Source of the DNA: Schleiferiaceae bacterium
GTDB taxonomy: Bacteria; Bacteroidota; Bacteroidia; Flavobacteriales; Schleiferiaceae
NCBI GenBank assembly: GCA_022565875.1
Contig: JAIULY010000003.1
Coordinates: 1 to 43,553 of the forward strand
Length of the DNA: 43,553 bases
Reading direction: 5' to 3'
Shown here piece after piece: positions 1 through 43,553 of this stretch. Below the pieces are notes generated by a model. It saw only the letters and a list, made by a program, of their open reading frames with translations, was not told where the DNA came from and did not search any database. The stretch's first letter is position 1. The number at the start of each line of letters is the position of its first letter. The translations under genes and the position numbers were made by a program.

Positions 1-383
1 AAGTGCAGGTGTATTTCAGTGCGCCTGTTGACTTCCCCTTCCCCTATAGGTTGTGTAAAACCATAAAACCGAGGTACAATAGCCTCTTTAGGAATTTGGC
101 ATTGCGTGCTCAAAAAATGAGTCATTGCCTCCGCTCTTTGGCTAGATAACTGTTGATTGTAGTCAAAAGAACCAACGCTGTCTGTATGGGATACGATTTC
201 TACCGCTGTTATGGCGTCTCCCTCGGCTTGCAACGAATCCACCTTAGCTCGTATCATTTTTGCCATTTCTGGCGATACGTCAAAAGCATTACTTGGGTAG
301 TTTACCGATAGTAGCAAACTGGACTCTTGACCAAGTATGGCATTGGAAAACACAAGTAACGCAAGAAACAAAAAATTTCGCAT
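1..383 (-). CDS. OmpA-family C-terminal domain protein, truncated by window edge
   Basis: This is the N-terminal 127 codons of a secreted protein; the rest lies beyond the left edge. The start is the ATG at 381-383, because an in-frame TAA lies five codons upstream. The first 19 residues (MRNFLFLALLVFSNAILGQ) form a signal peptide. The later part matches the OmpA C-terminal peptidoglycan-binding fold: a strand with VEIVSHTDSVGSFDYN, a helix with LSSQRAEAMTHFL, then RFYGFTQPI and NRRTEIHL. In that family the HTD and NRR positions contact peptidoglycan. The domain follows the signal peptide almost directly, with no barrel in front, so a small periplasmic or lipid-free OmpA-like protein is likely. 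The length cannot be judged. Confidence 0.8.
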   Translation of the reverse strand, partial: MRNFLFLALLVFSNAILGQESSLLLSVNYPSNAFDVSPEMAKMIRAKVDSLQAEGDAITAVEIVSHTDSVGSFDYNQQLSSQRAEAMTHFLSTQCQIPKEAIVPRFYGFTQPIGEGEVNRRTEIHLH

Positions 384-767
384 GGAAGTAAATTTTTAAG
401 ATAGTAGTCACTCATTTTCAGCACTGAGCTAAAGTGTAACGAGGTATTTCGTGGGTTTATTTCACAGCAAGTAATTGCTGAACTGGTTTGGCAAACAAAA
501 TCAGAAGAACGTCTTATTGCACAGGAGCGTAAACAACAAAAGTCCTTGCCAGCAAAACCCAAAGACCGGAATGATATTGTTGTTTGGACGACAAACACCC
601 CAAGCAACACCATCACAAAACACAAGAAGGGCAACGAGAGTGTTGTTTTGCTGCCACTTCGAACCATCTTAGAAGACATTGTAGTCGCTAAAAAAATCAC
701 AAATCAAATAGCTCAGCACCTACCAAGAGCTCAAACCTCGCAAAACCGGCCTCTACCTCGTGGTTTA
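384..767. other. Intergenic stretch with a possible decayed plus-strand ORF
   Basis: There is no convincing gene between the two minus-strand genes here. On the plus strand one frame stays open from about 408 to 947 and reads like a charged soluble protein (for example ELVWQTKSEERLIAQERKQ and LRTILEDIVVAKKI). It has no ATG, only a TTG at 546, and runs antisense into the next gene. An overlapping minus-strand frame is Cys-rich and looks like a shadow. This may be a gene remnant or chance; neither reading is well supported. Confidence 0.25.
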
Positions 768-1283
768 TCAGATTCTCTTATCCCCAACAGCTACCTCAAA
801 ACGCTCCTGTATGGCTTTGAAACCAGCGGCATTCTTCTCGGTGTCTTCATCGGCTTCTTGTTGCACGATGCAAAGAGTTTTGTCGTTTTTTTGAAACGCA
901 TAAATGACACCAGTATGGGGCACGGTAAAGACGGTCATACCAAATAGAGCAGCTACGGCGTCGTGGGAACCATACGCCATCGGTAGGGTCTCCGTATAGG
1001 TGAAGTTTTTATACAAAGCCACCTCGCCAAAAGAGGAAAGCATTTCATAAAGAACCGCTTCGGCATCCATCGCTTCATGAAAAACGGTGATCACCACTAA
1101 TCCGCTACTGCTCAAACCGCGCTTGCGCACATCTATAATTTGATGCGTACCAAAGTCTTTCACACTTTTTATTTTCCACCCCTTAGGAACCAAAAAGGAG
1201 AGTCCGTGACCACTAAAGGTACTATCTCCCTTTGCGGCTATAAGAAAGGCAGCAACGAGAACGAGGAGTACTGTTTTTTTCAT
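768..1283 (-). CDS. Small secreted protein of unknown function
   Basis: This encodes 171 residues with a clear signal peptide (MKKTVLLVLVAAFLIAAKG). The mature part begins with a segment FSGHGLSFLVPKGWKI, which resembles the start of PsbP-like or similar small periplasmic domains ('fsipyPkGWki'), but this is only a loose likeness. No catalytic motif or transmembrane helix is visible after the signal. A TACTTTTG -7 box lies 24 bases upstream of the ATG, so the gene probably has its own promoter. The function is not recognised. Confidence 0.75.
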   Translation of the reverse strand: MKKTVLLVLVAAFLIAAKGDSTFSGHGLSFLVPKGWKIKSVKDFGTHQIIDVRKRGLSSSGLVVITVFHEAMDAEAVLYEMLSSFGEVALYKNFTYTETLPMAYGSHDAVAALFGMTVFTVPHTGVIYAFQKNDKTLCIVQQEADEDTEKNAAGFKAIQERFEVAVGDKRI

Positions 1284-1306
1284 GGAGCCGTATGTTTTCT
1301 ATTTTT

Positions 1307-1314
1307 CAAAAGTA
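1307..1314 (-). promoter_or_regulatory. Bacteroidota -7 box (TACTTTTG) for the secreted protein gene
   Basis: On the minus strand TACTTTTG fits the TAnnTTTG consensus. It sits 24 bases before the ATG at 1283, giving a short leader. A good -33 TTTG at 19-21 bases is not present, so the call rests on the -7 box and its position. Confidence 0.45.
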
Positions 1315-1376
1315 GCAAAAAAACAAGCGGCAAGCTTGGGTATGGATGGTGTAGTCCTAGAAAATAAGGGCAAAAA

Positions 1377-1401
1377 AAAATCACGCTTGACGCGTGATTT
1401 T
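1377..1401 (-). terminator. Intrinsic terminator of the rpoBC-DUF3467 transcript
   Basis: Read on the minus strand, a 10-bp stem (AAAATCACGC pairing with GCGTGATTTT) with a 5-base loop is followed by a run of T. It begins nine bases after the DUF3467 stop codon. Confidence 0.8.
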
Positions 1402-1409
1402 CGTGTGTC

Positions 1410-1727
1410 TTAAGCTTGACCCGTTGGTCCGCCAAAATTAAGCGGAATCTGCGGCACTTCAGCATCGCGAATTTCGCCATTGTTTTGCTCGTAGCGGGCA
1501 ATGTTGTCCGCCAAAGCTTTCAAAAACCGCTTGGCATGTTGTGGTGTTAAAATAATACGGCTGTTTACCTTCGCCTTGGGCATGCCGGGCATCAACTTGA
1601 TAAAATCGACCACAAACTCAGAATGGCTGTGATTGATGATGGCCAAGTTGGAATATAAACCACCAGCTATATCTTCGGGCAAGTCGATATTGAGCTGTTG
1701 GCCTTTTTTGTCTTCTGGAGTGTTCAT
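1410..1727 (-). CDS. DUF3467 domain protein
   Basis: This encodes a 105-residue soluble protein. The ATG at 1727 is chosen over a start 30 bases further upstream because it gives the normal length and the N-terminus MNTPEDKKGQQLNIDLPE. The sequence matches DUF3467: GLYSNLAIINHSHSEFVVDF, then the LTPQHAKRFLKAL helix. The family is small and its function is unknown. It lies 71 bases downstream of rpoC on the same strand, a placement common in Bacteroidota, and it is the last gene before the terminator. A link to transcription is suggested only by this position. Confidence 0.88.
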   Translation of the reverse strand: MNTPEDKKGQQLNIDLPEDIAGGLYSNLAIINHSHSEFVVDFIKLMPGMPKAKVNSRIILTPQHAKRFLKALADNIARYEQNNGEIRDAEVPQIPLNFGGPTGQA

Positions 1728-1798
1728 ATCTACAGTTTTAAAGGGGTAAAACAACACATCCAGCCGGGTGACTGGATGTGTGTATTAATTGTGTGTGA

Positions 1799-4700
1799 TT
1801 AAAGCGTGTCTTGCTCGACTTCGCTCTTGGCTTGCTCCGTTTTTGCGAGTAGTGATTCGTAGGCAGATTTTGAGCCAACAATAATCTTGTCGTACTCCTT
1901 TAAGCCTGTACCTGCTGGAATTTTGTGACCAACAATTACATTCTCTTTCAAACCTTCTAGTGAATCTACTTTTGCACCAACAGCGGCTTCGTTCAATACT
2001 TTTGTCGTTTCCTGGAACGAGGCAGCTGATATAAACGATTTCGTTTGTAGCGATGCTCTAGTAATACCTTGCAATACTGGTGTCGCCGTTGCGGGTTTCG
2101 CGTCACGGGCTTCCACCAATTGCTTATCTGCTCGGCGCAACAAAGAGTTCTCATCGCGCAACTTGCGGGCTGTGATGATCATACCTGGCTTCAAGTTCTC
2201 CGATTCGCCAGCGTCAACTACTACTTTCTTGTCGAAAATCCAGTCGTTTTGCTGTATGAAGTCGATCTTGTGTACCAAGTTGCCTTCCAAGAATTGCGTA
2301 TCTCCGCTATCTTGAATGTTCACTTTGCGCATCATTTGACGTACAATCACCTCAAAGTGCTTGTCGTTGATTTTCACACCCTGTAAGCGATATACCTCTT
2401 GTACTTCATTTACCAAATACTCTTGAACAGCCGTTGGACCTTGAATGGCCAAAATATCAGCTGGGGTAATGGCACCGTCAGACAAAGGTGTACCGGCTTT
2501 CACAAAGTCGTTTTCTTGAACGAGGATTTGCTTCGACAAGTTGATCAAGTACTTTTTGGTTTCACCTGTGCGGCTTTCCACAATCACCTCGCGGTTACCT
2601 CTCTTGATTTTACCGTAAGAAACGATACCATCAATTTCAGAAACAACAGCGGGGTTTGATGGGTTACGTGCTTCGAAAAGCTCGGTAACACGTGGCAAAC
2701 CACCCGTGATATCCCCAGACTTAGAACTCTTTCTTGGGATTTTCACCAAAATCTTACCAGCTGAAACTTCTTCGCTGTCGTCAACCAACAAGTTGGAGCT
2801 TACGGGTAATGTATAGTGTTTGATAGAATTTCCTGCCGCATCTTTAATGTGTAGCGTTGGAATTTTCTTCTTGTTTCTACTTTCAGAAATCACTTTGTTC
2901 TGGAAGCCCGTTTGGTCATCCGTTTCAACTTGGAACGTAATACCTTGCTCGATATCTTCGTAAACAACTGTACCGGAAATTTCAGAAACAATCACCGCGT
3001 TGTAAGGGTCCCAAGAACAAATCTCTTCACCTTTCTCAATGCGTTGTCCGTCTTTCACCTTCAATTCCGAACCATAAGGCACGTTGTTGGTCATCACAGT
3101 AATACCGGTTTTGTCGTCAACAATTTTGACTTCACCGGTTCGGCCAATTACGATTTCAGCGCCTGCGCCTTCCCCTTCACGGGTAATGGTGCGAACATCT
3201 TCTAGGACAACAGTACCACCGAATTTCGCTGAAAGTTTTGATTCTTCAGAACGGTTACCTGCTGTACCCCCAACGTGGAACGTACGAAGTGTCAACTGTG
3301 TACCCGGCTCACCGATAGACTGAGCGGCAATTACGCCAACAGCCTCTCCTTTGTGTACCATTTTGGCTGTAGCCAAACTACGACCGTAACACTTGCTGCA
3401 AATACCTTTATGTGACTCACAGGTCAATGCTGAGCGCACTTCCACCATCATGATGGGTGAGCTTTCGATTTTCTCTGCTACATCTTCAGTGATTTCCTCG
3501 CCGCTCTTCACGTAAATCTCTCCTGTGAGTGGATCTTGTACATCGTGTAAAGACACACGGCCGAGAATACGTTCGTAGAGCGATTCTACGACCTCTTCAT
3601 TTTTCTTCAATACCGATACTTCCAATCCGCGCAATGTACCGCAGTCTTCTTCAGAAATAATTACATCCTGAGCAACATCCACCAAACGACGTGTCAAGTA
3701 TCCTGCATCCGCCGTTTTCAAGGCTGTATCCGCAAGACCTTTACGAGCACCGTGAGTAGAGATAAAGTACTCGAGGATGGAAAGACCTTCCTTAAAGTTA
3801 GAAAGAATCGGGTTTTCAATAATTTCACCACCACTAGATCCAGATTTCTGAGGCTTGGCCATCAAACCACGCATACCTGATAACTGACGAATCTGCTCTT
3901 TAGAACCCCGTGCACCCGAGTCAAGCATCATGTAAATGGGATTAAAGCCTTGACGGTCATTAATCAAATTGTCCATAGCCGCTTGAGTCAACTGGGCGTT
4001 GGCGTTGGTCCACAAGTCAATTACTTGGTTGTAGCGCTCGTTGTTGGTAATCAAACCCATGTTGTAATGAGAGAGGATACCTTCAACTTCTTCGTTTGCT
4101 TTGGTAATTAACTCCGCTTTAACGGGAGGCACCACGATATCGCCCAAAGAGAACGACAAGCCACCTCTAAAGGCGTGCGAGTAACCCAACGACTTCATGT
4201 CATCAAGGAACTGCGCCGTTTTGGGCACGTTGGTTTCTCTCAAAATGCGAGCAATAATTTCACGAAGTGATTTTTTGGTCAACAATTCATTGACAAAACC
4301 TACCGTGTTTGGCACAACGCGGTTAAAGAGGACACGACCAACAGTTGTATCGATCAAGCGCGTTACGAGTTTGCCGTCTTCTTTTACAGTGGCGCGTACT
4401 TTAATCAACGCATGCAAATCAACGCGTTTCTCGTTGTAGGCAATCACAACTTCTTCATCAGAATAGAAAACACTACCCTCGCCTTTCACTAGCAATTCTG
4501 GTGTTGTTCTGCGCTCTTTGGTCATATAATACAATCCCAAAACCATGTCTTGTGAAGGTACTGTAATCGGAGAGCCGTTTGCAGGGTTGAGGATGTTGTG
4601 CGAAGCCAACATCAAGAGTTGTGCTTCAAGGATAGCAGCACTACCTAGTGGCAAATGCACAGCCATCTGGTCACCGTCAAAATCCGCGTTGAAAGCTGTA

Positions 4701-6115
4701 CACACCAATGGGTGCAACTGAATTGCTTTTCCTTCGATAAGTTTGGGTTGGAAAGCTTGAATACCCAATCGGTGCAATGTTGGAGCACGGTTCAATAACA
4801 CCGGATGTCCTTTCATTACGTTTTCCAAAATATCCCAAACTACAGGATCTCTTTTATCTATGATTTTCTTGGCCGATTTAACGGTTTTCACAATACCTCT
4901 TTCGATAAGCTTGCGAACGATAAATGGCTTGTAGAGCTCGGCTGCCATGTTTTTGGGCAATCCGCACTCGTGTAGTTTCAATTCAGGTCCTACAACGATT
5001 ACCGAACGACCAGAGTAATCCACACGCTTTCCGAGCAAGTTTTGACGGAAACGGCCTTGCTTCCCTTTCAAGCTATCCGAAAGTGATTTCAGTGCACGGT
5101 TGCTTTCTGTTTTCACAGCAGAAGCTTTACGCGTATTGTCAAACAAAGAATCTACTGATTCCTGCAACATACGCTTCTCGTTGCGCAAGATTACCTCAGG
5201 CGCTTTGATTTCGAGTAGGCGCTTTAAACGGTTGTTGCGAATGATTACACGTCGGTACAAGTCATTCAAATCCGATGTAGCAAAACGACCACCATCAAGC
5301 GGCACCAACGGGCGCAATTCGGGTGGCGTAACAGGAATCACCTTCATTACCATCCACTCGGGGTTGTTTTCCATTCTGCTATTTGCATTTCGGAAAGCTT
5401 CCACTACTTGTAGGCGTTTCAACGCTTCTTGCTTGCGCTGTTGTGACGTTTCTGTATCAGCTTTATGACGCAATTCGTAAGACAGTTCGTCTAGGTTGAT
5501 GCGTTGCAGCAAAGCAATAATGGCTTCAGCTCCCATTTTAGCAATAAACTTGTTGGGATCACTGTCGTCTAAATAATTGTTGTCGGCGGGCAAACGCTCG
5601 AGCGCATCGAGGTATTCTTCCTCCGTAAGGAACTCCATGAAAGGAATCGGTTCGCCCCCTTCGTTGGTGGCATTACCCGGCTGCACAACGATATAGCGCT
5701 CGTAGTAAATTACCATATCGAGTTTCTTGGTAGAAAGTCCAAGGAGGTAACCAATTTTGTTGGGTAAAGAACGGAAGTACCAAATGTGCGCTACAGGCAC
5801 CACCAAGCTGATGTGTCCCACGCGCTCTCTGCGCACTTTCTTCTCCGTAACCTCTACACCACAACGGTCGCAGACGATACCTTTATAGCGGATGCGCTTG
5901 TATTTACCACAGGCACATTCATAATCCTTTACAGGACCAAAGATGCGTTCACAAAAAAGACCGTCACGCTCAGGCTTGTGCGTACGGTAATTAATGGTTT
6001 CTGGTTTGAGGACCTCTCCACTTGAACTTTCGAGAATGTGCTCAGGCGAAGCAAGACTTATTGTAATGGTAGAAAACTTGCTACTAACGGTTTTTTCACC
6101 TTTGTGTACTGCCAT
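1799..6115 (-). CDS. rpoC: DNA-directed RNA polymerase subunit beta'
   Basis: The beta' subunit (1438 aa) forms the clamp and most of the catalytic centre of RNA polymerase. The N-terminal zinc site is visible around residues 66-87 (CACGKY then CDRCG). The catalytic loop [12 protein letters not shown] lies near residue 475, with its three Asp residues for Mg2+. A second zinc cluster ([11 protein letters not shown]) lies near residue 900, followed by the trigger-helix region ([18 protein letters not shown]). The length is normal for Bacteroidota. It lies 66 bases after rpoB on the same strand, with a hairpin in the gap. The C-terminal tail is acidic and poorly conserved, as usual. Confidence 0.99.
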
Positions 6116-6143
6116 TTTGCAAAAAATTTAGTTATTGAAAAAG

Positions 6144-6168
6144 ACCTACCCCAACAATTGAGGTAGGT
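6144..6168 (-). other. Hairpin in the rpoB-rpoC gap
   Basis: On the minus strand ACCTACC pairs with GGTAGGT across an 11-base loop, followed by CTTTTTC. It resembles a weak terminator or an RNA-processing site between rpoB and rpoC. Since rpoC must be expressed, partial read-through or mRNA stabilisation is the likely role. Confidence 0.45.
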
Positions 6169-6181
6169 ACTTTTAATCGTT

Positions 6182-9100
6182 TTAGTCTAATGAAATTTTC
6201 AATCCCAAACCTTTCAATTCGTGCAACAACACGTTGAAAGATTCTGGAATTCCTGGCTCTGGCATGGCTTCTCCTTTAACGATAGTTTCGTAAGTCTTCG
6301 CTCTACCAATTACGTCATCCGATTTCACGGTAAGAATTTCTCTTAGGATATTCGACGCTCCAAATGCTTCGAGCGCCCACACTTCCATCTCTCCGAAACG
6401 CTGACCACCAAATTGCGCTTTACCCCCAAGAGGCTGTTGCGTAATGAGTGAGTAGGGTCCAATCGAGCGGGCGTGCATTTTATCGTCCACCATGTGACCG
6501 AGTTTCAACATGTAGATGATACCTACGGTTGCCGCTTGGTCAAAGGCATCACCTGTACCTCCATCGTACAACTGTACGTGACCAAAACGTGGTAAACCAG
6601 CTTCGTCAGTGTACTTGTTGATATCATCTAGGCTAGCTCCATCAAAAATTGGCGTTGCAAACTTCTTGTTGAGCTTCAAACCTGCCCATCCTAGAACCGT
6701 TTCGTAAATCTGACCGATGTTCATACGCGATGGTACACCCAATGGGTTCAACACGATGTCAACTGGCGTTCCATCTTCCAAGAATGGCATGTCTTCGTCG
6801 CGAACAATACGCGCTACAATACCCTTGTTTCCATGACGTCCAGCCATCTTATCACCTACTTTCAGCTTGCGCTTCTTGGCGATATACACTTTGGCCAATT
6901 TAACGATACCTGCTGGCAATTCATCGCCAATGGTAATGGCAAACTTCTCGCGCTTGTAAACCCCTAAATGGTCGTTTACTTTGATTTTGTAGTTGTGCAA
7001 CAAATTCGCAATCTGACGGTTTCTGTCGTCATCTGTCGTCCATGAACCACCTACAATTCTCGTGAAGTCATCAATACTATTGAGAATCTTTTGCGTGTAC
7101 TTAACCCCTTTAGGAATCACCACTTCGTTCAAGTCATTGGTAATTCCTTGACAGGTTTTACCAGCTACCAATACGTTGAGTTTTTCCAAGAAGCGCTGAC
7201 GCAAGTTTTCTAATGTCATGTTGAATTCTTCTTCCAACACAGCTAGATCTTCTTTATCTTGTACTTTTTGACGCTTGTCTTTAACTGCGCGTGCAAATAG
7301 TTTTTTATCTATTACCACACCGTTCAACGAAGGCGAAGCTTTCAATGAAGCATCTTTTACATCACCTGCTTTGTCGCCAAAGATAGCGCGTAGTAACTTT
7401 TCTTCTGGCGAAGGATCGCTTTCTCCTTTTGGTGTGATTTTCCCGATGAGGATATCACCAGGCTTTACCTCAGCACCAATACGGATAAGTCCATTTTCAT
7501 CGAGGTCTTTTGTAGCTTCCTCGCTAACGTTGGGGATATCAGCCGTCAATTCTTCAGCGCCTAGTTTGGTATCACGTACCTCAAGGCTATACTCATCGAT
7601 ATGCAGTGAGGTGAAGATATCTTCACGAACCACACGCTCGCTGATTACAATAGCATCCTCAAAGTTATACCCTTTCCAAGGCATGAAAGCGACCAGCATA
7701 TTACGACCCAAAGCCAATTCACCGTTTTGAGTAGCGTATCCATCACAAAGCACTTGACCTTTTTCTACGCGTTGTCCGATACGAACAATTGGTTTCAAAT
7801 TAACAATTGTACTTTGGTTTGTCTTGCGGAACTTCACCAAGTTGTATGTCTTCTCATCTTCTTCAAAGCTCACATGACGCTCTTCATCAGTACGGTCGTA
7901 GCGGATGGTGATTTTGGTAGCATCCACATAAATAACCTCACCGTCACCTTCTGCGTTGATAAGTACACGAGAATCTTTGGCCACTTGACCTTCCAATCCT
8001 GTACCTACGATAGGAGCTTCTGGACGCAACAACGGCACAGCTTGGCGCATCATATTCGAGCCCATCAAGGCACGGTTGGCATCATCGTGCTCCAAGAATG
8101 GAATCAAAGAAGCAGAAATCGAAGCAATTTGGTTCGGTGCAATATCCATAAAGTGCAACTGGCTAGGATCAGAAAGTGGGAAATCCCCCTCCTCTCTTGC
8201 CTTGATGCGATTGCTTTGGAAAACCCCTTGAGCATCTAAGGGCGCGTTGGCTTGCGCAATTACTTTTTCTTCTTCTTCTTCGGCACTCAAATAAACAGGT
8301 GCGGAATTGACCAAAACTTGGCCATTTTCAACTTTGCGATAAGGCGTTTCAATAAAGCCCATCGAGTTGATTTTAGCATAAACACACAGCGAAGAAATCA
8401 AACCAATGTTAGGTCCTTCAGGTGTTTCGATTGGACAAAGACGTCCGTAATGCGTATAGTGAACGTCACGTACCTCAAAACCAGCGCGCTCGCGAGAGAG
8501 ACCACCAGGCCCTAAAGCCGAGAGGCGACGTTTGTGCGTTATCTCAGAAAGCGGATTGGTTTGATCCATAAACTGAGACAGCTGGTTTGTACCGAAGAAA
8601 GAGTTAATTACAGAAGACAGTGTCTTCGCATTAATCAAATCAATTGGGGTAAACACCTCATTATCACGCACATTCATACGCTCGCGGATGGTTCTAGCCA
8701 TACGCGCCAAACCAACACCAAATTGATTGGCCATTTGCTCACCAACGGTGCGTACACGGCGGTTGCTCAAGTGATCGATATCATCCACTTCAGCTTTGGA
8801 GTTAATCAACTCAATAAGGTACTTTATAATATTGATGATATCGTCTTTGGTAAGCACCAACGTTTCATCATTGATATTCAGTCCTAGTTTCTTGTTCAAT
8901 CGGTAACGACCAACCGCACCAAGGTTGTAACGCGTTTCGCTAAAGAACAATTTGTCGATAATACCTCGAGCAGTTTCTTCATCAGGCGGTTCAGCGTTGC
9001 GAAGTTGTCTGTAGATATGCTCCACAGCTTCCTTCTCAGTATTCGTTGGATCTTTTTGTAATGTATTGTGAATGATGGCATAATCAGCTGCCTCAATATC

Positions 9101-10003
9101 CTCTTTGTGAAGCAAAATCATTTTCACATCCGCTTCAAGGATTTGATCCATATGTTCTTTCTCAAGAATGGTATCGCGATCCAAGACCACCTCGTTCCGT
9201 TCGATAGATACCACTTCTCCAGTATCCTCGTCAACGAAATCTTCAATCCATGTTTTCAAAACACGCGCAGCTAGTCGACGACCCATTACACGTTTAAGAC
9301 CGGCTTTAGAAACCTTAATCTCCTCAGCAAGGTCGAAAATTTCGAGAATGTCTTTGTCTCTTTCGTAACCGATAGCACGAAGCAAAGTGGTAACCGGTAA
9401 CTTTTTCTTTCTATCAATATAGGCATACATCACGGCGTTGATATCCGTGGCAAATTCTATCCAAGAACCTTTAAAAGGAATGATTCTAGCGGAGTAGAGT
9501 TTGGTACCATTGGCGTGGTAGCTTTGTCCAAAGAAAACACCAGGAGAGCGGTGCAACTGCGACACAACGACACGTTCAGCACCATTCACAATAAAAGTAC
9601 CCCGTGGGGTCATATAAGGAATCGTACCCAAATACACATCCTGGACAATGGTTTCAAAGTCTTCGTGTTCTGGGTCTGTACAGTACAGTTTAAGGCGTGC
9701 TTTGAGGGGCACGGAAAAAGTCAATCCTCTTTCGATACATTCTTCTTCAGAGTAGCGAGGGGGATCGATAAAGTAATCTATAAACTCAAGAACAAATTGG
9801 TTTCTTGCGTCGGTAATAGGGAAGTTCTCGGCAAAGGTCTTGTAGAGACCCTCTTCCCCGCGGTCTTCGGGTTTCGTATCTATTTGAAAAAAGTCACGAA
9901 AAGACTTTAGTTGGATATCCAGAAAATCTGGATACGGTGCCTGTTGAATAGAGGCAAAGTTGATTCGTTCTGTTGCGGTTGGAAAAGCCGTGGGATTTGC
10001 CAT
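6182..10003 (-). CDS. rpoB: DNA-directed RNA polymerase subunit beta
   Basis: The beta subunit (1273 aa) pairs with beta' to form the active-site cleft and is the rifampicin target. The start chosen is the ATG at 10003 ([16 protein letters not shown]), because the nine codons upstream of it are not family-like. Family motifs are plain: the rifampicin region with [19 protein letters not shown] and [31 protein letters not shown], the conserved lysine regions with [12 protein letters not shown], and the C-terminal [20 protein letters not shown]. Rif-site residues look wild type (D, H and S present). It lies 88 bases after rplL, behind an attenuator-like hairpin. Confidence 0.99.
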
Positions 10004-10033
10004 GATAGTAAAAAAGTTTATTAAACACAAAAG

Positions 10034-10070
10034 GGTTTAGGCCCATGGGTTACCCCCAAAGACCTAAACC
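10034..10070 (-). promoter_or_regulatory. Attenuator-like hairpin between rplL and rpoB
   Basis: On the minus strand GGTTTAGG pairs with CCTAAACC (8 bp) and is followed by CTTTTG. In other bacteria a partial terminator between rplL and rpoB lowers polymerase synthesis relative to L7/L12. The position here suggests the same role; this is an inference. Confidence 0.5.
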
Positions 10071-10091
10071 TGATGACAATGTAGATAAAAC

Positions 10092-10469
10092 TTACTTAAG
10101 TTCTACCTCAGCACCAGCCTCTTCAAGTTGCTTCTTCAAGGCTTCTGCTTCGTCTTTTGATACTCCTTCTTTGATGGCTCCAGGAGTGTTGTCTACCTTT
10201 TCTTTAGCTTCTTTAAGCCCTAAGCCGGTCATTTCTTTTACCAACTTCACTACTGCCAATTTAGAGGCACCAGCAGACTTAAGGATAACGTCGAATTCGG
10301 TTTGCTCAACAGCAGCTTCGCCACCGCCATCTACTGGACCAGCAGCTACAGCAATAGCAGCAGCAGCAGGCTCGATACCGTAAGTTTCCTTAAGGTAGTT
10401 AGCTAATTCGTTTACTTCTTTTACGGTGAGATTTACTAGAGCATCTCCCAATTCGTTAATATTTGCCAT
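10092..10469 (-). CDS. rplL: 50S ribosomal protein L7/L12
   Basis: This is the stalk protein bL12 (125 aa), which recruits translational GTPases. The N-terminal dimerisation domain ([20 protein letters not shown]) is followed by an Ala/Gly hinge ([18 protein letters not shown]) and the C-terminal domain ([20 protein letters not shown], then [21 protein letters not shown]). Order and length are typical. It lies 65 bases after rplJ; the L10-L12 pair is made in a fixed ratio, one L10 to several L12. Confidence 0.98.
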
Positions 10470-10534
10470 TTTGACTATGGTTTAAAATAAAATTACACAC
10501 GATTAAATTATGTGGAAGCTGAGTGCGTACACAA

Positions 10535-11056
10535 TTAGTTTTCTCTTTCTTCAAGAGTTTTAAGCAAGCCCGCGATAGTGTTGCCACTGCTCTTAAGAGC
10601 CGAGATAACATTTTTAGCAGGAGATTGAAGCAATGCGATAACATCACCAATCAATTCATTCTTGCTCTTCAAGGTCGCTAGGGCATCTAACTGCTCATCA
10701 CCGATAAAGAATGCCTCATCGATATAAGCACCTTTAATTAATGGACGATTAGATTTCTTGCGAAATTCTTTGATCATTTTTGCAGGAGCATTTCCAGCTT
10801 CAGCAATCATGATACTACTGCTACCCTTAAGGATAGGATACAAGCCATCAAAGTTGCGTGATGAACGCTCCATAGCTTGTTTGAGCAACGTGTTCTTTAC
10901 AACGGATAATTGAATACCACTGTTAAAACACAATCTTCTCAATCTAGAGGTGGCGTCGGCATCGAGTCCTGAAATATCAGTAACGTATACCGTGCTGGAA
11001 TCTTCAAGTACAGCCGTCAATTCCTCTATAATGTTGTTTTTTTCTTCTCTTGTCAT
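10535..11056 (-). CDS. rplJ: 50S ribosomal protein L10
   Basis: This is uL10 (173 aa), the base of the ribosomal stalk. It starts MTREEKNNIIEELTAVLEDS and contains the expected VYVTDISGLDADATSRLRR and VVKNTLLKQAM segments. The C-terminal helix (IALLQSPAKNVISALKSSG, then LLKTLEERE) is where L12 dimers bind. It lies 21 bases after rplA and is followed by rplL. In many bacteria L10-L12 represses this mRNA, but no clear leader site is seen in the short gap. Confidence 0.97.
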   Translation of the reverse strand: MTREEKNNIIEELTAVLEDSSTVYVTDISGLDADATSRLRRLCFNSGIQLSVVKNTLLKQAMERSSRNFDGLYPILKGSSSIMIAEAGNAPAKMIKEFRKKSNRPLIKGAYIDEAFFIGDEQLDALATLKSKNELIGDVIALLQSPAKNVISALKSSGNTIAGLLKTLEEREN

Positions 11057-11077
11057 TTCGAAAATGATTTAGCGGAA

Positions 11078-11770
11078 TTAATTAACTGACTTTGCATCCA
11101 CTTGAACACCGGGGCTCATTGTGGTAGACAAATAGATACTCTTGATGTAAGTACCTTTGGAGGCAGCGGGCTTCATCTTGATGAGCGTTTTGATAAGCTC
11201 CTCAGCGTTCTCTTTCAATTTTGTATCATCGAAAGAAACTTTGCCAATACCAGCATGTACAATACCGTAGCGATCTACTTTAAAGTCAATCTTACCAGCT
11301 TTTACTTCAGCAACAGCTTTCGCTACATCCATAGTAACGGTACCTGTTTTAGGGTTAGGCATCAAACCTCTTGGACCTAGGATACGACCCAATGGACCAA
11401 TTTTACCCATAACAGCAGGAACTGTGATGATCACATCCACATCAGTCCAACCATCCTTGATTTTCTGAAGGTATTCATCCAAACCAACATAGTCTGCACC
11501 AGCGTCTTTCGCTTCTTGCTCTTTGTCCGGTGTAACGAGTGCCAAAACGCGCACGTCTTTACCTGTTCCATGAGGAAGTGATACAACACCGCGCACCATT
11601 TGGTTTGCTTTTCTAGGGTCAACGCCTAAGCGTACTGCCAAATCAACTGAAGCATCAAACTTTGCGTAGTTTACCTCCTTGACGAGACCAGCGGCTACTT
11701 TCAATTCATATGCCTGTTTCAGGTTGTGTTTTGAAGCAGCTTCTTTTTGTTTTTTTGTCAACTTTGCCAT
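11078..11770 (-). CDS. rplA: 50S ribosomal protein L1
   Basis: This is uL1 (230 aa), the protein of the mobile L1 stalk, and a known translational repressor of the rplK-rplA mRNA. Typical motifs are seen: [48 protein letters not shown] and [18 protein letters not shown]. The length is normal. It lies 17 bases after rplK, so the two are likely co-translated. Confidence 0.98.
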
Positions 11771-11787
11771 TTGTGGTAAATTTTCAG

Positions 11788-12225
11788 TTAAAAGGGCTTG
11801 GTTCCAGTGACAGTAATACCCATACTACGGGCTGTACCCGCGATCATGCTCATTGCTGACTCCATGGTGAACGCATTCAAGTCGGCCATTTTGTCCTCAG
11901 CGATAGCTTTCACGTCGTCCCAAGTTACTTTCGCAACCTTAACGCGGTTGGGTTCTGCTGAACCACTCTTTAATTTCGCAGCTTCCATTAATTGAACGGC
12001 TGCTGGTGGAGTTTTGATAACAAAGTCAAACGACTTGTCTGCATAAACAGTAATCTGTACAGGAAGTACTTTACCGGGTTTATCTTGCGTACGTGCGTTA
12101 AACTGTTTGCAGAACTCCATGATGTTGACCCCCTTGGCACCCAAGGCTGGTCCAACAGGAGGTGATGGGTTTGCTGCGCCACCTTTTACCTGAAGTTTAA
12201 TTAATGCACTTATTTCTTTTGCCAT
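11788..12225 (-). CDS. rplK: 50S ribosomal protein L11
   Basis: This is uL11 (145 aa), which forms the GTPase-associated centre with 23S rRNA. The N-terminal domain has the proline-rich signature [20 protein letters not shown], and the RNA-binding C-terminal domain ends with [20 protein letters not shown]-like residues. The length and the position after nusG are typical. A stem-loop in the leader could be an L1 target. Confidence 0.98.
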
Positions 12226-12258
12226 TTGTTTAACAACAATTGTTAATAATAAAAATGT

Positions 12259-12289
12259 GTATTAGCGAAGTTGGAAGCAGTGCTAATAC
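12259..12289 (-). promoter_or_regulatory. Stem-loop in the rplK leader, candidate L1 operator
   Basis: On the minus strand GTATTAGC pairs perfectly with GCTAATAC (8 bp) around a 15-base loop, 34 bases before the rplK ATG. L1 autoregulates rplK-rplA in many bacteria through a leader structure. A weak terminator of nusG (T-rich after the stem) is the alternative. Confidence 0.4.
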
Positions 12290-12306
12290 TATGAGGAGCT
12301 CACATG

Positions 12307-12858
12307 TTAACCTTCTTTTTCGACTTGCATAAAACTCAATTCCAACGGTGTTTTTCTTCCGAAAATCTTCACCATTACCTCGAGCTTGCGCTTGTCTTCG
12401 TGTATTTTCTCAATCGTACCATTAAAACCGTTAAATGGACCGTCGATTACTTTTACAGTTTCACCAACGAGGAACGGAATATTAAAGGATTCGTTGTTGT
12501 CGCTGAGTTCGTCCACTTTACCAAGCATTCTGTTCACTTCAGCTAGACGCAAGGGCACAGGGTCGCCACCCTTTACTTCACCTAAAAATCCTATCACACC
12601 AGATATCCCTTTAATAGTGTGAATTACTTCACCTGTCAAATTGGCTTCAACCATGATATACCCAGGGAAGTAGTTGCGCTCCTTAGAAACCTTCTTGCCA
12701 TTCCGGATTTGGAAAACCTTTTCGGTAGGCACAAGAATTTGAGAAACAAAATCGGCTAAATTAGCGCGTTCGACTTCGTTCTCTATATAGGCTTTAATTT
12801 TGTTCTCTTGTCCGCTTATCGCACGAACAACATACCATTTCATTCCGGAGCTACTCAT
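12307..12858 (-). CDS. nusG: Transcription elongation/termination factor NusG
   Basis: NusG binds the polymerase clamp and couples transcription to Rho or the ribosome. The 183 residues include the NGN domain (KWYVVRAISGQENKIKAYIE, FPGYIMVEAN, VIGFLGE) and a C-terminal KOW domain (GETVKVIDGPFNGFNGTIEK). The start at 12858 (MSSSGMKWYVV) is used; an ATG five codons later (12843) is equally possible. It follows secE by 28 bases, the usual pairing. Confidence 0.97.
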   Translation of the reverse strand: MSSSGMKWYVVRAISGQENKIKAYIENEVERANLADFVSQILVPTEKVFQIRNGKKVSKERNYFPGYIMVEANLTGEVIHTIKGISGVIGFLGEVKGGDPVPLRLAEVNRMLGKVDELSDNNESFNIPFLVGETVKVIDGPFNGFNGTIEKIHEDKRKLEVMVKIFGRKTPLELSFMQVEKEG

Positions 12859-12886
12859 TACTTTGGGTTTTCAAAAATGATTTAAC

Positions 12887-13078
12887 TCAGAATAATTCAT
12901 AAATCAGTTCCAATACAGAACTAATTACCTTATCCATTAAAAATATGATCAATGCAAAGATGATAGACGCCACTACAACGAGGACACCACTTTTCTGCAG
13001 ATCGTTAAATTTAGGCCAATATGCCTTATGGACGAACTCCTCATAGGATTCGAGGAGATATGCTTTCAGATTATTCAT
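12887..13078 (-). CDS. secE: Preprotein translocase subunit SecE
   Basis: This encodes 63 residues, the short single-span form of SecE found in many bacteria. An amphipathic N-terminal helix (LLESYEEFVHKAYWPKFNDLQK) is followed by one membrane helix (SGVLVVVASIIFALIIFLMDKVI). SecE clamps SecY in the protein-conducting channel. It lies 13 bases after tRNA-Trp and just before nusG, the conserved arrangement. Confidence 0.95.
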   Translation of the reverse strand: MNNLKAYLLESYEEFVHKAYWPKFNDLQKSGVLVVVASIIFALIIFLMDKVISSVLELIYELF

Positions 13079-13091
13079 TGCTGATCGTTTG

Positions 13092-13162
13092 CACGGGTGG
13101 AGAGATTCGAACTCCCATCAACGGTTTTGGAGACCGCTATTCTGCCATTGAACTACACCCGT
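13092..13162 (-). tRNA. tRNA-Trp (CCA anticodon)
   Basis: The 71-base cloverleaf has the acceptor pair ACGGGTG/CACCCGT, a D arm (GTTCAATGGCAGAAT), an anticodon loop TCTCCAAAA with CCA, and a T arm with GTTCGAATC. The 3' CCA is not encoded. It lies directly ahead of secE, a conserved linkage. Confidence 0.95.
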
Positions 13163-13186
13163 ATGTGAGTTTATTTTTTCGGACTG

Positions 13187-13194
13187 CAAATGTA
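13187..13194 (-). promoter_or_regulatory. Bacteroidota -7 box (TACATTTG) for tRNA-Trp-secE-nusG-rpl-rpoBC
   Basis: On the minus strand TACATTTG fits TAnnTTTG. It lies 25 bases before tRNA-Trp and after the tuf terminator, so it probably restarts transcription for the long ribosomal/polymerase operon. The -33 region is T-rich but lacks an exact TTTG. Confidence 0.6.
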
Positions 13195-13233
13195 GAAAAA
13201 AAAGCCGTCGAAAAAACAGTTTTTTGAAAAATC

Positions 13234-13270
13234 AAAAAAAAGTATCTCATTCTTTACGAATGAGATACTT
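13234..13270 (-). terminator. Intrinsic terminator of tuf
   Basis: A perfect 13-bp stem (AAGTATCTCATTC with GAATGAGATACTT) has a 5-base loop and is followed on the minus strand by a T run. It lies 23 bases after the tuf stop codon and separates tuf from the tRNA-Trp operon. Confidence 0.9.
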
Positions 13271-13293
13271 AATCTTTATTCTCTGGTCAATTC

Positions 13294-14481
13294 TTATTCA
13301 AGAATTTCAGTTACTTGACCCGCACCAACGGTACGTCCACCTTCGCGGATAGCGAAACGCAAACCTTTGTTGATAGCTACTGGAGCGATAAGCTGTACAG
13401 TGATAGTCAAGTTGTCACCTGGCATAACCATGTCAACACCTTCTGGCAAGTGGATTTCTCCAGTTACGTCAGTTGTACGCAAGTAGAACTGTGGACGGTA
13501 TCTGTTTTGGAATGGCGTGTGACGACCACCTTCTTCTTTTTTCAATACGTAAACCTCAGCTTTGAATTTGGTGTGAGGTGTGATAGAACCTGGCTTGCAG
13601 ATAACCATACCACGACGGATATCAGCTTTGTCGATACCTCTCAAAAGGATACCTACGTTGTCACCAGCTTCACCTCTATCGAGGATTTTGCGGAACATTT
13701 CAACACCAGTGATAGTAGATGTCAATTTCTCATCACCGAAACCGATGATTTCAACACCATTACCAGTAAGGGCAACACCTGTTTCGATACGACCTGTTGC
13801 TACAGTACCACGACCTGTGATAGAGAACACGTCTTCGATTGGCATCAAGAAGTCCTTGTCGATAGCACGCTCAGGAAGTGGAATGTAATCATCAACAGCA
13901 GCCATCAATTCAACAACTTTGTCTACCCACTTTGCTTCTCCGTCAAGAGCACCAAGAGCAGATCCAGCTACAACAGGAATGTTGTCACCGTCATAATCGT
14001 AGAAAGACAACAATTCTCTGATTTCCATTTCAACGAGTTCTAACAACTCTTCGTCGTCAACTAAGTCAACTTTGTTCATGAAAACAACGATTTCTGGCAC
14101 ACCTACTTGGCGAGCTAGAAGGATGTGTTCACGAGTTTGTGGCATAGGACCATCTGTAGCAGCAACAACTAGGATTGCACCGTCCATCTGAGCGGCACCA
14201 GTAACCATGTTCTTAACGTAGTCAGCGTGACCTGGACAGTCAACGTGTGCGTAGTGACGATTTTGAGTTTCGTACTCTACGTGTGAAGTATTGATGGTAA
14301 TACCTCTTTCTTTTTCTTCAGGTGCGTTGTCGATAGAATCGAAAGAACGCTTTTGTGACCAACCTTTTTCAGCCAACACGCTTGTGATAGCAGCTGTCAA
14401 GGTAGTTTTACCGTGGTCAACGTGACCAATCGTACCAATGTTCAAGTGCGGTTTGTTCCGTACGAAATTCTCTTTTGCCAT
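13294..14481 (-). CDS. tuf: Translation elongation factor Tu
   Basis: EF-Tu (395 aa) delivers aminoacyl-tRNA to the ribosome. GTPase motifs are present: GHVDHGKT near residue 19, RGITI, DCPGH and NKVD. Domains 2 and 3 follow ([37 protein letters not shown]). The start is the ATG at 14481 ([14 protein letters not shown]). A reading frame continues 29 codons further upstream, but that extension runs through the tRNA-Thr gene and is not translated. The gene is cotranscribed with four tRNAs, an arrangement seen in many bacteria. Confidence 0.99.
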
Positions 14482-14526
14482 AGTTGAGGACTTTAAATTT
14501 ATTAAGGTGCAAAGACTAAAAACCAG

Positions 14527-14598
14527 AGCCAATGAGGGGAATTGAACCCCTGACCTTTTCCTTACCAAGGAAACGCTCTACCCCTGAGCTACATCGGC
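14527..14598 (-). tRNA. tRNA-Thr (GGT anticodon)
   Basis: The 72-base cloverleaf has the acceptor pair GCCGATG/CATTGGC with one G-U pair, an anticodon stem TTTCC/GGAAA with loop TTGGTAA (GGT), and a T arm with GTTCAATTC. No CCA is encoded. It lies 45 bases before the tuf ATG. Confidence 0.95.
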
Positions 14599-14675
14599 TG
14601 ATTTAACGAACAAAAACTCCAAAAAAAACGGTTTTCTCGTGTAAAGATTTCGTATTAATTGAAGTTCAATAGTGG

Positions 14676-14748
14676 AGCGGAAGACGGGATTCGAACCCGC
14701 GGCCCTCAGCTTGGAAGGCTGATGCTCTACCAACTGAGCTACTTCCGC
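14676..14748 (-). tRNA. tRNA-Gly (TCC anticodon)
   Basis: The 73-base cloverleaf has the acceptor pair GCGGAAG/CTTCCGC, an anticodon loop with CTTCCAA (TCC), and a T arm GCGGGTTCGAATCCCGT. CCA follows the discriminator T at 14673-14675, so the 3' end is encoded. Confidence 0.96.
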
Positions 14749-14773
14749 AATATGTCATTTAAAAGAACGAATG

Positions 14774-14854
14774 TGGGGAGAGCAGGATTCGAACCTGCGA
14801 AGGTTTCCCAACAGATTTACAGTCTGTCCTCGTTGGCCGCTTGAGTATCTCCCC
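14774..14854 (-). tRNA. tRNA-Tyr (GTA anticodon)
   Basis: This is an 81-base class II tRNA with a long variable arm. It has the acceptor pair GGGGAGA/TCTCCCC, an anticodon stem CAGA/TCTG with loop CTGTAAA (GTA), and a T arm GCAGGTTCGAATCCTGC. CCA is not encoded. Confidence 0.95.
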
Positions 14855-14877
14855 TTACGATCATTAAAAAAAAATGG

Positions 14878-14951
14878 AGCCGGTGGAGGGATTCGAACCC
14901 CCGACCAGCTGATTACAAATCAGCTGCTCTGGCCAACTGAGCTACACCGGC
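14878..14951 (-). tRNA. tRNA-Thr (TGT anticodon)
   Basis: The 74-base cloverleaf has the acceptor pair GCCGGTG/CACCGGC, an anticodon stem GCTGA/TCAGC with loop TTTGTAA (TGT), and a T arm GGGGGTTCGAATCCCTC. CCA is encoded at 14875-14877. It is the first gene of the tRNA-tuf transcript. Confidence 0.96.
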
Positions 14952-14995
14952 AAAGTGTTTTTTTTGAACGCCCCAATACGTATCGTTTGGGATGG

Positions 14996-15026
14996 CAAAT
15001 GTATAAACATTCTCTGCGCTACCAAA
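14996..15026 (-). promoter_or_regulatory. Consensus Bacteroidota promoter of the tRNA4-tuf transcript
   Basis: On the minus strand a -33 TTTG (15023-15026), a 19-base spacer and a -7 TACATTTG (14996-15003) match the Bacteroidota consensus exactly. The first tRNA begins about 45 bases downstream. Confidence 0.85.
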
Positions 15027-15324
15027 TATTTTTTTCTTTTTTTTAAGAACCTTCAAATGCTCACATTTTCAATATTTTACACAAACATAGTTGGACAAAA
15101 ATACACCGCAAACCGCTAGCACCTCTCCTTTTACCCTGTATTTTTTTCTTGACCACTCATTTTTATTGCACAAACCTACCTCCATTTTCTAGCGTTGGGC
15201 CTCTTTGGCGCTCCTCAAAAAAAAAGGAGCATTTCTGCTCCTTTCTCTTTTAAAACTGCTTTATCCAGTTGCGCAATACTTGGGTAGCGCGACTTGGCTT
15301 TAGCGTATCTTTTGGCGTGTATCG
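15027..15324. other. Gene-free stretch between the tRNA promoter and hpf
   Basis: The 298 bases are AT-rich with no supported ORF. The only clear structure is the hpf terminator at about 15215-15244. The rest shows nothing I can name. Confidence 0.6.
15215..15244 (-). terminator. Intrinsic terminator downstream of hpf
   Basis: Read on the minus strand, AAAGGAGCA pairs with TGCTCCTTT (9 bp, 4-base loop GAAA), followed by a long T run. It lies about 80 bases after the hpf stop codon. Confidence 0.8.
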
Positions 15325-15624
15325 CTACAAACCCTTTACCTTTTCCTTGTGCTTGCGCAATTGTCTGCCCATACTGTCGGCACACAAATCCATGGCTTCC
15401 TCAAATGTACTGGCCTCTTTCTTTACCACCATGGGGTGACCCGGCACATTTACACGCACTTCTACTATCTTATTTTCTTTCGCTGAGGTGTTTTGCACCT
15501 TTAGGTACACATCACTATCGATTACATGATCAAAGAATTGTTCAATTTTATCTAAGCGCTTTTGAATAAACTCGATGAGTTTGATGTCTGCTTTGAAATT
15601 TACGGATTGCACATGTACTTTCAT
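15325..15624 (-). CDS. hpf: Ribosome hibernation-promoting factor (HPF/RaiA family, short form)
   Basis: This encodes 99 residues of the HPF/YfiA fold. It starts MKVHVQSVNFKADIKLIEFI, followed by the QKRLDKIEQFFDHVIDSDVYLKV helix-strand unit and the basic helix DLCADSMGRQLRKHKEKVKG that contacts 16S rRNA. The family binds the decoding region of idle ribosomes and stabilises inactive forms. The length matches short HPF, without the C-terminal dimerisation domain of long HPF. The ATG overlaps the xerC stop codon (ATGA, 15621-15624), so translation is probably coupled. Confidence 0.93.
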   Translation of the reverse strand: MKVHVQSVNFKADIKLIEFIQKRLDKIEQFFDHVIDSDVYLKVQNTSAKENKIVEVRVNVPGHPMVVKKEASTFEEAMDLCADSMGRQLRKHKEKVKGL

Positions 15625-16520
15625 ATATCGTTATTTTTATGCCCCCTGGGGTGAGCATGGTTATACACTTGTTTGAGTTTTTCAATCGTATTGTGGGTAT
15701 AAACCTGTGTGGCTGCCAAACTCGAGTGCCCCAGCAACTCTTTTACAGCTAGGAGATCCCCACCGTTTTCTAACACATGCGTAGCAAAGGCGTGGCGCAA
15801 GGTGTGTGGCCCTTTTTTTTGCATGCTTGTGATGGTGCCAAGGTAGGTATTCACCACTGAATATACAAGTTTTGGATACAGCTTTTTTTTGCGCTGGGTT
15901 ACAAATAAATAATCGTTGTTTAACTCCCCGCGCAACGCCAAATACTTTCGAATTTCTTCTGCTATAACATCCAACACGGGCACAATACGCACTTTGTTGC
16001 GCTTGCCCAACACTTTCAGGGTTTGCTTCTCGATATCCCAATCCCAAATGCGCAATTCAATTAATTCCGCTCGGCGCATTCCTGTGCTGTAAAGCAACAA
16101 CAACATCAAACGATTTCGATTGGCTACTTCATCATCGAACTCGTGAGGGGTGTTTTCTATCAGGGTCTCCATTTCCAATCGCGATGGCACCTTGAATAAC
16201 TGCCTTTCTAATTTTGGCGTTTGCACACCTTCTGTCGGATTGATTTCAACAACTCCCTGACGCAATAAGTATTTGAAAAAAGAGCGAACAGATGAGCGTT
16301 TTCGCGCCAATGACTTTCTTGACAGACCTTCTTTACTGAGACGCGAAAGCCAGCGACGCAAGTGCCCTGGAGTCACTTCTCCCCAATTCCCTACACCTGA
16401 TTCCATTACATTAAAAGCCAAAAACTGATCTAAGTCTTTGGCATAAGCGGTAACCGTGAGCGGCGAATAGCGTTTCTCTGTTTCTAAAAATCGCAAAAAT
16501 GAGGTGACGAATGCTTCCAA
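15621..16520 (-). CDS. xerC: Tyrosine recombinase XerC
   Basis: This is a site-specific tyrosine recombinase that resolves chromosome dimers at dif. The N-terminal SAM-like domain (FLRFLETEKRYSPLTVTAYAKDL) is followed by the catalytic domain. Catalytic residues are visible: Arg in STGMRRAELIEL, Lys in LGKRNKVRIVP, HTLRHAFATH (His-x-x-Arg), LGHSSLAATQVYTH with the second His, and the Tyr nucleophile in VYTH. The start used is the TTG at 16520, directly after a run of A, which gives LEAFVTSFL as in relatives; a GTG at 16565 in the same frame adds 15 unlike residues. It overlaps hpf by four bases. Confidence 0.92.
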   Translation of the reverse strand: MEAFVTSFLRFLETEKRYSPLTVTAYAKDLDQFLAFNVMESGVGNWGEVTPGHLRRWLSRLSKEGLSRKSLARKRSSVRSFFKYLLRQGVVEINPTEGVQTPKLERQLFKVPSRLEMETLIENTPHEFDDEVANRNRLMLLLLYSTGMRRAELIELRIWDWDIEKQTLKVLGKRNKVRIVPVLDVIAEEIRKYLALRGELNNDYLFVTQRKKKLYPKLVYSVVNTYLGTITSMQKKGPHTLRHAFATHVLENGGDLLAVKELLGHSSLAATQVYTHNTIEKLKQVYNHAHPRGHKNNDI

Positions 16521-16603
16521 TTTTTTTTTTACGAATATAACGGGCTGCCAAAGGAATTTACCCACCCACGCGCAAAGGTTTTCAACAACGAAGACATAGC
16601 CGT

Positions 16604-16649
16604 AAAAAGCAAAAGCGCACTCGGAATACCGAATGCGCTTTTGCTTTTT
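16604..16649 (-). terminator. Long hairpin terminator after rpsU
   Basis: A perfect 16-bp outer stem (16604-16619 with 16634-16649) surrounds an inner 4-bp stem TCGG/CCGA. A and T runs flank it on both sides, so it could work in either direction. It lies between rpsU and xerC. Confidence 0.85.
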
Positions 16650-16664
16650 GGATGCGTGTGCAGG

Positions 16665-16862
16665 CTAAATTTCTTCTTCGGCCTGACGCAATTTCTGAAT
16701 GTAAGAAGCTTTGATGACTTCGAAACGTCTCTCTACAGATGGTTTGGTAAACTGCTGACGCTTTCTAAGTGCGCGAACGACACCCGTTTTGTCAAACTTT
16801 CTCTTGTAGCGCTTGAGAGCTCTGTCTATAGCTTCTCCTTCTTTTACAGGAACAACAATCAT
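16665..16862 (-). CDS. rpsU: 30S ribosomal protein S21
   Basis: This encodes bS21 (65 aa), a small basic protein of the 30S subunit platform that helps translation initiation. Family features are MIVVPVKEGEAIDRALKRYKRK and GVVRALRKRQQFTKPSVERR. The length is normal. It is a single-gene unit with its own promoter (16901-16933) and a long terminator. In Bacteroidota bS21 has been linked to masking of the 16S anti-Shine-Dalgarno; that is known for the phylum, not shown here. Confidence 0.97.
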   Translation of the reverse strand: MIVVPVKEGEAIDRALKRYKRKFDKTGVVRALRKRQQFTKPSVERRFEVIKASYIQKLRQAEEEI

Positions 16863-16900
16863 TTATTTAGTGTATTTAGTGTCTTACTCAATTAGGGCGG

Positions 16901-16933
16901 CAAAGATATGCAATAATAATTCAGTAAAGCAAA
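16901..16933 (-). promoter_or_regulatory. Consensus promoter of rpsU
   Basis: On the minus strand TTTG (16930-16933), a 21-base spacer and TATCTTTG (16901-16908) match the Bacteroidota consensus. The rpsU ATG is 38 bases further on. Confidence 0.8.
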
Positions 16934-16961
16934 TGGTTACGAAAATAATTTAGCGCAATGG

Positions 16962-18107
16962 TTACTCGCGCAAAAGATTTTTGGAAAGAACAAGTTTTTG
17001 TATTTCGGACGTCCCCTCTCCAATAGTGCACAATTTCGAGTCGCGGTAGAATTTTTCAACTGGAAAATCCTTGGTGTATCCGTATCCACCGAAGATTTGA
17101 ACGGCTTCAACGGAAGCGCGGACACAAACTTCTGATGCGTAATACTTGGCCATCGCACTTTGATTGGTTACTTTTTTGCCTTGGTTTTTCAAACTTGCTG
17201 CTTGAAAAGTGAGCAATTCCGCAGCTTCAATTTCAGTAGCCATATCGGCTAATTTGAAAGCTATGGCCTGGAAATTTGAAATGGGCTGACCAAATTGCTC
17301 GCGCTCTTTTGAATATTTCAACGCGGCATCTAAAGCTCCTTTGGCAATTCCCAATGATAAAGCGGCTATGGATATTCTTCCTCCATCCAAAATTTTCATC
17401 GCTTGGATGAATCCATCACCTACCTCTCCCAAAATGTTCTCGGCGGGGACTCTACAGTCTTGGAAAATCATTTCTGCGGTTTCTGAGGCGCGCATGCCTA
17501 ATTTATTTTCTTTTTTACCTCCAGTAAAACCTGGGGTGCCGCGTTCTACCACAAATGCAGTGATTCCATGGCTGTCCAACAACTCTCCTGTGCGGGCCAA
17601 TACCACCGCAACGTCACCAGAGATTCCGTGGGTTATCCAATTTTTGGCCCCGTTTAAAACGTAATGATCGCCATCCTTCTTGGCCACACAGCGCATGCGC
17701 ATAGCATCACTTCCTGTGTTGGCTTCTGTTAATCCCCAAGCGCCTATCCACTCGCCTGTGGCTAACTTGGGCAACCACTTTTTCTTTTGAGCTTCGTTGC
17801 CAAACTGCATAATATGACCGGTGCAAAGTGAATTGTGTGCCGCCATCGAAAGGGCTACACTGGGGTCTACCTTGCCGAGTTCGGTGATCGCGGTAACGTA
17901 TTCGTCATACGTTAGGCCTGCTCCGCCGTACTCCTCGGGGACCAATACACCCAATAAACCCAATTCACCTAACTTCTTCATTACAGCAACCGGAAAGGTT
18001 TGCGACTCGTCCCATTCCATCATCTCGGGTTTGATGTGCTGCTCCGCAAAATCGCGTACGGTTTGCGCTATCATTTCTTGGGTTTCTGTCAAAGAAAAAT
18101 TCATCAT
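16962..18107 (-). CDS. Acyl-CoA dehydrogenase (short-chain/butyryl type)
   Basis: This FAD enzyme (381 aa) oxidises acyl-CoA to trans-2-enoyl-CoA in beta-oxidation or amino-acid breakdown. Family signatures are [15 protein letters not shown] (substrate/FAD binding), [20 protein letters not shown], and [19 protein letters not shown]. The Glu in GEGTSEIQ sits where short-chain enzymes have the catalytic base. The length is standard. A second ATG directly follows the first, so the start may be at 18104. It is 19 bases after the helix-hairpin-helix gene on the same strand, so the two are probably cotranscribed. The exact chain-length preference cannot be read. Confidence 0.93.
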
Positions 18108-18126
18108 GTTCGGGTGTTCTTTTGAT

Positions 18127-19167
18127 TTAATTCTCAGTTTTCAAATAAGGTGCAATTTTACGGAATAAATCACCATCCATAAAACTAAAGTTCTTTAACT
18201 CTGCTACACTGCCAAAAGTTCGATAACTATTGCGGAATTGAACCATTTCTCGCGCCATACTTTTGGTGATGTAGGGATGTAAGCTAAGCTCCTTTTCACT
18301 TGCTATATTGATGTTTAGCTGCTGAATAGCGCTGCTATCAACCTGAAGTTGCTCCCAAAATGCAACAACGCGTGTGCTGTCCATACCATACACCTCTAGT
18401 AGCTGTGTTTTACAATAAAATCCACCAAGACGCTCTCGGTACTTTACAATTCGAGAGGCAAAAACGCTTCCGATGCCCCGCAGTTGTGTCCAACCTGCCG
18501 AATCTAACTCATTTATCTCGTACCAAATTGAATCTGTTTGTGTAATTTCAAAGGTGGAGTCTGTTTCTAAAAATTCACTTTCCAAAGGATGTATCACAAT
18601 TGATGCTGACTGCTCTTTATACCATCGATCTGAAACACCATACACTTTCTTCAACTCTTCTTTTTTTGTGAAACCGCCTATTCTATCTCTATAGGCTACA
18701 AATCGTGCGGCAGTGGGTGGGTGGAGGCCACGCTCTTGTAATTCTTCAATTGTAGCGGTGTTGGGATCCCATTCATCGTTGTTTCCTCGGCCTTCTTGCT
18801 GCTGTTTTAACATTATGTACGGGGCAACGCGTTCGTAAAACGCACTATCAATTACAAATACTTCCTTCAATTGAGCTTTGCGCTGAATGGGCTTTCGCCG
18901 CAAATCGCGAACCGCTAGACGCGCTTGTTTGACAGACAAACCCAACGCTTCCCAATCTTCAATAGTAGCTGTATTGGGATCAAAATAGAAAAAACTATCG
19001 GTGGGGTGTGTTTCAAAGTGGTGTTGCATTTGTTGTCGCCAATCCACAACAGATTCACTAGCTTTTGTCTGCATTTTCCACCGCAGTAGCAAAAAAACAC
19101 CTTGCCAAATGGCAACAGCTATCAATAAATATATCGCCCCCCGCGATTGCATTTGATTGTAGGCCAT
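18127..19167 (-). CDS. Membrane-anchored helix-hairpin-helix protein
   Basis: This protein (346 aa) has one N-terminal membrane helix ([21 protein letters not shown]) and repeated helix-hairpin-helix DNA-binding units. One is [34 protein letters not shown], a second [30 protein letters not shown], and a third, weaker, at the C-terminus ([28 protein letters not shown]). ComEA-like DNA-uptake proteins have the same fold, but they are usually much shorter. The ATG at 19167 is chosen because the alternative GTG at 19206 adds a non-hydrophobic head. DNA binding outside the cytoplasm, or a structural role, is an inference. Confidence 0.85.
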
Positions 19168-19280
19168 AATTTCTATCGGATTATTTGAGCTGTAAAAATA
19201 ATGCACTTTTCTTTATTTACATAATTGTCTTACCGATTATTTTTACTTAACCAGGTTTTTTCACCACGATTCGGCACCAT

Positions 19281-19460
19281 TTGGATAAAGAGTGGCTTGC
19301 ACAATGGCTTCAAAAATTGGATTTGCATACTCGCTTAAAAATTAAGATACTTGCAGACTTCAAACGCATGGGTGCTCTCATCCGTTTTCGTACGCTCAGT
19401 GGCGCACCATTACAAAAAATTTACACTAGTAATCCGTTATATCAAAGACATTTAGCATGA
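19281..19460 (+). CDS. Possible small ORF coupled to the symporter gene
   Basis: An open frame on the plus strand ends with TGA at 19458-19460, overlapping the symporter ATG at 19457-19459 as ATGA. From a TTG at 19281 it encodes 59 residues, basic and Leu-rich ([19 protein letters not shown], then [20 protein letters not shown]). The frame is open back to 19251 and has no ATG before residue 33. The overlap and the protein-like composition argue for coding; the missing ATG argues against it. It may be a real small protein, or the C-terminal end of a lost gene. No family is recognised. Confidence 0.35.
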
Positions 19461-21259
19461 AGCTATTATCTACTCTATTCATTTGTCTATTCGCAATCAC
19501 GAGCGCATTTTCTCAAGAAGCATTTGATGTCACCTTGGAATTGAGCAACCCCTCGAATTCCATCAACGATGGACGCGCCAAGGTACACGCCTCTGGAGGT
19601 GTTGCGCCATATCATTATTATTGGAGTGAGGCTCGGGTAGACACCACTTCGCGGGTCGCCAACCGTCTAACAGAAGGCGTTACACACTCGGTAAGAGTTG
19701 TGGACGCCACTGGCGCGGTGGTCTCCAAAAATTTTGAAATTCCCGCGGAATTTACTGCCGAAGTTTTCAACGGGACATTCAAACCCATAGTAGATGCTGT
19801 GGCTAGTGTTATTTTTTGGGATCCTTTTAATGCCATTGGTGTATATGACAATAGAATATATGACACAGCAGGCAATGTGGTGCGCAACCCCAACGGGACC
19901 ATTAAGACCTCCCCTATTCCATTCATAGTAATCTGGTTGATATTTGGTGCATTATTTTTCACCATTCGCATGGGTTTCATCAATTTTTGGGGTTGGCGCC
20001 ATTCTATAAACCTCGTTCGCGGAAAGTATGATGAAAAAGATGCACCTGGAGAAGTAACACATTTTCAGGCATTGGCTACTGCGGTGAGTGCAACTGTAGG
20101 ATTGGGGAATATTGCCGGCGTGGCTGTTGCCGTTTCCTTAGGCGGGCCGGGCGCTACTTTTTGGCTCATAATTGCCGGATTGCTCGGTATGGCATCTAAG
20201 TTTACGGAATGTACCCTAGGGGTAAAGTATCGGGATATTGGTGAGGATGGCGTAGTAGAGGGTGGCCCAATGCGGTACTTGCGCAAAGGTTTGGCGGGAA
20301 AAAACATGCCGATGCTCGGAAAAACCCTCGCCGTGATTTTTGCTGTATTGGCTATTGGCGCCTCATTTGGCGGTGGCAATATGTTCCAAGCCAATCAAGC
20401 ATTTGAGCAATTGTCTGGCCAATTCCCTATGCTCGTTGGCAAAGGACCTGCTTTTGGCTTTATCCTTGCCGTCTTGGTGGGTACAGTAATTATAGGCGGC
20501 ATAAAAAGCATTGCCAAAGTAACTGAAAAGGTAGTTCCTATAATGGCTGGTACCTATATCATCGCCGCCTTGGTTATTATATTTATGAATATCACTCAAC
20601 TTCCTAGTGCATTCAAACTTATAATCGACGGCGCATTTTCTCCCGACTCTATGCTCGGTGGGTTCATTGGGGTGATGATTCAAGGGTTTAGAAGAGCTGC
20701 TTTCTCCAACGAAGCCGGCGTGGGCTCCGCAGCTATTGCGCACTCTGTGGCAAAAACCAACCACCCGGTTAGCGAAGGTTTTGTAGCGCTACTTGAGCCT
20801 TTTATCGACACCGTAGTGGTGTGTACATTGACCGCTTTGGTACTCATTTTTACTGGCAATTACGAAGACTTGACTGGTATGGGAGGCGCGCAATTGACGT
20901 CTCAAGCATTTGGTAGCGTTATTAGTTGGTTCCCCTATGTATTGGTCGTTGCGATTTTCTTGTTTGCATTCTCTACTATGATATCGTGGTCCTATTACGG
21001 TCTGCGCGCTTGGACCTTCCTATTTGGCCGCAGCAAACGCACCGAATTGACATACAAACTGCTGTTCTTGGGCTTTATCATTGTCGGTTCTTCGGTGAGT
21101 CTAGGCGCAGTCCTCGACTTCTCGGATATGATGATTCTCGCTATGGCATTGCCAAACATCATTGGGTTGTTGTTGTTGTCTGGCGAAGTTCGCAAGGACT
21201 TAAAAACCTATTGGGGCAAATACAAATCCGGTGAAATTCTTCCGGTGAAAAAGGAATAA
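19457..21259 (+). CDS. Sodium:alanine symporter (AGCS family) with a secreted N-terminal SprB-like domain
   Basis: The AGCS family carries Na+-coupled alanine or glycine uptake in the inner membrane. The core, from about residue 150, has the family features: [72 protein letters not shown], and [20 protein letters not shown]. The 600 residues exceed the usual 450-500 because of an N-terminal addition: a signal peptide ([19 protein letters not shown]) and one repeat like those of SprB ([15 protein letters not shown] then [12 protein letters not shown]). That region would be periplasmic. Its role is unknown; it may bind substrate or an envelope partner. Confidence 0.9.
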
Positions 21260-21356
21260 ATAATCCTTCCTGAAAGTTTTATTTGGACAGAAAGACTACT
21301 AGGAAATGGGTCTGCTCTGAAATCCGAAATGATACTTGCTTTTCATAAACAACATA

Positions 21357-21390
21357 AAAAAAGGTTGCAGTACATACTGCAACCTTTTTT
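21357..21390. terminator. Bidirectional terminator between symporter and lipoprotein genes
   Basis: AAAAAAGGTTGCAGTA (21357-21372) pairs with its complement at 21375-21390, with A and T runs on both sides. It can end the symporter transcript on the plus strand and the convergent lipoprotein transcript on the minus strand. Confidence 0.85.
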
Positions 21391-21415
21391 AATACCCCGT
21401 GCTTCGAGGAAAATG

Positions 21416-22192
21416 CTAATCTAAAAACCCATAGTTATGGTAATCTACAGCGTACACCAAAAAGAGATGTTTTTTGCCCTGATACATAAATGAGAAACTA
21501 TTCCCTCTGTATACATTCACCTCAACCTCTTCACAAACAGCATCTACAATCTCATCCAAAGCAAAAGTGCCAATATCATCTACCACCTTCAATCCATTGT
21601 CATAGGGATCCCCACCGCTGTACAAACGGTAGGCAATGGCTACCTTTCCCATGGGATTTATCAGGGTTGAATTGGCATTCCATTTCAATAACTCACCAGA
21701 TCGGGAAATTAAACCAAAGTTTTGCCCAATAAGATCTTCCACTTTAATTACCTCGGGGCTTTGACGAACGCATGGGAACTCGGAGCCATCTATTGATATA
21801 ACAATGTTTAATTCCGAACCAAAATGCTGAAAGAGTTGGCTATTACTCAAATTGACTGTTTCTAGTAGGTAAGATCCGGAGTTTGGTAACGCATAGTGGA
21901 TGCCGTTTATGGTAACTGTTGTGTTCTCGGGGAAATCGCCTGAGAAATACGGTGAATCCTTAATTACCCAACCAGAAACGCGACCATAGTTGCTATTGGT
22001 TATTATTCCCATGATATAATCAGGCTCCTGCAAGTCATTGTAAACACGAAAAGCTTCTTCGTTGAAACCAGCCGTATTGAGAGCGGCCAGCGCTTGTTGC
22101 CACGCTGGGACCGAAGAAGTAGGGGTTGCATCCTTAGTGCATGATATGGCCAGGAAAATGACCGATAGGACAACGATAAATTTTGGTTTCAT
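21416..22192 (-). CDS. Lipoprotein of unknown function
   Basis: This encodes 258 residues. The start at 22192 (MKPKFIVVLSVIFLAISCTKDA) gives a lipoprotein signal with lipobox AISC, so the protein is lipid-anchored. A start ten codons upstream would lengthen the signal and is less likely. The mature sequence has no membrane helix and no catalytic motif I recognise. A possible -7 box TATTTTTG at 22201-22208 lies just before the ATG, which would give an almost leaderless mRNA. It is convergent with the symporter. Confidence 0.75.
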   Translation of the reverse strand: MKPKFIVVLSVIFLAISCTKDATPTSSVPAWQQALAALNTAGFNEEAFRVYNDLQEPDYIMGIITNSNYGRVSGWVIKDSPYFSGDFPENTTVTINGIHYALPNSGSYLLETVNLSNSQLFQHFGSELNIVISIDGSEFPCVRQSPEVIKVEDLIGQNFGLISRSGELLKWNANSTLINPMGKVAIAYRLYSGGDPYDNGLKVVDDIGTFALDEIVDAVCEEVEVNVYRGNSFSFMYQGKKHLFLVYAVDYHNYGFLD

Positions 22193-22429
22193 TTGATTGA
22201 CAAAAATAGGTTTTACAAACATTGGGTGTCGCTAGGTAGACCTGAAAGCAAACGTATGCCACTTTAGACCAACAATACCCTAAACTTTGGCAACGTAACC
22301 GCTTTTCGGATTATCGCGGAAATATGTAACTGGTCAACTACATTTCGATGCGAAAAAAATAAAAAAATGACGTACACAACTTTTTATTAAAAAAATTATA
22401 AAGCCATTACAAATAACCTTAAAAAAAAG

Positions 22430-22437
22430 TATGTTTG
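22430..22437 (+). promoter_or_regulatory. Bacteroidota -7 box (TATGTTTG) for the barrel protein gene
   Basis: TATGTTTG fits TAnnTTTG and precedes the ATG at 22485 by 47 bases. The -33 element is poor. The ATG at 22431 lies inside this box, which supports the downstream start for the gene. Confidence 0.5.
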
Positions 22438-22484
22438 CCCACCCATATCGGTTTAAAAAACACGAATACCAAAACTTCCTAAAA

Positions 22485-22973
22485 ATGAAGAGATTTACTT
22501 TTCTTGTTACGTTTGCATTATCCATTTTAATTACCTTACCCAAAACGAGTATTGGGCAATCCACTGCTGATGCTCCTGCACCTCAGCGAGAGCGAAATTT
22601 TGGCTTGCACATGGGATGGCTCGCGCCTTATTCGGCAGTGAAACTTGGACTAGACTTCAAAATCAACGACAAATTTGAAATATTTCAAGAGCTCATTTTA
22701 GTTAGTTATTATCCAGGGGTGTTTTTTGGGGGGCGATACTTGGCGCAACCGATTAACAACAGCCGCTGGCAACCGTACTTTGGGCTTGGATTTGGTGGGC
22801 TAGAAAACACCTTAGCCTTTCAATCGCAGGCAGGCGTTCGTTTTGCCACGGGTAATGGCTTTGAGCTAAGACTAGCCCTCACAGGCATACACACCGATTC
22901 TACTCCCCCATTTGTCTATCACGATGAAATAAATATCGCTTCATTAGAAATAGGTATCGGTTGGCGGTTTTAA
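22485..22973 (+). CDS. Outer-membrane beta-barrel family protein
   Basis: This encodes 162 residues with a signal peptide (MKRFTFLVTFALSILITLPKTSIGQ). The mature chain alternates hydrophobic and polar residues in short strands (VKLGLDFKINDKFEIFQELIL, PYFGLGFGGLENTL, AGVRFATGNGFELRLALTG) and ends in an aromatic C-terminus (IGIGWRF), a usual outer-membrane insertion signal. It is small, as 8-stranded barrels are. Which porin-like family it belongs to is not clear. The start at 22485 is preferred because the earlier ATG lies in the promoter. Confidence 0.7.
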   Translation: MKRFTFLVTFALSILITLPKTSIGQSTADAPAPQRERNFGLHMGWLAPYSAVKLGLDFKINDKFEIFQELILVSYYPGVFFGGRYLAQPINNSRWQPYFGLGFGGLENTLAFQSQAGVRFATGNGFELRLALTGIHTDSTPPFVYHDEINIASLEIGIGWRF

Positions 22974-22984
22974 TTCACTTCATA

Positions 22985-23024
22985 AAAAAAGGGTTGCAGA
23001 AATGATTTTCAGCAACCCTTTTTT
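22985..23024. terminator. Bidirectional terminator between the barrel gene and bshA
   Basis: AAAAAAGGGTTGC (22985-22997) pairs with GCAACCCTTTTTT (23012-23024), with an inner GAAA/TTTC stem. Flanking A and T runs let it serve the barrel gene (plus) and bshA (minus), which converge here. Confidence 0.85.
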
Positions 23025-23043
23025 ACATTCAGTTTTTTCTATC

Positions 23044-24183
23044 TTACACCATATTTTTCACCTCCTGCAAAGCCTCTTCGTACAACGCCACATAGCGCGG
23101 ACCGATATTCGCGATGGAAAATTGCAACGATTGTTTGCGGGCTTGTTTTGAGAATTGCTCCAACAAAGCATCGTCTTGTAATAGGGCAATAGCGCGGCTG
23201 GCCATAGTCGCTACATCGCCCACATTAGCTGTGTAGCCTGTTACCCCATCAATATTCACTTCCTCTAGTCCACCGGCATTAGAAGATATAACAGGAACCC
23301 CGGCGGCCATTGCTTCAAGTGCTGCAAGACCAAACGACTCGGTTGCTGAAGGCAGCAAAAACAAATCCGATCCGCACAGGACGCGAATGAGCTCATTGGT
23401 TTTGCCTAAAAAGATCACATCTCGCAAAAGGCCGGCCTCACGAGCTTGCACTTCAGCTTGGTCTTTCTCTGGTCCGTCTCCAATCATCACCAATTTGCTA
23501 GGTACTTTTTCATGTATCAAACGAAAAGCTTCTATCACATCAGGGATTCGCTTGACGGGTCGGAAATTCGAAATATGCGTAATCAACTTTTGCCCTTCCG
23601 GACAAAGGGCTAACTTAGCGCAAGGCAACTTTTTTTCCGCATATAATTCTGGATCTATAAAGTTAGGAATGACTTCGATGTGCTTCTTCACATCAAAAAA
23701 CCGCAACGTATCGCGTTTCAAGCTTTCCGAAACACTGGTGACTTTATCAGAATGATTGATAGAAAAAGTAACCGCTGGCTTGTAGGTAGGATTCTTGCCA
23801 ACCAATGTAATATCTGTGCCGTGCAGGGTTGTAATAACGGGGATATTCACCCCTCGATCTCGCAAAATTTGCTTGGCCATGTAGGCAGCGTAGGCGTGTG
23901 GAATAGCATAATGTACATGCAGCAAATCCAGCTTCTCGTAGATTACGGTATCCACCATTTTACTGGAAAGCGCCAACTCATAAGGCTGATATTCAAACAA
24001 AGGGTAATCGTGGACATTGACCTCGTGGTAGTAGATATTGCTCTCCAAGATATTCAATCGCACTGGCTGACTATACGTGATAAAGTGAACCTTGTGCCCT
24101 TGTTTTGCCAAATAATTCCCTAATTCTGTTGCTACTACGCCACTACCGCCAAATGTGGGATAGCACACAATTCCTATTTGCAT
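23044..24183 (-). CDS. bshA: N-acetyl-alpha-D-glucosaminyl L-malate synthase BshA
   Basis: BshA (379 aa) joins UDP-GlcNAc and L-malate, the first step of bacillithiol synthesis, the low-molecular-weight thiol that replaces glutathione. The sequence is a GT-B glycosyltransferase of family 4. The N-terminus has IGIVCYPTFGGSGVVATELG, the family's typical donor-loop start; LHVHYAIPHAYAAYMAKQI and TTLHGTDITLVG follow, and the C-domain has ESFGLAALEAMAAGVPVISS with the E(x7)E motif. The ATG at 24183 is used, with AAGGA just before it. The other bsh genes are not in this window. Confidence 0.93.
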   Translation of the reverse strand: MQIGIVCYPTFGGSGVVATELGNYLAKQGHKVHFITYSQPVRLNILESNIYYHEVNVHDYPLFEYQPYELALSSKMVDTVIYEKLDLLHVHYAIPHAYAAYMAKQILRDRGVNIPVITTLHGTDITLVGKNPTYKPAVTFSINHSDKVTSVSESLKRDTLRFFDVKKHIEVIPNFIDPELYAEKKLPCAKLALCPEGQKLITHISNFRPVKRIPDVIEAFRLIHEKVPSKLVMIGDGPEKDQAEVQAREAGLLRDVIFLGKTNELIRVLCGSDLFLLPSATESFGLAALEAMAAGVPVISSNAGGLEEVNIDGVTGYTANVGDVATMASRAIALLQDDALLEQFSKQARKQSLQFSIANIGPRYVALYEEALQEVKNMV

Positions 24184-24255
24184 AATTTCCTTTTTCAACC
24201 TTGAGTAAACAGTACGCTTACCAAAAAGTGCATGGCTTCCTTAAAAAAGAGGCTG

Positions 24256-24924
24256 CTATTTCTTTATTTTTTTTACCGATACACTGCCGTCCTCGGTGTA
24301 AGTGACCCATGTCCCAAACTCCTTTCCCTTTTTGTATTGCCCGGCTGTTTTGATGGTTTCATTTTCAAAATACTCTTCATACACCCCGTGTTTTTCATTA
24401 TTCACATAGGTGGTTTTACTTTTCAAATTCCCGTTTTTATGAAAAAACAACACTTCGCCTTCAATTTTACCATTCTCATAGCGGTACTGAAAGGCGATCG
24501 TACCGTTTTCACTATACCAAGTTGACAAGCCGTGCTTTTTGCCCTCTTGGTAAAAGTGTCGTTCTTGAATATTGTTGTTGCGATCGTAGGATTCTACTAC
24601 ACCATCGAGTTGGCCGCGTTTGTATTGTTCAAACTTGGTGAGGTATCCAAAGCGAAAATAGCGTTGATCGCCATGAAATTGTCCTTCTAAGTAATGTGTT
24701 TCTGCTTCCAGAAATCCTCTATCGGAGAACAAGAACACCGCGCCATGCAGTTGATCATTTTTATAATTTTCGACACTTGCCACCATGCCGTTTGGGTGAT
24801 ACGTCAGCCACATCCCTTGTCTCAAACCTCTTGCATCCAATTGGTTGTTTACAGTGTCTACTTGAGCCATTCCCAAAAATGGGTAGATAAGGAGCGCGAG
24901 AAGCGCAATAGTCCACTTATTCAT
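24256..24924 (-). CDS. Secreted MORN-type (YwqK-like) repeat protein
   Basis: This encodes 222 residues with a signal peptide (MNKWTIALLALLIYPFLGMAQ). The mature part is a row of repeats of about 23 residues of the form G-x-x-W-x-x-Y-x-x-N-G (GMWLTYHPNGMVASVENYKN, YENGKIEGEVLFFHKNGNLK, GVYEEYFENETIKTAGQYKK). Such repeats are often labelled YwqK 'antitoxin', but no toxin gene is nearby, and they are likely structural or binding repeats. Its ATG overlaps the end of the GH3 fusion gene (24917-24924), so the two are translated together. Confidence 0.85.
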   Translation of the reverse strand: MNKWTIALLALLIYPFLGMAQVDTVNNQLDARGLRQGMWLTYHPNGMVASVENYKNDQLHGAVFLFSDRGFLEAETHYLEGQFHGDQRYFRFGYLTKFEQYKRGQLDGVVESYDRNNNIQERHFYQEGKKHGLSTWYSENGTIAFQYRYENGKIEGEVLFFHKNGNLKSKTTYVNNEKHGVYEEYFENETIKTAGQYKKGKEFGTWVTYTEDGSVSVKKIKK

Positions 24925-27865
24925 AATGATACGAGTTTAAAGCGTCGTAAATGGTTTGTTGAATAGCTGTGCGCGTCCCCATGGTAATGAGTTTGCGATT
25001 CTCGGCATCGGGATGCACGCGATTGGAAAGAAAAATATAAACAATATCTTCTTCGGGGTCTACCCAAGCAATGGTACCAGTAAATCCGGTATGTCCGAAA
25101 CTGAGCATAGAGACACAACCGCAAGTTGGTCCAGCGCCGCCCAATTGGGGCTTATCAAAACCAATTCCTCTTCGATTGTTGTTATCTACACAAAATTGAC
25201 AATCTGCAAAATGCTGTATGGTTGCTGGTTGGAAAAAGGTTTTGCCAGCATAAGTGCCATTTTGCAAAAACAGTTGCATCAGCTTGGCCAGATCAAAGGC
25301 ATTTGAAAAAAGCCCCGCATGGCCTGCCACGCCACCTACCATAGCGGCACCTTGGTCGTGTACATACCCGTGTATCATGCGGTTTCGGTACAATTTATCG
25401 TTTTCTGTAGGCGCAATATCCGCCAACGAAAAACGCTGTAGTGGATTGTACCCCAACGTATATGCACCAATGGGCTCATACAAATAGTGTTGCACCCACT
25501 CGTCTAATGACATGCGGTATTCTCGCTCTATAATACGTTGAAACAAGTAGTAACTCAAATCAGAGTAAACATACTTGTTTTGATCAAAAAGTGGACTTTT
25601 TATCAAGCGTTGCAAAAGAGTGTCCCGCACCTGCGGAGCTGAAAACAAGTCTTTTGCAACAGCATTAGGATAGGCTTCGGATGCTACACTATCATAATAT
25701 TGCGGCAATAATTGTTGCCCTTTCATGGTTTGCAAATGGAAGGGGATCCAAGGTTTTAGACCAGCTTGGTGGGCCAAGATATCGCGGATGATTAATTTTT
25801 CCTTGTTCGATCCCTTGAGTTCTGGCAGGTAATCGCCAATTGGTGCATCTAAGTCAATAAGTCGATCTTCGTATAACTTCATAATCCCCGGAACACTTGC
25901 AGCGATTTTGGTAACAGAGGCCAAATCGTATAGGGTATGGGGTGTAACTTTTTGGGGGGCATCATAACTCAACGTACCATAAGCCTTGTGAAAAAACACT
26001 TTCCCGTTTTTCGCCACCAAAACTTGCGCTCCGGGTGTTGCCTTTTCAGCAATGGCTTTTTTTACAATGGCATCAATAGCCGTTAATCGCTTGGGATCTA
26101 TGCCTACTTCTTCTGGTGTTGCAAAGCCTAGGACATTGAGCTTTTCCGTTTGTAGACCATAACCCGCCGTAAATAATGAACCCGCAGAAACGGGCAATCT
26201 ACCGCTAGCACCCAATGCCCCAAAAAGCAACTGTGCTGTGGCTTCTGCTGCAACAGGCGTATTTTGATAGCTTACCACCAATGCTTGTGCATCGGCAGCA
26301 TCTGGAAAGTGATTCAATGCATAAGGATTGGCGAAAAGTGTAAAAATCAGGTTGCCTTGCAATGTCAACTTTTGAATAAAGGCGGCTTCTTGAGCTTTGG
26401 GTTTAAAAGACTTCCAAGGATTGGCGTTGCTCGTATAAAATCCAGCGATTACCAAATCATAACTGCTCAATTTATAAAGAATAGTATTCGTAGCATTAGC
26501 GTCGTATTCTATCCAATCCACTTGCGCATATAATTTGAGGGTATTGTAAAACGATTTATTGACGTCGGTGCCAAAACCAACAAAAGCAATTTTTTTCTGG
26601 GTATAATCTTGTAAAGGCAACAGTTTCTCACGATTTACCAACACGGTTAACGATTGCTCGGTGAGTTTCTTTGTAATGATATCCGCTTTCGCATGCATCA
26701 AATCGCTCTGGAGATTTTTAATAGACAAGGGTGCTTTTTTGTATGCACCTGTCCAATATTTCACCATTAGAATTTTCCTCACACGTTCGTCCAAATCGGC
26801 ATCAGTAATTTGCCCTTCGCGCATGGCGGCGCGCAATGCCGCTTTAGCTTTGGGCACATCTGTTGGAAAAAGGAGAATATCATTGCCGGCCAAGAATGCT
26901 TTTACTTCCAATGCGCCAGGCTGGTTGCTATTGGCTACCCCCTTCATATTGAGTGCATCTGTGATAATAAGCCCCTCAAATCCCAACTGTTCTTTGAGCA
27001 AACCGGTAACAATGGGTTTAGAAATAGACGAAGGTGTTCCTGTGCTATCCAAAGCCGGCACAGACAAGTGGGCCACCATAACACTGCCCATACCTTTGTG
27101 AAAGAGGGGTTGGTACGGAAACAATTCGATATCGGTTAGGCGTTCTTTGCTGTGTTTTAAAACAGGTAGGGTCAGGTGGGAATCGGTATCGGTATCGCCA
27201 TGCCCGGGGAAGTGTTTGGCACAAGCCAGCACCCCTTCCGATTGCATACCCGCCATGTAAGCAGCGGTTTTGGCAAGTACATTGTGTTTGTCTTCACCAA
27301 AGGAACGCGCATTAATAATAGGATTATCAGGATTGGTGTTGATATCCGCAACAGGGCCAAAATTAAAGTGAACACCAATGCGCTTGCAGTGCTTTCCAAT
27401 TTCTTTGCCCATTTCGTACACCAAACTTGAATCCTGTGCAGCGCCTACTGTTAGCGGCCAAGGAAAGCGATAGGTGCTATCCAATCGCATGGCCAATCCC
27501 CACTCGCCATCAATGCCAATGAGCAATCCATGTTTTGATTTTTGCTGAAATTTATTGAACAAATTCAGTTGCCGTCCTGGTCCCCCTTGAAAAAAAATGA
27601 GCCCCCCGACATGCTCATTCTCAATCAACTGAATTACCGATCGCTCATGCGCTTCGTTCTTATTGCTGTAGGCTGCAACCATAAATAATTGCCCCAGCTT
27701 TTCATCCACCGTCATTACTTGCAGCAAACTATCTGCATAGTGCGCAGCTTCCGCTGAATAAAAAACAGGACCTTTTGGTTCTGTATTCGGAATAGTTGCA
27801 GACGAGAAGCCTAACCATAAAGAAAGGTTCAATAAAAAATTGAGCAGGGTATTAACTAAGAGCAT
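24917..27865 (-). CDS. GH3 beta-N-acetylglucosaminidase fused to a serine hydrolase/beta-lactamase-like domain
   Basis: This fusion (982 aa) has a signal or anchor segment (MLLVNTLLNFLLNLSLWLGFSSA), a GH3 domain of NagZ type and a C-terminal penicillin-binding/beta-lactamase-like domain. GH3 signs are KHFPGHGDTDTDSH (the His-Asp acid/base dyad, near residue 220) and ITDALNMKGV (the nucleophile Asp, near 300). The C-terminal domain has the SxxK box in LASVTKIAA (near 650), YSDLSYYLF where YxN is usual, and GHTGFTG for the KTG box (near 923). Both activities fit peptidoglycan turnover or recycling in the periplasm. The start is set at 27865 since the longer frame runs into a promoter. Confidence 0.9.
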   Translation of the reverse strand: MLLVNTLLNFLLNLSLWLGFSSATIPNTEPKGPVFYSAEAAHYADSLLQVMTVDEKLGQLFMVAAYSNKNEAHERSVIQLIENEHVGGLIFFQGGPGRQLNLFNKFQQKSKHGLLIGIDGEWGLAMRLDSTYRFPWPLTVGAAQDSSLVYEMGKEIGKHCKRIGVHFNFGPVADINTNPDNPIINARSFGEDKHNVLAKTAAYMAGMQSEGVLACAKHFPGHGDTDTDSHLTLPVLKHSKERLTDIELFPYQPLFHKGMGSVMVAHLSVPALDSTGTPSSISKPIVTGLLKEQLGFEGLIITDALNMKGVANSNQPGALEVKAFLAGNDILLFPTDVPKAKAALRAAMREGQITDADLDERVRKILMVKYWTGAYKKAPLSIKNLQSDLMHAKADIITKKLTEQSLTVLVNREKLLPLQDYTQKKIAFVGFGTDVNKSFYNTLKLYAQVDWIEYDANATNTILYKLSSYDLVIAGFYTSNANPWKSFKPKAQEAAFIQKLTLQGNLIFTLFANPYALNHFPDAADAQALVVSYQNTPVAAEATAQLLFGALGASGRLPVSAGSLFTAGYGLQTEKLNVLGFATPEEVGIDPKRLTAIDAIVKKAIAEKATPGAQVLVAKNGKVFFHKAYGTLSYDAPQKVTPHTLYDLASVTKIAASVPGIMKLYEDRLIDLDAPIGDYLPELKGSNKEKLIIRDILAHQAGLKPWIPFHLQTMKGQQLLPQYYDSVASEAYPNAVAKDLFSAPQVRDTLLQRLIKSPLFDQNKYVYSDLSYYLFQRIIEREYRMSLDEWVQHYLYEPIGAYTLGYNPLQRFSLADIAPTENDKLYRNRMIHGYVHDQGAAMVGGVAGHAGLFSNAFDLAKLMQLFLQNGTYAGKTFFQPATIQHFADCQFCVDNNNRRGIGFDKPQLGGAGPTCGCVSMLSFGHTGFTGTIAWVDPEEDIVYIFLSNRVHPDAENRKLITMGTRTAIQQTIYDALNSYHYE

Positions 27866-27892
27866 AGTGTTATTTAGAAATGAGACCAACTC

Positions 27893-27923
27893 CAAAAGTA
27901 AGGAAAAGGATAAGTCGAGCAAT
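27893..27923 (-). promoter_or_regulatory. Promoter of the GH3-fusion/MORN operon
   Basis: On the minus strand ATTG (27920-27923), a 19-base spacer and TACTTTTG (27893-27900) match the Bacteroidota pattern. It lies 28 bases before the ATG at 27865. Confidence 0.65.
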
Positions 27924-27981
27924 CATGAAATAAAAATAAATATTCACAATCTCAGCAAAAGAAATTCGGGTAAAATTGGAC

Positions 27982-28012
27982 AAAAAAAAACCGCATATAG
28001 CGGTTTTTTTTT
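27982..28012. terminator. Terminator after clpX
   Basis: A run of nine A and CCGC pairs with GCGG and nine T around a 5-base loop (ATATA). Flanking A/T runs make it work on either strand; it lies six bases beyond the clpX stop codon, for the minus strand. Confidence 0.85.
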
Positions 28013-28017
28013 CCATT

Positions 28018-29256
28018 TTAAGATGCAGCTTTTAAGTTGTGTAAATTCGATTTCTCAAATTTAGACTTGGCATATTCCAAGGTTAGCGTAAACGACTTCA
28101 CCTCTTCATCCGATGGGATTTCAAACATAGCATCGGTAAGAATGCTTTCGCAGATACCGCGCAATCCTCGGGCGCCCAGTTTATTCTCCAGCGCTTTTTC
28201 TACAATGTAATCCACCACTTCTGGTTCAATTTCCAGTTTGATATCATCCATTTCAAAGATGGCTTCGTATTGCTTGAACAACGCGTTTTTGGGTTCCGTT
28301 AAAATGGCCTTTAATGCCTTGGCGTCTAGCGGCGACAAATAAGTCAAGACGGGCATACGGCCGATGAGTTCGGGTATCAGGCCAAAAGCTTTGAGGTCTT
28401 GTGGCGAGATGTACTGCAAGAAGTTGGCTTCGTCAACGGCCTCACGTACTTTGCCGGAATGGTAGCCCACCGTTTGGGTATTCATGCGACGAGCAATGTG
28501 ACGTTGAATACCATCAAAGGCGCCACCTGCAACAAAGAGGATATTCTTTGTATCGATTTCTATAAACTTTTGATCTGGGTGTTTCCGACCGCCTTGAGGC
28601 GGAACGTTCACCTTACTCCCTTCGAGCAGTTTGAGAAGGCCTTGTTGCACACCTTCGCCAGAGACATCTCTAGTGATAGAAGGATTATCACCTTTGCGGG
28701 CAATTTTATCGATTTCATCAATAAAAATAATACCTCTTTCTGCCGCTTTCACGTTATAATCTGCCGCTTGCAACAAGCGCGTTAAAATACTTTCCACATC
28801 TTCACCAACGTAGCCCGCCTCCGTCAGCACAGTAGCGTCAACTATAGTAAACGGTACATTGAGCATTTTGGCGATGGTGCGAGCGAGCAAGGTCTTCCCT
28901 GTGCCTGTTTCACCTACCATTACAATATTGGACTTATCCAACTCTATTTCTTTGTCTGCGCGATAAGTCAAGCGTTTGTAGTGATTGTATACCGCTACAG
29001 AAAGTACCTTCTTCGCATTGTCTTGACCAATGACGTAAGCGTCTAGAAATTGTTTTATTTCGGCAGGCTTTAGCAGATTGAGGCTATTGCTCAATTCTTT
29101 CTTTTCGTTGTGATGCAACTCCTCATTGACAATACTATAGGCTTGAATGATACAGCGGTCGCAAATGTGCCCACTTATTCCGGCAATAAGCACCTCGGTA
29201 TCTTTTTTATCGCGGCCGCAAAAGGAGCAGTTCAGCGTTGTTTTTTGATCTTTCAT
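28018..29256 (-). CDS. clpX: ATP-dependent Clp protease ATP-binding subunit ClpX
   Basis: ClpX (412 aa) unfolds substrates for ClpP or alone. The N-terminal zinc domain has [17 protein letters not shown] then CDRCI. The AAA+ domain has Walker [14 protein letters not shown], Walker [13 protein letters not shown], the pore-loop and arginine regions ([35 protein letters not shown]). The length is normal. The ATG at 29256 is chosen because the three upstream codons do not belong to the family. It follows clpP by 84 bases, with a terminator between them, so clpX can also be expressed separately. Confidence 0.97.
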
Positions 29257-29278
29257 AATTCTCAATTTACACAGTCAA

Positions 29279-29312
29279 AAAAAGGGAACCAAAAACATAT
29301 GATTCCCTTTTT
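29279..29312 (-). terminator. Terminator between clpP and clpX
   Basis: On the minus strand AAAAAGGGAA pairs with TTCCCTTTTT around a 14-base loop, followed by further T. It may be partial, as clpX is the next gene on the same strand. Confidence 0.7.
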
Positions 29313-29340
29313 GATTGTGATTTACTTAATGTTGAAACGC

Positions 29341-30012
29341 TTATTGCGTCTTTCTATTGCCTCCTAGAATCTCGTCTACCATTCCGTAAACTTTGGCTTC
29401 CTCAGCCGTCATCCAATAGTCTCTATCAGAATCTTGTTCTACTTTGTCAAAAGGCTGCCCACTGTGGTCTGCGATGATTTGGTAGAGCTCTTTTTTGAGT
29501 TTCAGGATTTCTTTTAAGGTAATTTCCATGTCAGAAGCTTGACCTTGTGCGCCGCCCATCGGCTGGTGTATCATCACACGTGAGTGTGGTAGGGCACTGC
29601 GCTTTCCGGCTGCGCCGGCACAAAGCAAAACGGCTCCCATAGAAGCTGCCATTCCAGTACAAATAGTAGCAACATCAGGTGAAACTAATTGCATGGTATC
29701 ATAAATACCTAAACCCGCATAGACAGACCCTCCTGGGGAGTTCAAATAAATTTGAATGTCTTTTTTGCTGTCTGCGGATTCTAGAAACAACAATTGCGCT
29801 TGCACAATATTCGCTACTTGGTCGTTGATACCCGTACCCAAAAATATGATGCGGTCCATCATCAAACGCGAAAAAACGTCCATTTGGGCTACATTCAACT
29901 GACGCTCTTCAATGATATAAGGCGTCATACTATTTTGGATATATGATTCTACATGCATGCTGGAAATACCCATATGCTTGGTAGCGTACTTTTTAAATTC
30001 TTCTCCGTTCAT
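29341..30012 (-). CDS. clpP: ATP-dependent Clp protease proteolytic subunit ClpP
   Basis: ClpP (223 aa) forms the 14-subunit serine protease chamber. The catalytic Ser is in GMAASMGAVLL, the His in RVMIHQPMGG, and the Asp in the later helix (the KVEQDSDRDYWM region). The family motif YLNSPGGSVYAGLGIYDTMQ is plain. There is a propeptide-like N-terminus of about 30 residues. It lies 36 bases after the trigger factor gene: tig-clpP-clpX is the common order. Confidence 0.97.
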   Translation of the reverse strand: MNGEEFKKYATKHMGISSMHVESYIQNSMTPYIIEERQLNVAQMDVFSRLMMDRIIFLGTGINDQVANIVQAQLLFLESADSKKDIQIYLNSPGGSVYAGLGIYDTMQLVSPDVATICTGMAASMGAVLLCAGAAGKRSALPHSRVMIHQPMGGAQGQASDMEITLKEILKLKKELYQIIADHSGQPFDKVEQDSDRDYWMTAEEAKVYGMVDEILGGNRKTQ

Positions 30013-30048
30013 TCTAGAAATTTTAACGGTTTATAAACGAGCCAATCG

Positions 30049-31383
30049 TTAGTTTTGTTCTTGCAGCATGGCAATGAACTCATCATAAGTGACAGTACTC
30101 TCCACAATATTACCGTCTGTCAACAATAATTCTGCTACTTTGCCCATCATAATTTCTGAGCTAGCGTTTTCAACCTTTTCGCGGTCTTCCATTTCTCTCT
30201 CTACAAATGAATTCAAGAAATCAGCACCTAATTGTTGAATAATAGCTCCGTATTGTCTGGCGAGGTTTGCTGTAATTTGATTGACAACCTCGTCGCGTGT
30301 CACTTTTAGATCGTACTTCTTAACGATGGCATCCAAAGTCAAGTTGTAGCGCAAATAGCGCATGGTACGTACCAATTCATCAGCTCTAGCAGCCTCGTCT
30401 AATTCCAATTTTTGCTCGTCAATTCGCTGATCTAACCACATTTTAATGGTGTCTTCTGGCAGCTCTAATCCTTTTGGACTAGTTACTTCCTCGTACCATT
30501 GATTGGTTAACATGATTTTTGATTGCTCATCAATAGATTTACCCAATTCTGTAGCGATGTGATTTCTCAGGTCTTCCTCTGTTTGTAAGGTCTCCCCCAA
30601 TTCTGGTCCGTAAACCTCTTTCATCAATTCTGGTGAAAAAGTAGCGGGTACATCATCAAGTATTTGGGCTATTTCCAACGTAATTGTTGGGTCTTCGCCT
30701 TCGAGGGCGGGAAGAATGTCTGGCTTTATTTCACCTTCGAATAATTCAGCAATTTTCCCAGACAACTTAAAACCAACTTTTTGACCATTGAGTTGCTCTC
30801 TGATTTCAGGTTTGAATTCAGGAAGGTCTAAAACAACCCCCATGCCTTCACCATCTGTTCCTTCCTCTACAAAAATCACGTCTAAAGAGATGCTATCGTT
30901 GCCGCCATCAATTGTTTCTAGGTTGCCTTTTTTCGATGCGCTTTTGTAAATGCGCTCTAGTTGCAAGTCAATTTCTGAAGCAGGCACTTCACAAACATAG
31001 CGCGACAAAGCGTATTGCGCGAGGTCAGCTTCCATTTCCGGACGCTGCGCTACAAGGAAACTGAAAGTATATTTTTCTTGGTTGAGCTCCAATTTATCTG
31101 AATCTTCAAAAATAGGCTCTAAAATGGTATTGCTAATGTTTTCGTTGATGTAGCCATTCAACTCTTTGGATACGATGGCATTCAATTGCTCCATCAAAAC
31201 AGAGGGTTCGTATTGACGCTTTACAAGACCCATAGGGGCATGACCTACTCTGAAGCCAGGTACTTGCATTTTCTGACGAATCTTCTTCAACTCGCTAGCC
31301 ACTTGTGGGGCTACGTCGGTGTTTTGTATTTCAATGACAACTCTCGTGGAGAGGTTTGATACAGGCGTGCTGCTAATGTTCAT
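30049..31383 (-). CDS. tig: Trigger factor
   Basis: Trigger factor (444 aa) is the ribosome-bound chaperone that meets nascent chains. The N-terminal ribosome-binding domain has the signature loop VPGFRVGHAPMGLVKRQYE. The FKBP-like middle is divergent, as usual in Bacteroidota. The C-terminal helical domain (EMEDREKVENASSEIMMGKV) is intact. The length fits the family. It precedes clpP and clpX on the same strand. Confidence 0.95.
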   Translation of the reverse strand: MNISSTPVSNLSTRVVIEIQNTDVAPQVASELKKIRQKMQVPGFRVGHAPMGLVKRQYEPSVLMEQLNAIVSKELNGYINENISNTILEPIFEDSDKLELNQEKYTFSFLVAQRPEMEADLAQYALSRYVCEVPASEIDLQLERIYKSASKKGNLETIDGGNDSISLDVIFVEEGTDGEGMGVVLDLPEFKPEIREQLNGQKVGFKLSGKIAELFEGEIKPDILPALEGEDPTITLEIAQILDDVPATFSPELMKEVYGPELGETLQTEEDLRNHIATELGKSIDEQSKIMLTNQWYEEVTSPKGLELPEDTIKMWLDQRIDEQKLELDEAARADELVRTMRYLRYNLTLDAIVKKYDLKVTRDEVVNQITANLARQYGAIIQQLGADFLNSFVEREMEDREKVENASSEIMMGKVAELLLTDGNIVESTVTYDEFIAMLQEQN

Positions 31384-31429
31384 ATTATGACCGTTGTAAT
31401 GACTAAAAAATCCATTTTAAAAAGGGCTG

Positions 31430-31437
31430 CAAATGTA
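31430..31437 (-). promoter_or_regulatory. Bacteroidota -7 box (TACATTTG) for tig-clpP
   Basis: On the minus strand TACATTTG fits TAnnTTTG, 46 bases before the tig ATG. The element 19 bases upstream (TGTG) is a weak -33 match. Confidence 0.6.
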
Positions 31438-31555
31438 CACACTTTTGCGGGTAAAACACAGGTTTCATTGCGGACAATTTTTTGAGCCCGAAAAGCTAAG
31501 CTATTATGCTAAGCTACTTTTTTCACCTTCTCCGTTAACCTATTGATTACTTTAC

Positions 31556-31563
31556 TATTTTTG
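31556..31563 (+). promoter_or_regulatory. Bacteroidota -7 box (TATTTTTG) for the histidine kinase operon
   Basis: TATTTTTG fits TAnnTTTG and ends 20 bases before the ATG at 31584. The -33 element is weak. Confidence 0.5.
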
Positions 31564-31583
31564 GCCTATTCAGGGAAGAAGAA

Positions 31584-33719
31584 ATGATTCAGAAACTAAT
31601 ATTGCCAGCGCTTGTTTTATTTGCTACGCTTTGCTTGGGACAATCTCCAACAAGCCTATTAGAAAATGACCTAGCAAACCTGCAGCACACAGAGAATTTC
31701 GATGATTTTATAGACTTTTTTGCGAACCACGAACAAGAAGGGGCAATGGCTTTGATTCAACAAAAAGACCAAAAGCTCTTGAAAAAGTTTATTCAGAACG
31801 GCGAACCAAAATCTATCACGGACCTGCGGGCCAAACAGTCGTTTGTAAAATATGTGCAAGACATTTACCCTGCCGACTCCACCATTAACATTCTAAGACA
31901 ATGCATTCCCTTTGCAGAAAAAAACACACCTGAGTCGCTTCTGAAAATCTATTTCGCGATTGGGACCATCCAAGGGAAGAGCAATCGCGACCACGAATCG
32001 ATAGAGAATTTAGAAATTGCTGAAAGACTAGCCAAAGAATACCATGACGAAGAAATCTTATTACGCATTTACAACAATATTTCAGCGCCGCTAATTAACA
32101 CTGGCAACAAGCTTAGAGCTTTAGACTACTTGATTGCTTTTATCAACCTCACAGAAACAATGGGCTTGGATGATTTGAAGGGTGTGGGCTTAATGAATAT
32201 TGCCGAATACTTTAGGACAGAGGGAGAGTTTAAAAAGAGTTTGTCCTATGCCTTTGAAGCCATTACTCTTTTCAAAAAACTAGAGGACCTTCCTAATGTG
32301 GGTAAAATGCACAACAACATCGCCATTACTTTTAGCGAAATAGGGAAACCTGACAGCGCAATTTGGCACCTCGAAGAAGGCTTGAACATCGCAATTGCTT
32401 CAAATGACATCTATCTGATCCCCAAGCTATATGTCAATCTGGCCGATTACAACATCTTAATTGGCAACTACAAAAAAGCAGAAATTTACTTGGAAAGTGC
32501 CGACTCTATGTCTGCGAAAATCGGGCTGGACATTGCCTTTTTTTACATCAACAAAGTGCGTGCAGAACTGTACCTGCAAAAAAATCAGCCAAACGAAGTC
32601 ATTCAACACCTAAAAATTGCTGAAAAATATGCCCCCGGGGACTTTGAAGTGCAAACCGTGGCTATACTCATGTCAGAGGTTTATGCTAAAATGTCGAACT
32701 TTGAAGAAGCTTACCTAGAATTGTTGCGCGGTACTACTATACGTGATTCCATCTTAAAAACCGAAACAAAAAAGAACATTCAGGAATTAATTGTGAAGTT
32801 TGAGGCTGAAAAACAACGTACTGAAAATGAAAAATTACGTACCGAATATATTGCCCTGCAAGGCGCTACAAGACTAAAGAACATCAGCATCGTATCGCTT
32901 TTAGCTTTTCTAATTTTGGCCACAGGCTTTATCGCTTTCGCCAATCAAAAGAAAAAAATCACGCAAAGCTTAAACAGCTCCCTTGCAAAGCAAATTACCA
33001 CTGTGAATCAACAAAATCAAACACTTACTGAATTAGATGCCATCAACAAAAAACTGCTGAGTATTCTTTCTCACGATATGCGTAGTCCATTGATTAACAT
33101 TCGCGGTATTTTAGACTTAGTGCAAAGTGGCGCATTGAGCAAAAGTGAGGAGTCGCTAGTTTTCAATCAATTGCATTCCGACATCACCCATACCGAAAAT
33201 TTACTCCACAATATTGTCAATTGGGTAAAAACAACAAAAGAGAAAGGTCTTGTAGCAAATATTGAAAAAATTCAATTACACCAAATGGCAGACGGCTTAA
33301 TCGCACTTTACCAAAGTACTGCAAATTCAAAAAACATTTCGATTGTAAACGACATTCCAAAAGAGACCCTACTGGAAGCAGACGAACAGCTTACACATTT
33401 ATGTTTGCGTAACTTATTGTCAAATGCATTGAAGTTTTCCTTTGAAAACAGTGCCGTTCATTTGGTTTATAAGCATCAGGAAAACTGCAACTGGATCGGG
33501 GTTCGTGATTCTGGGAAGGGGCTATCAGCAGAAAAGTTAAATGCCATAAAATCAGGGCAAGCTCTTTTAGAAAAAGGCACCAAAGCGGAATTGGGTACGG
33601 GCTTAGGGCTTCAAATTACACAAGAAGCAATATCAGCTATGGGTGGGCGATTAGAAATAGAAAGCTCCCTAAACAAAGGCAGTACCTTTTGGTTACTTTT
33701 TGTGATTCAGAAATCATAG
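31584..33719 (+). CDS. TPR-containing sensor histidine kinase
   Basis: This protein (711 aa) has a signal peptide (MIQKLILPALVLFATLCLGQ), a large periplasmic region of tetratricopeptide-like helices (about residues 60-400, for example LEIAERLAKEYHDEEILLRI and SLSYAFEAITLFKKLEDL), a coiled-coil segment, one membrane helix (ISIVSLLAFLILATGFIAF, near 432-450) and a cytoplasmic kinase. The kinase has the H box ILSHDMRSPLINIRG (His near 495), an N box (NLLSNALKFSF), a G1 box (VRDSGKGLS) and a G2 box (GTGLGLQIT). No receiver domain and no response regulator gene are adjacent. It heads a likely operon with pirin and nitroreductase. Confidence 0.9.
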   Translation: MIQKLILPALVLFATLCLGQSPTSLLENDLANLQHTENFDDFIDFFANHEQEGAMALIQQKDQKLLKKFIQNGEPKSITDLRAKQSFVKYVQDIYPADSTINILRQCIPFAEKNTPESLLKIYFAIGTIQGKSNRDHESIENLEIAERLAKEYHDEEILLRIYNNISAPLINTGNKLRALDYLIAFINLTETMGLDDLKGVGLMNIAEYFRTEGEFKKSLSYAFEAITLFKKLEDLPNVGKMHNNIAITFSEIGKPDSAIWHLEEGLNIAIASNDIYLIPKLYVNLADYNILIGNYKKAEIYLESADSMSAKIGLDIAFFYINKVRAELYLQKNQPNEVIQHLKIAEKYAPGDFEVQTVAILMSEVYAKMSNFEEAYLELLRGTTIRDSILKTETKKNIQELIVKFEAEKQRTENEKLRTEYIALQGATRLKNISIVSLLAFLILATGFIAFANQKKKITQSLNSSLAKQITTVNQQNQTLTELDAINKKLLSILSHDMRSPLINIRGILDLVQSGALSKSEESLVFNQLHSDITHTENLLHNIVNWVKTTKEKGLVANIEKIQLHQMADGLIALYQSTANSKNISIVNDIPKETLLEADEQLTHLCLRNLLSNALKFSFENSAVHLVYKHQENCNWIGVRDSGKGLSAEKLNAIKSGQALLEKGTKAELGTGLGLQITQEAISAMGGRLEIESSLNKGSTFWLLFVIQKS

Positions 33720-33732
33720 AAAAGCCAAAAAA

Positions 33733-34449
33733 ATGACACAGATAGCCGTGATTCCAGCAGCATCGCGAGGCAAAGCCAATCACGGTTGGCTGCAGAGCTA
33801 CCACAGTTTTAGTTTTGCCGAGTATTACAATCCCAACCGTATGCACTTTGGCGCTTTGCGCGTTCTAAACGACGATTGGGTTGCTCCAGGAAAAGGTTTT
33901 GGAACACACCCGCACAGCAATATGGAGATTATTTCTATCCCGCTAGAAGGTGAAGTGGCACACCGCGACAGCATGGGAAATGAACAAATCATTCGCACAG
34001 GCGATGTACAAGTGATGAGTGCTGGAACAGGAGTTACCCACAGCGAATATAACTACAGTAAGACCCAGCCCGTAAAGTTCCTTCAGATTTGGATTGTCCC
34101 CAATGTGCTACAGGCTACACCGCGTTACGACCAAATCACATTGCGCCCCGAAGACCGCGAAAATCGCTGGCAGACTATCATTGCACCAAAAGCCGAAGCT
34201 ACAGGCCTTTGGATACACCAAGACACTTGGTTTGCTTTAGGGAAATTTGAAAAAGGAACAACAACCTATGCGTTACAAGACTCCAAAAATGGCGTTTATA
34301 TGTTCCTATTGAATGGCAACTGTTCCGTTTTAGGTCATGAACTCAACAGCAGAGATGCTGTTACTATTACACAAACCGATAGCATTACGGTATCCATAAC
34401 CACCCCTGGAACGGAAATTTTATTGATGGAAGTTCCATTAAATTTATAA
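33733..34449 (+). CDS. Pirin family protein
   Basis: Pirins are bicupin iron proteins; some are quercetin dioxygenases (YhaK type) and others act in redox sensing. This one has 238 residues. The metal-binding residues of the N-terminal cupin are visible: the two His and the Glu in GFGTHPHSNMEI and the His-Ser-Glu of GTGVTHSEYN. The C-terminal cupin is shorter and lacks an obvious metal site, as in YhaK-like members. The gene lies 13 bases after the histidine kinase and 13 bases before a nitroreductase, so it is probably part of a redox-linked operon. The substrate is not known. Confidence 0.9.
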   Translation: MTQIAVIPAASRGKANHGWLQSYHSFSFAEYYNPNRMHFGALRVLNDDWVAPGKGFGTHPHSNMEIISIPLEGEVAHRDSMGNEQIIRTGDVQVMSAGTGVTHSEYNYSKTQPVKFLQIWIVPNVLQATPRYDQITLRPEDRENRWQTIIAPKAEATGLWIHQDTWFALGKFEKGTTTYALQDSKNGVYMFLLNGNCSVLGHELNSRDAVTITQTDSITVSITTPGTEILLMEVPLNL

Positions 34450-34462
34450 GTATTACAGAAAA

Positions 34463-35044
34463 ATGAGCAATACTGCCATAAAAATTCCACAAACAGAAAA
34501 CCCTGTTTTGGACGTCTTAAAAATGCGCTGGTCACCGCGAGCATTCTCAGAAAAAGCTATTGATGAAAAAGCCATCGCCACCTTGCTTGAGGCTGCATCA
34601 TGGGCACCAAGCAGCATGAACGCACAGCCTTGGCGTTACATTTACGCCCACAAAGGCACACCAGCATTTGAAAAAATGTGGGATTGTCTATTGCCTGGCA
34701 ATCAGCCTTGGGTGAAAAATGCAGCTGTGCTTATGCTCAATATCGGGTACACCTTTTTAGATCAGTTTCTAGTACCCAACCGCCACTTTATGCATGATTG
34801 TGGCATGGCAAATGCCAATCTTTTTACCCAAGCCACAGCACTAGACATTTACGGACATTTGCTTGGCGGGTTTGACGAAGCCAAAACCAAATTAGCCTTT
34901 GGACTAGGGGAAAAAGAAGAACCTGTTTGCTTTGTTGCATTAGGGTATTTGGGCGAAGCCGAAAGCTTAGAGGAACCCTTCCGCACAAGAGAACTTGCTC
35001 CTCGCACACGAAAGGGACTGTCCGAAATTGCACAACGTCTTTAA
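34463..35044 (+). CDS. Nitroreductase family protein
   Basis: This encodes an FMN-dependent NAD(P)H oxidoreductase fold of 193 residues. Family features are the R-S-x-R-x-F-like head (KMRWSPRAFSEKAIDE), the helix ASWAPSSMNAQPWRYI (FMN binding) and the end LGYLGE. Members reduce nitroaromatics, quinones or enones; the natural substrate cannot be read. It ends the kinase-pirin-nitroreductase unit, followed by a clear terminator. Confidence 0.9.
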   Translation: MSNTAIKIPQTENPVLDVLKMRWSPRAFSEKAIDEKAIATLLEAASWAPSSMNAQPWRYIYAHKGTPAFEKMWDCLLPGNQPWVKNAAVLMLNIGYTFLDQFLVPNRHFMHDCGMANANLFTQATALDIYGHLLGGFDEAKTKLAFGLGEKEEPVCFVALGYLGEAESLEEPFRTRELAPRTRKGLSEIAQRL

Positions 35045-35045
35045 C

Positions 35046-35077
35046 AAAAAAGCGACTCTCGAAGGAGTCGCTTTTTT
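35046..35077 (+). terminator. Terminator of the kinase-pirin-nitroreductase operon
   Basis: AAAAAAGCGACTC pairs with GAGTCGCTTTTTT around a 6-base loop. It follows the nitroreductase stop codon immediately. The YebC gene converges from the other side, and the flanking runs allow use on both strands. Confidence 0.85.
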
Positions 35078-35092
35078 ATTTTCGTATACCGC

Positions 35093-35818
35093 TTAGGCCA
35101 TGTTGTGAAAGACGGCTTGCACATCGTCATCTTCTTCCAGCTTTTCGAGGAGCTTTTCCACGTCGGCCTGTTCGGCTTCAGATAGCGACTTGGTGTCCAT
35201 AGGGATACGTTCAAAGCCAGAGCTCAACACCTCGATTCCCTTTTCTTCTAGCGCTTTTTGTATGGCGCCATACTCAGGGAATGGGGCATAAAGCATCAAG
35301 AAATCCAATGCTTTATCTTCGTCGTGGTCTTCGAAAATTTCCTCCACACCAAAATCAATCATCTCAAGCTCAAAAAGCTCTACATCAACACCCTCCGCAG
35401 GGATTTTAAAGTGGCATTTACGATCAAACATAAAGTCTACAGAGCCCGATGTGCTAAGATTGCCATTGGTTTTATTGAAATAACTGCGCACATTGGCCAC
35501 CGTTCGTGTGGGATTGTCTGTTGCTGTTTCAATTAAAACAGCGATACCATGCGGGGCATAGCCTTCGTACACCATTTCTTTGTAGTCGGCTTGATCCTTA
35601 CTTGTGGCTTTCTTTATGGCGCGTTCCACATTGTCTTTGGGCATATTGGCATCGCGTGCATTCTGTAGCAATGCCTTTAATCGGAAGTTGGCATCAGGAC
35701 TAGGCCCGCTTTCCTTCACAGCCATAATAATATCCTTGGTAATGCGCGTAAACGTTTTGCTCATACTGGCCCAGCGCTTCATTTTGCGATTCTTGCGGTA
35801 TTCGAATGCTCTTCCCAT
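35093..35818 (-). CDS. YebC/PmpR family transcriptional or translational regulator
   Basis: This encodes 241 residues with the YebC signature (KTFTRITKDIIMAVKESG PSPDANFRLKALLQNARDANMPKDNVERAIKKA) and the C-terminal acidic domain. Members were first described as DNA-binding regulators, and later some were found to help ribosomes translate proline-rich stretches. The start MGRAFEYRKNRKMKRW agrees with relatives in the phylum. It has its own promoter (35847-35879) and converges with the nitroreductase operon. Confidence 0.9.
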   Translation of the reverse strand: MGRAFEYRKNRKMKRWASMSKTFTRITKDIIMAVKESGPSPDANFRLKALLQNARDANMPKDNVERAIKKATSKDQADYKEMVYEGYAPHGIAVLIETATDNPTRTVANVRSYFNKTNGNLSTSGSVDFMFDRKCHFKIPAEGVDVELFELEMIDFGVEEIFEDHDEDKALDFLMLYAPFPEYGAIQKALEEKGIEVLSSGFERIPMDTKSLSEAEQADVEKLLEKLEEDDDVQAVFHNMA

Positions 35819-35846
35819 TGGGTGGTTTGTTTTATTTTACAAAAGG

Positions 35847-35879
35847 CAAAAATAAGAGGTTTTGCGCTAGTATTACAAA
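35847..35879 (-). promoter_or_regulatory. Consensus promoter of the YebC gene
   Basis: On the minus strand TTTG (35876-35879), a 21-base spacer and TATTTTTG (35847-35854) match the Bacteroidota consensus. The ATG is 29 bases downstream. Confidence 0.8.
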
Positions 35880-35885
35880 AGAAAA

Positions 35886-35919
35886 AGCCCTGCAAAAAAG
35901 TAAAACCTAGTGCAGGGCT
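35886..35919 (-). terminator. Terminator of the lipocalin-like lipoprotein gene
   Basis: On the minus strand AGCCCTGCA pairs with TGCAGGGCT across a 16-base loop, followed by TTTTTC. It lies 18 bases after the lipoprotein stop codon and just upstream of the YebC promoter. Confidence 0.7.
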
Positions 35920-35936
35920 ATATTGTATTTAGAAAA

Positions 35937-36443
35937 TTACTTCCCTAATTTCACAACTGTATTAATGGTGCCCGTTGCACCCATTTCATTGATTTCTTCA
36001 GTAGAAGTTAAGTCAAAGGAAGTGTTGTTGCGATTGGCAATATTGAAAGTTGTAACCTCATTTGTGGTTGCATCTGTAAGTGATATGGAGGTTTCAGATG
36101 TCACCGTATAGGTGCCATTAAGTGTCTCGTCAACCTCTTCCTCGTCAATTACCATACCTTGAACCGAAATGGTCATTTTGTATTTCATTTGGGCGGTAAC
36201 CGTTCCGTTCGACTTAAATTCCCAATTCCCGCTAACATCTTCTGATGTACCATTAATGGTTCCAGAGAAAAAAGGGCTTTGAATATTCCCGCTTACGGAC
36301 ACGTCATTAAAGTTCCAAATACCCAAAATATACTCAGCAAGTGGAGCATTTTTAGGTTCATTTCCACCATTTGAATCATCATCTTTACTACAAGATGCGA
36401 ATAACAAGCCCATGGTAGCAACTGCAAATAATAGCTTTTTCAT
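35937..36443 (-). CDS. Lipocalin-like lipoprotein
   Basis: This encodes 168 residues with a lipoprotein signal (MKKLLFAVATMGLLFASCSKDD). The acidic start of the mature chain (SKDDDSNGG) resembles lipoprotein export signals in Bacteroidota. The mature region fits the lipocalin-like family common in the phylum: LGIWNFNDVSVSG, GNWEFKSNGTVTAQMKYKM, NGTYTVTSETSISLTD. Such proteins form a beta-barrel at the membrane surface; the ligand is unknown. A -7 box lies upstream (36472-36479). Confidence 0.75.
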   Translation of the reverse strand: MKKLLFAVATMGLLFASCSKDDDSNGGNEPKNAPLAEYILGIWNFNDVSVSGNIQSPFFSGTINGTSEDVSGNWEFKSNGTVTAQMKYKMTISVQGMVIDEEEVDETLNGTYTVTSETSISLTDATTNEVTTFNIANRNNTSFDLTSTEEINEMGATGTINTVVKLGK

Positions 36444-36471
36444 AAAATTTGTGTTTATTGATTTAACCGTG

Positions 36472-36500
36472 CGAAGATAACAGAAAAATCAATTGAGCAA
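36472..36500 (-). promoter_or_regulatory. Possible promoter of the lipocalin-like lipoprotein gene
   Basis: On the minus strand TTG (36498-36500), an 18-base spacer and TATCTTCG (36472-36479) approximate the Bacteroidota consensus, with one mismatch in the -7 box. Confidence 0.45.
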
Positions 36501-36623
36501 CTTTGTGCAAAAAAAATTGTTCTGATTGATTATTAGGGCTATAAGATTCGAAAATCTTTATCAGTTCTACAGCTAAAACTCAACTTGCGGTCCATTGAAA
36601 CACTTGAGCATTTCAGCTCTGTT

Positions 36624-37865
36624 TTAATCCTTTCGCTTTCTCAACTCTAGCACTGTAATTTCAGGCCAAATGCCTACTCTTCCGGGGAAAGCTAAAAAGC
36701 CAAAGCCACGATTAACATACAAATAGCGATGCATATCCTCGTACAGCCCCGCCCACTTCGGATACTTGTATTTCACGGGACTCCAGCGAAACCACCCGGG
36801 TATTTCTATACCGAATTGCATACCGTGGGTGTGACCCGATAGCGTGAGGTGTACTTTCTTTTCGTGTTGTTTCACTTCACCATCGAAGTGGCTGGGATCG
36901 TGTGACAACAGCACTTTAAAGTCGTTGATTGCTACTTTTTCTAACGCTTTATTTAAATCACCATATTGTGGAAAAGGCGGGTAGCCCCAGTTTTCAACGC
37001 CAACAACATGTAATTTCTCACCATTTTTTTCCAGTGCGATGCTGTCATTTAACAGCAACTGAAAACCTATTTGTTGATGAATAGCCTTGAGTTGATTGAG
37101 GTTTTCTTTTTTAGCTGTTGCTGAAGGCCACGGGACGTAATCACCATAATCGTGATTGCCCAAAACCGAATACTTGCCCATAGGAGCTTCTAGTTTGGCA
37201 AAGGCATCTACCCAAGGTTTCATCTCGCTAGCCACATTATTTACCAAATCGCCCGTAAACACAATAATGTCACTTTTTTGCGCATTGGCCATTTCAATAC
37301 CATAAGCTATTTTTTCGGGATTATCAAAACTACCGCTATGAATATCAGAAAGTTGAGTTATCGTAAATCCATCAAAAGCATCAGGCAGATCATCGAAATA
37401 AAGCACTTCGCGCAGCACTCTGAAATTGTACCGCCCTTTCCAAATACCGTGAATAATGCCCGCAAAAGGTATGGCCGCGGTGGCGATAGCCAAAGTACCC
37501 ACAAATTTGCGACGACTTGGCAAAAAATCTTGACCCGCGTTGTTACCCGCCAGTGTTTTGATCGACCCCATCACCACGCGAACGACATCCTCGCCAAACA
37601 TAAAAACAACCATGATCAATTTGGGTACGTATAGCAAGGTCACCATGCCCATCATGATATTCATGCTGAGAGAGCTAGATCCCGATGACCTATCAAATGT
37701 GAACAACACAATGAAGAACAGTAGGTAGGCCGCTATCGAAGTGAGCCAAAAAATATATTTATAGGTGGCAGTAGTTTTAGACAACACCTTAATCGCCTGA
37801 AAAGCGTAAATGTCAATAAGTGCGATAAATAGCAGGGTAAAAAGGACTCTTAATAGAATGCTCAT
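36624..37865 (-). CDS. Membrane-anchored metallophosphoesterase
   Basis: This encodes 413 residues. Three N-terminal membrane helices (VLFTLLFIALIDIYAFQAI, IFWLTSIAAYLLFFIVLF, MGMVTLLYVPKLIMVVFMF) are followed by another hydrophobic stretch (VGTLAIATAAIPFAGIIHG) after a basic SRRKF patch resembling a twin-Arg region, then a calcineurin-like phosphoesterase domain. The metal-binding motifs are complete: QLSDIHSG, FTGDLVN, LGNHDYGDY, LLSHDPSHF and LSGHTHGMQFG. YkuE/YaeI-like members act on membrane or nucleotide phosphates; the substrate is not known. The gene appears to stand alone. Confidence 0.85.
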   Translation of the reverse strand: MSILLRVLFTLLFIALIDIYAFQAIKVLSKTTATYKYIFWLTSIAAYLLFFIVLFTFDRSSGSSSLSMNIMMGMVTLLYVPKLIMVVFMFGEDVVRVVMGSIKTLAGNNAGQDFLPSRRKFVGTLAIATAAIPFAGIIHGIWKGRYNFRVLREVLYFDDLPDAFDGFTITQLSDIHSGSFDNPEKIAYGIEMANAQKSDIIVFTGDLVNNVASEMKPWVDAFAKLEAPMGKYSVLGNHDYGDYVPWPSATAKKENLNQLKAIHQQIGFQLLLNDSIALEKNGEKLHVVGVENWGYPPFPQYGDLNKALEKVAINDFKVLLSHDPSHFDGEVKQHEKKVHLTLSGHTHGMQFGIEIPGWFRWSPVKYKYPKWAGLYEDMHRYLYVNRGFGFLAFPGRVGIWPEITVLELRKRKD

Positions 37866-37943
37866 GGTTTGATAGTATACAGGCTTATGAACAGATTTTT
37901 ATCGTTTTAGTTTTCTAAAGAATGATGGCGCAAAGCTACAATC

Positions 37944-37969
37944 AAAAAACCCGACATTGCTGCCGGGTT
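37944..37969 (-). terminator. Terminator after the YceI gene
   Basis: On the minus strand AACCCG pairs with CGGGTT (loop of 10 bases), followed by TTTT. It lies 66 bases beyond the YceI stop codon. Confidence 0.6.
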
Positions 37970-38035
37970 GATATAATGAAGAAGGGGATTGTGCATACTT
38001 TTTTTGGGATGCTTTTCATTGCAAAAATGCAGTTG

Positions 38036-38560
38036 TTATCCTTTAATAAATTGGACATTGAGCATCAAGCGAACCTCATCGCCTACTACAACACCGCCCG
38101 CTTCTGTAACAGCGCTCCATTTCAAACCAAACTCCTTTCTATTGATAGCGCCAGTGATTTCAAAGCCAGCTTTGGTTTGGCCGTAAGGGTCTACCATAAC
38201 CCCGCCAAGCTCTGCCTTTAGAGTAATGCTTTTGGTTATGTCTCTGATGGTCATTTCACCCACCAAATCGAAAGTGTTTTCCCCTGTTTTCACAAACTTT
38301 CCGTTGTTGAAATTAAGTGTCGGGTATTGCTCAGCGTTGAAAAAATCATCAGATTTCAAATGAGCGTCGCGATCGGCTACATTGGTATCTATACTGTTGA
38401 TATCCGCTTCGAAAGAAGCACTAGCTCCCTCAAAAGTATCGTCATCTGCCAAAAGGCTGCCAGAGAAAGTTTTAAATGCTCCGGTTACTGTAGAAATTAC
38501 TAAGTGCTTTACTTTAAATTGCACTTCACTGTGGGTGGGATCAATGTTCCAAGTTGTCAT
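38036..38560 (-). CDS. YceI family protein
   Basis: This encodes 174 residues starting MTTWNIDPTHSEVQFKVKHL, the typical opening of the YceI lipid-binding beta-barrel. Further features are GAFKTFSGSLLADDD, DRDAHLKSDDFFNAEQYPTL and DPYGQTKAGFEITGAINRKEFGLKW. The family binds isoprenoid-like lipids. No signal peptide is seen, so it is likely cytoplasmic here. An upstream in-frame start at 38608 was rejected because it falls within the promoter. Confidence 0.9.
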   Translation of the reverse strand: MTTWNIDPTHSEVQFKVKHLVISTVTGAFKTFSGSLLADDDTFEGASASFEADINSIDTNVADRDAHLKSDDFFNAEQYPTLNFNNGKFVKTGENTFDLVGEMTIRDITKSITLKAELGGVMVDPYGQTKAGFEITGAINRKEFGLKWSAVTEAGGVVVGDEVRLMLNVQFIKG

Positions 38561-38580
38561 TTTTTTTCTTTTAGGGTGAA

Positions 38581-38611
38581 TAAATCTATTGACGTATTCA
38601 TTAACCACAAA
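38581..38611 (-). promoter_or_regulatory. Promoter of the YceI gene
   Basis: On the minus strand TTTG (38608-38611), a 19-base spacer and TAGATTTA (38581-38588) approximate the Bacteroidota consensus (last base differs). The ATG at 38560 is 20 bases further. Confidence 0.6.
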
Positions 38612-38769
38612 AGGAAAAAAACGTTGCTTAACTAAAGTTAAGAAATATCATTTTTCTTACCTACAGATTTCAGATTTAATATTTCGAGATTTTGAAAGTG
38701 TTAATTTAGAAAAAACTTACTTTTAAAGTGTAATTGTAAACGATTCAAAAGGCTCACCAATACCGCAAA

Positions 38770-39657
38770 TCAATGCATGGCTTTGAAGTCGGGCTCATAA
38801 ATGATACGGACAAAGGAACTCAAGCCCTTTATTTCTCGGTTGATTGGAATTCCCGAAACGATACCAATCATTAATTTTTCTGAAATAGCCACACGCATTT
38901 GCGGGCGAAAGACGGTCAGCAATTGCCTTTCCACGACTTCTTTATTGATTTCAACACCAATAAAATTCCGTGTTCCGGAGATCATATAATGAAAATTGGT
39001 ATTGATTTCGAAGCTACGTTCCCAGTTGGGGTTATCAAACTCTTTTAGGAATCGAGGGCCGGTATAGAGTAACGTATGAAAATTGCGTCCCCAGCGTTTA
39101 GCTGCAATAAAAAATGGATTGTATAAATTCCCTTTGAAGATATCGTCAAAACGCAACTCATTGAGATTTACAAACTCAAACTCATGAATGTAACCAAGGG
39201 CTAGCGTGGTACTATATTTTTCAGAGACCAAAAAAGACCATTGCGTAGCGAGTTTCAGGCTTTCCATTCTGTTTGCGGGTAAAGTGCTCGCTGCCTCGCC
39301 AGCAGGTTGTCCGAACAAGGTAAACGGCACTTCAATTTCAAAACCCAATCTATCTATAGGCGCCCACTCGTATTCAACAAGGGCTTCGTATTCGTTGTAA
39401 TTGCTACCCGCTTTCATACCACCGGCAAAGTTCCACTCCTTCTCACCTGCCCTTGCGCCTAAATCACGAATGAGATCAATGTAAAGCGGTTCGGCATGGA
39501 GCACCTTGGCTTTGCCTCCTGGTTTTCGCTCAATCTCTTCTATAAACAAACTGTCTTTAAGTATATTCTCTTCTCTCACGCTATCGCGCTCACTTTGCGC
39601 CAACAAATCACCACTAAAAAGGATTATACCAATGGCAATTGCCCAGAAATACTTCAT
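38770..39657 (-). CDS. Outer-membrane barrel-like protein (HAEPL family)
   Basis: This encodes 295 residues with a signal peptide (MKYFWAIAIGIILFSGDLLAQS). The mature chain has a segment HAEPLYIDLIRDLGARAGEKEWNFAGG, which is characteristic of a Bacteroidota family of unknown function, followed by many short amphipathic strands (YEALVEYEWAPIDRLGFEIEVPF, YSTTLALGYIHEFEF). A barrel in the outer membrane is inferred. It has its own promoter (39672-39703). The exact role is not known. Confidence 0.7.
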   Translation of the reverse strand: MKYFWAIAIGIILFSGDLLAQSERDSVREENILKDSLFIEEIERKPGGKAKVLHAEPLYIDLIRDLGARAGEKEWNFAGGMKAGSNYNEYEALVEYEWAPIDRLGFEIEVPFTLFGQPAGEAASTLPANRMESLKLATQWSFLVSEKYSTTLALGYIHEFEFVNLNELRFDDIFKGNLYNPFFIAAKRWGRNFHTLLYTGPRFLKEFDNPNWERSFEINTNFHYMISGTRNFIGVEINKEVVERQLLTVFRPQMRVAISEKLMIGIVSGIPINREIKGLSSFVRIIYEPDFKAMH

Positions 39658-39671
39658 GAGTTATTTTTTTG

Positions 39672-39703
39672 CAAAAGTATTGCCGTCTAATAGGAATAGG
39701 CAA
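39672..39703 (-). promoter_or_regulatory. Promoter of the barrel-like protein gene
   Basis: On the minus strand TTG (39701-39703), a 21-base spacer and TACTTTTG (39672-39679) match the Bacteroidota pattern. The ATG is 14 bases further on. Confidence 0.65.
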
Positions 39704-39789
39704 CGGAGGGCATTGGTTTTAATGGAAATTTTAGGTGGTGTGGGTAATCGTGATGCACTTCGGATTCGTGGCCGGAGCGGCTTATCCCT

Positions 39790-39965
39790 CCGCCCTCGGG
39801 AAACGAGTCGTAATTCATTCCGCACATCTTTCCATAGGGTTTGGGAGTCTGGAAGTTAGGAGGTTAGGCGTGGCGTTCCGGTGATTACGTTTGGTTTATT
39901 CATTGCACGATTCTTTTTTGGAACACGGAGTTCCACAGAGTTGGACACGGAGTGGCACGGAGGTT
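39790..39965 (+). repeat. Dispersed intergenic repeat, copy A
   Basis: A GGGAAACGAGTCG/ATTCATTCCGC lead is followed by GTTTGGGAG, GGTTAGGCGTGGCG (39862-39875), then TTATTCATT-CACG and a TTTTTTGGAACACGGAG tail. The lead and core match copy B and the core and tail match copy C. No transposase is nearby and no terminal inverted repeats are clear. Confidence 0.65.
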
Positions 39966-40059
39966 TATGAAGGTTTCTAGTTCGATTCCTTCGGAATCTC
40001 AATTTGAGTAGGAGATTCCCACATGCACCTCCCGTCTTCCTGTGTCCCCCAAACGCAGT

Positions 40060-40153
40060 TCATAAACCTGCATGCGCCGCAAGGCGCACGCAATAAACTG
40101 CGAGAGCGGGCGCAGCCCACGAAGCGATAAACCCCAGCCGAAGGCATAAACCC
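40060..40153 (+). repeat. Hairpin array I (ATAAAC boxes with GC hairpins)
   Basis: Four ATAAAC(C) boxes (starting near 40062, 40093, 40127 and 40146) alternate with short hairpins: TGCGCC-GCAA-GGCGCA (40073-40088, a GNRA loop), GGGC-GCA-GCCC (40108-40118) and GCC-GAA-GGC (40137-40145). Stem sequences differ while the boxes and layout are kept, so folding appears to be what is conserved. Confidence 0.65.
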
Positions 40154-40245
40154 CTCGAGGAAACGCATCGTTATTCATTCCGCGAACATTTCCAGATACG
40201 GTTTGGGGGTTTGGAAGTTAGGAGGTTAGGCGCGGCGTGTGACGG
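40154..40245 (+). repeat. Dispersed intergenic repeat, copy B
   Basis: AGGAAACGCATCG and ATTCATTCCGCGAACA lead into GTTTGGGGGTTTGGAAG and GGAGGTTAGGCGCGGCG (40221-40237). It matches the first half of copy A closely. The tail of copy A is missing. Confidence 0.65.
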
Positions 40246-40308
40246 CAAGAGAAAACGGATTTCAAAACAACGCCCGCCTTTCACTTCGACTCCGCTCAGT
40301 GACCGGCT

Positions 40309-40365
40309 AACTTTCCACTTTCCACTTTCAAACTTTCCACTTTCCACTTTCAAACTTTCCACTTA
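40309..40365 (+). repeat. 22-base tandem repeat
   Basis: Two complete identical 22-base units (40309-40330 and 40331-40352) and a 13-base partial unit. Each unit is built from AACTTTCCA and CTTTCCACTTTCA. A minus-strand frame across it reads as ESGKFESGKWK-like repeats and is not a real protein. Confidence 0.85.
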
Positions 40366-40371
40366 CACCCC

Positions 40372-40471
40372 CTCTAAACCAAGGACGGCGTCAGCCGACC
40401 TGTCTAAACCCAAACAGCAGGCGACCTAGCCTGCTGCTCTAAACCCAAGCGCGTCAGCGCGTCTAAACCAA
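40372..40471 (+). repeat. Hairpin array II (TCTAAACCCAA boxes with GC hairpins)
   Basis: Four boxes TCTAAACC(C)AA start near 40373, 40403, 40438 and 40462. Between them lie three different perfect hairpins: CGGC-GTCA-GCCG (40386-40397), CAGCAGGC-GACCTA-GCCTGCTG (40415-40436) and GCGC-GTCA-GCGC (40449-40460). Two have the same loop GTCA on unrelated stems. Confidence 0.7.
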
Positions 40472-40569
40472 TCGGGAAACGCAACGATGTACTACCAAAC
40501 CAATATTCCTTATGACACCAAGTCCTCCCCGCGCGCGCCGTGGTGATTTTAACGACTTAATGAGACGAT

Positions 40570-40998
40570 TTATTTAATCACAGTGATTGTTCCTTTGTAA
40601 GCGGCTTCACCAATGGTGCTGGTGTAAAAGTATACTCCTGCGGGCAAATTGCGCGGATCCCAGCAGTTTTCGGGAGTACTGCTTTGAAACACTTGCTGGC
40701 CCCAGCGATTGAATATTTGGATCTCAAAACAGTCTGCAAATGATGCGGCCTCCTCAAAACACCAAAAATCGTTGATGCCATCGCCATTGGGGGTGATGAC
40801 GTTTGGGAAGTCCGAATTTGAAAAATCTGTATTTTCAATAGGGATTACAATGTTTACAACGTCCCTACATCCGTCTAAAAGGGTTTCCATTTCTAGGGCA
40901 ACTGCAGTATCGCCTCCAACATACGAAAATTGTACTTGGTGACCCGTGGCCTCTCCGCCTGACCAACGCCAACGAACTTGCGCGTTTGCTTCACCTGT
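40570..40998 (-). pseudogene. C-terminal part of a broken T9SS cargo gene (gliding-motility C-terminal domain)
   Basis: These 142 codons continue in the same frame as the gene to the right, after a TAA at 40999-41001. The sequence reads TGEANAQVRWRW, then the gliding-motility-associated C-terminal domain: NVITPNGDGINDFWCFE, IQIFNRWGQQVFQS, NLPAGVYFYTSTIG and AYKGTITVIK. That domain directs cargo to type IX secretion. The only internal ATG (near 40890) lacks a signal peptide, so this part could not be exported if made alone. With the upstream part, the ancestral protein was about 739 residues. Confidence 0.8.
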
Positions 40999-42789
40999 TT
41001 AGGTGAGGAAAATGGCCGCCCCTTCACAAGAATTGGAAGTGCTTGCTGTGTACGAATCACTTGCGGAGGGGCGAACAGTAACCAACACACTATCCGAAGG
41101 ATAACAACCAGACGTGTCGGAAATAATCACCCAAAACTGACCGGCCTGTTGCCAGATATGTGACACTACAGGTGCCAGCGTATTGCCCGCTTCTTGAAGC
41201 TGACTGGAACCGTCTCCAAAGTTGTAATGCCAAACCCGATGCCGCAAATGACCCGGTTGAAAATACACTGGATCGCCCGCACAAACTGTTGGGGAGCTTA
41301 CTGAAAATGGTTCTAATTCAGTTGCACTATAGCCTACCTTAAAGAAAAAACTGTCCTCAGGCCAAATAATGCTTTCTGCTAAAGCATGCCCATAAATCGG
41401 GTGTGTTGCGGCAGGCTGAAAAGGTGGTGACACAAAAGGATAATGCGTAAAATGAATAGCATGGAAACCACTATCACTCTGTAATTTATAAAGGCCTGGA
41501 GGTATTTCAATCAACCCATAGGACCATTGCGGGTCAGCTGGAAATGGAGAGAATAAGTTGCCCGCTATGGGGTTGCCATTGAGCCGCAGTGCACCAAGAC
41601 TATTGGTTTTTGCTACCACCTTTATAAAATACTGCACGCCTGTATCAGGTTGTGTAATGGTAGAAAACAGCGTTTCTTTTATCAACTCATCATCTGAACT
41701 TAAGGTGACTGACCAACCATTTGCCGCATCTTCATAAATAGAGGCTTCGTGGTAATTGCATTTGCCCTCAAAACCGAAAAGCCCATTGGAGCTGGTAATG
41801 TGTAAGGCCGCTGCAACACACGTATCCATCCGATCCAGTCTATTCAAGCGCCGCACAAAAACACCATCAAAAAATACATCCGTTGCATCTTCTGCAGCCA
41901 TTAAACTAATAACCCGACAAGGTTGATCTACCAAAGGGCCCACATGGAAAGAGGTGCCTTCGTAACCGAAGGGTTTGCCGTCTTCAATAATTGCACCTGC
42001 GAACCCATCACTATTTGAACATTTGGCAGAGTTAGAGTTTACATAAATCTTAAAAGACTTTTGGTTAGCTGAATATATTCTTGTCTGATTAACTTGGCGT
42101 TCACTCCTAAAACTATTAAAAACCTTAATATCACCTTTATTCAAATGATAAGTTATCAAGGTATCAGGAGGAAAATAAATTTGAACACCTGAGTTGGAAA
42201 TAAAAGTAGAAGTTGCTATATTAATTTGATTGCTGTCTTCATCTGAAAGTACTCTAATCTCAGTAAAATCAGAAATAAATCCCTGTTGTTGGAAATTATC
42301 ACTTACAGAAGTGATCCCAAAAGGATAAAGCGTGTCGTTAAGATTTCCTTTTGATAATACTGTTGCCTCGGAATAAAAAGCAGTACCTTCTCTATCATTC
42401 GGGTTATTTGACCCCATTACTTGATAAACAGAAACTGGTGCGGTAGAATAAATCCAAAACCCCCTTTGAAATAATGAATCACCTGAAATCTGGTTGATAT
42501 ACGGTAATGTAATTACCCATAAACTATCTTTTTCCAAAAATTTAGTTTCATAAATCTCGCCGAAGGGGAAAGCAAAAGCAACACAACTGGAATTTACACC
42601 ATAAACGTAAATAAATGTTCTAATATTGGTATCTGGATCAGGGGAAGATAATGTGAAATTTAGACTAAAATCCGAATAAGTTGAAAAAAAATAAGTCCCT
42701 GCTTTATGATAATTATCCTGAGCAACCACCTGTAATCCAAAAAAAACAAACCCTACGCATAGGGCTTGTTTTAGTGTTTTAAAAATCAT
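40999..42789 (-). CDS. N-terminal part of a T9SS cargo protein, ended by an in-frame TAA
   Basis: This 596-residue product has a signal peptide (MIFKTLKQALCVGFVFFGLQVVAQ), a large region resembling the IgGFc-binding-type N-terminal domain of Bacteroidota adhesins (IYSTAPVSVYQVMGSN, FTEIRVLSDEDSNQINIAT, AAEDATDVFFDG), and a PKD domain (WHYNFGDGSSQ, VSHIWQQAGQFWVIISDTSG). It ends at TAA within a PKD-like stretch (CEGAAIFLT), and the sequence continues in frame into the sorting domain at 40570-40998. A product ending here would lack the signal for T9SS export. The ATG at 42789 is preferred over a TTG at 42807 that overlaps the next gene. Confidence 0.75.
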   Translation of the reverse strand: MIFKTLKQALCVGFVFFGLQVVAQDNYHKAGTYFFSTYSDFSLNFTLSSPDPDTNIRTFIYVYGVNSSCVAFAFPFGEIYETKFLEKDSLWVITLPYINQISGDSLFQRGFWIYSTAPVSVYQVMGSNNPNDREGTAFYSEATVLSKGNLNDTLYPFGITSVSDNFQQQGFISDFTEIRVLSDEDSNQINIATSTFISNSGVQIYFPPDTLITYHLNKGDIKVFNSFRSERQVNQTRIYSANQKSFKIYVNSNSAKCSNSDGFAGAIIEDGKPFGYEGTSFHVGPLVDQPCRVISLMAAEDATDVFFDGVFVRRLNRLDRMDTCVAAALHITSSNGLFGFEGKCNYHEASIYEDAANGWSVTLSSDDELIKETLFSTITQPDTGVQYFIKVVAKTNSLGALRLNGNPIAGNLFSPFPADPQWSYGLIEIPPGLYKLQSDSGFHAIHFTHYPFVSPPFQPAATHPIYGHALAESIIWPEDSFFFKVGYSATELEPFSVSSPTVCAGDPVYFQPGHLRHRVWHYNFGDGSSQLQEAGNTLAPVVSHIWQQAGQFWVIISDTSGCYPSDSVLVTVRPSASDSYTASTSNSCEGAAIFLT

Positions 42790-42799
42790 GTAGGTACGT

Positions 42800-43024
42800 T
42801 TATTCAATTACAATGCGCTTTATCTCGATTTGGTCTTCGCCAATTACTTTGACAAGGTACATCCCACTTGAAAGGTTTTGGATATTTATTTGGAAATTCT
42901 TTTGTGCAAAGGTTTTTTGTTCAAAAATCTGTTTAGCTGATAGGTCAAAAATTCTGAATTGTTGCATTTCACATAAGTTAGTTTTTAATGAGCCAAGCAA
43001 GATTAAAAAACACGAGGACCTCAA
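42800..43024 (-). pseudogene. T9SS type A sorting-domain remnant
   Basis: The last 50 codons match a T9SS type A sorting domain (FRIFDLSAKQIFEQKTF, INIQNLSSGMYLVKVIGED, IKRIVIE). The part ahead of it (SSCFLILLGSLKTNLCEMQQ) has no adhesin domain, the frame starts only with TTG at 43024, and an ATG at 42967 gives just 55 codons. It is most likely the 3' end of a larger cargo gene that has been lost. It is followed within about 10 bases by the next cargo gene. Confidence 0.6.
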
Positions 43025-43350
43025 AAAACAGATTTTTTTTTAAAACATAAATACAACTCAAATTTAAACTAAAAAACAACACAACAACACAATTAAGCCT
43101 ACTTTTTTTAAAAACTTCGTGTTTCTGAGATCACTGTCAGTTTTTTAATTACACAACTCTTTTAAAGATCTTCAGATGTTTCGTGACCATAACAGCCCAA
43201 TATTTGAGATACCAGAGCTATTTACGAGTTATGATGCGCGGTTTTTATTCCGCGATTCTTTTGTTGGAACACGAAGTTGCTCGAAGTACACACAAAGTAT
43301 ACAAAGGAAAACAACTAAACAGATCAACGAATCGACGAATCGACAAAAGT
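43025..43350. other. AT-rich gene-free stretch at the right end
   Basis: Long A/T runs and no supported gene. A possible -7 box TAAATTTG for the minus strand lies near 43060, with no firm -33 element. From about 43220 the sequence turns into relatives of the dispersed repeats (ATTCTTTTGTTGGAACACGAAG, compare copy A). Confidence 0.5.
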
Positions 43351-43390
43351 TCCCCGTGTCACCCCGTGTCACCCCGTGTTCCCCGTGAAC
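43351..43390 (+). repeat. 10-base tandem repeat (ACCCCGTGTC)
   Basis: Units TCCCCGTGTC, ACCCCGTGTC, ACCCCGTGTT and the partial CCCCGTGAAC follow each other directly. An ACGAATCG doublet lies just upstream. It leads into CGCCGTGGTGA, also found near 40540. Confidence 0.75.
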
Positions 43391-43416
43391 GCCGTGGTGA
43401 AAAAACTACCGGAGTG

Positions 43417-43553
43417 GTTTGGGAGTTGGGGAGTTAGGGGGTTAGGCGTGGCGCGTTATCGGCGACTTGACTTGTGTTATTCATTTCACGCTCTTTTTGG
43501 TTGCACAGAGCGCACGGAGAAGGCACGGAGTGACACTGAGAATTGAAAAATAC
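43417..43553 (+). repeat. Dispersed intergenic repeat, copy C (continues past the window)
   Basis: GTTTGGGAGTTGGGGAG leads to GGTTAGGCGTGGCG (43440-43453), then TTATTCATTTCACG and CTCTTTTTGGTTGCACAG with a GGCACGGAGTG tail. Order and spacing match copy A. The element runs up to or past the window's right edge. Confidence 0.65.

Follow-up and report, generated by a model that had tools for sequence, protein, structure and literature searches.

In the analysed stretch of DNA (the window, 43,553 nt), two minus-strand genes are separated by an intergenic gap at 39657-40570, which contains about 900 nt of repeat DNA. Two arrays, alpha and beta, lie within this gap, and each consists of four boxes and three different hairpins, giving eight boxes and six hairpins in total (Table 1). 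The alpha boxes read ATAAAC or ATAAACC in the window, and within the beta boxes the word TAAACC starts at 40375, 40405, 40440 and 40464. An earlier note on this DNA had placed the arrays correctly, with hairpins between the boxes, and its account of reused loops (GCAA once, GTCA twice) is borne out. Its term "perfect hairpins" is slightly too strong. It applies to beta-2 and beta-3, while beta-1 and alpha-1 carry an A.A and an A.C mismatch, respectively, and in alpha-2 a looser outer stem encloses a short inner one.

Table 1. Arrays, hairpins and joined repeats in the intergenic gap, in window coordinates.
Feature	Position	Strand	Basis
Alpha leader (TCCCCCAAACGCAGTTCA)	40045-40062	+	common to alpha copies, 12-copy alignment
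Array alpha, boxes TAAAC(C) at 40063, 40094, 40128 and 40147	40063-40152	+	sequence; box changes in 0/240 cells, 12 copies
Hairpin alpha-1, TGCATGCGCC/GCAA/GGCGCACGCA	40069-40092	+	one mismatch (A.C) in window copy
Hairpin alpha-2, inner stem GGGC/GCA/GCCC within TGCG...CGCA	40099-40123	+	inner stem kept in 12/12 copies
Hairpin alpha-3, GCC/GAA/GGC	40137-40145	+	alignment of alpha copies
Joined repeat module CCTCGAGGAAACGCATCG...GGTTTGGGGGTTTGGAAGTTAGGAGGTTAGGCGCGGCGT, outside the hairpin arrays	40153-40238	+	direct repeats D2 and D4; many genome copies
Palindromic repeat word CACTTCGACTCCGCTCAGTG, joined repeat	40282-40301	+	sequence; recurs in several composite loci
Tandem (AACTTTCCACTTTC)-type tract running into array beta	40309-40367	+	direct repeat D3; precedes beta in other loci too
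Array beta, boxes TCTAAACC at 40373, 40403, 40438 and 40462	40373-40471	+	24 well-preserved genome copies; box changes in 2/480 cells
Hairpin beta-1, AGGACGGC/GTCA/GCCGACCT	40382-40401	+	one mismatch (A.A); most variable module
Hairpin beta-2, CAGCAGGC/GACCTA/GCCTGCTG, perfect 8 bp	40415-40436	+	97% of cells paired, 22 copies
Hairpin beta-3, GCGC/GTCA/GCGC, perfect 4 bp	40449-40460	+	97% of cells paired, 22 copies
Beta right end TAAACCAATCGGGAAACGCA	40464-40483	+	common to beta copies; sequence beyond differs from copy to copy

The region 39640-40570 and most of the fetched loci are intergenic mosaics, in which repeat words are arranged in a loosely fixed succession (GGAAACGnATCGTTATTCATTCC..., GGTTTGGGAGTTAGG..., GGAACACGGAGTTCCACGGAG..., CCCCGTG...CCGTGGTGAA, and then the hairpin arrays). 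Read in array orientation, G-rich words tend to lie on the left and C-rich words on the right. The CCTCGAGGAAACGCATCG...GGTTTGGGGGTTTGGAAGTTAGGAGGTTAGGCGCGGCGT module has a second window copy at 39799-39876. Decamer tracts of the type (TTCATAAACC)n occur at three loci (L015, L016 and L019) and on contigs C65, C103, C134 and C260; at the three loci they lie near alpha in the opposite orientation, so that the box word is found on both strands around alpha. The counterpart in the window is formed by 39955-39971 and 40059-40075 (GGTTTATGAA and TTCATAAACC, respectively), a longer-range inverted pair. The adjoining gene for a T9SS-sorted protein (40570-42807, minus strand) has an in-frame stop near 40999 that divides it into a PKD-like part (40999-42807) and a CHU_C sorting domain (40570-40890) in the same frame, which reflects either truncation or an assembly error.

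The genome (Bacteroidota; 3.15 Mb in 312 contigs, about 93% complete) holds many further copies. A DNA search with the array sequence gave about 70 matches (71 places). With a covariance model of beta, 24 well-preserved copies scored above 120 bits, besides about eight that are shorter or degenerate, and a model of alpha found 12 good copies in addition to partial ones; these copy numbers are lower bounds, as many copies lie at contig ends. The arrays are intergenic and occupy more than 20 places in the genome. Six contigs (C105, C107, C168, C205, C212 and C241) end within or beside arrays. Hence, the arrays break the assembly at contig ends, which accounts for the breaks at such places, and the true copy number may be higher. 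In this genome, the triple-box pattern has 75 matches and its reversed control has none. These 75 matches fall into beta arrays (47), (TTCATAAACC)n tracts (25) and other places (3), and a listing of all triple-box places in the genome revealed no mixed hairpin arrays of another type. Alpha and beta are often joined to each other by fixed linkers, as beta-alpha-beta (L009, L013), alpha-beta (L016) or alpha-alpha-beta (L015), and adjoin other repeat words.

Beyond this genome, the beta model found no copy in 87 family relatives and the alpha model none in 395 order genomes, while a DNA search of 98 relatives returned nothing beyond short common repeat words; these comparisons were made at family and order level, with no genome of the same genus among them. 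Two core patterns gave no match in IMG/VR. In a collection of named genomes, the triple-box pattern was found in at least 117 stretches, and the inspected ones proved to be chance matches or repeats of the coding or simple tandem kind, a few with one repeated hairpin and none with a mixed set like that of the arrays. An order-wide search with the same pattern placed most other genomes near the reversed control, and the listed excess consists of simple tracts such as (TAAACCC)n and (TAAACCT)n. Other order genomes (e.g., G385, G303, G228 and G359) carry telomere-like simple tracts, namely (TAAACCC)n, (TAAACCT)n, (TAAACCA)n and (TAAACCCAA)n. As far as these searches reach, the arrays thus appear to be confined to one lineage. 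The earlier note had recognised no described element, and indeed Rfam 15 gives no match to any described RNA family up to E 1 (39600-40700), and literature searches with array sequence words retrieved unrelated papers only. Likewise, the arrays are not CRISPR, as the note had stated. A CRISPR array has identical repeats and unique, non-palindromic spacers, whereas the "spacers" here form hairpins and turn up again in other arrays.

The boxes are almost uniform among copies. Among the 24 beta and 12 alpha copies, which were gathered by sequence score and leave badly eroded ones (C229 and an alpha remnant in L011) outside the count, the box letters TAAAC are off consensus in 2/720 cells compared with 203/2578 elsewhere (~8%). 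Changes private to one copy are absent from the boxes (0/720) and present in 43/2578 cells elsewhere (Fisher 4e-5; 0.002 when the contrast is limited to A/T positions). The boxes were thus protected, or kept uniform, after the copies had separated. In the two degenerate copies, boxes and stems are eroded alike. The loops follow a rule of their own, with G as the first base in 102/108 and A as the last base in 107/108 cases. Inner loop bases are changed in 18-23% and loop ends in 4-6%. The resulting loops are of the GNA, GNNA or GNNNNA type, closed by a C-G pair, and the alpha-1 loop, for example, reads GCCA, GAAA, GCTA or GCAA among its 12 copies. Near-invariant boxes, preserved loop ends and the number of copies all agree with the view in the earlier note that the arrays are not plain decay.

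Avoidance of even private changes in the boxes might mean that TAAACC boxes are duplex sites for a chromosomal protein (nucleoid, gyrase or regulator) that the host maintains. We regard this as very improbable, however, because copies with eroded boxes exist, the sites are limited to one lineage in the family and order searches, and binding to duplex DNA leaves conserved loop ends with free inner bases unexplained.

Beta folds far better than dinucleotide shuffles (z -5.2 as DNA and -4.2 as RNA; 0/200 shuffles as good), and folding of the alpha copy in the window is marginal by the same comparison (z -1.7 and -2.0). The earlier note had interpreted stems that vary while pairing is kept as covariation, and this part of its reading fails. 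Stems within one array differ because the modules differ, and each module recurs elsewhere with the same stem, such that stems are preserved through sequence identity. In an alignment of true copies, beta has two pairs with double changes compared with 1.2 in shuffles (135/500 shuffles as high), and alpha has none. Strong "covariation" in model-fitted pools was rejected as an artefact of laying alpha on the beta model and vice versa; it arises because different hairpin modules are overlaid, and the effect seen by eye in the earlier note is identical. By the note's own terms for refutation, its reading is half refuted: copies within the genome are real, none occur in the relatives searched, and stems change without compensating partners.

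These results bear on the possibility that the arrays are structured RNA, transcribed such that unpaired UAAACC boxes bind a protein in the manner of sponge RNAs or mRNA leaders. Fixed unpaired boxes and stable hairpins on the TAAACC strand would fit such an RNA, as would the constraint on private changes in the boxes. Eleven arrays have two known neighbours, and they lie between tandem (7) or divergent (4) genes and in no case between convergent ones (counted by hand), which is also in line with transcription. However, array orientation relative to the next downstream gene is the same in 13 and opposite in 9 cases (counted by hand), and the lack of a fixed relation to genes argues against a leader, riboswitch or terminator. 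The search for a sigma-70-type promoter in 39640-40600 and for a Bacteroidetes-type promoter (TTTG/TAnnTTTG) in the array part of the window gave no match. A role as promoter or terminator was rejected, given that no promoter matches at the arrays and that the sole terminator-like site lies outside them at chance level. Moreover, true copies lack compensatory changes, Rfam offers no match at E 1, and about 30 copies would be unusual for a functional RNA. Most tetraloops are GNCA and not the RNA-favoured GNRA, which tips the balance towards DNA without deciding the matter. For DNA, GNA loops are described as forming mini-hairpins of exceptional stability (Yoshizawa et al., 1997, as cited in PMC6479982). 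Altogether, we consider structured RNA improbable; the arrays behave like a small mobile passenger repeat and not like a conserved host RNA.

An addition to the genome is seen at another beta array (L011), whose neighbouring genes we take from their sequences to be pdxA and yceD. The gap between them measures 718 nt here and 47-106 nt in 18 family or order relatives; in five other relatives, pdxA does not lie beside yceD. The additional DNA contains one beta array and joined repeats. Next to yceD, the sequence has kept its likeness to the short promoter region seen in relatives, and hence the repeat DNA seems to have been inserted upstream of it. The relatives with the short gap are too diverged for a base-by-base alignment that would reveal a target duplication or an empty site. 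Repeat DNA has opened up two neighbouring genes that elsewhere in the order lie close together.

Arrays differ from each other by loss or swapping of whole modules, and the joints coincide with boxes. For instance, alpha-1-alpha-2 is joined straight to beta-2-beta-3 at L015 (joint alpha2|beta2), beta-1 is followed by beta-3 at L027 (joint beta1|beta3), and beta-3 stands alone behind the alpha linker at L003, L021 and L022 (joint linker|beta3). Replication slippage is well known to cause such loss or exchange where hairpins are flanked by short direct repeats. A special recombinase is therefore not required, though one may take part. We think it improbable that the TAAACC box serves as a genuine site of recombination or cleavage, in a system with one fixed core word and many hairpin partners, at which a yet-unrecognised enzyme shuffles the hairpins as exchangeable, non-coding single-stranded DNA "cassettes".

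Could the arrays be a passive mosaic repeat without any dedicated enzyme, whose copies grew and spread through replication slippage, through switching of templates at hairpins and through gene conversion among intergenic repeats, with boxes that act only as short direct repeats? The position of the joints is what slippage between direct repeats around hairpins predicts, the surrounding DNA is itself a mosaic of many repeat words in loose fixed order, TAAACC words also make up simple tandem tracts, both in this genome and elsewhere in the order, and no transposase is associated with the arrays. Slippage does not, however, carry arrays to more than 20 separate gene neighbourhoods or put more than 600 nt inside the conserved pdxA-yceD pair, and the G...A loop rule is left without a reason. 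We consider this explanation rather unlikely, although it is the strongest of the alternatives.

Several known families share features with the arrays. BOX elements of Streptococcus pneumoniae and S. suis are intergenic and dispersed, are composed of boxA, a variable number of boxB and boxC, and are predicted to form stem-loops; they are thought to be mobile passengers, with no proven dedicated enzyme (PMC3049150). The arrays are likewise modular, dispersed and folded, and vary in the number and order of hairpin modules, a likeness of architecture. In contrast to BOX, they occur in another phylum and lineage, and their six different hairpins are set apart by one short invariant word, on which the joints fall. 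REP elements and REPINs are tagged hairpins thought to be moved by RAYTs that recognise single-stranded REP DNA (PMC3116915; PMC3733652; PMC6006769). Arrays and REP/BIME/REPIN elements alike are clustered and dispersed, with short hairpins of about 20-35 nt between genes and, 5' of the stem, a conserved word that is left unpaired; as in REP/REPIN, short palindromic units are present in many intergenic copies in one genome. However, the word 5' of every array hairpin is TAAAC(C) and not GTAG or CGTC, and one array combines several unrelated stems in a single orientation and does not form inverted doublets. Small, non-autonomous, folded and lineage-limited intergenic copies are also typical of MITEs as outlined in PMC3049150 (Correia elements, RUP, Nezha), but a repeat search found no inverted pair that bounds either array as terminal inverted repeats would. 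Apparently, the arrays represent a new, undescribed, lineage-specific family of modular interspersed repeats.

Taken together, we consider it reasonably probable that the arrays are a lineage-specific, non-autonomous, modular interspersed repeat of the REP/BOX kind, which folds as a single strand and is spread in trans by an enzyme. The TAAACC strand, once single-stranded (most likely as DNA during replication), would fold into successive mini-hairpins between unpaired boxes. An enzyme supplied in trans and acting on single strands, of the HUH/Y1 type known from the movement of REP elements, might recognise box and hairpin and copy the arrays to new sites, or might have done so formerly. The boxes, as direct repeats around the hairpins, would then let slippage or recombination drop or exchange modules, resulting in the observed mosaic. 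Degenerate copies with eroded stems and boxes are expected if old copies are not maintained. Invariance of the boxes in private changes, in contrast, is not predicted by purely selfish spread unless recombination or a host function keeps the copies uniform. The grammar of such a repeat is unusually legible (one unpaired word that does not vary, hairpins that can be interchanged, and a fixed loop-end rule), and the loop-end rule allows a direct test of whether single-strand folding or sequence decides which small repeats spread.

A search for candidate enzymes identified no reverse transcriptase in the genome, so that retro-transposition was rejected, and a single Y1 transposase gene of the REP type (contig C111, L037:84-602), whose score of 61 bits against NF047646 lies below the curated cut-off of 80. 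As the assembly is about 93% complete, a second RAYT-like gene could be missing from this count. The gene found is flanked by its own GGGGTACCC repeats and not by arrays, a further difference from REP/REPIN systems, and was rejected as the array mobiliser for lack of linkage. Thus, the enzyme acting on the arrays would be another gene, a lost gene, or none. The GGGGTACCC palindromic repeats, which likely are the RAYT-like transposase's own repeat family, cluster beside it at L037:1-120 and also at C134:8042-8201. At a further locus (L010, about 2000-2600), several copies of CGTAGGGGCGGGGCTTGTCCCCGCC with the look of a GTAG-tagged REP family coexist with arrays.
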